Source: a virus | Direction: 5' to 3' (one strand) | Virus record (IMG/VR): IMGVR_UViG_3300046007_006301 | Span: 1 to 28,642 of that record | DNA length: 28,642 bases | In this document: positions 1 to 28,642 of the stretch, piece after piece | How positions within the stretch are numbered: position 1 is the stretch's first letter | How the letters are laid out: the number at the start of each line of letters is the position of its first letter | Notes under the pieces: model-generated | Databases searched by the model: none | Told to the model about the DNA's origin: nothing | The model's input: the letters and a program-made list of their open reading frames with translations, nothing else | Made by a program: the position numbers and the translations under genes

Positions 1-394
1 AGAAACAAATAACTTTACCATCCTTATTTCTAGTTTTCATTCTACCGATTTCAAGTTCCAATCTACTTAGATGTAGTTTTGGAGGCGGCATCTTTTCATT
101 ATCACCGTTAATTTCCTCATTGAAAGCATCAGCTAATGAAATTTTACCATTAACATAATTAGTATTATAGTAAGGTTCTGGTTTAATAACTTTACTATAT
201 TTTACCATATTAAATAATCCTTTACTACCTACATCAAAAATTTTATCTGTAAGTAAAGGATTACCCCATACGATAGGAGTCCAAAAATGAGAAATAATGA
301 TTGTATCTGGATTATTTTTTACATATTTCTCAAGTGCCGGTATTGCTGTAATTTGCCTGCCAAGTCCACCATCAATTATAAAAGTTGTTTTCAT
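1..394 (-). CDS. Partial CDS, N-terminal 131 residues; possible glycosyltransferase
   Basis: An open frame begins at the ATG complementary to 392-394 and runs off the left edge without a stop. The protein starts MKTTFIIDGGLGRQITAIPA and continues with a short strand-turn-helix pattern (LEKYVKNNPD, then a hydrophobic strand IIIS). A glycine-rich loop after the first strand followed by a helix is how many family 9-like glycosyltransferases begin, and such genes are common in marine T4-like phages. This is a fold-level guess, because the catalytic C-terminal half is outside the window. It starts 1 nt after the stop of the desaturase, so it belongs to the same long transcript. A different Rossmann-like enzyme is possible. 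Confidence 0.6.
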   Translation of the reverse strand, partial: MKTTFIIDGGLGRQITAIPALEKYVKNNPDTIIISHFWTPIVWGNPLLTDKIFDVGSKGLFNMVKYSKVIKPEPYYNTNYVNGKISLADAFNEEINGDNEKMPPPKLHLSRLELEIGRMKTRNKDGKVICF

Positions 395-395
395 A

Positions 396-1103
396 TCATC
401 TGTTAACTAATTTAGCTAATCCCATATAAGTAAATAATTTTAACCACATCCAGCCAATATCAAACTCCCACCATTTTTGACTTAGCTTAGGACTTGCCGG
501 ATCATCGTGGTGGTTATTGTGTAACTCCTCTCCTCCGATGAGAAATCCAAATGGAATAATATTTCTAGAGAGATCCATAGTGTTATTATTCCTGTAACCG
601 AACCAATGACCAATGCCGTTAATAACTCCGGCTGCCCAAAACGGTATCCATGCCATTTGTATAAGCCAAATAACAATACCCCAGCCGTGAAACAAGAAGG
701 TATTAAGAATAAGAAGTAAAAGAACCCCAACAACAGAATATCTAGCATAAATATTTCTTTCTAACCAATCGTCTGGAGTTCCAGCACCATATTGCTCAAT
801 TACTTTTTCATCCTTTGTAGCAGCAGTATATAACAAAACACCCCCAAACAATACACGGAGAATACCGTAAATATTTGGAGAATGAGGATCCAAAGGTCCA
901 TCAACATATCTATGGTGTTTTCTATGTATTGCTACCCACTCTTTTGTAACCATACCCGTAGTCAGCCATAACCACAACCTCATAAAGTGACTCAATAGGG
1001 GGCTGAAATGTATACCACGGTGTGCCATCCCCCTGTGCAAATATAAGGTCACACATACTATAGTGATGTGAGTTGCTATGAGTAGGTATAGTATTTCCCA
1101 CAT
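396..1103 (-). CDS. Fatty acid desaturase (acyl-CoA desaturase type)
   Basis: Membrane di-iron enzyme that would insert a double bond into fatty acyl chains. The three histidine boxes of the family are present: H23-RGMA-H28, H60-RKHH-64, and H195-NN-HH199 preceded by GEEL; an extra His lies in GHWFGYRN. Hydrophobic segments near residues 1-20, 38-52, 123-139 and 143-160 fit an integral membrane protein. At 235 residues it is short for the family, as phage versions often are. I chose the ATG at 1103 because its A is shared with the stop of nrdB (TAATG); a start 30 nt further upstream would lie inside nrdB. It is an auxiliary metabolic gene, possibly adjusting host membrane fluidity during infection; that role is inferred. 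Confidence 0.9.
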   Translation of the reverse strand: MWEILYLLIATHITIVCVTLYLHRGMAHRGIHFSPLLSHFMRLWLWLTTGMVTKEWVAIHRKHHRYVDGPLDPHSPNIYGILRVLFGGVLLYTAATKDEKVIEQYGAGTPDDWLERNIYARYSVVGVLLLLILNTFLFHGWGIVIWLIQMAWIPFWAAGVINGIGHWFGYRNNNTMDLSRNIIPFGFLIGGEELHNNHHDDPASPKLSQKWWEFDIGWMWLKLFTYMGLAKLVNR

Positions 1104-2095
1104 TAAGCTGCCTTGGCCCAGACATCTTCCCAATTACCTGTTAAAGAACCTTTAGCATAATCTGTTACTCTGTTCTCGAAGAAATTAGTATGAGTTGGAG
1201 CATTAATCATTTCTTCTACCCAGGGCAAAGGATTCTTCTTGACTTTCATGATTCCTTTAAGACCCAGGCTAATAAGACGACGGTCAGTAATATACCTGAT
1301 ATAAGATTTAACGTCACTAGCGTCCAGATCAGCCACGCGTACCATGCCGAATGCCAGATCAATAAACTTATCTTCAAGCTCCACCATCTTGGTAGCAATC
1401 GTGTAAATTTTTGCTTTAAGGTCATCGTTCCAGATTTCTCTATTCTCTTCTATATATGTTCTGAAGAGTTTGATCATACTTTCAGCGTGCATGGTTTCAT
1501 CAACAATAGACCAAGTAACAATTTGTCCCATGCCCTTCATTACACCATGACGAGGAAAATTAAGCAACATAATAAAACTACTAAAGAGCTGCATGCCTTC
1601 CGTAAACGCGCTAAATGCAGCGATGTGCTCGGCTGTAGATTGTTTAGTGCTATTCTTCGAGCTGAGATCCAAAAGATAATCATGTTTCTCTCTCATCTCC
1701 GCATACTCAAGAAACTCGTTGTATGTTGCTTCTGGCATTCCAAGTGACTCAATTAGATGTGAGTATGCAGCAATATGCAATGCTTCTCTTGCAGCGAAAC
1801 CTGCAAGCATCATTCTAATCTCTGGTTGAGGAAAATAGGGCAGATAGTTCTTAACATATCCACCAGCAACGTCAATATCCCCTTGAGTGAAGAAACGAAA
1901 GATATGTGTTAGGAATTTCTTTTCGTCTTCGGATAATTTATTTTTCCAATCTTTTACATCTTCAAGCATAGGGACTTCTGTATGAAGCCAATGAGCCTGC
2001 TCGTGCTTTAACCATGCCTCGTAAGCCCATGGATAATTGAAGGGCTTATAATATGTTCTTTCTTCTAATAGATTGTTTTTTGCTTTTTTAATCAT
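1103..2095 (-). CDS. nrdB: Class Ia ribonucleotide reductase, beta subunit
   Basis: Small subunit that generates the tyrosyl radical used by NrdA to reduce ribonucleotides. Compared with E. coli NrdB, the ligand set has the same spacing: D73, E104, H107, radical Tyr111 (E-xx-H-xxx-Y), E166, E200 and H203 (DETMH). The length, 330 residues, is slightly shorter than the E. coli protein. It overlaps the thioredoxin gene by 8 nt at its start and shares one base with the desaturase start at its end, so it is translationally coupled on both sides. Together with NrdA and the small thioredoxin it makes a complete reductase cassette for phage DNA synthesis. Confidence 0.97.
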   Translation of the reverse strand: MIKKAKNNLLEERTYYKPFNYPWAYEAWLKHEQAHWLHTEVPMLEDVKDWKNKLSEDEKKFLTHIFRFFTQGDIDVAGGYVKNYLPYFPQPEIRMMLAGFAAREALHIAAYSHLIESLGMPEATYNEFLEYAEMREKHDYLLDLSSKNSTKQSTAEHIAAFSAFTEGMQLFSSFIMLLNFPRHGVMKGMGQIVTWSIVDETMHAESMIKLFRTYIEENREIWNDDLKAKIYTIATKMVELEDKFIDLAFGMVRVADLDASDVKSYIRYITDRRLISLGLKGIMKVKKNPLPWVEEMINAPTHTNFFENRVTDYAKGSLTGNWEDVWAKAA

Positions 2096-2339
2096 TTGTT
2101 ATAAACTTTAAAAATTCCTTTTCTTTTAATACGCCGGTATGTCTTTTCACTTCTCCATCCTCATTGACTAGGATCATAGTTGGAACTGATGTTACCTTCC
2201 AACTTTTTACCATATCAAATTTATCATCTATGTCTATTTCTTCAATCGGTACTGTTACTCTGTCACCTAAATTCTTAATAATACTGTTCTGAGTCTTACA
2301 AGGTCCGCACCATTCTCCGTAAAATTTAAGTAGTTTCAT
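2088..2339 (-). CDS. Small thioredoxin (NrdC-like)
   Basis: An 83-residue thioredoxin-fold protein with the active site W10-C11-G-P-C14 close to the N-terminus and the cis-proline segment SVPTMIL in the second half. It is shorter than cellular thioredoxin (about 105 residues) because the first strand and helix are missing, as in phage NrdC-type proteins. Lying between nrdA and nrdB, it is most likely the electron donor that re-reduces the NrdA active-site disulfide. Its start lies 14 nt inside the end of the upstream coiled-coil gene. Confidence 0.9.
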   Translation of the reverse strand: MKLLKFYGEWCGPCKTQNSIIKNLGDRVTVPIEEIDIDDKFDMVKSWKVTSVPTMILVNEDGEVKRHTGVLKEKEFLKFITND

Positions 2340-2520
2340 TTATTTTAGTTACCCTTTCTTCTTCTATCAATCTAATAATATTTTTAGTTAGTGATAAGTC
2401 TCTTTCTAACCAATATAATTTATCTTGAAGTTCAACTAATTTTTCTTTATAGAACAAAAGTTCTTTCTCCTTTTGTTCTTTCATTTCATACACATCTTTT
2501 AATAAAATAATTTTACTCAT
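2326..2520 (-). CDS. Small coiled-coil protein, unknown function
   Basis: A 64-residue charged protein, almost wholly heptad-like helix (many K/E/L; KEKELLFYKEKLVELQDKLY is typical). No family is recognised. The ATG at 2520 is preferred over an upstream GTG because GAGG, formed by the last codons of nrdA, lies a few bases before it and the gene then follows the nrdA TGA by 1 nt. Its position between nrdA and the thioredoxin suggests a role tied to the reductase, but nothing in the sequence proves that. Confidence 0.7.
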   Translation of the reverse strand: MSKIILLKDVYEMKEQKEKELLFYKEKLVELQDKLYWLERDLSLTKNIIRLIEEERVTKINETT

Positions 2521-2521
2521 T

Positions 2522-4321
2522 TCATCCCTCACAAGCTAAGCATACCTCTTCACTTTGTGCTAATTGTTTAAGATCAATTTCTTCAATTACTTGTCTTTCT
2601 ATTTTCTTAGAGACTTTATCAGCTTTCGAAATCTTTTCGCTGCGGCAGTAGTATAAAGTTTTGAGCTGGGCCTTCCATGCCATAAAGTGTACCGCGTGGA
2701 TATACTTGATGTTTGAATCTGGTCTGAAAAAGAGATTAACGCTTTGCGCTTGATCAATATAGGATTGGCGATCAGCGGCATGCTGTACAATCCATCTCTG
2801 GTCAATTTCCATGGAAGTTTTGAAAACGTCTTTTGTCCAGTCATCGAGGAATTCAAGATGTTGAACGCTGCCATCGTTGGCGATAATACTTGACCAGATT
2901 TCGTTATAGTCCAAGTTAGAATCGGCATTACATTTTTCCTTTATTATATAATCTAACCACTTGTTCTTATTTAGAAAAGCTCCTGAAAGAGTATCTTGTC
3001 TATAAGCATTAGCACGATAAGGCTCAATGGAGGGACTAGTGTTGCCCATGATAATAGAGCTAGAGGCATTGGGAGCAATAGCAAGCATATGACTAAAACG
3101 TTTGCCAGTGCCAATAGCATCAGGTGCTTCCCCTCTTTCTTTTCCGAGTTTGATATTTGCATGATCTAATCCTTCACGGATATGTTTAAACATTTGTTTA
3201 TTTTTGCTTACAGCCAGCGCTGATTCAAACGGGACTTGTATTTTTTGGAGGTAAGCATGAAAACCGAGAGCACCAATACCAATAGACCTTTCACGGCTAG
3301 CTGAATACTTTGCTCTTGAAATGCTATCAGGAGCATTATCAATGAAATACTGAAGAACGTTATCAAGCATCTCCGCAACGTCCCGAAGAAATAGTTTATT
3401 ATTTTTCCAATCATCATAATATTCCAAATTAACAGATGATAGGCAACATACTGCTGTTCTTTCTTTATCAGTCGGTAAAATAATTTCTGAGCACAGATTA
3501 CTTTGCCTAATCTTTAAGCCAAGTTTCTTTTGAAACTCTGGCATAGCTTTATTACTTGTATCAATGAAATGAATGTATGGTTCACCTGTCTGCATTCTAA
3601 GTTCAAGAATACGTTGCCATAGTTCTCTGGCAGATATCTTTTCTCTCACTGATCCATCATGTGGATCCTTTAATTCCCATGTATCATCAGCAGATGGATC
3701 AATCATACATTTTTCGATGATATGCATAAAATCATCAGTAATATTAATACCATGATGTAAATTAAGTGCTCGCATATTCGGATCGCCTGTCGGCTTTCTC
3801 ATATCGAGAAATAAAAGAATATCAGGATGGGATATGTCAAGATAAGCAGCATATGAGCCACGACGTGTTCGACCTTGTCTGTAGGCAAGCGAGCTAGCAT
3901 CATATGTGCGTAGATGAGGCATAACACCAACAGACTTATCGTCAGCAGAACGTATACCGATTCCAATTCCTACTCCTCCACCGAGCATTGATAGCCAATT
4001 GACCTCAGATAAAGTGTCGACCAAACCTTCAGCACTATCATCAAGATAAGGTAGAAAACAACTAATAGGAAGACCCCGCTTCGAGCGTCCAAAAGAGAGT
4101 ATCGGTGTGCTATAGCTAAGCCAGTGATTGCTGCTATAATCATAAAGACGCTGACTGTGCTCTGGATTTGATCCAAACGCTGCAGAGACGAATGCGAATC
4201 TTTCTTGAGGGCTTCTTTCATCATCCTTCATGTAACTTTCTTGTAATCGTTTAATACCTAATTCGTCGAACAGATTGTCCCGAGAATATTCTACTGTTAT
4301 GCCGTGCACGATACCCGCCAT
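2522..4321 (-). CDS. nrdA: Class Ia ribonucleotide reductase, alpha subunit, without ATP cone
   Basis: Catalytic subunit of the aerobic reductase that makes deoxyribonucleotides. Key residues line up with E. coli NrdA: active-site Cys88 (C225) in LPISCFLP, N275-L-C277-x-E279 (N437, C439, E441), Cys292/293 (C462) in CCLSSVNL, the radical-transfer pair Tyr557-Tyr558 (Y730/Y731), and the C-terminal shuttle cysteines C594 and C597. The protein has 599 residues against 761 in E. coli: C225 falls at position 88, so about 137 N-terminal residues, including the whole ATP-cone domain, are absent. The start is fixed by AGGTAGG just before the ATG. Loss of the cone should remove dATP feedback inhibition; that consequence is inferred from the family. 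Confidence 0.96.
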   Translation of the reverse strand: MAGIVHGITVEYSRDNLFDELGIKRLQESYMKDDERSPQERFAFVSAAFGSNPEHSQRLYDYSSNHWLSYSTPILSFGRSKRGLPISCFLPYLDDSAEGLVDTLSEVNWLSMLGGGVGIGIGIRSADDKSVGVMPHLRTYDASSLAYRQGRTRRGSYAAYLDISHPDILLFLDMRKPTGDPNMRALNLHHGINITDDFMHIIEKCMIDPSADDTWELKDPHDGSVREKISARELWQRILELRMQTGEPYIHFIDTSNKAMPEFQKKLGLKIRQSNLCSEIILPTDKERTAVCCLSSVNLEYYDDWKNNKLFLRDVAEMLDNVLQYFIDNAPDSISRAKYSASRERSIGIGALGFHAYLQKIQVPFESALAVSKNKQMFKHIREGLDHANIKLGKERGEAPDAIGTGKRFSHMLAIAPNASSSIIMGNTSPSIEPYRANAYRQDTLSGAFLNKNKWLDYIIKEKCNADSNLDYNEIWSSIIANDGSVQHLEFLDDWTKDVFKTSMEIDQRWIVQHAADRQSYIDQAQSVNLFFRPDSNIKYIHAVHFMAWKAQLKTLYYCRSEKISKADKVSKKIERQVIEEIDLKQLAQSEEVCLACEG

Positions 4322-4349
4322 CTTTACCTACCTTGTTGTTGTTATTAGA

Positions 4350-4610
4350 TCACAAACCTAGCCAATTTTTCTTTGGAGGTTCAATTTTCATCATTTCGTT
4401 TTTACATTTGTCTGCAAGTGAAATAGCGCCCACCTTAGCGCCTTGATCGCCACCTTTAGCAATTTCAGTGACAGCTGCAAAGCAAGCAGTCTGTGCCATT
4501 GTACTGTCCTTCGATATAGATTTTGCTGTGTCATAATATAATTGTTCCTTAGTTGTTGAAGCACATCCAGCTAATGCTAAAGCAGCGGCTAATATAATTA
4601 TAGCCTTCAT
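4350..4610 (-). CDS. Small predicted lipoprotein
   Basis: An 86-residue protein with a signal peptide MKAIIILAAALALAGC whose lipobox LAGC puts the lipid-bearing cysteine at residue 16, followed by a short mature domain with two more cysteines (C43 and C69). Its start overlaps the stop of the spanin lipoprotein gene by 4 nt. It would be exported and anchored to a membrane. The function is unknown; its place directly after the spanin pair suggests a part in lysis or envelope modification. It is followed by a 28-nt gap before nrdA. Confidence 0.75.
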   Translation of the reverse strand: MKAIIILAAALALAGCASTTKEQLYYDTAKSISKDSTMAQTACFAAVTEIAKGGDQGAKVGAISLADKCKNEMMKIEPPKKNWLGL

Positions 4611-4891
4611 TTCTTGCCACCTTTCTCATAGATTTGCTTTTGTTCTACATACCACTTGTTCCAACCCTCATTCTTCAAGGAGCAATCATAGTATAATGTA
4701 TAATTTTCTACAACTGCTTTGAGCAACTCTGTAATAGCAACTTGATTGCCTTCGATTGTTTTTAATTCTGGGCAAGGTTGTTGGAGTTCTTTTATAGCAT
4801 CAGGGAATTTTGGCTTAGCTGGCATGAATCTTTCTATCATAGCACAACTTGCAATAAAAACTGAAAGGAGAGCTACTAATAGTAATCTCAT
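4607..4891 (-). CDS. Rz1-like outer-membrane spanin lipoprotein (o-spanin)
   Basis: A 94-residue lipoprotein with the signal sequence MRLLLVALLSVFIASC and lipid cysteine at residue 16. The mature part has the spacing seen in Rz1-type proteins: a proline/cysteine segment (PCPELKTIEG), a helix with LLKAVVENYTLYYDCS, and a C-terminal NEGWNKWYVEQK stretch. It lies directly after, and overlaps by 4 nt, a protein with membrane helices and a long periplasmic coiled coil, which is the normal arrangement of an i-spanin/o-spanin pair. The pair would fuse the inner and outer membranes in the last step of lysis. The assignment rests on topology and context rather than on a strong motif. Confidence 0.7.
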   Translation of the reverse strand: MRLLLVALLSVFIASCAMIERFMPAKPKFPDAIKELQQPCPELKTIEGNQVAITELLKAVVENYTLYYDCSLKNEGWNKWYVEQKQIYEKGGKK

Positions 4892-5409
4892 TTCTTTTCC
4901 CCTTTCATTTTCTCAATTGATGATTGTGTTGCTTTATTATGAATATCTAACATTTCCTTTGGTACTGGGCAATTCTCGATATATTTGATAACTTCCTCTA
5001 TCCTAACTCTCTCAGGGCCCTCAACCTTAACTTCTTTTAGAACTTCTTTAGTTTGCCATTTAACTATTTCATTGACAATAACTTTATTCTTTTTCTCAGC
5101 AAGTGCTTTCTTCTCAGCTATTTCTTTATCAAGCTGCTCATTAAGTTCCACTGCTTTTTGCTCTTGTACCTTAACTTGTTCCTCGACTTCTTTTAACCGT
5201 GCTTGCCATTTAGCTTCATTACTTGCAACACCAAGCGACCATGTGCTTAGCATAAGCAAGAAAAATCCGGCGAACATGATAGGTAGGCGATACTGCATAA
5301 CTAAAGGTAAGCCTCGCAGAAACTGCCCGGCTACCATCATAGTAACACCTACAAAGAATAGTAATACCCAAACAAGATCGGGTATGAATTCAAGAAGGTA
5401 CACTAGCAT
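4888..5409 (-). CDS. Rz-like inner-membrane spanin (i-spanin)
   Basis: A 173-residue protein with two hydrophobic segments (about residues 1-28 and 42-62), then a long charged coiled coil (about 65-115) and a C-terminal part with ENCPVPKEMLDIHNKAT, which resembles the C-terminal cysteine/His-Asn-Ala region of many Rz-type proteins. Its 3' end overlaps the start of the lipoprotein by 4 nt. Classical i-spanins have one membrane helix; this one appears to have two, so the coiled coil would reach the periplasm only if the N-terminus is periplasmic. No endolysin is visible nearby. A structural membrane protein is the main alternative. Confidence 0.65.
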   Translation of the reverse strand: MLVYLLEFIPDLVWVLLFFVGVTMMVAGQFLRGLPLVMQYRLPIMFAGFFLLMLSTWSLGVASNEAKWQARLKEVEEQVKVQEQKAVELNEQLDKEIAEKKALAEKKNKVIVNEIVKWQTKEVLKEVKVEGPERVRIEEVIKYIENCPVPKEMLDIHNKATQSSIEKMKGEKK

Positions 5410-5410
5410 T

Positions 5411-5791
5411 TTACAATCCTAACGCTTTTTGAATGTTTGGTGGTTGAAATGTCTCTGGCTTAAGAACTTTACCATCTTCTCTTTTGATTAACTTACCTTC
5501 GACTGTTTTTGAATGATTAGATTTTGCAACTTCATCCCATACTGTTTGAGGATCAATACCAAGACTGTACATCAATCCTTCTACTACCCAAATTAGATCA
5601 GCACATGCATCTGCAGTTTCAACAATGTCTTTTTTATTCACTGCCTCAGACAACTCATTAAATTCTTCTGTTACTAGATCCATATAAAGATCTGCTTGAG
5701 ACAATCGTCCTGGGTAAAAACCTGCATTTTTAGTTTCTACATTTTGATCGCCTGCTCTCATAAAAGTTGCTACATCAAGCCTCGTGTTCAT
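5411..5791 (-). CDS. MazG-like nucleotide pyrophosphohydrolase
   Basis: A 126-residue all-alpha NTP pyrophosphohydrolase of the MazG/HisE superfamily. The metal-binding pattern is visible: EEFNE at 42-46 in the first helix and ETADACADLIW (E58, D61, D65) in the next. Such enzymes hydrolyse (d)NTPs to monophosphates and pyrophosphate; in marine phages they are thought to recycle host nucleotides or lower alarmone levels. The gene starts 17 nt inside the end of thyX and ends 1 nt before the i-spanin start. Substrate cannot be read from the sequence. A second, shorter MazG-like gene lies at 23817-24116. Confidence 0.85.
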   Translation of the reverse strand: MNTRLDVATFMRAGDQNVETKNAGFYPGRLSQADLYMDLVTEEFNELSEAVNKKDIVETADACADLIWVVEGLMYSLGIDPQTVWDEVAKSNHSKTVEGKLIKREDGKVLKPETFQPPNIQKALGL

Positions 5792-6473
5792 TTATATATT
5801 CCTTTACAAAGGGGAAAACCAACGCTATTACTTTCGCGCACTCACGAGCTATTTCCATATGTTCTTGTTGTGTCCCATTTGCGGAACGTAGTTGAATATA
5901 ATGAATCCAGCTTCTCAAAGTACCATTCATATACATACGACTCATTGTAAGTCCTTCAGGTAAAATTGCCCTTGCTACTTCTTTAGCTATACCTTGACTT
6001 ATCGCAGCATTATATAGTTCTTTTACTTGTTTGATAATTGTGGTTTGTTCGTCTCTCCACCATCTTGCAATGTCCCTATGTTCTTGTTGTCTGAAGTCAA
6101 GCTCAATAGAATTTTGTCTGTTACTGGTGTCCTGTAACCTTGCCTCTCGAGGAACAAAATTGAGGTCTTTAACTGGGTCAGCATATCGCTGGGAGAACTC
6201 TTGGAAACTAAAACTTCTGTGTCTGAGGATTTGTCTTGCAATGTCTCTTGTGGTTTCGATTTCGAGGCACATATTGACCATTTCGAAGGGAGACCAGTGG
6301 GCGTTCTTAATAAGGTATCGTAGTAATCTGTCCGAGGTTTCTGTATTGGACTGATTACTTGGGTTCGAGACTCGGGCGCAGTAAGCGACAAGGTCCTGTA
6401 AATCGGGGGAACTCTGAAATTCATCCATCAAGTCTCCAGAGGGTTCAGAATAACTAATTAACTTTACTTTCAT
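5775..6473 (-). CDS. thyX: FAD-dependent thymidylate synthase
   Basis: Converts dUMP to dTMP with methylene-tetrahydrofolate and FAD. The diagnostic ThyX motif RHRxxSxxExSxRY is complete (RHRSFSFQEFSQRY, about residues 84-97), with the helical region IARQIL before it and the C-terminal EGLTMSRMYMNGTLRSW substrate segment. At 232 residues it has normal length. I prefer the ATG at 6473 to a GTG 9 nt upstream because AAAGGTG sits at good spacing before it. It overlaps the preceding unknown gene by 20 nt and the MazG-like gene by 17 nt. With NrdA/NrdB it completes a dTTP supply route. Confidence 0.97.
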   Translation of the reverse strand: MKVKLISYSEPSGDLMDEFQSSPDLQDLVAYCARVSNPSNQSNTETSDRLLRYLIKNAHWSPFEMVNMCLEIETTRDIARQILRHRSFSFQEFSQRYADPVKDLNFVPREARLQDTSNRQNSIELDFRQQEHRDIARWWRDEQTTIIKQVKELYNAAISQGIAKEVARAILPEGLTMSRMYMNGTLRSWIHYIQLRSANGTQQEHMEIARECAKVIALVFPFVKEYINEHEA

Positions 6474-7218
6474 TACTATCACCTTTACTATATTTATTCT
6501 TCAAAATTTTATAACTTTTAAGATATGAAAATTGAATAGGGCACTTATGTTCTTGTTTAAATTCTATTTCACTTTTGTAAAGTTTATAATCTTTTTTATA
6601 TTTTCCTTTTTCAAGATTAATTAAATGAACTATTGGCATACCAGCATTTAATTGAATGGTATAAGATTGATCTTGTACAGGAAGTAACATATTAATATGT
6701 GTTTCATGTCTAAAATTAAAATTCATTATACCAGACATAATATCAGGTAAACTAAAGATATCATTATTAAATGAACCTGCACCGGTGAACAGAAATTCTT
6801 TACTGTCACTTGTTTTAATATTCCAAGGACTCATTATCTTGATATTAATACATTTATTCGATTTTATTAAACCACCTAACTGTTCATTAGTATGACCATT
6901 GATTTTCGTTATATCATCCGCCGAATGCCAATACCAGGATTCATCTGGATTGACTTTTATTAAAAGATCAGTCCAAAGAGGTATTACAAATCCGCTAGTA
7001 AAATAACTTTTAAGAGCCGGACAACTTTTTGCTGTTCCAAAAGGTATTTGTAATCCATAGTTACCATCTACTAAATAACTAGGCTTCAAATTTTTAAACC
7101 AGTTAGGCGCAAAATTATATGCATTATCTGGTTTAAAAAAATTAAAAGCATGATGAAATCTAGGATCACAATTAAAACTAATTTTGCCTATTGATCTTTT
7201 TAAAAAATTAAAGATCAT
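6454..7218 (-). CDS. Conserved phage hypothetical protein
   Basis: A 254-residue protein of unknown function. It has PNWFKNLKP near residue 40, then a segment KSCPALKSYFTSGFVIPLWT followed by acidic and aromatic stretches. A CP-x-x-x-x-Y-x-x-x-G-x-x-IP-x-W-x-D pattern like this recurs in an uncharacterised family of marine T4-like phages, as far as I recall. There is no signal peptide, membrane segment or clear catalytic motif. The ATG at 7218 forms a 4-nt ATGA overlap with the primase stop and is preceded by GGAAGAGAG, so it is better than the ATG 12 nt upstream. It sits between primase and thyX in the replication operon. Confidence 0.75.
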   Translation of the reverse strand: MIFNFLKRSIGKISFNCDPRFHHAFNFFKPDNAYNFAPNWFKNLKPSYLVDGNYGLQIPFGTAKSCPALKSYFTSGFVIPLWTDLLIKVNPDESWYWHSADDITKINGHTNEQLGGLIKSNKCINIKIMSPWNIKTSDSKEFLFTGAGSFNNDIFSLPDIMSGIMNFNFRHETHINMLLPVQDQSYTIQLNAGMPIVHLINLEKGKYKKDYKLYKSEIEFKQEHKCPIQFSYLKSYKILKNKYSKGDSNESKVN

Positions 7219-8228
7219 ACTCTCTTCCATGAAATAAATTTTGTCTTTGCTTCAAGACCATTAAATGTATTTTGCTTCACAATTTTCTTCACATCTTTAC
7301 CGGATAACACCATATCATTAATATCTTTTTCTTGTAGTGTTTGGGGCCATATAACTACACTGTATCCTTTATCAATCATACTATTATATAATTTAACCAC
7401 TTCTTTGTTTCTTGGCTGATTATCAATTATAACTACAAGTTTATCTTTATTTAAATTAAGTTGTTCTAATTTATTAAAAGATGTACCAGTAACAGCGATT
7501 GCATTATCCAAAAATAAACTATCCAACGGTCCTTCTGTTACATAGATTGTTTTACTTTTATCCACATTATTAATATTGAATACTTGTATTGCATCATCTT
7601 CGATCTTAATAGTCACATATCTAAGTTCTTCACCTCGCAATGCTCTACAAGTAACACCGACTAATTTATCATCACTATCATAGAATGGAATAACCATTCT
7701 TGGCTCGTTAGTTTTAAGTCTTTCTTTATACTTTTCGCTCAATTGATTAATTTTTCTAATGTCATCAATATAGTACAAAGTATTAAATTTGGACTTTGGT
7801 ATTTTTCTATTTGATGCGAATACAACTGCCTCATTATCGTCTGGCAATTTATCCAAACTATCTAATAATTTATCTATAAGTCTACGTTCTTTTGGTTCCT
7901 CAGTTTTAAAGAAGGATAGATCAGGTTCCTTATGTGGTTTATTATTTGGAACACCGTCGGAGAATCTTTCGAACACATACTGCTTATATTGTAAACTATC
8001 GAACTGCTTTAGAAAAGAACCAAATGCCATACTTGCACCGCAATTATGACACTTATAGAATAGATCATTTTTTACTGCATAAAAATATCCGCGGGCCCTT
8101 GATTTTTTCTTTTGAGAGTCTCCGCAAATGGTACATCTAATATTAAAAAGTCTATCATCTTTCTGTTTGAAAAACGGTAAACGATTACTAATTAATCTAA
8201 GATATTTCAGGTCAATGAATAATGACAT
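7215..8228 (-). CDS. DNA primase, T4 gp61 type
   Basis: Synthesises RNA primers for lagging-strand replication with a DnaB-like helicase (outside this window). An N-terminal zinc ribbon is formed by C32-xx-C35 and C60-xx-C63. A Toprim domain follows: strand IYVTEGPLDS with E232 and D236, then VVIIDNQPRN with D269 as the second acidic site. The length, 337 residues, matches gp61. It is the first gene of its transcription unit: a sigma70-type promoter lies about 20 nt upstream and TTGGAGGCACT supplies a strong ribosome site just before the ATG. Confidence 0.93.
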   Translation of the reverse strand: MSLFIDLKYLRLISNRLPFFKQKDDRLFNIRCTICGDSQKKKSRARGYFYAVKNDLFYKCHNCGASMAFGSFLKQFDSLQYKQYVFERFSDGVPNNKPHKEPDLSFFKTEEPKERRLIDKLLDSLDKLPDDNEAVVFASNRKIPKSKFNTLYYIDDIRKINQLSEKYKERLKTNEPRMVIPFYDSDDKLVGVTCRALRGEELRYVTIKIEDDAIQVFNINNVDKSKTIYVTEGPLDSLFLDNAIAVTGTSFNKLEQLNLNKDKLVVIIDNQPRNKEVVKLYNSMIDKGYSVVIWPQTLQEKDINDMVLSGKDVKKIVKQNTFNGLEAKTKFISWKRV

Positions 8229-8247
8229 AGTGCCTCCAATGACCCTA

Positions 8248-8276
8248 ATTATAATATAAAACTACATAAGAATCAA
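8248..8276 (-). promoter_or_regulatory. Sigma70-type promoter for the primase operon
   Basis: On the minus strand TTGATT (8276-8271) and TATAAT (8253-8248) are separated by exactly 17 bp: a full -10 match and four of six -35 positions. It lies in the 50-nt gap before the primase start, and a short leader with GGAGG would follow. This suits an early gene transcribed by unmodified host RNA polymerase, unlike the AATAAATA motif before the virion genes. Confidence 0.75.
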
Positions 8277-8278
8277 TA

Positions 8279-8620
8279 CTATTGTATGAATAGTTTAACC
8301 AATTCTGAATGACCGAGCAACCAACCAATAACTGCAGCAGCACCTATACTAATGTAAATGCCTTTGTTTTTAAAATCTTCTAATCGATTAAACTTTTTAG
8401 ATAAACTCTCATGTTGAGTGCTAGCTTCAGCTCGCATAACCTTTAATTCTTCTTTTAAAAGGTCTCTGGTTTTATCAAGACAATCATGCATTTCTCTAAC
8501 ATCAACTTTAAGTTCGTCTATTTTTTCATTTAGATTAAGAACTTTAGTTTCCAAAACCGCAATTCTAGATTGATCCGAATCTGTCATCTGTAATCCTAGC
8601 GCCCCAAATGCTGTGGTCAT
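8279..8620 (-). CDS. Coiled-coil protein with C-terminal membrane anchor
   Basis: A 113-residue protein. Residues about 15-85 form heptad-rich helix (SRIAVLETKVLNLNEKIDEL and onward), and residues about 88-105 form one hydrophobic segment (IYISIGAAAVIGWLLG). This tail-anchored coiled-coil topology resembles XhlA-type haemolysin/holin accessory proteins, but that is only a topological match. It is translated from an ATGA overlap with the DUF4214 gene and is the last gene of the virion block, followed by the primase promoter gap. It could equally be a small structural protein. Confidence 0.7.
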   Translation of the reverse strand: MTTAFGALGLQMTDSDQSRIAVLETKVLNLNEKIDELKVDVREMHDCLDKTRDLLKEELKVMRAEASTQHESLSKKFNRLEDFKNKGIYISIGAAAVIGWLLGHSELVKLFIQ

Positions 8621-9111
8621 TTGGTTTTCTTTGGTCTACCTTTAGCTGCTGTTTTTGGTGCTGATTTAGAAGCAGGTTTAGCGGCAGGTTTCAGTTCTAC
8701 TTTAGGCTCTGGTTTAACTTCAGCAACAGGTTCAGGTACTGGAGTTATTTTAGCAAGATATTCATCAGATTTCATAAATTCTACACGAATTTCATCTATA
8801 GCTAAAGGTCCCTCAGCCCAGAATTTAAGACCGTCAGCATCTGGATCTCTACCAAGTACTTCTTGATAAAGTTTAGTAATTTGTTCCAATCTAGATTTCA
8901 TAACATATTCAGGCGATTTTAAAAACTCAGATCTAATATCATCAAGCGTTGCTTGGGAACTAACCCACCAATCAAGTCCATCCTTATCTGGCTCTCTACC
9001 TAAAATTGTTTTGTATAGTTCGGTAATATCTTCACGTCTTGTATCTTTGGGCATAATAATCTCCGGTTTATCAAAAAAGCCAAAAAATTCTTTAATAGAC
9101 TTCCACATCAT
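8617..9111 (-). CDS. Protein with two DUF4214 repeats and a basic tail
   Basis: A 164-residue protein with two tandem copies of the DUF4214 motif, each of the form LYxxxLGRxPDxxGLxxW followed by an IRxEFxKSxEY segment (about residues 28-69 and 72-113). The rest is a low-complexity Pro/Ala/Lys tail, rich in PKxELKPAAKPASKSAPK-like sequence and resembling histone H1 tails. DUF4214 occurs in surface and extracellular proteins and in phage structural proteins; its biochemical role is not settled. AGGAG precedes two adjacent ATGs; the second (9108) is better spaced, the first (9111) is reported. The basic tail could bind DNA or RNA, by inference. Confidence 0.85.
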   Translation of the reverse strand: MMWKSIKEFFGFFDKPEIIMPKDTRREDITELYKTILGREPDKDGLDWWVSSQATLDDIRSEFLKSPEYVMKSRLEQITKLYQEVLGRDPDADGLKFWAEGPLAIDEIRVEFMKSDEYLAKITPVPEPVAEVKPEPKVELKPAAKPASKSAPKTAAKGRPKKTK

Positions 9112-9662
9112 TTTCTCCTAAACATTGGAACAATTAAGTTCTTTTTATTCTTAGCCTTATATTTATTGGCTGCTTTTACAGATACAGGAGGATCATCTGG
9201 AGGCAATCCAGCAATTCCACCTGTTGATGCTGCATTATTGGCTGCGACTTCTTCCTTAAATTGTCTAAATGTTTTCATATACTTGTTATTAGTGAAGTCT
9301 GTAACTAATTGTATTTCTTCAGTTAAATTCGTATTAAGTCTTTTAAGATATTGTTTTTCTAAATCTATAGGTTCTTTAGTTGCGTTATAATGTTCTCTAA
9401 TTAATGCATATGCCGCAGCCATTGATACAAGTTTCTTATTTTCAATAGGAACTTTTTCGATTATTTTCTTTAATCTAAATACTAATCTATGTAAAATACT
9501 ATAGGCATCTTTTTCTGCAACAGTATTTAATTGAGACATAGGTTTTAATTCTTTACCCTGTTTATCTATTATACCAAGTTTATATGCCTCAGTATTTTCG
9601 AATGGAGTTACTAGCAACTGCAATATTCTATATGCTATTAAGGAGTCTACGAATCTTGACAT
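9108..9662 (-). CDS. Conserved phage hypothetical protein
   Basis: A 184-residue, mainly helical protein starting MSRFVDSLIAYRILQLLVTP. It has conserved-looking charged helices (EKDAYSILHRLVFRLKKII) and a disordered C-terminal third containing GGIAGLPPDDPPVS and a basic end. I recall similar proteins in T4-like marine phages near baseplate or structural genes but know of no function. Its ATG shares one base with the stop of the previous gene (TAATG) and its end overlaps the next by 4 nt, so it belongs to the late operon. Confidence 0.8.
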   Translation of the reverse strand: MSRFVDSLIAYRILQLLVTPFENTEAYKLGIIDKQGKELKPMSQLNTVAEKDAYSILHRLVFRLKKIIEKVPIENKKLVSMAAAYALIREHYNATKEPIDLEKQYLKRLNTNLTEEIQLVTDFTNNKYMKTFRQFKEEVAANNAASTGGIAGLPPDDPPVSVKAANKYKAKNKKNLIVPMFRRK

Positions 9663-10051
9663 TAAATTGTCCTTAGTACTTTTACTATATCATTATCTAT
9701 AGGTATGTCTGTATCTTTTATAGTTATTTGTTTACTAACAATAACTTCTAATGGCATATAATTTAAAAATATTAAAAATGTTTTTAGTTGAGACCAAAAC
9801 TTTTTTTCAATTTTATAAAAAAGCATTTTTGTTGCAGCATCAGGACCGAACAGATTATAGATGATTATAATATGATTGATAATCAACCTTTCCTTTAGAC
9901 CTTTGCCTAAGGAGTATCGTCTAAATAATCTTTTCAGGTATTTAAATCTTTTTAGGTCATCGTTAAATTCACTAATACCAGAGCAATGTGGATTTTCGTA
10001 ATGCTTTATTGCATACATTATAAAATTATCTTCATTCAATTCATTATTCAT
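9662..10051 (-). CDS. DUF7207-like conserved phage protein
   Basis: A 129-residue protein with the pattern MYAIKHYENPHCSGISEFND, then FKYLKRLFRRY, ERLIINHIIIIYNLFGPDAA and LKTFLIFLNYMPLEV. I recognise this order from a conserved family in T4-like marine phages (DUF7207 in my memory), with no established role. The ATG at 10051 gives an ATGA overlap with the previous gene; an ATG 39 nt upstream would run further into it and is less likely. It is AT-rich and basic, with no signal peptide. Confidence 0.75.
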   Translation of the reverse strand: MNNELNEDNFIMYAIKHYENPHCSGISEFNDDLKRFKYLKRLFRRYSLGKGLKERLIINHIIIIYNLFGPDAATKMLFYKIEKKFWSQLKTFLIFLNYMPLEVIVSKQITIKDTDIPIDNDIVKVLRTI

Positions 10052-10494
10052 GGATAAATTACGTTTGCCGTTCCTCCAATAACGTGCCAATGCGTATCAA
10101 TAAACATTAATAGCGCAGTGTCACCTTCTCTTAAGAATTGAACTGATACATTACCAGCAATATTTCCAGTTGCTAATTGGAAACTACCGCCAGTAGTCTC
10201 ATTAAAGGTTACAATTTTTAATTGCCCATTAACACCATTAGGTATAGTTAAATTAGATAAAATACCACCGCCCTCTAACTTGGTTATTGGGACAGCTACA
10301 CTTAAAGTAGCGCCAGCGTCTACTACGTCAGCGCCAGTTATTTTAACTATACCATTCAAATTAATATTAGCTGCACTATTATAAAAATTACCTACAGTGA
10401 CCTTCTTACTAGTACCTGCTTGAACTAGATAGAGAAAATCACTGCTTGTCGCAGTATTTGCAGATGTTAAAGCACTTACTTTTGAATCAGCCAT
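10048..10494 (-). CDS. Virion structural protein, fibre-like
   Basis: A 148-residue Ser/Thr/Ala-rich, beta-type protein. The N-terminal part KVSALTSANTATSSDFLYLV followed by KKVTVGNF is a recurrent attachment module in tail-fibre and tail-tip proteins of marine phages. The C-terminal part (NVSVQFLREGDTALLMFI, HWHVIGGTANVIYP) looks like the small beta domain that closes such fibres. It lies 2 nt after another structural gene, with no clear Shine-Dalgarno of its own, so it probably depends on coupled translation. Confidence 0.75.
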   Translation of the reverse strand: MADSKVSALTSANTATSSDFLYLVQAGTSKKVTVGNFYNSAANINLNGIVKITGADVVDAGATLSVAVPITKLEGGGILSNLTIPNGVNGQLKIVTFNETTGGSFQLATGNIAGNVSVQFLREGDTALLMFIDTHWHVIGGTANVIYP

Positions 10495-10496
10495 AA

Positions 10497-11042
10497 TTAA
10501 CTATTAGGTAATACTGCGCCATCATTAGCATCTGTCTGTAAACTAGTCGCAGCATTTGCATTGAAGTTCTTTGACATGGCAACTAATACTTCAGACTTAT
10601 GCCTTGTATTACCATAAGCATCAGTATAACGATGATAATGGACCCAGCCTGTATGACTAATTCCATTAGCTTTATTTCTTGTTACACCAATCTCTGTACG
10701 ATCCACACCATATACATTTTGCTTAGTTACTAGATTAGCAACATTAACACCTACGTTGCTTGATGCCCAGCCATAAGTCAAAATATCTTTAGGTGATTGT
10801 TGAATCGCAGCAGTTGTGGTATTTACATTACTTGCCGCAAAAGCCTTTTCCAATGTAATAGTGTTAGCTGCAGGAATAGCGTTGATTCTGTATGCCACAT
10901 TACCTAATAAAATAGAATATCCAACTGCTACATTATTTGCTGATGTAAACATACCAGTACTGGCTGTAATAGTTGTACTATTAAGATTAGCCGTTACTGT
11001 ACCAGTTAATTCATATCGATCTAATTTGCCCCATTGAGACAT
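10497..11042 (-). CDS. Virion structural protein
   Basis: A 181-residue protein with a beta-rich N-terminal half (repeated Thr/Asn/Ala strands such as GTVTANLNSTTITAS) and a C-terminal half with VANLVTKQNVYGVDRTEIGV and GWVHYHRYTDAYGNTRHKSE, a pattern I associate with structural proteins of T4-like cyanophages and related marine phages. It follows a 25-nt gap, has AGGGG before the ATG, and a late-promoter-like octamer 23 nt upstream. It is likely the first gene of a late transcript with the fibre-like gene next. The exact position in the virion is unknown. Confidence 0.75.
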   Translation of the reverse strand: MSQWGKLDRYELTGTVTANLNSTTITASTGMFTSANNVAVGYSILLGNVAYRINAIPAANTITLEKAFAASNVNTTTAAIQQSPKDILTYGWASSNVGVNVANLVTKQNVYGVDRTEIGVTRNKANGISHTGWVHYHRYTDAYGNTRHKSEVLVAMSKNFNANAATSLQTDANDGAVLPNS

Positions 11043-11064
11043 TATGTTCCCCTTAAATACTTTT

Positions 11065-11072
11065 TATTTATT
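11065..11072 (-). promoter_or_regulatory. Late-promoter-like octamer AATAAATA
   Basis: AATAAATA lies 23 nt before the start of the structural gene at 11042 and differs by one base from the T4 late promoter TATAAATA. It overlaps the stop codon region of the upstream gene. The same octamer occurs in the comparable gaps before 12042, 17831 and 22673. Confidence 0.45.
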
Positions 11073-12042
11073 TAGAATACTTAGCAGTATATTTCTTCAT
11101 AGCCTTACGCTCACTCTGCTTTGTTCCCATTCCTTCGCTATCTTTAATTCTAGCAGTTGCTTTAGTGACACCACCTTTTGTTTCAATGTCGTGTCTTGCA
11201 CCAATAGATTTCTTTGATTGCTCTGGTTTGTTGGTTGGTTTCCAATCACCAAAATAATAATCCATTTTGCCTTTTACATCTTTCTTCTGCGCTTTAGTCA
11301 TTACCGCAGCTTCAATAATGATTTCTATATCCTCATTGTTGAATGCTTCATTAGCAACAGCAATTCTAATCTCATCGGTATATTCGTCACTAGCTAGTAA
11401 TTTATTTACTGCATCTAAATAATCTTTAAGAATAGGTACTTCAGGGATTTGTATTGTATCAATTTCTTCATGTACATATACAATTTCAACATCTTTCATC
11501 TTGATTTCATCTTCTTTCAAAGCACCACGGGCTTCTGCAGATTTAAGCATTGCCACACGATCTCGATATCCTGCAATACCAGGCTTGATATCTTTAGCAG
11601 CTTTCTTTTCACCAGGAGTAGGATTGCTAATATGCTTCATTGTGGTATTAGCTTGACGTGTTTTATATGCCCTCTCTTTACGATCAGCATCTAAATCACT
11701 CATTGCGCCTTCATTAGTCTGTTCTGTTTCAGCGACAACATCATTAGAAACTTCAGCATGCTCATGCATCTTAGCTTTTTTAACTTTCATAGCTTCGGTA
11801 TATACTTTACGAATACCGTCGCTGAATTGCACAGTATACCAAGCAATGTTACCGTCGGCATCTGGATCAGCATGTGCTTCAGCAATACACTCACCTTCGC
11901 CATATAGAGGATGTTCGACGTGAGTAGCACAAAAATGTGCTTTATCTACCGGTTTGTCTTCAGAAGCTTCATTTAATTGTTGGGGTTGACCCAAAGTCAC
12001 TTTGTTAATTGCTTCAAAAAGACTGTTGGAAATTCTTTTCAT
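11068..12042 (-). CDS. Probable virion-associated protein with Cys/His N-terminal domain
   Basis: A 324-residue highly charged protein. Residues about 35-90 form a compact domain beginning AHFCATHVEHPLYGEGECI and ending VQFSDGIRKVYTEAMKV, a module I recall from structural proteins of marine T4-like phages. The middle is low-complexity and acidic, and the C-terminal 70 residues are very Lys-rich (KAQKKDVKGKMDYYFGDWKP and a basic end). The sequence DYLDAVNKLLASDEYTDEIR suggests a helical middle domain. AAGGA precedes the ATG and a late-like motif lies 35 nt upstream. The specific role is unknown. Confidence 0.7.
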   Translation of the reverse strand: MKRISNSLFEAINKVTLGQPQQLNEASEDKPVDKAHFCATHVEHPLYGEGECIAEAHADPDADGNIAWYTVQFSDGIRKVYTEAMKVKKAKMHEHAEVSNDVVAETEQTNEGAMSDLDADRKERAYKTRQANTTMKHISNPTPGEKKAAKDIKPGIAGYRDRVAMLKSAEARGALKEDEIKMKDVEIVYVHEEIDTIQIPEVPILKDYLDAVNKLLASDEYTDEIRIAVANEAFNNEDIEIIIEAAVMTKAQKKDVKGKMDYYFGDWKPTNKPEQSKKSIGARHDIETKGGVTKATARIKDSEGMGTKQSERKAMKKYTAKYSK

Positions 12043-12076
12043 TTAGAGTTCCTTAGAATAAAAATTTTTAATATTA

Positions 12077-12084
12077 TATTTATT
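12077..12084 (-). promoter_or_regulatory. Late-promoter-like octamer AATAAATA
   Basis: AATAAATA lies 35 nt before the ATG at 12042, in the AT-rich gap left after the homing endonuclease gene. It could allow downstream late genes to be transcribed independently of the endonuclease insertion. A TATAAT box overlaps it by a few bases, but no -35 element is visible. Confidence 0.45.
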
Positions 12085-12087
12085 TAA

Positions 12088-12774
12088 CTAGGTTCCTAAG
12101 CCTGCAGAAACAGCAAGAGCTTTAACCTTAATTTTTTGATCTTCTATAGTAAGCCAGCCCATACTTAGTAATGTATAATATCGAATGGTATTAGGAAATA
12201 CCCTCAATCTATCACCTTTTTCATAATTAGAATGAGCAGCATTTACAGAAACAGCATTAGGATTCCATAAATCTATCATACCTTTAATAGCTTTTCCTCC
12301 CAATTTAGCTGCCACTCCATTGTAAAAAGGATGTGTTTTTGCTATCTTATGCTTTTCGGCAGCTTTTTTGCCACCTTTACTATGCCAATCAAGTTTTTGA
12401 CTATTATTTTTGAAATTATAAGAAGCTTTACCACCTTTTTTACCTGCTTCTGATTGATGTTTTAAAAATTTTTCTATATCATATTTTTTAAGACCATCTA
12501 AATAACTTTTACCACCATACGCCATGTTATATGACTTTGGATCCTTCACCACATCTTCATTTACTATTATTTTTTCTAATTCCCACAAATCTTCTTTTGA
12601 AAAAGATTCTGCAATTATTTCCTTTGTAAAAACATGTGCGCCGTATTTACTAATGGCATTGCAAATAGCTCTGCCGCTACCCATATATCCATCATCTATA
12701 TTATTGGTAGAGTGTCTACCAATATAGTAACGTCCATTTATAGTATTTGTTATTTTATAGATCAAGTATTTCAT
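12088..12774 (-). CDS. GIY-YIG homing endonuclease
   Basis: A 228-residue free-standing homing endonuclease. The N-terminal nuclease domain shows the two signature strands as LIYKITN and YYIGRHST about 13 residues apart, the following Arg/His, and a conserved Glu in LWELEKIIV. The C-terminal half carries GKKGGKASY, SKGGKKAAEKHK and similar Gly-Lys-Lys helices of the NUMOD type used for DNA binding. Its ATG overlaps the stop of the large structural gene (ATGA). Its last eight residues, AVSAGLGT, closely match the end of that upstream protein (TVSAGLGTK), as if the tail came from the host gene's own 3' end. Confidence 0.92.
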   Translation of the reverse strand: MKYLIYKITNTINGRYYIGRHSTNNIDDGYMGSGRAICNAISKYGAHVFTKEIIAESFSKEDLWELEKIIVNEDVVKDPKSYNMAYGGKSYLDGLKKYDIEKFLKHQSEAGKKGGKASYNFKNNSQKLDWHSKGGKKAAEKHKIAKTHPFYNGVAAKLGGKAIKGMIDLWNPNAVSVNAAHSNYEKGDRLRVFPNTIRYYTLLSMGWLTIEDQKIKVKALAVSAGLGT

Positions 12775-14537
12775 TTAGTGCCTAAACCCGCAGATACTGT
12801 ATCTTTTGACCAACTTTTACATGCCCAGTATCTAGCTTTGTGGCGGGGTCCCGGATTGTCACAATTGTGTCTTGCTCTAAAATTACGACGTCTATCTGGA
12901 TTACTTGTCTTAATAGTAAGTCCAGTAGTATCACCAAAGTTCACTTTAACTACATTACCTTTTTCATTCTTTGTATAGACAGCAAATTTACCTTTGCCAT
13001 CAGATGTTCTAAAAGGTTTATTTAATTGAACCTTTTTACCATTCTTTTCTGCTTCTTGGAGTTCTATTTTTTCCGCCGCACCTTGCTCTGGTTTTTTCTT
13101 TTCAGGTTTCTTTACAGGCTTGGCCACGTCTTTATCACTAACTGGATAATTTCTTAAATGACGAGTAGTAGCATTGGGTTTCTTGATGGCTTCATCTAGT
13201 TCGGCATCTTCTTTAACAACATAACTAACATTCTTCATACCAGAAGTAGGATGGGTAAATGTCTTTTTCATGACCTTACCGCCATGCTTTTTAGCATGAG
13301 CAAAAGCATCTTCTTTCTTAGCAAACTCGTTCTTAGGTGGTTTAATCATTGGAGATGCTTCAGCAAGATTACCTTTGTGATACGCTCTAGCTGCATCTTC
13401 AGGTGTATCGTGTAAAGTAGTTTTTGCAGTAAATGCAGTAGAAGAACCGCCTGCTGCATAATACTTTTTAGTCTGGTTATGTTTTAGAATGTTGGCACCT
13501 TTGCCTTTAGTAGCAGAATGTGTATAGCCAACATAAGTTCCTGATTTTCCTTTTATTACTTGACCTCCAGACTGATCTATGTACTTGTACATCTCAGTAT
13601 CTTTTGCTTCATCAAGATCTTCTTTCATCTTGCTCATTTTATCTTTCATTTGTTGAGCAAGGTGTTTAGCTCTTGACGCACCTACTGGTTTTTTACTACC
13701 AGGTTGCATTTTAGGTACTTTAGTATATGGCCCTTCGAATGGAATAGAATTATCATTTGGATCTACTTTTGCTTCAAATAAATCCCAATCTTCATATTCT
13801 TCATTACCTGTTGGTTCAAAATCTTCTTCTACTGATCCATAGTTACTATCATCACATTCATCGCAACATGCTTCTTCTAAGAAAGATTTAAAAGATACTT
13901 TTTCCATTCTTGTCTCATCCACTTCTTGTTTACCGTTTTTAAGAAAATCATGCACTGACCCAACATAATCATCTGCTTTAGTAATTTTAGATTGAACCCA
14001 AGCATCAAGCTGTTTATTCCTTTTCATCATTTTTGCAAGTTCTTTAGCTTTTGCAGCAATAGAACTCAGTTCACCTTTAGCCATGCCGCCTTCGTCATCA
14101 ACTCCTTCACTAACAGATTTCCAACCACCACCCTTAGATTTGTACCATTTAGCGGCCCATCCATTTGCATATGCAGAAGGATATACATCAAATTTAGATC
14201 TTGCTAATGCTTTGGCTCTAGACCACAGTGCTGGATTGGTTGGTTTATTTCCTTCGTATAAATCCATTTGCTCTTCCATTGTTTTAACATTAATAGGTTT
14301 ACCGCCTTTACCAGGTCTATCTGCCACTGGGTCTTGCCTTCTTTTTCTTCTAGCTGCTTTAGCTCTATCTTCTTTACTCATTGAATATGCTTTGGTAGAA
14401 GGTAAGCATTTAGGTTTGCCTTCACCCTCTTCTCTTGCACAATCACCTTTAATATTACCCTTGGTGTCCATACGAACCCATTTCTCTTTGAACCACTTTC
14501 GTAGATCTTCGCCAAGGTGATTTTTAAATGAATTCAT
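12771..14537 (-). CDS. Large modular virion-associated protein
   Basis: A 588-residue basic, mosaic protein of unknown function. Module 1 (about residues 18-70) has EKWVRMDTKGNIKGDCARE and a Lys/Arg-rich KAARRKRRQDP run. Module 2 (about 95-140) has NPALWSRAKALARSKFDVYP and ANGWAAKWYKSKGGGWKSV, a motif seen in many marine phage proteins. An acidic linker with CCDECDD follows. The C-terminal module (about 550-588) has RRNFRARHNCDNPGPRHKAR then YWACKSW, another recurrent phage motif. Such proteins usually sit among head genes of T4-like marine phages, so a head-associated or scaffold-like role is plausible but unproven. The homing endonuclease gene follows its stop codon directly. Confidence 0.75.
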   Translation of the reverse strand: MNSFKNHLGEDLRKWFKEKWVRMDTKGNIKGDCAREEGEGKPKCLPSTKAYSMSKEDRAKAARRKRRQDPVADRPGKGGKPINVKTMEEQMDLYEGNKPTNPALWSRAKALARSKFDVYPSAYANGWAAKWYKSKGGGWKSVSEGVDDEGGMAKGELSSIAAKAKELAKMMKRNKQLDAWVQSKITKADDYVGSVHDFLKNGKQEVDETRMEKVSFKSFLEEACCDECDDSNYGSVEEDFEPTGNEEYEDWDLFEAKVDPNDNSIPFEGPYTKVPKMQPGSKKPVGASRAKHLAQQMKDKMSKMKEDLDEAKDTEMYKYIDQSGGQVIKGKSGTYVGYTHSATKGKGANILKHNQTKKYYAAGGSSTAFTAKTTLHDTPEDAARAYHKGNLAEASPMIKPPKNEFAKKEDAFAHAKKHGGKVMKKTFTHPTSGMKNVSYVVKEDAELDEAIKKPNATTRHLRNYPVSDKDVAKPVKKPEKKKPEQGAAEKIELQEAEKNGKKVQLNKPFRTSDGKGKFAVYTKNEKGNVVKVNFGDTTGLTIKTSNPDRRRNFRARHNCDNPGPRHKARYWACKSWSKDTVSAGLGTK

Positions 14538-14926
14538 TTAGTAATGGGACCGTTAGTTAACCATACGCTGCATGATCTATCACCAGCACATTTAAATTGT
14601 AAAAGTTCACAATATCCAAGATTGGCTTGTTCTACCACTGCCATGCCATTAGGACTTATAGCATCAGCCATGCACTTTTTCATTTTAGGAGATACATTGA
14701 AAGCTGCACAATTAGAACATCTCATAGTGCTTGCTTCTTCAGATGATATGCCCCAGATTTTAGCTAATCTACTCCAATAATCACCAGGTTCATTAGGATT
14801 AGCAGGTCCATACACATACTCATCTATTGCATGTTGTCTGTTTTCTATATTTACATGAAGATCTCGTGTTGCTACCGGACAAGCTTCTTCTTGTAATTCT
14901 ATTTTGAATTGTCTATATTGCTTCAT
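14534..14926 (-). CDS. Cys-rich conserved phage protein, likely metal-binding
   Basis: A 130-residue protein with a C-terminal cysteine-rich domain: MRCSNCAAFNVSPKMKKCM, GYCELLQFKCAG and RSCSVWLTNGPI. The regular cysteines (C-xx-C, then four more) suggest a zinc or iron-sulfur site or a disulfide-bonded fold; I recall similar small proteins near capsid genes of other T4-like phages. It overlaps its neighbours by 4 nt on both sides within the late operon. No enzymatic motif is visible. Confidence 0.75.
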   Translation of the reverse strand: MKQYRQFKIELQEEACPVATRDLHVNIENRQHAIDEYVYGPANPNEPGDYWSRLAKIWGISSEEASTMRCSNCAAFNVSPKMKKCMADAISPNGMAVVEQANLGYCELLQFKCAGDRSCSVWLTNGPITK

Positions 14927-16083
14927 TTCTTTTTAGATCTACCTACTAATCTTTTTTGTTGTAATTGGCTTATTCTAGGTAGCATTTTTTGCGTCATTAA
15001 ACTAACTACATTTTTCATATTACGAATTTGCTGTTCAAGTCTATCTTTTTCAGCAGCAGACAACTGAGATTTGTCTCTTCCCTTTAAGAATCTTTTCATC
15101 AAAGCTCTACGGGCAGCAACCTTTGCTCTATTTCTTAATGTTGCAAGGTCGGCTGATCTGCTTAACTTTAATCCTTTTTGCACATTTCTTTTCACTGAGG
15201 TTTTGCTAAACTGTTGTGATTTACGCATTCTTGATGTGGCAGAAATTGCCTCATCTATTCGCTCTTCATCTTCTTCGAATAGATCAGCAATATCTTCCCA
15301 TGTTAAATCTTCTACCATCTTATCCATATCTTTTTCAGATATTTCATCATTCTTTTCATGCAAATCTTTGTCTTGATGGTATGCTTTACCCTTCATTATA
15401 TAAGAATTGATTCTAGCTAAGGGTTCCTCGTTATTATCAATAGCTCTAAAATAAACTTCAGATAAAACATCAATTGATATGCCAGTAGCTGCGGATTTAG
15501 ATGCCACTAGAGCAACAGCTTGCTCAGACATTTGTCTATCTTTAGACGCACTCTGATTAGCTAAAGCAATCTGTTTAGCTTTTTGTGCTGCTCGTTTTCT
15601 ATCAGAATCTTCTTCATCTCTGGTTTCAGATGATTGTACTCCAGTAGGATCATATACAGTAGTTGGTCCGTATATTTTAGTTGCCGGAATACTTTTCCAT
15701 TTAGGTCTACCATCAGCCCCAGTAACTTTTACATTTTTTCTATCAGCACCAGCAACAAATGATCTCTGTTGACCAACATCCTCATCGACCTCACCAAAAC
15801 TACTTGCTGGTGCATGTGCGTATGGCTCATCTCCTAATGATGAATCTTCGTGCTTAGATATTTTTATCATTTCAGCTACAAGATTTTTCATATAAGGTTC
15901 GTGTTCATCAAGCTTTTCTAAATTATCAAGCGCGGTATAAGCTGTAGTATAATACTGAGTAAAATCATGTAGATGTTTCGGAGTGCCAATACCCTGTTTT
16001 TCCACGTCCTTCATTATCCCAAGGTAGGTATCAGTAGCCTTCAAAGCTGCAAGAACAAGATGTTGTTGGTTTTCGTTCATCAT
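14923..16083 (-). CDS. Charged virion-block protein with basic C-terminus, unknown function
   Basis: A 386-residue protein. The N-terminal 90 residues are helical (NENQQHLVLAALKATDTYLG). The middle has AATGISIDVLSEVYFRAID followed by ARINSYIMKGKAYHQDKDL, similar to a motif in DUF5824-type phage proteins. The final 100 residues are strongly basic helix (RNRAKVAARRALMKRFLKG) ending in Lys/Arg. That basic tail, common in marine T4-like phages, could contact DNA or RNA. Two adjacent ATGs overlap the stop of the Dps-like gene; the first (16083) is reported. The DUF assignment is from memory and tentative. Confidence 0.7.
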   Translation of the reverse strand: MMNENQQHLVLAALKATDTYLGIMKDVEKQGIGTPKHLHDFTQYYTTAYTALDNLEKLDEHEPYMKNLVAEMIKISKHEDSSLGDEPYAHAPASSFGEVDEDVGQQRSFVAGADRKNVKVTGADGRPKWKSIPATKIYGPTTVYDPTGVQSSETRDEEDSDRKRAAQKAKQIALANQSASKDRQMSEQAVALVASKSAATGISIDVLSEVYFRAIDNNEEPLARINSYIMKGKAYHQDKDLHEKNDEISEKDMDKMVEDLTWEDIADLFEEDEERIDEAISATSRMRKSQQFSKTSVKRNVQKGLKLSRSADLATLRNRAKVAARRALMKRFLKGRDKSQLSAAEKDRLEQQIRNMKNVVSLMTQKMLPRISQLQQKRLVGRSKKK

Positions 16084-16514
16084 TTTGTAATAGCCCTTAG
16101 CATCCAACGATGTTTTTCATGTGCTTGAATTCTATCCTGCAAATAATTACTAATCCCCATTTCACCTGCTTCTTCAGCTGTCTTATATGCAATGTAATAT
16201 ACTGCTATAACTTTATCATTATCGGAAAGAACATTTCTTAACATAGTTATAGCGTCTGGATCATCAGTAGCTTCATCTATAGATGTCATATCAAGAAATT
16301 CTTTTAATGTTCCTGGTACTTTAACATCCATTGTTCTAATTAATTCTGCAATTTCATCAATAGAGCCCTCTACATCTTCGTAAAGAGTAGCTAAGAATGC
16401 ATGATATTGAGAGAAGTCTGGACCTTCAATATTCCAATGATATTTCTGTGTTTTAAATTTAAAAACTACAAGATCAGATAGTAATTTTTTAAGAAGTTCT
16501 GATAAAGGACTCAT
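16080..16514 (-). CDS. Dps-like ferritin-fold protein
   Basis: A 144-residue four-helix protein that matches the Dps/ferritin-like family. The ferroxidase signature is seen as KYHWNIEGPDF (H26), H38, and SIDEIAELIR (D53, E57), with the spacing of Listeria Dps H31, H43, D58 and E62. The residue equivalent to D47 is replaced (A42), so iron binding may be weaker. The C-terminal QDRIQAHEKHRWMLRAI is also family-like. Dps proteins oxidise and store iron as 12-mers and protect DNA. Lying among virion genes it could be packaged or protect DNA during infection; that is inference. It is translated just before the charged protein at 14923-16083, with a 4-nt overlap. Confidence 0.85.
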   Translation of the reverse strand: MSPLSELLKKLLSDLVVFKFKTQKYHWNIEGPDFSQYHAFLATLYEDVEGSIDEIAELIRTMDVKVPGTLKEFLDMTSIDEATDDPDAITMLRNVLSDNDKVIAVYYIAYKTAEEAGEMGISNYLQDRIQAHEKHRWMLRAITK

Positions 16515-17831
16515 TTAAATACCTACATATTGTTTAAACTGCATGTGTCTTAGGTGCCTTGGTTTGAGAGCAACACCTGCCTGAACTTGTGCTATGGCTG
16601 TTGTATCATTGTGAGGACCAGCCTGTGCAATTAATTTTTGAAACATTTTATATGCTTCACTCGATTTATCAAAGTGTTGTGTTTTATAACCGGCGTATTC
16701 AAGCTGACTCTTTTCTTCTTTAAGTTCCTGCTTTTGCTTATCATTCATTAAAAGAAACGGCAATTGTTCTTTCTCAACTATACCCATGCGTTCTTTAAAG
16801 TGTTTAGAATATCTTTTTTCAGATAATTCTTTTTTCTCGGGCATTTTTTCTTTATCTTGAAGCTTTGAAAAATCTTTAAATACTTTACGATTTTTTACTT
16901 CTTTAGTACCTTCTTTTTCTTCAGGTTCTTCATACCCATTTTCATTAAGTTTTATATCTTTTATCCAACGTTTCACTGTAGATTCATTAGCTAATTTTAA
17001 AGTAACATAATTCGAACCCCTGTAAACTATCTCACCTTGTGTTCCATCAATAGTAGTAACCATCTCACCAAGGTTAAACAATTCACCAGATATATATCTT
17101 TCCCTTAAATCCATTTTCTTACCTCTTGGCTCGCATGTGCCAGTTTTTTCATTAAAATATTGACCTACAGGGCAAACAATTTGGAATTCAGGAGTCATGT
17201 TCATCATGTATTTTGTGCCCTCAGGAGTAGCATCATCAAAACGATATGGATTTTCAAAATCCTCATTAAATCCCATACCTGTTCTGGTCTTACTATATAC
17301 TTGTTCTTTATCCTCGTCAGATAATTTAGATAATACGTTATTTTTAAATTCTTCTTTATTACCAGAAATAGCATGAGAGCGCATCTTAGTACCAGAAATA
17401 CCTTCGGTACCTTCAGCATCCGGGTCTCTTTCACCAGCGGAAACAACTTGTATTTTCTTAAAGTTATAATGACCTTCTTTGCCATTATACTTATTCAATA
17501 GTGTTTGGTATTCGTTAACTCGGTCAGATCCAGCTAATAAATGTAATTCATCATGCCCTTGATCGTTTAACTGTTTTGCTATATGTAAAATACTTGGATT
17601 AACAGGCGAAGATGATCCTACAGTAACTTTTTTACCTTTATAAGCTTTCTTTAGAAAATTAACTTTCTCAGATGACGAAAGAGGATTCTTTTTATTATCC
17701 TGCGAGTGCGATACAAAGATATGTGCTTTACCACCTACATTTTCCGCATGTTCGATGGTTTTATCAAATAATTTTTCATGTCCGACGGTTGGAGGATTAG
17801 CTCTGCCCCATGCTACAACTGCTATTGACAT
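16515..17831 (-). CDS. Nucleotidylyltransferase-like domain fused to virion modules
   Basis: A 438-residue protein. Residues 1-180 resemble the nucleotidylyltransferase superfamily that includes NMN adenylyltransferase: strand MSIAVVAWGRANPPTVGHEK with a modified HxGH site (TVGHE), FVSHSQDNKKNPLSSSEK, and GTEGISGTKMRSHAI as the ISSTxxR-like site. The remainder has CPVGQYFNEKTGTCEPRG (about 220-238), a small beta domain (GELFNLGEMVTTIDGTQGEI, GSNYVTLK) frequent in marine phage virion proteins, a charged linker, and an ending KPRHLRHMQFKQYVGI. Its late position suggests a packaged enzyme or a virion protein built on an enzyme fold. Activity is unproven because the first His of HxGH is replaced by Thr. 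Confidence 0.75.
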   Translation of the reverse strand: MSIAVVAWGRANPPTVGHEKLFDKTIEHAENVGGKAHIFVSHSQDNKKNPLSSSEKVNFLKKAYKGKKVTVGSSSPVNPSILHIAKQLNDQGHDELHLLAGSDRVNEYQTLLNKYNGKEGHYNFKKIQVVSAGERDPDAEGTEGISGTKMRSHAISGNKEEFKNNVLSKLSDEDKEQVYSKTRTGMGFNEDFENPYRFDDATPEGTKYMMNMTPEFQIVCPVGQYFNEKTGTCEPRGKKMDLRERYISGELFNLGEMVTTIDGTQGEIVYRGSNYVTLKLANESTVKRWIKDIKLNENGYEEPEEKEGTKEVKNRKVFKDFSKLQDKEKMPEKKELSEKRYSKHFKERMGIVEKEQLPFLLMNDKQKQELKEEKSQLEYAGYKTQHFDKSSEAYKMFQKLIAQAGPHNDTTAIAQVQAGVALKPRHLRHMQFKQYVGI

Positions 17832-17863
17832 CTATTTTCCATTAAAATATAAAGGGTTATTTT

Positions 17864-17871
17864 TATTTATT
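17864..17871 (-). promoter_or_regulatory. Late-promoter-like octamer AATAAATA
   Basis: AATAAATA, preceded by T (TAATAAATA), lies 33 nt before the ATG at 17831 in a 51-nt gap. The nine bases are identical to those in the gap before 22673. GGAAA supplies the ribosome site further down. Confidence 0.5.
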
Positions 17872-17882
17872 ATTCAAAAAGA

Positions 17883-19217
17883 TTAGTTATATTCTTCCCA
17901 AGATATAGCTCCTAAAGCATCATCATTATTAGTTGTTGCTTTAACTGCGACACAAAATACTGAAGGATATCCATTAATATTACTTGTCAATTGTAAACTA
18001 TGGTTATGTTCTTTTAAATTAATGGTTACAGGTTGAGCTGATGTACCTCCTACAAACATACCTTGCATTAAATCTGTACCACCTGCCCCTATAGATGTAG
18101 CATTTGCATTATATTCAACTACACTATCTGATCCAGTGGTTAACCAAGATCCTCCAATAACGTTAGCATTTTGAACTAATTTGTAAACGAATGGGGTAGA
18201 TTGTAATCCAAATAAATCTAATTTCGCAGGAACTACTACACTTCCGTAATTATTAGCTTTTAATCTTATAGCTAATAAGGGTCTAAATTCTGTTTGTAAC
18301 ATCTCCAAACCGGCAAGCGTGGTAGATGCTGCTCGGGTAACTACTGTAGGAGCGTATCCTCCTTCACTAATAACTGTATTACATATATGCTTCAAAGTAC
18401 TTGAAGTGTCTGTAACACCTATATTTTCAATCTCATATCTTACTGGTAATGTAGCGGTTGTCATATAGACATTTGATTCAACATTTGCATGATTAAATTG
18501 ATGACATACTATAAAATTACCATCTATAACAAATCCGGTTCTAACTGATCCTACACCAAGCCATTCTACGTCTGTCCAAAAAATTTGCGCTTTTGAAATA
18601 TCTAAGTTTAATCCACTAAGACCTGTACCATTTAGTTTATCACCGTTCCATTGGTTTTGAGCTATTCTCGTATCAACTACATCTCCTGTCACATAACTTC
18701 TTTTGACTATGTAGTTTACGTTGCTTTCATTCTCAAGAAAAATACCGTTTCTAGTATCATAGTAACCAACACGTTGTCTTAAATTTGCTTTGCCCTTATT
18801 CATTACAAATGTGTTTAAAGATAATAAACTTTTACCAGGTTGATATTGAAAATATCTTCTGGTTTGTCTATAAACTCTGTCACCAGAATTAGTCGATAAA
18901 TTCATAGATATACAGGCAATATTGGACTCAAATCTATAGCTTGTATTATTAGTATTACTCGTATCCCACACTTTAATATTATCACCAATACTAAAACTAC
19001 TATCAAATAAAGTAAATGGATTACTGACTCTTAATCTACCAAAAGCATCAGTTTGTGTAGGAGCAAAGAAACTTGTATCAGCAGTACCCTTTACAAAAAT
19101 AGGATTGGTATCAGAATTAGTTGTAGTATTTCTACTAATTGGTACAGCATTACCAGCATCATTTTTAATTTCAACTTCATTGGTGATAACTGTGTTGCCA
19201 CTAAACAAATATGTCAT
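17883..19217 (-). CDS. Virion structural protein, fibre- or baseplate-type
   Basis: A 444-residue beta-rich protein poor in charged residues and rich in Asn, Thr, Ser and Gly. Segments such as TDAFGRLRVSNPFTLFDSSF, YRQTRRYFQYQPGKS and RQRVGYYDTRNGIFLENESN are typical of a large structural protein conserved in marine T4-like phages. No enzymatic motif is seen. The ATG at 19217 gives a 4-nt ATGA overlap with the preceding gene and has GGAG seven bases upstream, so it is better than a TTG 12 nt earlier. It is followed by the largest gap in the late block before 17831. The exact location in the particle is unknown. Confidence 0.8.
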   Translation of the reverse strand: MTYLFSGNTVITNEVEIKNDAGNAVPISRNTTTNSDTNPIFVKGTADTSFFAPTQTDAFGRLRVSNPFTLFDSSFSIGDNIKVWDTSNTNNTSYRFESNIACISMNLSTNSGDRVYRQTRRYFQYQPGKSLLSLNTFVMNKGKANLRQRVGYYDTRNGIFLENESNVNYIVKRSYVTGDVVDTRIAQNQWNGDKLNGTGLSGLNLDISKAQIFWTDVEWLGVGSVRTGFVIDGNFIVCHQFNHANVESNVYMTTATLPVRYEIENIGVTDTSSTLKHICNTVISEGGYAPTVVTRAASTTLAGLEMLQTEFRPLLAIRLKANNYGSVVVPAKLDLFGLQSTPFVYKLVQNANVIGGSWLTTGSDSVVEYNANATSIGAGGTDLMQGMFVGGTSAQPVTINLKEHNHSLQLTSNINGYPSVFCVAVKATTNNDDALGAISWEEYN

Positions 19218-20026
19218 ACTATTCTCCAACCATTTCTATAAATCATTTGAATACCACCATTGTTCTGCATTAAAATGAATCCCCCTGGATCATTATCCAC
19301 ATTACCCAAAACAGTTATAGGATACGTAGCACAATTACCAGATTCATCTTTTATTATATACATTGTACCATTTCTAACTGCTGTTGGTAATGTTATAGTT
19401 ACTGGTCCTGCATAATTTACACCCAAGTAAAAATCTTTAGTTGTTATATTATAGGAAGGAAAATCTATTAATTTTGTTTCTCTATCTAATCTTGCTTCTG
19501 ACCCTGCACCGCCACCAGGGCCATGCATAGATATTTTACTTAACCATTGTTCTAAATATTTTAGCTTTTGAGTAACTGCTTTAAATTCAGAATCTACTTC
19601 TCTTGGTTCTGGTTTATCAAAGAATCCTTCAAGCTGGGTTGCTGTTGTGATTGATTCTGCGGCAAGTTCTGGGAGAGACTTTGGTCTAGGTTGTTCGACT
19701 TCTGATACTTCTTCGGGTTCATCATACTCGGTGGTATTTTGTTGTTCCTGTGTCTGATCCAAGTCATCAGTAGTCTCCAAAAGGGTTTCTAAATCCTCCA
19801 ACGAAGGAGGTACTGGATACTCAACAACAGGTTTCTTTTCAATTTTAATACCTTGAAAAGCCTCTGCCAAATCTTTTAATGCGGTGGACTTTAATGATTG
19901 CTTTACTGATGTCTGTATCTGTACATAATTGTTTACCTTTTCCAAATCTTTAGAGTCAACATCCTGACCAAGTTGTTTGGCTAAGTTAACCAATATAGCA
20001 GTTTCTTTGATAGATTTTATAGACAT
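19214..20026 (-). CDS. Virion structural protein with helical N-terminus and beta C-terminus
   Basis: A 270-residue protein. The first 75 residues are helical, then comes an acidic, disordered Pro/Glu/Thr segment (about 75-135), a predicted coiled coil (SEFKAVTQKLKYLEQWLSKI), a Gly-rich hinge (HGPGGGAGSE), and a C-terminal beta domain (DFYLGVNYAGPVTITLPTAV through IQMIYRNGWRIV). That beta domain resembles the short C-terminal domain of several phage fibre and tip proteins. It overlaps the next structural gene by 4 nt. It has no obvious Shine-Dalgarno of its own. Confidence 0.75.
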   Translation of the reverse strand: MSIKSIKETAILVNLAKQLGQDVDSKDLEKVNNYVQIQTSVKQSLKSTALKDLAEAFQGIKIEKKPVVEYPVPPSLEDLETLLETTDDLDQTQEQQNTTEYDEPEEVSEVEQPRPKSLPELAAESITTATQLEGFFDKPEPREVDSEFKAVTQKLKYLEQWLSKISMHGPGGGAGSEARLDRETKLIDFPSYNITTKDFYLGVNYAGPVTITLPTAVRNGTMYIIKDESGNCATYPITVLGNVDNDPGGFILMQNNGGIQMIYRNGWRIV

Positions 20027-20051
20027 AGTATTGACATGGTGGTACTATTTG

Positions 20052-20465
20052 CTATGAGCCTAGATGATAAGACTCAAATATTCTCGGATTACGCTTAGCA
20101 TAATTCCTCATTATTATACCTGCTAAAATATTTGCCTCATTTTCAAATTCACTGCCTGTAGCACCAGCTTCAGCAACATTATCAGGGGTTAATCTTCCTT
20201 GAACATCTTGTTTATAATGTACTAATTCATGAGCAAGAGTCCTATATACATCAACGATATGACGATCAGAAGTATTTACTGTTATGCTTTTAGCTCCAGG
20301 TGAATAACCCCCGAAGCTTCTATGTGCTAATGAATAACCTTTATCATTAAGCAAATTAATCTGTGGTAAGGATTCAAGTTTAAGTTCATCCGATACGTGA
20401 CTTAAAAAGTCTTGTAGATGAACTTTTGTCTTGTCCTCTTTAATGAAGTTTCTAAATGCTTTCAT
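20052..20465 (-). CDS. Zinc metallopeptidase-like protein (HExxH)
   Basis: A 137-residue protein with the zincin motif H79-E80-L-V-H83 in LAHELVHYKQD and a likely third ligand in SEFENEANILAG (E108 or E110). This order, HExxHYxQ then an acidic helix, occurs in small phage-encoded peptidase-like proteins. It might process a virion or host protein, but no substrate can be named. Its start overlaps the previous gene by 14 nt. A structural protein that keeps the fold without activity cannot be excluded. Confidence 0.75.
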   Translation of the reverse strand: MKAFRNFIKEDKTKVHLQDFLSHVSDELKLESLPQINLLNDKGYSLAHRSFGGYSPGAKSITVNTSDRHIVDVYRTLAHELVHYKQDVQGRLTPDNVAEAGATGSEFENEANILAGIIMRNYAKRNPRIFESYHLGS

Positions 20466-21633
20466 CTAAAAAGTTCTTTCTTGAAAATTCGCCTCGGTTA
20501 ACAACCTTAGCAACATTATCTAAACCATCCCCGCCTTGGAATTTAACAACGTATCCTTCTGGATGTGTTTGTTCACCTTTAATATTATGTTCGTAGTGTT
20601 GTTGACCTTCATTCATAGCATCGACCATTTGATTCTTTGCAGTATCAAGATGCGTATGTGCTTTGAATAGATGTTTAAAATTGTTTACATTTAAATCAAT
20701 ATGCATCAATGAATCATTCATTTCTTTTGTTTTTATATCCTTAGTAGCTTGTCTCTTTACTTTATCAACCGCACTCTGCATTCTTTTAGCAACATGGCTT
20801 CTATAACCAGATACAGTAGGATTTTTACCAGTTTTAACTATACTATTAATATAGGTTTGTAAATGATCTGTATGACCGGCAACTAAATTGTCGTGATCTT
20901 CTATTTTACCTATAGCTTCTTTTGCTTTATTAAAGTGTAGATCAAAGGTGTTTTGTTTCTGTTCATCATAATTAAACATTGATCTGTTAGCATAATTATT
21001 AAAAATATGCACATCATCACTGTGAGGAAACTTACTAGGATGGACGTTGAATTCTGGATTTTCTTTATCTATTCTTGTATGCAGGGCAACACTTATCTTA
21101 GCTTTGTTTAATTTTTTACCCTCATCTGTATTCTTATCTATACCATATTCAATAGTATTTTCTTTAAATTTTACCTTGTTGCCTTCAGTACTTATTGTCC
21201 CATTTTGTTTAGAACCCATGAAGTCGCCTTGCATAATACCATGCTGGGGTCTAACTACTTTACTACCATGTTCAAGTAACTGATGCATCTTGTCACGTAG
21301 AGTTGGATTATGTGAGTATAAATTATCAACATCGTCATGTGTGAATGCCCATCCTCTGGCAGCACCTTTATAAGCTACTCCGAATTTATATTGCCCATCT
21401 GATGGATCAACAAGATGCCCGGCATTAAATGCCGGAGAACCATCTGCTTTAATACTTATACTTTCTACTTTAGATTTTTCGTTCTTTAGATACTTATGCA
21501 GATTATCTAAACGATCTAATTCGTCAGTAGTATCTTTGCTACTGTAGAAGTGACTTTCACCTGCAAGATGTCGCAGGTGTGGAATCGACGCATTCTTTTC
21601 TTCAGAAAGAAATAATGTAAAATTGTTTATCAT
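20452..21633 (-). CDS. DUF6267-like protein with ligase/nucleotidyltransferase-like motifs
   Basis: A 393-residue protein that I place in the DUF6267 family of T4-like marine phages, of unknown function. It contains motifs in the order found in covalent nucleotidyltransferases (DNA and RNA ligases): K62-A-D64-G65 in ISIKADGSPAFNAG, like the KxDG nucleotide-accepting motif; QGDFMG at 135-140, at the place of the DGE-type motif III; and E359-G-Y-V-V-K364, like motif IV EGxVxK. A basic helical middle region separates the last two. The comparison is by eye. It overlaps both neighbours and belongs to the first late transcript. Confidence 0.75.
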   Translation of the reverse strand: MINNFTLFLSEEKNASIPHLRHLAGESHFYSSKDTTDELDRLDNLHKYLKNEKSKVESISIKADGSPAFNAGHLVDPSDGQYKFGVAYKGAARGWAFTHDDVDNLYSHNPTLRDKMHQLLEHGSKVVRPQHGIMQGDFMGSKQNGTISTEGNKVKFKENTIEYGIDKNTDEGKKLNKAKISVALHTRIDKENPEFNVHPSKFPHSDDVHIFNNYANRSMFNYDEQKQNTFDLHFNKAKEAIGKIEDHDNLVAGHTDHLQTYINSIVKTGKNPTVSGYRSHVAKRMQSAVDKVKRQATKDIKTKEMNDSLMHIDLNVNNFKHLFKAHTHLDTAKNQMVDAMNEGQQHYEHNIKGEQTHPEGYVVKFQGGDGLDNVAKVVNRGEFSRKNFLDESI

Positions 21634-22673
21634 CCGTGAATCTTAACTTCGTATGGTTTTTTAAGCGTTTTAGTTTTTTCCATATCAAGATGCCCCAATG
21701 TGCGTTTAAACGCATTAAGATGTTCGTCATTATCTAAATTTACATTACTTTTTTCTAATCCTTTTTTACCATTAGGTTGAAACATTACTGTTCTTGAAGA
21801 TTTATTTCCTGCTTGTTTTTCTCGTATAGTCCATTTACCTTTCCCCCGCAGAGAAGGTAATCCATGACCAGTTTCATCTTTTTCACCTACTTTATATGTG
21901 CCAAATCCTGATCCTACTTGTACAAAATGTGCATGATGGTCTTGAAGATAAGCATCTGCAGGGCTTAGATCTGGATGTTCAATAACAATATTTTTTGCTC
22001 TACCACTAGCTGTAGTTTCTACTTTAGTAGGTTCAGGTACAGCTTTATTCATATGCTCTAATATACCCGCTTTTTCAATTTCTGCAGCATACTTAGGTCT
22101 TTTTGATCTTGCATCTTCTGGAATGTGCCAACCTTTTTCTTTATTATGTCTAATTGTCAATTGTCCCATAGCTGCAGTAACATCTTGTTTAACCTCACCT
22201 TGGAATACATTATTTTCCCCCATTACTTTACCAGGATGTACTGTTTTCTTTTTCTTATTAATTACCATAACATCTGCGCCCGCAGTTGATCCAGCGGCAG
22301 TGAAATTTTCAGGCACCAAACCATGTTTTCGCATTCTTTCAACAAAATCTGATTCATATTTTGTGCCAAGATTTACTTGTTCTTCACCTGGTTTATGGAG
22401 TTTAGACACAGGGATATTAATTTCTTTTTTATCTTCACCTGAAACAACTGCATAATTTTTATTATCATTACCTTTATATACGGAATGAATTTTCACTTTA
22501 GATCCTGCAGGAAGAGACTCATGGGCAGTACCGACCTCATGTGTAGGTGTTTCCGAACCAACATAAGGATTTAAATATTTTGCTTTATGCCTTTCTGCTT
22601 CATTACCAAAACTCTTAATGAACCCTCTGGCTTCTATAAGATTTTGCATGAAATCTTTGAATTGTTTGGTCAT
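21630..22673 (-). CDS. PD-(D/E)XK nuclease-like protein
   Basis: A 347-residue protein of uncertain function. Residues 104-172 show a restriction-nuclease-like order: helix with E107 (KYESDFVERMRKHGLVP), AGSTAGADVMVI with D134, then FQGEVKQDVTAAMGQLTI with E160-x-K162 and Gln171. This matches the core E...D...ExK...Q of the PD-(D/E)XK fold. The N-terminal part has a small basic beta domain (SKVKIHSVYKGNDNKNYAVV) and the C-terminal part is basic. It is the first gene of the late block, after a terminator, with GGAG before the ATG. It could act in packaging, processing or host DNA attack; none of these can be decided here. Confidence 0.7.
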   Translation of the reverse strand: MTKQFKDFMQNLIEARGFIKSFGNEAERHKAKYLNPYVGSETPTHEVGTAHESLPAGSKVKIHSVYKGNDNKNYAVVSGEDKKEINIPVSKLHKPGEEQVNLGTKYESDFVERMRKHGLVPENFTAAGSTAGADVMVINKKKKTVHPGKVMGENNVFQGEVKQDVTAAMGQLTIRHNKEKGWHIPEDARSKRPKYAAEIEKAGILEHMNKAVPEPTKVETTASGRAKNIVIEHPDLSPADAYLQDHHAHFVQVGSGFGTYKVGEKDETGHGLPSLRGKGKWTIREKQAGNKSSRTVMFQPNGKKGLEKSNVNLDNDEHLNAFKRTLGHLDMEKTKTLKKPYEVKIHG

Positions 22674-22697
22674 TTTGACTCCATCGGAACGAATTTC

Positions 22698-22725
22698 ATA
22701 ATATTTATTAGTTCTAGAAAGTCAA
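22698..22725 (-). promoter_or_regulatory. Promoter region opening the virion block
   Basis: Two readings overlap. TTGACT (22725-22720) and TATTAT (22703-22698) are 16 bp apart and would make a fair sigma70 promoter. The octamer AATAAATA (22709-22702), preceded by T, is the same nine bases found before 17831 and lies 29 nt before the ATG at 22673, which fits a T4-like late promoter. Either would restart transcription just after the terminator at 22730-22751. Confidence 0.55.
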
Positions 22726-22729
22726 AAAG

Positions 22730-22751
22730 AAAGGGCACCGAAGTGCCCTTT
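22730..22751 (-). terminator. Rho-independent terminator with UUCG tetraloop
   Basis: On the minus strand AAAGGGCAC and GTGCCCTTT form a perfect 9-bp stem closing a TTCG loop, giving the very stable C(UUCG)G tetraloop, followed by CTTTTTG. It lies 15 nt after the stop of the winged-helix gene and separates that unit from the virion block. Confidence 0.9.
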
Positions 22752-22766
22752 GTTGCTATATGCTAA

Positions 22767-23015
22767 TTAAGCATTAAAAGCGGTGCTGCCAGTTGCTTTA
22801 TATGCTGCAGCAACCATTTTACGGCTTGGAGTACCAAGACGATAAGCAGATTTACCATTCTTAGTAGTATTAGTGTAAATAGCATGACCTTCTGCACGAA
22901 GCTCGCTAATACGAGGACGAATGCTATCCTCTTTACATCCTGTAAGACCTGCAAGTTGAGCAGGGGTAAATTGACGACCAGACTGTAGTACTTTCAAAAC
23001 ACGTGATTTAAGCAT
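22767..23015 (-). CDS. Winged-helix DNA-binding protein
   Basis: An 82-residue protein. Residues 1-60 fit a winged helix-turn-helix: helix LKSRVLKVLQSG, the turn FTPAQLAGLTG, recognition helix KEDSIRPRISELRAEG, and a wing AIYTNTTKNGKSAYRLG. It lacks any enzymatic domain and would act as a small transcription factor. It is co-transcribed with an omega-like RNA polymerase subunit, which makes control of transcription during infection a reasonable inference. GGAG precedes the ATG and a strong terminator follows the gene. Confidence 0.8.
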   Translation of the reverse strand: MLKSRVLKVLQSGRQFTPAQLAGLTGCKEDSIRPRISELRAEGHAIYTNTTKNGKSAYRLGTPSRKMVAAAYKATGSTAFNA

Positions 23016-23027
23016 AATTTCTCCATA

Positions 23028-23234
23028 TTATTTACTTCTCAGTTTCCTGAGATACTCTCTACCCACATGACCTTGTTCGATTTCTCTAATAGCAGTTACT
23101 GTGGGTTTATCTTTCGTATTAATCATTGGTCTTTTACCTTTACGCATTTCTCTTGCTCTTGCTGAAGCAATTAAAACCATATCGTAAATATTACCAATTT
23201 TATTTGCTGCTACTTGTGATGTGATACGAGCCAT
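23028..23234 (-). CDS. RNA polymerase omega subunit-like protein
   Basis: A 68-residue protein that matches bacterial RpoZ along its length: MARITSQVAANKIGNIYDMV, LIASARAREMRKGKRP and KPTVTAIREIEQG correspond to the omega segments ARVTxxxxxxKIGNRFDLV, LVAARRARQMxxG and KTTVIALREIEEG. Omega binds the C-terminal end of beta-prime and helps assemble RNA polymerase. A phage copy could replace or supplement the host omega to redirect transcription; that role is inferred. It is slightly shorter than host omega, which usually has a longer C-terminal tail. Its neighbour is a winged-helix protein 12 nt downstream. Confidence 0.85.
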   Translation of the reverse strand: MARITSQVAANKIGNIYDMVLIASARAREMRKGKRPMINTKDKPTVTAIREIEQGHVGREYLRKLRSK

Positions 23235-23242
23235 ACAATCTC

Positions 23243-23716
23243 CTATGCAATTTTAAGTTCTTTTAAACGATCCGCTGCATAAGAGGCAGCAAACGCATTA
23301 GGTTTTACTAATGGAATCACATTACATGTTCCCTTAATATAGCCTACTGCTTGAGACAGAACGACATTTGAAACGTGGTCGTCATCTGGATTAATATCAA
23401 GATGTACTTCAACGTCTCGATCCACAAGGACCTCAGCCAGTTTAAGATATAATTCTGAGATTTTATAAACCTCATTCATGAGTCTAAATGTGGGCTTATT
23501 TGCCTTTTGATCGTAATCTCGTTCTGTTATTACTTCACCGAAAATTTTACATCCATGCTTGCCATTAATATGAACAACGATAGCAAGAATATAATCAGCG
23601 TACCAAACATTGTTTCTGCGATACCTTTCAGAATCACAACCAATGTAAATTTTAGTTTCTGGACTTTGACTTTCGATGAATTCTTTTACTTTGTTTAGAT
23701 CTAGTTTCTTGTTCAT
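23243..23716 (-). CDS. YkuK-like ribonuclease H-fold protein (DUF458)
   Basis: A 157-residue protein resembling the YkuK family. It starts the fold with KIYIGCDSERYRRNNVWYA, giving the acidic D28 at the end of the first strand, then ILAIVVHINGKHGCKIF, then EVHLDINPDDDHVSN with further acids, and ends KPNAFAASYAADRLKEL, the KPxxxxAS-xADR signature of the family. The acidic residues fit an RNase H-like metal site, but the biochemical activity of YkuK proteins is not well defined. It directly follows tRNA-Leu in the transcript, so the mRNA must be separated from the tRNA by processing. Confidence 0.8.
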   Translation of the reverse strand: MNKKLDLNKVKEFIESQSPETKIYIGCDSERYRRNNVWYADYILAIVVHINGKHGCKIFGEVITERDYDQKANKPTFRLMNEVYKISELYLKLAEVLVDRDVEVHLDINPDDDHVSNVVLSQAVGYIKGTCNVIPLVKPNAFAASYAADRLKELKIA

Positions 23717-23721
23717 GTTAT

Positions 23722-23810
23722 TGGTGCCCGAGGCCGGGATCGAACCAGCACGCTACTATCTTCGCGAGAGATTTTAAGTCTCTTGTGTCTACCTATTTCA
23801 CCACTCGGGC
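23722..23810 (-). tRNA. tRNA-Leu (UAA)
   Basis: The cloverleaf is complete: acceptor GCCCGAG/CTCGGGC, anticodon stem AGAGA/TCTCT around CTTAAAA (anticodon TAA), a class II variable arm (CGC..GCG) and T-arm GCTGG-TTCGATC-CCGGC, with CCA encoded. It lies 6 nt after the MazG-like gene in the same transcript. UUA is a frequent codon in AT-rich genes. Confidence 0.95.
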
Positions 23811-23816
23811 ATTTTC

Positions 23817-24116
23817 CTATTTGTATTTTAGTTTATCATAGTCAATATTAATATCTGACCACTTCCTTAATTTATCAAACTTCTCATGCTTTAGCATATG
23901 AATATGTTGCATATCAATATAATCATGTGCTGCAAGCAATTCGATCATAGCAATAACATCACCAAGTTCTTGTTTAAACTTGGTAAGATTGGTTAAATTT
24001 GGTTCGTCGGGATGATGATTGAATTCGCCGAAACGACGAACCTTACTGACCATTTGAATTACTTCTGCACATTCTTCCTGCAGAATACTCATAATCTCAT
24101 CTATTTGCTTGTCCAT
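23817..24116 (-). CDS. Small MazG-like pyrophosphohydrolase
   Basis: A 99-residue all-helical protein of the MazG superfamily: MSILQEECAEVIQMVSKV has the E-E-x-x-E pattern and QELGDVIAMIELL supplies E-x-x-D. The segment VRRFGEFNHHPDEPNL between the helices is typical of short phage MazG-like proteins. It probably hydrolyses nucleoside triphosphates; the substrate is unknown. It is the first gene after the strong promoter at 24140-24168, so it should be highly expressed early. It differs from the longer MazG-like protein at 5411-5791 and is not a duplicate of it. Confidence 0.8.
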   Translation of the reverse strand: MDKQIDEIMSILQEECAEVIQMVSKVRRFGEFNHHPDEPNLTNLTKFKQELGDVIAMIELLAAHDYIDMQHIHMLKHEKFDKLRKWSDINIDYDKLKYK

Positions 24117-24139
24117 ACTTTTCCTTACATTATATCAAT

Positions 24140-24168
24140 ATTATATAATGAAAAGGGCGCTGTGTCAA
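24140..24168 (-). promoter_or_regulatory. Perfect-consensus sigma70 promoter
   Basis: On the minus strand TTGACA (24168-24163) and TATAAT (24145-24140) match the consensus at all twelve positions with the ideal 17-bp spacer. The -35 box lies in the loop and 3' arm of the terminator hairpin of the preceding unit. It would drive the MazG-like, tRNA-Leu, YkuK-like, omega-like and winged-helix genes. Confidence 0.88.
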
Positions 24169-24175
24169 GCGCCCT
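24154..24175 (-). terminator. Rho-independent terminator after the pstS unit
   Basis: AGGGCGCT and AGCGCCCT form a perfect 8-bp stem with a 6-nt loop, followed on the minus strand by TTTTC. It lies about 13 nt after the stop of the small acidic gene. Its sequence is shared with the -35 box of the next promoter. The T-tract is short, so some read-through is likely. Confidence 0.75.
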
Positions 24176-24188
24176 ATTTGTCCAAAAT

Positions 24189-24392
24189 TTAATTATTTTC
24201 GTAAGGTTCCGGCTCTTCGACGTCTTGGTGATCACTATCCTCTGAGGATATAATTAATGATACTTTGTCGTGATGTTGTAGTTCACCTACTAAATCACAA
24301 ATACGAGCTAATATTGATAAGTGTTCTGTTGTAGATTCATCCTCACAAGAGAATGAAATTCGCATATTATGGTGTGTCATTTCTAAATTCAT
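24189..24392 (-). CDS. Small acidic protein, unknown function
   Basis: A 67-residue protein, MNLEMTHHNMRISFSCEDES onward, with a helix around ILARICDLVGELQHHD and a strongly acidic C-terminus (SEDSDHQDVEEPEPYENN). No family is recognised. AAGGAG overlaps the stop of the 33-aa membrane peptide gene at good spacing from this ATG, which supports real translation. It ends the pstS transcript before the hairpin terminator. Confidence 0.7.
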   Translation of the reverse strand: MNLEMTHHNMRISFSCEDESTTEHLSILARICDLVGELQHHDKVSLIISSEDSDHQDVEEPEPYENN

Positions 24393-24401
24393 AAGATCTC
24401 C

Positions 24402-24503
24402 TTAAAATCTACGCTTTCTCCACTTATATATAGCCGGACCAACCATACCGATTGTTATTAAAACAACTACACCTGAAACAATCAGTAGTTTGGTTTCAAT
24501 CAT
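24402..24503 (-). CDS. 33-residue single-span membrane peptide
   Basis: A short frame starts in an ATGA overlap with the pstS stop and encodes 33 residues: a short polar start (MIETK), one hydrophobic span of about 20 residues (LLIVSGVVVLITIGMVGPAI), and a basic end YKWRKRRF that would stay in the cytoplasm. The next gene's AAGGAG overlaps its stop codon. Tight coupling on both sides makes it likely to be real although it is very small. It may act with PstS or the membrane; the function is unknown. Confidence 0.65.
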   Translation of the reverse strand: MIETKLLIVSGVVVLITIGMVGPAIYKWRKRRF

Positions 24504-25507
24504 TTAATTTGACTCCAGACCTTTTGTCTAATTTGATTCTGTAGGGTATCTGGTAAATGAACATAGTCAAGTTCTTCACTTAACTTTTTACCGTTCTTAA
24601 ATGCCCAATCGAAAAATTTTATTACTTCAGCACTTGCCTTTTTATCAACAGGTTCTTTATACATGATAATGAATGAAGCTGTAGTAACAGGCCAGGTATC
24701 TTTGCCGCCCTGATTTACGATGCTCAGTCCCATACCTGGGACACTGAACCAGTCCGCACCTGCCGCTGCTGCAGCAAATGTCGCATCATCTGGGTCGACG
24801 AAGTTACCTGATTTGTTTTGTAGTTTCATGTATGTCATATTATTTTTCTTGACATACGCATATTCAACATAACCAATACTACCTTTAATTCTATTTACAT
24901 TAGCAGCAACTCCTTCATTGCCTTTACCGCCAACAGAGCTTGTAGCAGGCCATTTTACTGCTGCTCCTCGTCCAACTCGTTTCTCCCACTCTGGGCTAAC
25001 ACTAGTGAGATAATCAGTCCAATTAAAAGTAGTACCAGATCCATCAGCTCGATGAACCACTGTAATGTTGGTGTTAGGGAGGGATTTCCCAGGATTAAGT
25101 TTAACAAGTTTATCATCGTTCCATTTGGTTATGTTTCCCATGAACACTTCGGCAAGCACAGGTCCTGTAATTCGAAGTTCACCGGGCTTGAATCCATCCA
25201 AATTAAAGACAGGGACAGTGCCACCAATGATAGCTGGAAATTGTATTTGACCCAATTTTTCCAAATCTTCACCCTTAACTGGTGCATCACTTGCTCCAAA
25301 GGCTACAGTTTTATTGTTGATTTGTCTTATGCCGCCAGAACTACCGATGCTTTGATAGTTGAGAGTGTTGCCAGTAGCTTTGTGATATGCTTCTGCCCAT
25401 TTGGCATAAATTGGATATGGAAAGGTAGCACCTGCTCCAGTAATTTCTGCAGCATTAGCGCTAAGGGAAAATAGTGGGAAAAATAAAATTGCGAATAGTT
25501 TTTTCAT
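24500..25507 (-). CDS. pstS: Phosphate-binding protein PstS
   Basis: Periplasmic phosphate-binding component of the Pst ABC transporter. It has a signal peptide (MKKLFAILFFPLFSLSANAA), then ITGAGATFPYPIYAKWAEAY, SIGSSGGIRQI, FGASDAPVKGEDLEKL and VVHRADGSGTTFNWTDYL, the phosphate-contacting segments of the family. At 335 residues it has normal length. No pstCAB genes follow, so it must work with the host permease, as in other marine phages that carry pstS to raise phosphate uptake. A Pho-box-like repeat lies 36-53 nt before the start, and AAGGAG gives a strong ribosome site. Confidence 0.96.
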   Translation of the reverse strand: MKKLFAILFFPLFSLSANAAEITGAGATFPYPIYAKWAEAYHKATGNTLNYQSIGSSGGIRQINNKTVAFGASDAPVKGEDLEKLGQIQFPAIIGGTVPVFNLDGFKPGELRITGPVLAEVFMGNITKWNDDKLVKLNPGKSLPNTNITVVHRADGSGTTFNWTDYLTSVSPEWEKRVGRGAAVKWPATSSVGGKGNEGVAANVNRIKGSIGYVEYAYVKKNNMTYMKLQNKSGNFVDPDDATFAAAAAGADWFSVPGMGLSIVNQGGKDTWPVTTASFIIMYKEPVDKKASAEVIKFFDWAFKNGKKLSEELDYVHLPDTLQNQIRQKVWSQIK

Positions 25508-25542
25508 TAGATCTCCTTATAATATTAAATATCTATAAGGTG

Positions 25543-25560
25543 TAATCTAATTTTAATCTA
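25543..25560 (-). promoter_or_regulatory. Pho-box-like direct repeat before pstS
   Basis: TAGATTA occurs twice on the minus strand (25560-25554 and 25549-25543), separated by AAAT. Two 7-bp direct repeats on an 11-bp period with an AT-rich 4-bp spacer is the architecture of a PhoB-binding Pho box, although the bases differ from the E. coli consensus CTGTCAT. It lies 36 nt before the pstS start and overlaps the stop codon of the upstream small gene. Confidence 0.5.
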
Positions 25561-25755
25561 AACTGTTCGCATATATTCTCTTAATTTGTCCCAATCAATG
25601 TCGAAACTAATTTTTTCACCATTTTTATACACGGTAGTTGAATAGTTGCCAAATTCAATACCGTCTTTTACTGGTGCTACAATAATTTCTTCAACTTCTT
25701 TTTTCTTCTTAGTTGTTTTCGGCTCAGTCTTTTTTGCTGCAGGTTTTCTAGGCAT
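25558..25755 (-). CDS. Small basic-tailed protein, unknown function
   Basis: A 65-residue protein. The first 22 residues are a low-complexity Lys/Pro/Ala/Thr tail (MPRKPAAKKTEPKTTKKKKE), suggesting nucleic acid contact. The remaining part has IEFGNYSTTVYKNGEKISFD and WDKLREYMRTV, a small beta-alpha domain of no recognised family. AGGAG lies before the ATG. It sits between the 2OG oxygenase and pstS, and its stop codon overlaps the Pho-box-like repeat. Confidence 0.7.
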   Translation of the reverse strand: MPRKPAAKKTEPKTTKKKKEVEEIIVAPVKDGIEFGNYSTTVYKNGEKISFDIDWDKLREYMRTV

Positions 25756-25764
25756 AATTTTCTC

Positions 25765-26328
25765 CTACCAAGACCAAGAAACAAAGGAATATCTAACACC
25801 TGTTGTCACCGGATCTACTCTATGTGGAAATAAAAAGTTTGAAGGGAACACTAAAAGATCGCCAGTTTTTACATCAAGTTTTTCATCATCAAACATAATA
25901 AGTTCTCCTCCCTCAAAATCCTCATTTAGAATACCAAGAATAGTGAGAATAGGAACACCTTTTCGCATACCATCAAATAAAGAATGGATATGATCGCAAT
26001 GATTACGCATCTCCGTTCCTACTTCGTATTTATTGAAACGAATTTGCATATATCCGTTCCAACCAGCATGCCAATCAAAATTAAAATCTTTTAGAATGTA
26101 TTGTTCAAGAGAATCCCATGTTCTTTTCATAAGATATGGGGTGGTGCTAACATTTTGATATGTTACTGATAAATCAGTATTGAATGTTTTATGGTCATCT
26201 TTTTTAACATCATAATAAGCATGTTTATGATAAACAGCTGCCTTAAGTTCTTTTACTGTTTTCTTACATTGTTTCAAATCAAGAAAACCTTTATAAATTT
26301 TTAAATAACTACGTAAATCTTTATCCAT
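25765..26328 (-). CDS. 2-oxoglutarate/Fe(II)-dependent oxygenase
   Basis: A 187-residue prolyl-4-hydroxylase-like oxygenase common in marine T4-like phages. The iron-binding facial triad is H110-x-D112 in RNHCDHIHSLFDG and H169 in NFLFPHRVDPV, with R179 in TGVRYSFVSW as the 2-oxoglutarate-binding arginine. The segment EDFEGGELIMFDD between them is the usual beta-turn of the fold. The substrate is not known for the phage members. It is the first protein gene after the tRNA cluster, 13 nt from tRNA-Val, with AGGA upstream of the ATG. Confidence 0.92.
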   Translation of the reverse strand: MDKDLRSYLKIYKGFLDLKQCKKTVKELKAAVYHKHAYYDVKKDDHKTFNTDLSVTYQNVSTTPYLMKRTWDSLEQYILKDFNFDWHAGWNGYMQIRFNKYEVGTEMRNHCDHIHSLFDGMRKGVPILTILGILNEDFEGGELIMFDDEKLDVKTGDLLVFPSNFLFPHRVDPVTTGVRYSFVSWSW

Positions 26329-26341
26329 AATAATTCCTATT

Positions 26342-26417
26342 TGGTACCGGGTAGTGGGATCGAACCACTGACCCTCTGCTTGTAAGGCAGACGCTCGTAC
26401 CTCTGAGCTAACCCGGT
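26342..26417 (-). tRNA. tRNA-Val (UAC)
   Basis: Cloverleaf with acceptor ACCGGGT/ACCCGGT, anticodon stem TCTGC/GCAGA around CTTACAA (anticodon TAC), T-arm AGTGG-TTCGATC-CCACT, and encoded CCA. It has normal D- and T-loop signatures. It is the last tRNA of the cluster. Confidence 0.95.
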
Positions 26418-26433
26418 GCAGTGTTATATCACC

Positions 26434-26441
26434 TATTTATA
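26434..26441 (-). promoter_or_regulatory. Exact T4-late-type octamer TATAAATA
   Basis: TATAAATA on the minus strand fills part of the 24-nt spacer between the tRNA-Gly CCA and the 5' end of tRNA-Val. It could be an internal late promoter for tRNA-Val and the 2OG oxygenase. A chance match in AT-rich DNA is quite possible. Confidence 0.35.
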
Positions 26442-26517
26442 TGGAGCGGACGATCGGATTCGAACCGACGACATTTTGCTTGGCAAGCAAACATTCTACC
26501 AACTGAATTACGTCCGC
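26442..26517 (-). tRNA. tRNA-Gly (GCC)
   Basis: Cloverleaf with acceptor GCGGACG/CGTCCGC, discriminator T, encoded CCA, anticodon stem TTTGC/GCAAA around TTGCCAA (anticodon GCC), and T-arm GTCGG-TTCGAAT-CCGAT. D- and T-loops are canonical. One nucleotide separates it from the preceding tRNA-Leu. Confidence 0.95.
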
Positions 26518-26518
26518 A

Positions 26519-26595
26519 TGGTGCCCCAGAGGAGACTCGAACTCCTAAAATTTGGCTTCTAAGACCAACACGTATACCAGTTCCGTCACCGGGGC
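26519..26595 (-). tRNA. tRNA-Leu (UAG) with short variable loop
   Basis: Acceptor GCCCCGG/CTGGGGC (one G-U pair), anticodon stem TTGGT/GCCAA around CTTAGAA (anticodon TAG), T-arm AGGAG-TTCGAGT-CTCCT and encoded CCA. The variable region is only ATTTT, whereas tRNA-Leu normally has a long variable arm, so its charging as Leu is not assured. The D-loop contains the usual GG. Confidence 0.85.
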
Positions 26596-26600
26596 ATTAC

Positions 26601-26676
26601 TGGTCTCGGGTGAGGGTCACGATCCCCCGACCTCCTGTTCCCAAAACAGGCATTCTACCAACTGAACTAACCCGAG
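26601..26676 (-). tRNA. tRNA-Pro (UGG)
   Basis: Acceptor CTCGGGT/ACCCGAG with encoded CCA, anticodon stem CCTGT/ACAGG around TTTGGGA (anticodon TGG), and T-arm GGGGG-ATCGTGA-CCCTC. The T-loop starts AT instead of TT, a mild departure. Its first base follows the TAA stop of the release-factor-like gene with no spacer. Confidence 0.92.
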
Positions 26677-27081
26677 TTATTTATCTAAAAAACTAAAATC
26701 AAATTTATCTGGATCATCTACTAATTGATCAATAGTTACTTCTGTCCATTTGCCGTCTATTTTAACTTCGACTTTTACTTTATTTAAGCTTGCTTGTATT
26801 TGCCGCTCAACTTCGTAATGCTCACCTGTTCGCTTCATGTATTCTATATGTATCCATTTCTTAAACTTATCAGTTTCAGCCATCTTACGAAAGGCTTCTT
26901 TTCTATTATCAAGTTGGCTACGACTAGATTCACTATAGCCATGGGCTCCAGATGCTTTATGTATACAATGGACAGCGCTAGACGTCTTGTTGCGTTTCTG
27001 TCCACCAGCACCGGTGCCCCTGGTATAGGACCACTCACAGTCTTTGGCAGTAATACTAAAAAAAGGTTCTTTATTATTCAT
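26677..27081 (-). CDS. Class I release-factor-like protein with GGQ motif (ArfB/PrfH-like)
   Basis: A 134-residue protein holding the catalytic domain of class I release factors: SYTRGTGAGGQKRNKTSSAV contains G26-G27-Q28, and SRSQLDNRKEAFRKM is the helix that follows in RF-type proteins. It lacks the codon-recognition domains of RF1/RF2, as ArfB and similar ribosome-rescue hydrolases do. It probably releases peptides from stalled ribosomes, useful when host mRNA is degraded; this is inferred. The gene is squeezed between tRNA-Phe and tRNA-Pro. Its ATG is only 6 nt after the tRNA-Phe CCA and has no Shine-Dalgarno outside that tRNA. Confidence 0.88.
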   Translation of the reverse strand: MNNKEPFFSITAKDCEWSYTRGTGAGGQKRNKTSSAVHCIHKASGAHGYSESSRSQLDNRKEAFRKMAETDKFKKWIHIEYMKRTGEHYEVERQIQASLNKVKVEVKIDGKWTEVTIDQLVDDPDKFDFSFLDK

Positions 27082-27087
27082 GATAGT

Positions 27088-27163
27088 TGGTGCCCTCTTC
27101 TGGTTACGCTCCAGACTCCCACGCTCTTCAGGCGTATGCTTTCACTAGATTAGCTTAGAGGGC
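27088..27163 (-). tRNA. tRNA-Phe (GAA), divergent elbow
   Basis: Acceptor GCCCTCT/AGAGGGC with encoded CCA, anticodon stem TACGC/GCGTG around CTGAAGA (anticodon GAA), and T-stem TCTGG/CCAGA. The T-loop is AGCGTAA rather than TTCRANN and the D-loop (AATCTAGTGAA) has no GG, so the usual D-loop/T-loop contacts cannot form. Its first G is also the last base of the TAG stop of the upstream gene. Confidence 0.78.
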
Positions 27164-27804
27164 TATTTCATTAATCGTTTAACAAATTTAAGTAATAATT
27201 GATGATGCCTATACTCATGCCAATAAGGTTTTAAATATTTTTTCTTATACCAGTAAATATCACTCTCTGGATGAGGACCAATAACACCTATATTATTTTG
27301 TATAATTGCTGCTGGATCACCATTGCTATAAGTAGCAATTGTTTCAAAGTTATTAGAATCACCTAATAAACTACATCCATCGTAAAAAAACATTGCCTCA
27401 TTATGACCTTCCCAATTAACATTTACTACTGTACTATAACTTCTATTTGTCTCAGCATTAGGTCTCTTAATATATTGAACAGGATTCACATCTTCTAGTA
27501 TGTTGAAATAATGAGGGCCTGCCCAATAAGCACCCATACAAATACCAAGATATCGTTTCCCTTTAGCAATTTGATTTTGTATCACATCTTGCTTATTAGC
27601 TAATAACTTGTAATATCTATCACTATCACCCATACCACCGGGAAACGCTATCATTTTATACTTACTTAGTATAGCATCTGTCAATTCATCTCTGTTAATT
27701 ACGTCGACATCGAATGCCATACTTAATGATCTTAAGATGCCATGAGCACACTCTACACTGCACTCAGGATGATTGTGAAATAACGCTATACGGTGTTGTT
27801 TCAT
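27163..27804 (-). CDS. Glutamine amidotransferase-like protein (BPL_N type)
   Basis: A 213-residue class I glutamine amidotransferase-fold protein. Nucleophile C89 lies in the elbow YLGICMGAYWAG, an oxyanion-type strand in AFPGGMGDSDRYY, and the His/Glu pair H178 and E180 in IGVIGPHPESD. The GICxGAYWAG form is typical of the BPL_N family (related to the N-terminal domain of eukaryotic biotin-protein ligase). The substrate is unknown; amide transfer, or a protease-like use of the fold, is possible. The TAG stop shares its G with tRNA-Phe. A perfect hairpin (27807-27822) lies just before the ATG, with no clear Shine-Dalgarno. Confidence 0.8.
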   Translation of the reverse strand: MKQHRIALFHNHPECSVECAHGILRSLSMAFDVDVINRDELTDAILSKYKMIAFPGGMGDSDRYYKLLANKQDVIQNQIAKGKRYLGICMGAYWAGPHYFNILEDVNPVQYIKRPNAETNRSYSTVVNVNWEGHNEAMFFYDGCSLLGDSNNFETIATYSNGDPAAIIQNNIGVIGPHPESDIYWYKKKYLKPYWHEYRHHQLLLKFVKRLMK

Positions 27805-27806
27805 TT

Positions 27807-27822
27807 AACCATATTTATGGTT
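27807..27822 (-). repeat. Perfect hairpin between the structured RNA and a start codon
   Basis: AACCAT and ATGGTT flank AAAT on the minus strand, directly after the last base of the structured RNA and 2 nt before the ATG of the amidotransferase gene. It may mark the 3' border of the RNA or control translation. It contains CATAAATA, one base from the T4 late motif. No T-tract follows, so it is not a classical terminator. Confidence 0.55.
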
Positions 27823-27952
27823 GATCCATTGTGGGAGGGATTTCGAAACCCTCATTTCGCTGCACTCTAACCTCTAAGCTACTGCCCCTGTGGAGCAGGT
27901 GGGACTCGAACCCACGCCTCGCTGCGTGTTATCCATTACACTACCACGGATC
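27823..27952 (-). other. Double tRNA-like module with swapped acceptor strands
   Basis: Read 5' to 3' on the minus strand this is: strand GATCCGTGG; TA; D-arm GTGT-8-ACAC; connector GCAGCGAGGC; T-arm GTGGG-TTCGAGT-CCCAC; strand CTGCTCC; loop ACA; strand GGGGCAG; TA; D-arm GCTT-8-GAGT; connector GCAGCGAAAT; T-arm GAGGG(T)-TTCGAAA-(T)CCCTC; strand CCAC-AAT-GGATC. Every base is used. CTGCTCC pairs with GGGGCAG (7 bp, one G-U) and GATCC-GTGG pairs with CCAC-AAT-GGATC. Both D-loops hold GG and both T-loops are TTCGANN, but neither half has an anticodon arm. It forms the 3' end of the structured RNA. Confidence 0.75.
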
Positions 27953-28439
27953 GCCGGAGTCATGACTTCCGACTATGGTACAGGTTAATTACTCCTAGAC
28001 CATATTGAAACACACTCATCATCTCTTTTTTGGACACCAGACCGGAGCGACCGGGGCTTGAAATGCCTGGCGATATCCTGCTTCGAAACAGGGATGGACA
28101 GAACGCCGCAGTGCCGAATGTGCTTCAATATGGTTGCCGGTTACAAAATCCGGCGTTACACTTTCGGAGTAACTGTTCTACCTATCCCGTCACCGACTTC
28201 GTTTAAGACTCGCCGCCTTTATACACGCTGATGGCCACGTGTTATGGTATCAGCTACTCTTTCCCAAGAGCCCCGATGTGAGGTATTGCCCTGTCCAGTG
28301 TCTTGTGTATCGGATGACACAGTCCTATCTTTTGTTTTACCCTGCCGGATGAATGGCCCGGAGGGAGGAAAAAAGAAACCTAAGACCCCTAACGCTGGTC
28401 TTGTCGCGCCTACTAATAACCGGCGTAGGACCGGGGATC
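27823..28439 (-). ncRNA. Large structured non-coding RNA (GOLLD/ROOL-like setting)
   Basis: About 617 nt without a credible gene, clearly more GC-rich than its surroundings and full of helices on the minus strand. A 19-bp helix joins 28134-28116 to 28017-27999; its two non-Watson-Crick positions are G-U pairs only if the minus strand is the RNA. Local hairpins include 28429-28409 (CCTAC/GTAGG), 28402-28382 (AAGACC/GGTCTT), 28365-28340 (CCCTCCGG/CCGG-C-AGGG), 28254-28227 (GCTGAT/ATCAGC), 28173-28155 (GTTAC/GTAAC), 28154-28136 (GCCGG/CCGGC), 28092-28077 (CCTG/CAGG) and 28054-28042 (CCGG-TCGCT-CCGG). It lies between tRNA-like elements. Size and phage tRNA context recall GOLLD and ROOL RNAs. Structured RNA is well supported; class membership is a guess. 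Confidence 0.8.
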
Positions 28440-28528
28440 TGGTGGGGACTAAAGGAATCGAACCTAACCGCCAACCACTCTACATATTATGGCAAGAGAT
28501 TTACAGTCTCCTGTAGAGAATAGCCCCC
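28440..28528 (-). tRNA. Degenerate tRNA-Tyr-like element (GUA)
   Basis: Acceptor GGGGGCT/AGTCCCC with encoded CCA, and anticodon stem GGAGA/TCTCT around CTGTAAA (anticodon GTA). Only 10 nt replace the D-arm region, the T-stem TTAGG/CCTTT has two T-T mismatches, and the variable region has 27 nt. CTCTACA (28518-28512) is fully complementary to TGTAGAG (28484-28478), giving a 7-bp helix outside the anticodon stem. It may be a repurposed tRNA that belongs to the adjoining structured RNA. Its first G is the last base of the upstream TAG stop. Confidence 0.55.
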
Positions 28529-28642
28529 TATTTTTTTATCAAATAACCTTCTTTATTGATAATACCCAATGAGTTCAAATGTGATCCTCTCCATAATTCA
28601 ATTTTTATTTCTGGATATTCATTCAAAAACATTTCAAATTTT
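28528..28642 (-). CDS. Partial CDS, C-terminal 37 residues, unknown
   Basis: An open frame enters from the right edge and ends with TAG at 28530-28528. The visible end reads FLNEYPEIKIELWRGSHLNS followed by LGIINKEGYLIKK. The frame looks genuine because the stop codon fits exactly onto the first base of the tRNA-like element, as another gene does at 27163. No function can be assigned from this fragment. Confidence 0.6.
   Translation of the reverse strand, partial: KFEMFLNEYPEIKIELWRGSHLNSLGIINKEGYLIKK

What the first reader, a model, noticed from the sequence alone, without database searches (positions are those of the whole stretch)
27823..27952. Two anticodon-less tRNA halves with domain-swapped acceptor strands in one RNA
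The 130 nt split without remainder into two copies of the same order: acceptor-like strand, TA, D-arm with an 8-nt loop containing GG, a 10-nt connector starting GCAGCGA, T-arm with a TTCGANN loop, acceptor-like strand. Each half's 3' strand pairs with the 5' strand of the other half (CTGCTCC with GGGGCAG across an ACA loop; GTGG and GATCC with CCAC and GGATC), not with its own. The result is a pseudo-symmetric dimer of tRNA elbows with no anticodon arms. I know no described RNA with this layout. Arms and pairing are read directly; that they fold as tRNA elbows is inference.
Basis: partly seen in the sequence, partly recalled or inferred. Interest (0 to 1): 0.92.

Follow-up and report, generated by a model that had tools for sequence, protein, structure and literature searches.

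The report
Phage RNA with two interleaved tRNA elbows
A short RNA encoded by uncultured bacteriophages folds, by strong comparative evidence, into two tRNA-like corners woven into one strand with no anticodons, one of several structured RNA modules that these phages shuffle among their tRNA genes; its job is unknown.

Summary
I found the module in 27 IMG/VR phage contigs (22 distinct sequences). On the alignment, 95% of cells pair, 18 of 34 pairs show changes on both sides, and RNAalifold recovers the same fold unguided. A phylogeny-aware null gives 11 of 35 significant pairs, covering all six helices. A covariance model built only from the 17 diverged sequences scores the window at 125 bits. 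Pairing each half's strands with its own partner does no better than shuffling.

The topology is nested: an ordinary-order tRNA elbow whose anticodon arm is replaced by a permuted elbow in the order known from YrlA.

The 130 nt belongs to a ~180-nt module with two upstream palindromic-loop hairpins, one of at least five RNA modules shuffled in phage tRNA islands. No Rfam family covers it. No cultured phage was found with it. Expression, 3D fold and function are untested. Best guess: an architectural, multimer-forming domain of a GOLLD-like ornate RNA.

The parts
27944..27952 (-). outer acceptor-like stem, 5' strand GATCCGTGG
   Evidence: pairs with 27823-27834 (95-100% of cells over 22 homologues); column 3-145 C-G/U-A/A-U covaries
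27926..27941 (-). D-arm 1 (preceded by TA at 27942-27943), D-loop with GG; belongs to the outer elbow
   Evidence: column 14-25 U-A/G-C covaries, significant against the phylogenetic null; GG in all 22
27916..27925 (-). connector 1 GCAGCGAGGC; its last base is tRNA position 48 of the inner elbow
   Evidence: last base covaries with D-loop 2 second base
27899..27915 (-). T-arm 1, loop TTCGAGT; inner elbow
   Evidence: columns 40-55 and 41-54 covary
27882..27898 (-). closed inner acceptor hairpin CTGCTCC-ACA-GGGGCAG
   Evidence: all seven pairs change on both sides in some homologue; 111/133 pairs vs 74.3 shuffled
27864..27879 (-). D-arm 2 (preceded by TA at 27880-27881); inner elbow
   Evidence: column 87-102 covaries
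27854..27863 (-). connector 2 GCAGCGAAAT; last base is position 48 (U) of the outer elbow
   Evidence: U48 22/22 with A15 of D-loop 1 22/22
27835..27853 (-). T-arm 2, loop (U)UUCGAAA(U); outer elbow
   Evidence: columns 115-131, 116-130, 117-129 covary
27823..27834 (-). outer acceptor-like stem, 3' strand CCAC-AAT-GGATC with conserved AAT bulge
27953..27973 (-). upstream hairpin H2 GTCGG-AAGTCATGACT-CCGGC, palindromic loop (UCAUGA)
   Evidence: stem varies compensatorily (ATCGG/CCGAT, GTCGA/TCGGC); loop stays palindromic in most homologues (UCAUGA, UAAUUA, UAGCUA)
27982..27996 (-). upstream hairpin H1 AGG-AGUAAUUAA-CCU, palindromic loop (UAAUUA)
   Evidence: loop UAAUUA or UGAUCA in most homologues; stem AGAG..CTCT in L144
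27999..28134 (-). cap hairpin: ACCATATTGAAGCACA ... TGTGTTTCAATATGGT arms around a variable interior
   Evidence: same kind of arms, covarying, around many different interiors in 39 loci; shared caps between contigs
28135..28245 (-). module B of the same structured region (approximate limits)
   Evidence: recurs in L003, L009, L015, L018, L023, L107 in other orders
28246..28439 (-). module A of the same structured region (approximate limits)
   Evidence: recurs in 13 contigs, sometimes alone
28440..28528 (-). tRNA-Tyr-like RNA (GUA) with permuted D-stem strands at the head of the region
   Evidence: stem CTCTAC/GTAGAG; five different complementary versions in relatives

Best explanation
SHOWN by comparison: the 130 nt is a conserved RNA domain in which two tRNA elbows are interleaved in one strand. 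The outer elbow has tRNA order (acceptor 5' strand, UA, D-arm 1 ... T-arm 2, acceptor 3' strand). Its anticodon arm is replaced by an inner elbow in permuted order (T-arm 1, closed acceptor hairpin, UA, D-arm 2). Two purine-rich connectors run between the bodies. The domain has no anticodon and no free CCA end, so it cannot work as a tRNA. It is one of several exchangeable structured modules in tRNA islands of phage contigs. INFERRED: it works as a rigid architectural tRNA mimic within a larger ornate phage RNA of the GOLLD/ROOL sort. The two elbows set the geometry and offer flat G19-C56 faces for docking. The two hairpins before it, with different self-complementary loops, pair with the same loops of other copies, so that the RNA forms homo-multimers. 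I put the structural part at about 0.95 and the architectural/multimer role at about 0.4.
For: 95.4% of cells paired, 18 of 34 pairs with both-side changes, 98 such cells against 31.5 in shuffles, slid partners 39-55%; same fold unguided; phylogenetic null: 5 pairs significant among all 10296 and every one in the structure, 11 of 35 in the two-set test, every helix represented; held-out model finds the window; own-strand alternative at shuffle level; Levitt pair across halves 19 of 22 against 10.4, p about 0.001 on the phylogenetic null; elbow residues as listed for tRNA (G19-C56, 15-48, G18-Psi55) in PMC4810234. For architecture: shuffled neighbours and caps, palindromic loops in 16 of 20 homologues and different from each other in the same RNA, a true GOLLD in two of the same contigs, and kissing-loop multimers known for GOLLD/ROOL (PMC12286853).
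Against: No expression, probing or structure data. That the modules form one transcript is assumed. The palindromic loops could instead be read as compact internal hairpins or a protein site. Strong conservation of T-loop 2, GUGG/CCAC and the AAT bulge could equally mark a protein-binding face. Some columns (CCnTGGTA, GTTTCGAA, CCCACAnTGG, GCAGCGA) were part of the search patterns, so their conservation is partly selected; most covarying columns were not.
Confidence: 0.6

Rival explanations
1. A protein-directed tRNA mimic: like YrlA, the elbows are bait or tether for a host tRNA-elbow binder (TruB, DusA, RNase P, PNPase complexes, ribosome) or a competitor of tRNA-attacking defence nucleases that it survives because it has no anticodon loop.
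For: Inner unit has YrlA order and is scored as YrlA-like in the window and several homologues (25-29 bits); YrlA is modified by DusA and TruB and binds PNPase (PMC8394870), and a competitor role against an anticodon nuclease was suggested for it (PMC7790460); the outer elbow is highly conserved.
Against: All YrlA scores are far below its cut-off of 69 bits; the module sits with other structured modules rather than alone; no Rsr/Ro60 gene was searched for near it.
Confidence: 0.3
2. A processing precursor: the inner permuted unit, or the whole, is cut and ligated into a tRNA or a regulatory tRNA-like product, as with permuted tRNA genes.
For: Permuted tRNA genes are known to be restored by circularisation (summarised in PMC10085705); tRNA-dense surroundings.
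Against: No anticodon arm in any of 22 homologues, closed acceptor with loop of variable length and no conserved CCA.
Confidence: 0.08
3. Decayed tandem tRNA genes or an assembly artefact.
For: Each half resembles a tRNA without an anticodon arm; the Rfam tRNA model reaches 30 bits on half 1 in L144 and L157.
Against: Compensatory changes across halves in 22 distinct sequences from many data sets; own-strand pairing at shuffle level.
Confidence: 0.02
4. A DNA-level element: the inverted repeats act in recombination or replication and the RNA-like look is secondary.
For: Cap arms are long inverted repeats that could promote exchange; modules and caps are shuffled.
Against: G-U pairs, tRNA-specific tertiary residues and the 15-48 covariation of the module have no DNA-level reading.
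Confidence: 0.05

Closest known systems
YrlA bacterial Y RNA (Rfam RF02553), tRNA-like effector domain
   Same: Inner unit has the same order T-arm, closed acceptor, D-arm and conserved D/T-loop residues; anticodon arm absent.
   Different: Here the permuted elbow sits inside a second, normal-order elbow; no Ro60-binding basal stem was matched; scores 25-29 bits against a cut-off of 69.
GOLLD (RF02032) and ROOL (RF03087) ornate phage RNAs
   Same: Large structured RNA without coding function in phage tRNA islands; palindromic or kissing loops; sometimes with tRNA parts.
   Different: Window and most module-bearing contigs have no match; in two contigs a true GOLLD lies elsewhere on the same contig, so it is a separate RNA.
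tRNA / permuted tRNA genes
   Same: Acceptor, D-arm, T-arm, U8, A14, 15-48, G18-G19 and TTCRA features.
   Different: No anticodon arm, no CCA end, two bodies interleaved, no sign that the permuted form is restored to standard order.
tmRNA and two-piece (permuted) tmRNA
   Same: tRNA-like domain without anticodon arm; T-arm followed by acceptor hairpin in the permuted form.
   Different: No tmRNA reading frame or pseudoknot domain; both models score below half of their cut-offs.
Non-circularly permuted hammerhead ribozymes (PMC10085705)
   Same: Natural RNA fold kept under reordered strands.
   Different: Different fold; there one body is reordered, here two bodies share strands.

Membership tests
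tRNA | anticodon arm between D- and T-arm | tested here: not met
   9-11 nt connectors in all 22 sequences
tRNA | acceptor stem closed by own 5' and 3' strands with 3' CCA | tested here: not met
   own-strand pairing 45.1% = shuffle mean; ARAGORN finds none here
tRNA | elbow tertiary residues U8, A14, 15-48, G18G19, U55 C56 R57 A58 | tested here: met
   15-48 covaries across halves
YrlA (RF02553) | score above Rfam gathering cut-off (69 bits) | tested here: not met
   25.7 bits in the window, 24.6-28.9 in homologues
YrlA (RF02553) | order T-arm, acceptor hairpin, D-arm | tested here: met
   inner unit, alignment and covariation
YrlA (RF02553) | Ro60/Rsr-binding basal stem and rsr gene nearby | not tested
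   model match covers only positions 30-81 of 114; rsr gene not searched
GOLLD (RF02032) | covariance model match above 150 bits | tested here: not met
   no match in window; matches in 2 of 39 contigs at other places
ROOL (RF03087) | covariance model match above 99.1 bits | tested here: not met
   none in 39 contigs (controls also silent)
GOLLD/ROOL-like RNA cages | homo-multimer through kissing loops | not testable with these tools
   palindromic loops only suggest it
tmRNA | covariance model match above cut-off | tested here: not met
   19.1 and 21.8 bits against 47

The most novel reading that the evidence does not exclude
These phages keep an RNA-domain cassette system: independently folding RNA modules, among them a double tRNA elbow and tRNAs with permuted strands, are shuffled between phages through common cap-hairpin arms to build different giant self-assembling RNAs, with the double elbow as a two-headed tRNA mimic in the assembly.
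Probability: 0.35. Interest if true: 0.93.

Novelty: new variant of a known kind. Interest (0 to 1): 0.82.

Why it matters
It would be the first RNA I know of in which two tRNA elbows share one strand by exchanging acceptor strands, shown by covariation rather than drawn from one sequence. It adds a clear case of RNA domain swapping and permutation, of which few natural ones are described (PMC10085705). It also opens a testable route to what the ornate RNAs in phage tRNA islands do: the module is small, modular and ready for probing and cryo-EM, and its flanking palindromic loops make a direct prediction about assembly.

Tried and rejected
(1) GCAGC:GCAGC pairing between the two connectors as a shared anticodon-like helix: rejected, since L143 (GCATA) and L144 (GCAGA) break it while connector 2 stays; a single C2-G6 contact between connectors remains possible, but it changes in one group of five sequences only. 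(2) Each half as its own tRNA: rejected. (3) Filing under GOLLD, ROOL, YrlA or tmRNA: cut-offs not met. (4) Cultured phages and plasmids by sequence: nothing. (5) Two pattern scans of 84,980 prokaryote genomes: nothing. (6) Minimum-energy z-score as evidence: uninformative. (7) Promoters and terminators: at chance level. (9) The literature library holds no description of this layout that I could find; most preprints and subscription papers are not covered.

Full report
Observation. ARAGORN and Rfam at gathering scores call five ordinary tRNAs elsewhere in the window and nothing here.

Homologues. I used the neighbouring gene (a BPL_N/amidotransferase-like protein) and then DNA patterns from increasingly diverged copies. 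These gave 27 IMG/VR contigs including the window, with 22 distinct full modules. Contig lengths run from 2.6 to 191 kb. An identical copy lies in IMGVR_UViG_3300042470_001057. BLAST of four queries found none in 50,697 phage records or (one query) the plasmid set, and two pattern scans found none in GTDB genomes.

Covariation. On the MAFFT alignment A1, 95.4% of pair cells are standard, 18 of 34 pairs have a change on both sides (98 cells; shuffles 31.5), and sliding the partner drops pairing to 39-55%. RNAalifold, given only the alignment, predicts the same pairs. I wrote an R-scape-like test: G-statistic with APC, null alignments that replay the substitutions of each branch of a FastTree tree at random sites. 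With the hairpin anchored at its outer end, five pairs pass E 0.05 among all 10,296, all in the structure. In the two-set test 11 of 35 pass, at least one in each of the six helices. On the raw MAFFT alignment four pass, all in the structure. Searching with a model made only of the 17 diverged sequences returns the window at 125.4 bits; the next place scores 16.6.

Which strand pairs with which. For the inner hairpin, own-sequence strands give 111 of 133 pairs against 74.3 +/- 6.0 when strands are exchanged between sequences (0 of 20,000). The ordinary-tRNA alternative gives 45.1% against a shuffle mean of 44.9%.

Elbows. PMC4810234 lists the contacts that make a tRNA elbow, among them G19-C56, G18-Psi55 and the 15-48 pair. 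In the outer unit (D-arm 1, T-arm 2) A15-U48 is present in 22 of 22. In the inner unit (D-arm 2, T-arm 1) positions 15 and 48 are G-C in 13, A-U in 5, U-A in 1 and mismatched in 3. Shuffles average 10.4 fits, against 19 seen; the phylogenetic null gives about 0.001 for this one pair. U8, A14, U55, C56 and G57 are conserved in all or all but one sequence in both units. Caution: parts of T-arm 2, GTGGTA and CCCACA were in the search patterns, so their conservation is partly by construction; T-arm 1, both D-stems, the inner hairpin and 15/48 were not in the patterns that brought in most of the diverged copies.

Topology. The structure is nested. D-arm 1 and T-arm 2 flank the outer stem in normal tRNA order; T-arm 1 and D-arm 2 flank the inner hairpin in the order found in YrlA. 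Rfam's YrlA model aligns precisely there, at 25.7 bits in the window and 24.6-28.9 in homologues, well below its 69-bit cut-off. So the inner unit looks like the YrlA tRNA-like domain but is not a member of that family.

The larger feature. Upstream lie two hairpins whose stems vary compensatorily and whose loops hold palindromic hexamers: UAAUUA or UGAUCA in the first, UCAUGA, UAAUUA or UAGCUA in the second. Sixteen of 20 sequences hold two separate palindromic hexamers (shuffles: 3.8), and the two loops never carry the same one. That is what self-kissing loops would look like; it is inference. In most contigs the module is preceded and followed by 'cap' hairpins with arms of the type ATATTGAAGCACAT...GTGTGTTTCAATAT around many unrelated interiors; the arms covary (where both strands were counted, so the 181 places are about half as many hairpins). 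Modules A, B, C, D and E and several caps recur in different orders: A B cap D (window), A B c2 C c3 D (L003), D c2 E c6 (L144), C c74 B c6 A (L023). Two of the contigs also carry a genuine GOLLD RNA elsewhere; ROOL was not found.

Function. Nothing here shows function. GOLLD and ROOL, which share the habitat, form RNA-only cages through kissing loops and A-minor contacts (PMC12286853). By analogy and from the palindromic loops I favour an architectural, multimer-forming role. A protein-directed tRNA mimic is the main rival, since YrlA binds PNPase and is modified by DusA and TruB (PMC8394870).

Novelty. No Rfam family and no paper found in the library describes it. A 2023 paper states that natural RNA permutations known until then were circular only (PMC10085705). 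I call this a new variant of the tRNA-mimic and ornate-phage-RNA kinds; the interleaving of two elbows is, as far as I can tell, without precedent.

Noticed in passing
28440-28528 (-); also L003 ~1680, L004 ~4690, L006, L009, L010, L012, L018, L023 ~5190, L107 ~2275, L152 (-) ~1075, L154 ~6115: A tRNA-Tyr-like RNA (anticodon GUA) that ARAGORN misses: the D-stem 3' strand follows the acceptor directly and pairs with a strand placed after the anticodon arm. Complementary versions CTCTAC/GTAGAG, CCCTAC/GTAGGG, CCTATC/GATAGG, CCACTC/GAGTGG, CCTGAC/GTCAGG. Looks like a non-circular permutation of a tRNA.
   Followed up: partly
L117 (-) 9807, L063 8817, L113 6499, L158 5518, L151 8927, L101 (-) 6914; short forms in L113, L117, L121, L147, L148, L151: Recurrent hairpin AGGATGnTTACAGCAA...GCATCCTGTTTT in phage tRNA islands; some copies carry a circularly permuted tRNA (T-arm, closed acceptor, D-arm, open anticodon stem) as the insert. 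No Rfam match at gathering scores.
   Followed up: partly
window 27999-28134 (-) and 39 loci: Cap hairpins with covarying ATATTGAAGCACAT/GTGTGTTTCAATAT-type arms and many different interiors, several shared between contigs and one twice in one contig (L101).
   Followed up: partly
window 28135-28439 (-): Modules A and B: conserved, probably structured RNAs of about 195 and 110 nt with no Rfam match; A also occurs alone next to tRNA genes (e.g. L025).
   Followed up: partly
window 27953-27996 (-): Two hairpins whose loops are palindromic in most homologues and never alike in the same RNA.
   Followed up: partly
L157 4804-5263 of its contig (G020) and L151 contig 73620-74084 (G014): GOLLD RNAs (226-228 bits) on contigs that also carry the double-elbow module.
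   Followed up: no
window 26677-27081 (-): A phage RF-1-domain (GGQ) protein beside the tRNA cluster, a possible ribosome-rescue factor.
   Followed up: no
L151 5820-5884: A lone outer half (D-arm, connector, T-arm 2, CCACAATGG) without its partner strands, possibly a remnant.
   Followed up: no

Follow-up and report, generated by a model that had tools for sequence, protein, structure and literature searches.

A mosaic of structured, partly tRNA-like RNA elements in phage tRNA arrays

Results

Genomic context of the RNA region

The stretch of DNA analysed here, in the following called the window, comprises 28,642 nt and is a 28.6 kb virus record from a phage of freshwater origin. One of its proteins resembles proteins of cyanophages and of Pelagibacter phage HTVC008M with about 25–27% identity, which suggests a T4-like myovirus. 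A structured RNA region (28528–27807, minus strand) lies upstream of four ordinary tRNA genes on the same strand and in the same array (Pro, Leu, Gly and Val; 26342–26676, minus strand; called by ARAGORN and Rfam), from which it is separated by two protein genes. The gene that adjoins the RNA region occupies 27163–27804 (minus strand) with its ATG at 27804. Between this gene and the tRNA genes lies a gene for a 134-aa protein (26677–27081, minus strand) with an RF-1 (release factor) domain including GGQ (PF00472); judging from this domain, the protein could be a ribosome-rescue factor. The window also encodes a PstS-like phosphate-binding protein (24500–25507, minus strand; PF12849). PstS-like genes are auxiliary metabolic genes known from marine phages. 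The product of 12088–12774 (minus strand) looks by eye like a GIY-YIG homing endonuclease and had no Pfam match at an E-value of 0.001.

The GC content amounts to 0.51 at 28001–28500 compared to 0.27–0.42 in the rest of the window. The sole open reading frame of at least 60 aa in the RNA region is one antisense frame of 90 aa and the homologues of the region carry indels that are not divisible by three, so that a coding function was rejected. Folding of the minus strand was 2.5 sd below that of shuffled sequences (0/20 as good), whereas the plus strand folded no better than shuffles (z −0.9, 4/20 as good). The structured parts follow one another without gaps. A previous sequence-only reading had described a non-coding, GC-rich and hairpin-packed RNA at this place. 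The first two properties are borne out by the list of open reading frames, the indels and the GC profile, the third by the folding of the minus strand and by pair covariation in the four alignments introduced below. Its ends were also placed correctly: on the minus strand, 28528 is the first base of a Tyr-type tRNA-like element and 27823 the last base of a double tRNA-like module.

Covariation of the proposed helices

The proposed pairs covary in four separate alignments that represent the 3′ domain of a core RNA (A1), the double tRNA-like module (A2), the Tyr-type element (A3) and the core RNA (A4). Conservation of the helices had been named beforehand as a test of the earlier reading, and it held in all four. 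None of 500 shuffles matched either the observed covariation score or the count of changes on both sides, and sliding the partners by 1–3 columns resulted in far worse covariation. The shuffle control alone overstates the significance because the alignments hold related sequences; the slide control agrees with it. The letters of the search patterns (GGACAGGG.., CACATT/AGTGTG and the linker loop) are invariant by construction, and therefore only positions outside of them count as covariation. The varying helix positions of A1 fall outside these letters. Overall, the structure of the RNA region is well beyond chance, and decayed tRNA genes are ruled out by the strength of the covariation.

The Tyr-type tRNA-like element

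The region begins with a Tyr-type tRNA-like RNA of 89 nt (28440–28528, minus strand) that is supported by the covariation in A3. It consists of an 8-bp acceptor, an anticodon arm with the Tyr anticodon (GUA), a weak T arm and an encoded ACCA. A pseudoknot takes the place of the D arm: the strand on the D side forms a helix with a strand located past the anticodon arm, and this helix is crossed by a second one. In the 11 distinct sequences of A3 all cells (100%) are paired and 27 cells are changed on both sides; the D-side helix is compensated in full, for example from CUCUAC/GUAGAG to CCACUC/GAGUGG. The anticodon loop CUGUAAA and the ACCA are invariant in 11/11 sequences. We found 21 matching stretches among the loci, some of them without the core RNA, and in locus L010 the Tyr-type element stands alone without a core.

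Like tRNA-Tyr, the element has the Tyr anticodon loop and the CCA end, so that 28528–28440 shows the GUA anticodon arm and the 3′ end of tRNA-Tyr; it departs from a canonical cloverleaf with a D arm. Viral Tyr-type tRNA-like structures likewise combine a Tyr anticodon loop, a CCA end and a pseudoknot. In contrast to both tRNA-Tyr and these viral structures, it is the D arm that has been exchanged for a pseudoknot here while the anticodon arm is kept, and the element is encoded in the tRNA array of a DNA phage, where ARAGORN does not recognise it. Neither ARAGORN nor the Rfam tRNA model made a call on 28528–28440.

The core RNA and the adjacent domain

The core RNA of about 195 nt extends from just past the ACCA of the Tyr-type element to GCUGAUACC (28246–28439, minus strand) and is supported by covariation in A4 and by the tRNAs that bound it in relatives. 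A4 contains 22 sequences of the window's own 5′ type and covers 41 pairs including a pseudoknot, with a covariation of 0.293 compared to 0.116 in shuffles. The 5′ pseudoknot (28409–28434, minus strand; helices 1 and 2 of A4, 99–100% paired) is formed by a CCGG/CCGG stem (28434–28431 with 28423–28420) and by the loop CCUAC (28429–28425), which pairs with GUAGG (28413–28409). Its helices are mostly invariant within the window's core type; in other core types the 5′ domain is of another kind and contains an equivalent helix of other sequence. The conserved 3′ domain (28243–28298, minus strand) comprises GGACAGGGYAAYNNCUCA and a subsequent helix of two parts, with GURGCC closing it. Among the 65 distinct sequences of A1, 88.7% of the cells pair and 171 cells are changed on both sides; the covariation of 0.597 compares to 0.141 in shuffles and at most 0.091 after sliding. 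The window scores 62.5 bits with the covariance model of this domain (R1).

The motif pattern of the 3′ domain was present in 87 IMG/VR contigs. Of 100 further contigs chosen solely by the arms of the clamp hairpin (see below), 33 contained a core according to the covariance model of this domain, which also detected one or two core copies in 13 of 18 long contigs. A same-strand tRNA ends at most 260 nt upstream of GGACAGGG in 42 of the 67 distinct core copies and the next tRNA begins 3–14 nt past the core in 26 of 67; the remaining copies are followed by other elements or by a gene. Since tRNAs bound the core copies in this way, the natural core unit has a length of about 195 nt and is set between tRNAs. 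A search of 84,980 bacterial and archaeal species genomes with the core pattern returned one match and no true bacterial locus; this single match reads as coding sequence and was taken as chance.

The core is followed by a domain of about 110 nt that has its GGCA end just before the ACCA of the clamp (28135–28245, minus strand) and is defined by sequence matches. Of its 24 matching stretches most are 98–100% identical and a few are divergent (69–86%), and it also occurs at loci without a nearby core.

The NCCA-clamp hairpin

We refer to the next element (27999–28134, minus strand) as the NCCA-clamp hairpin. In the window, an 18-bp stem of ACCAUAUUGAAGCACAUU (28134–28117) and AGUGUGUUUCAAUAUGGU (28016–27999) encloses an insert of 100 nt that has homologues in L152 and L172. 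The stem is marked by CACAUU/AGUGUG, and the last four nucleotides of the preceding RNA, normally NCCA, pair with UGGN at its far end. A motif scan of the loci yielded 203 distinct copies with very different inserts, and at least 120 stretches in IMG/VR matched the pattern of the arms. In the core-bearing loci we counted 61 clamp hairpins compared to 0 for each of 29 permuted motifs. The bare pattern CACATT..AGTGTG without arm pairing was discarded as too unspecific, given that a backwards control matches too.

The position of the clamp is tied to tRNAs. Of the clamps within 500 nt of a tRNA, 198/208 are on the strand of the tRNA, and when a same-strand tRNA ends at most 60 nt upstream, the clamp starts at or within two bases of the tRNA 3′ end in 69 of 70 cases. 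Counted pair by pair, the helix holds through position 18, which corresponds to the discriminator base, and falls to a background of 36% at position 19. As the scan tolerated one mismatch across the inner stem and left pairs 16–18 unforced, only these three pairs and the drop at position 19 are independent evidence. If the preceding RNA has no CCA end, the far arm of the clamp usually still pairs with the bases that are present. All G·U pairs of the clamp have the same orientation, which is what an RNA helix would be expected to show.

An alternative reading takes the clamps for mobile DNA elements, such as cassettes or small transposons with inverted repeats, that go into tRNA 3′ ends and whose RNA structure is a by-product. 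The close similarity of the arms around unrelated inserts, the many copies in each phage group and the fixed position at tRNA ends would suit it. We consider this very unlikely, as 95% of the clamps are on the tRNA's own strand, the arms carry their conserved letters on the inside and not at the tips, the arms change on both sides with pairing kept, and the one-way G·U pairs would be mismatches on the other strand. TIGR guide arrays were set aside because the clamps lack a repeat–spacer arrangement.

Several phages carry chains of 3–5 clamps over 470–770 nt. T-loop motifs were found in 22 of 259 clamp inserts, most inserts not being tRNA-like, and small self-cleaving ribozymes were not seen in the inserts by eye. 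The commonest insert contains the self-complementary GGUUCAUAUGAACC (L104, L105, L106 and about 22 other loci), a second candidate, by its sequence, for symmetric loop pairing beside the linker loop described below. No RNase III gene was found in the 18 long contigs of these phages; any cleavage of the stem would therefore require an enzyme of the host or an unknown one of the phage.

The linker and the double tRNA-like module

A linker with two hairpins (27953–27998, minus strand), the pattern of which is present in 33 viral contigs, follows the clamp. Its second hairpin (27973–27953) exposes the self-complementary loop AGUCAUGAC at 27967–27959 on a stem that varies with compensation, and this loop is nearly unchanged; in L186 it reads AAUCAUGAC, leaving UCAUGA.

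Behind this hairpin with the palindromic loop sits the double tRNA-like module (27823–27952, minus strand), in which two tRNA halves are combined in one chain in half-permuted form. The outer stem (27952–27944 with 27834–27823) encloses, in this order, D1 (27941–27926), T1 (27915–27899), an inner acceptor hairpin (27898–27882), D2 (27879–27864) and T2 (27853–27835). T-loop motifs are present and an anticodon arm is absent. In the 14 sequences of A2, 95.5% of the cells are paired, 64 cells have changed on both sides, and compensatory variation is seen in nearly all arms (covariation of 0.382 compared to 0.185 in shuffles). In 13 relatives a single tRNA-like fold takes the place of the double module after the same linker hairpin, and contigs without a detected core nearby carry double and single tRNA-like modules between clamps. 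The region closes with the short hairpin AACCAUAAAUAUGGUU (27807–27822, minus strand), whose sequence amounts to ACCA/UGGU pairing in its minimal form, immediately ahead of the next gene; it directly follows the core in L005, and in L006 and L007 this place is taken by longer forms.

Phage tRNAs are able to counteract defences that cut tRNAs, and the tRNA-like parts might serve as decoys for host enzymes that attack or charge tRNAs, as in such a defence, or as a substitute for a tRNA-Tyr destroyed by the host. The Tyr-type element, which keeps the whole loop CUGUAAA of tRNA-Tyr and the encoded ACCA on a rebuilt body, would agree with this idea, as would the T-loop motifs in the double module and in some of the clamp inserts. 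However, the double module has no anticodon arm, few clamp inserts are tRNA-like, and both the core RNA and the clamp would be left unexplained, which makes such a role distinctly unlikely as an account of the region.

Recurrence of the parts in other phages

A search with the gene that adjoins the RNA region led to 12 contigs, of which 8 have the core upstream of this gene. L002 contains the same RNA as the window and L003 a variant of it; L004, L005, L006, L007, L009 and L012 have the first part in common with the window and then differ. The whole order of parts is found in close relatives only, and the same pieces recur in different combinations and orders in many large phages. Rather than one conserved RNA of 700 nt, the region is thus a mosaic whose parts turn up individually in phage tRNA arrays. 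The assumption of a single large conserved RNA in the earlier reading did not stand, as each part also occurs elsewhere without the others.

A blastn search of 50,697 named phage records with the window RNA, two other core types, a common clamp and the double module revealed no convincing homologue. In the open-access full texts searched, we found no description of this core, of the clamp or of the double module. A further small element with the motif CUUAAACGAC, often within GGGG...CCCC ends, was observed near tRNAs (L002, L004, L010, L011, L012, L016, L053, L066, L087, L186 and others). It occurs in 19 contexts compared to 2–6 for shuffled motifs; 13 of the 19 are at most 600 nt from a tRNA, all 13 on the strand of the tRNA.

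Relation to known RNA classes

Rfam 15 was scanned at gathering scores and, for the window, also at E ≤ 10; no family matches the parts of the RNA region. Neither ARAGORN nor Rfam at gathering scores called anything inside the region, and the ordinary families tmRNA, RNase P RNA and intron gave no significant match in the window. At E ≤ 10 there were partial or sub-threshold matches only, namely pieces of tmRNA, permuted tmRNA, YrlA and tRNA-Sec; RNase P RNA and group I intron were not among them. The tmRNA piece scored 19.1 bits of the 47 needed over 60 nt, and ARAGORN found no tmRNA in the window. YrlA scored 25.7 bits against a gathering score of 69. The membership in GOLLD or ROOL that had been considered for this RNA was not confirmed: the window matches neither model, even at E-values up to 10, and none was found above gathering scores in 20 homologous loci or at E-values up to 0.5–1 in 9 loci. 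In the 20 loci only tRNAs and one separate tmRNA exceeded gathering scores. The scan did detect a tmRNA in L022 and a group I intron in L021. The former (L022:6826–7224, minus strand), in a core-bearing phage contig, exceeds the cut-offs of the betaproteobacterial and permuted tmRNA models; the latter (L021:189–441, minus strand) lies beside tRNA genes in a core-bearing contig and reaches 49.3 bits with a cut-off of 50. L003 (about 2209–2312) and L009 (about 4560–4640) share a stretch GCAGACUAAAG...GAUAGUCCGGAC that by eye recalls P7 of group I introns and was not called by Rfam at gathering scores.

We therefore rejected an identity with GOLLD, ROOL, tmRNA, RNase P RNA or an intron on the basis of the Rfam scans. 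That the region is a divergent member of one of these classes, or a set of decayed tRNA genes, appears extremely improbable: the sub-threshold pieces speak for it, whereas nothing but tRNAs and the separate tmRNA exceeded gathering scores in the window or the 20 homologous loci, and decay is refuted by the strong covariation. The bacterial Y RNA YrlA (RF02553) shares with the inner half of the double module a permuted order, in which the T arm precedes and the D arm follows the acceptor hairpin. Apart from its low score, the module differs from YrlA in that no Y-RNA effector domain was seen in it and in that a second tRNA half is wrapped around the inner half. With tmRNA and permuted tmRNA (RF00023, RF04321) the window shares T-arm and acceptor fragments, but it reaches only 19–22 bits of 47, and the 60-nt match leaves out the entire central part of the model.

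In setting, the window RNA comes closest to GOLLD and ROOL. GOLLD (RF02032), a large and structured RNA of phages, lies beside tRNA islands and is modular, one half being conserved and the other variable, and its linker sometimes contains tRNAs; ROOL (RF03087) is a phage and prophage RNA with pseudoknots, often near tRNA islands (PMC12286853). The window RNA is likewise phage-borne, structured, modular and beside tRNAs, and the region resembles ROOL in length, pseudoknots and proximity to tRNAs. Phage origin near tRNA islands is, however, weak evidence since this setting is common to several RNA classes. Besides the missing model matches, the window RNA differs from GOLLD, with its universally conserved 3′ and less conserved 5′ region, in that the conserved core comes first and the variable part last, and in that its parts recur separately; unlike ROOL, it has no single conserved fold of about 600 nt across relatives. 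GOLLD forms a 14-mer and ROOL an octameric RNA nanocage. What stands of the earlier proposal is its other option, a different class that has absorbed tRNA parts, supported by a structured phage RNA next to tRNAs with tRNA-like parts at both ends.

Symmetric kissing loops join the copies of GOLLD, ROOL and OLE (PMC12286853), and the nearly invariant self-complementary loop AGUCAUGAC on a varying stem is the main point in favour of one ornate RNA of about 700 nt, similar to GOLLD and ROOL, that folds as a unit and joins itself by such loops into an RNA-only particle within infected cells. Its size, the phage origin, the place beside tRNAs, the contiguity of the structured parts without gaps and the clamp chains of several phages would also fit. 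Still, given the separate reuse of the parts in different orders, the restriction of the window's order to close relatives and the lack of a model match, we regard a single RNA of this kind as unlikely.

Discussion

Comparison among relatives established the architecture, the helices, the conservation and the boundaries and separate reuse of the parts. The explanation that we favour, with slightly less than even confidence and by reasoning from sequence, is that several RNAs are cut from the transcript of the tRNA array and that hairpins control the maturation of their 3′ ends. The transcript would carry structured non-tRNA RNAs in series, i.e. the pseudoknotted Tyr mimic, the core of about 195 nt, the domain of about 110 nt, the clamp and the double tRNA-like module. 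Enzymes that mature tRNAs would cut it into separate RNAs with 3′ ends at CCA, and RNase P would cut before the next tRNA. More speculatively, the clamp might keep the NCCA end in a duplex until the stem is opened by a nuclease and might thereby hide or present this end and time or direct its maturation, while its loop could accommodate inserts of nearly any kind. During infection, the core and the tRNA mimics would then function as stable RNAs in their own right.

Several observations argue against this processing of a common transcript. Only 26 of 67 core copies stop directly in front of a tRNA, the conservation of the clamp's inner sequence exceeds what a simple double-stranded processing site would require, the 18 long contigs contain no RNase III gene, and the arrangement of the parts in one chain in the window also fits a single RNA.

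Somewhat more tentatively, we propose that the tRNA arrays of large freshwater phages harbour an uncatalogued RNA system consisting of the core, tRNA mimics and an 18-bp clamp that pairs with the 3′ tail of any preceding RNA. The clamp may represent a new control of 3′-end maturation in polycistronic arrays and its loop a port for new RNA domains.

Although phage tRNA arrays tend to be regarded as lists of tRNAs, they also hold recurring, strongly covarying RNA families, none of which is in Rfam 15. The clamp helix ends precisely at the discriminator base of the tRNA, and this geometry turns the release of dozens of phage tRNAs and island RNAs from one transcript into a question that can be addressed in vitro. 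Finally, the findings suggest a possible origin of ornate island RNAs such as GOLLD and ROOL, which may have arisen by the joining of tRNA-like and hairpin modules.
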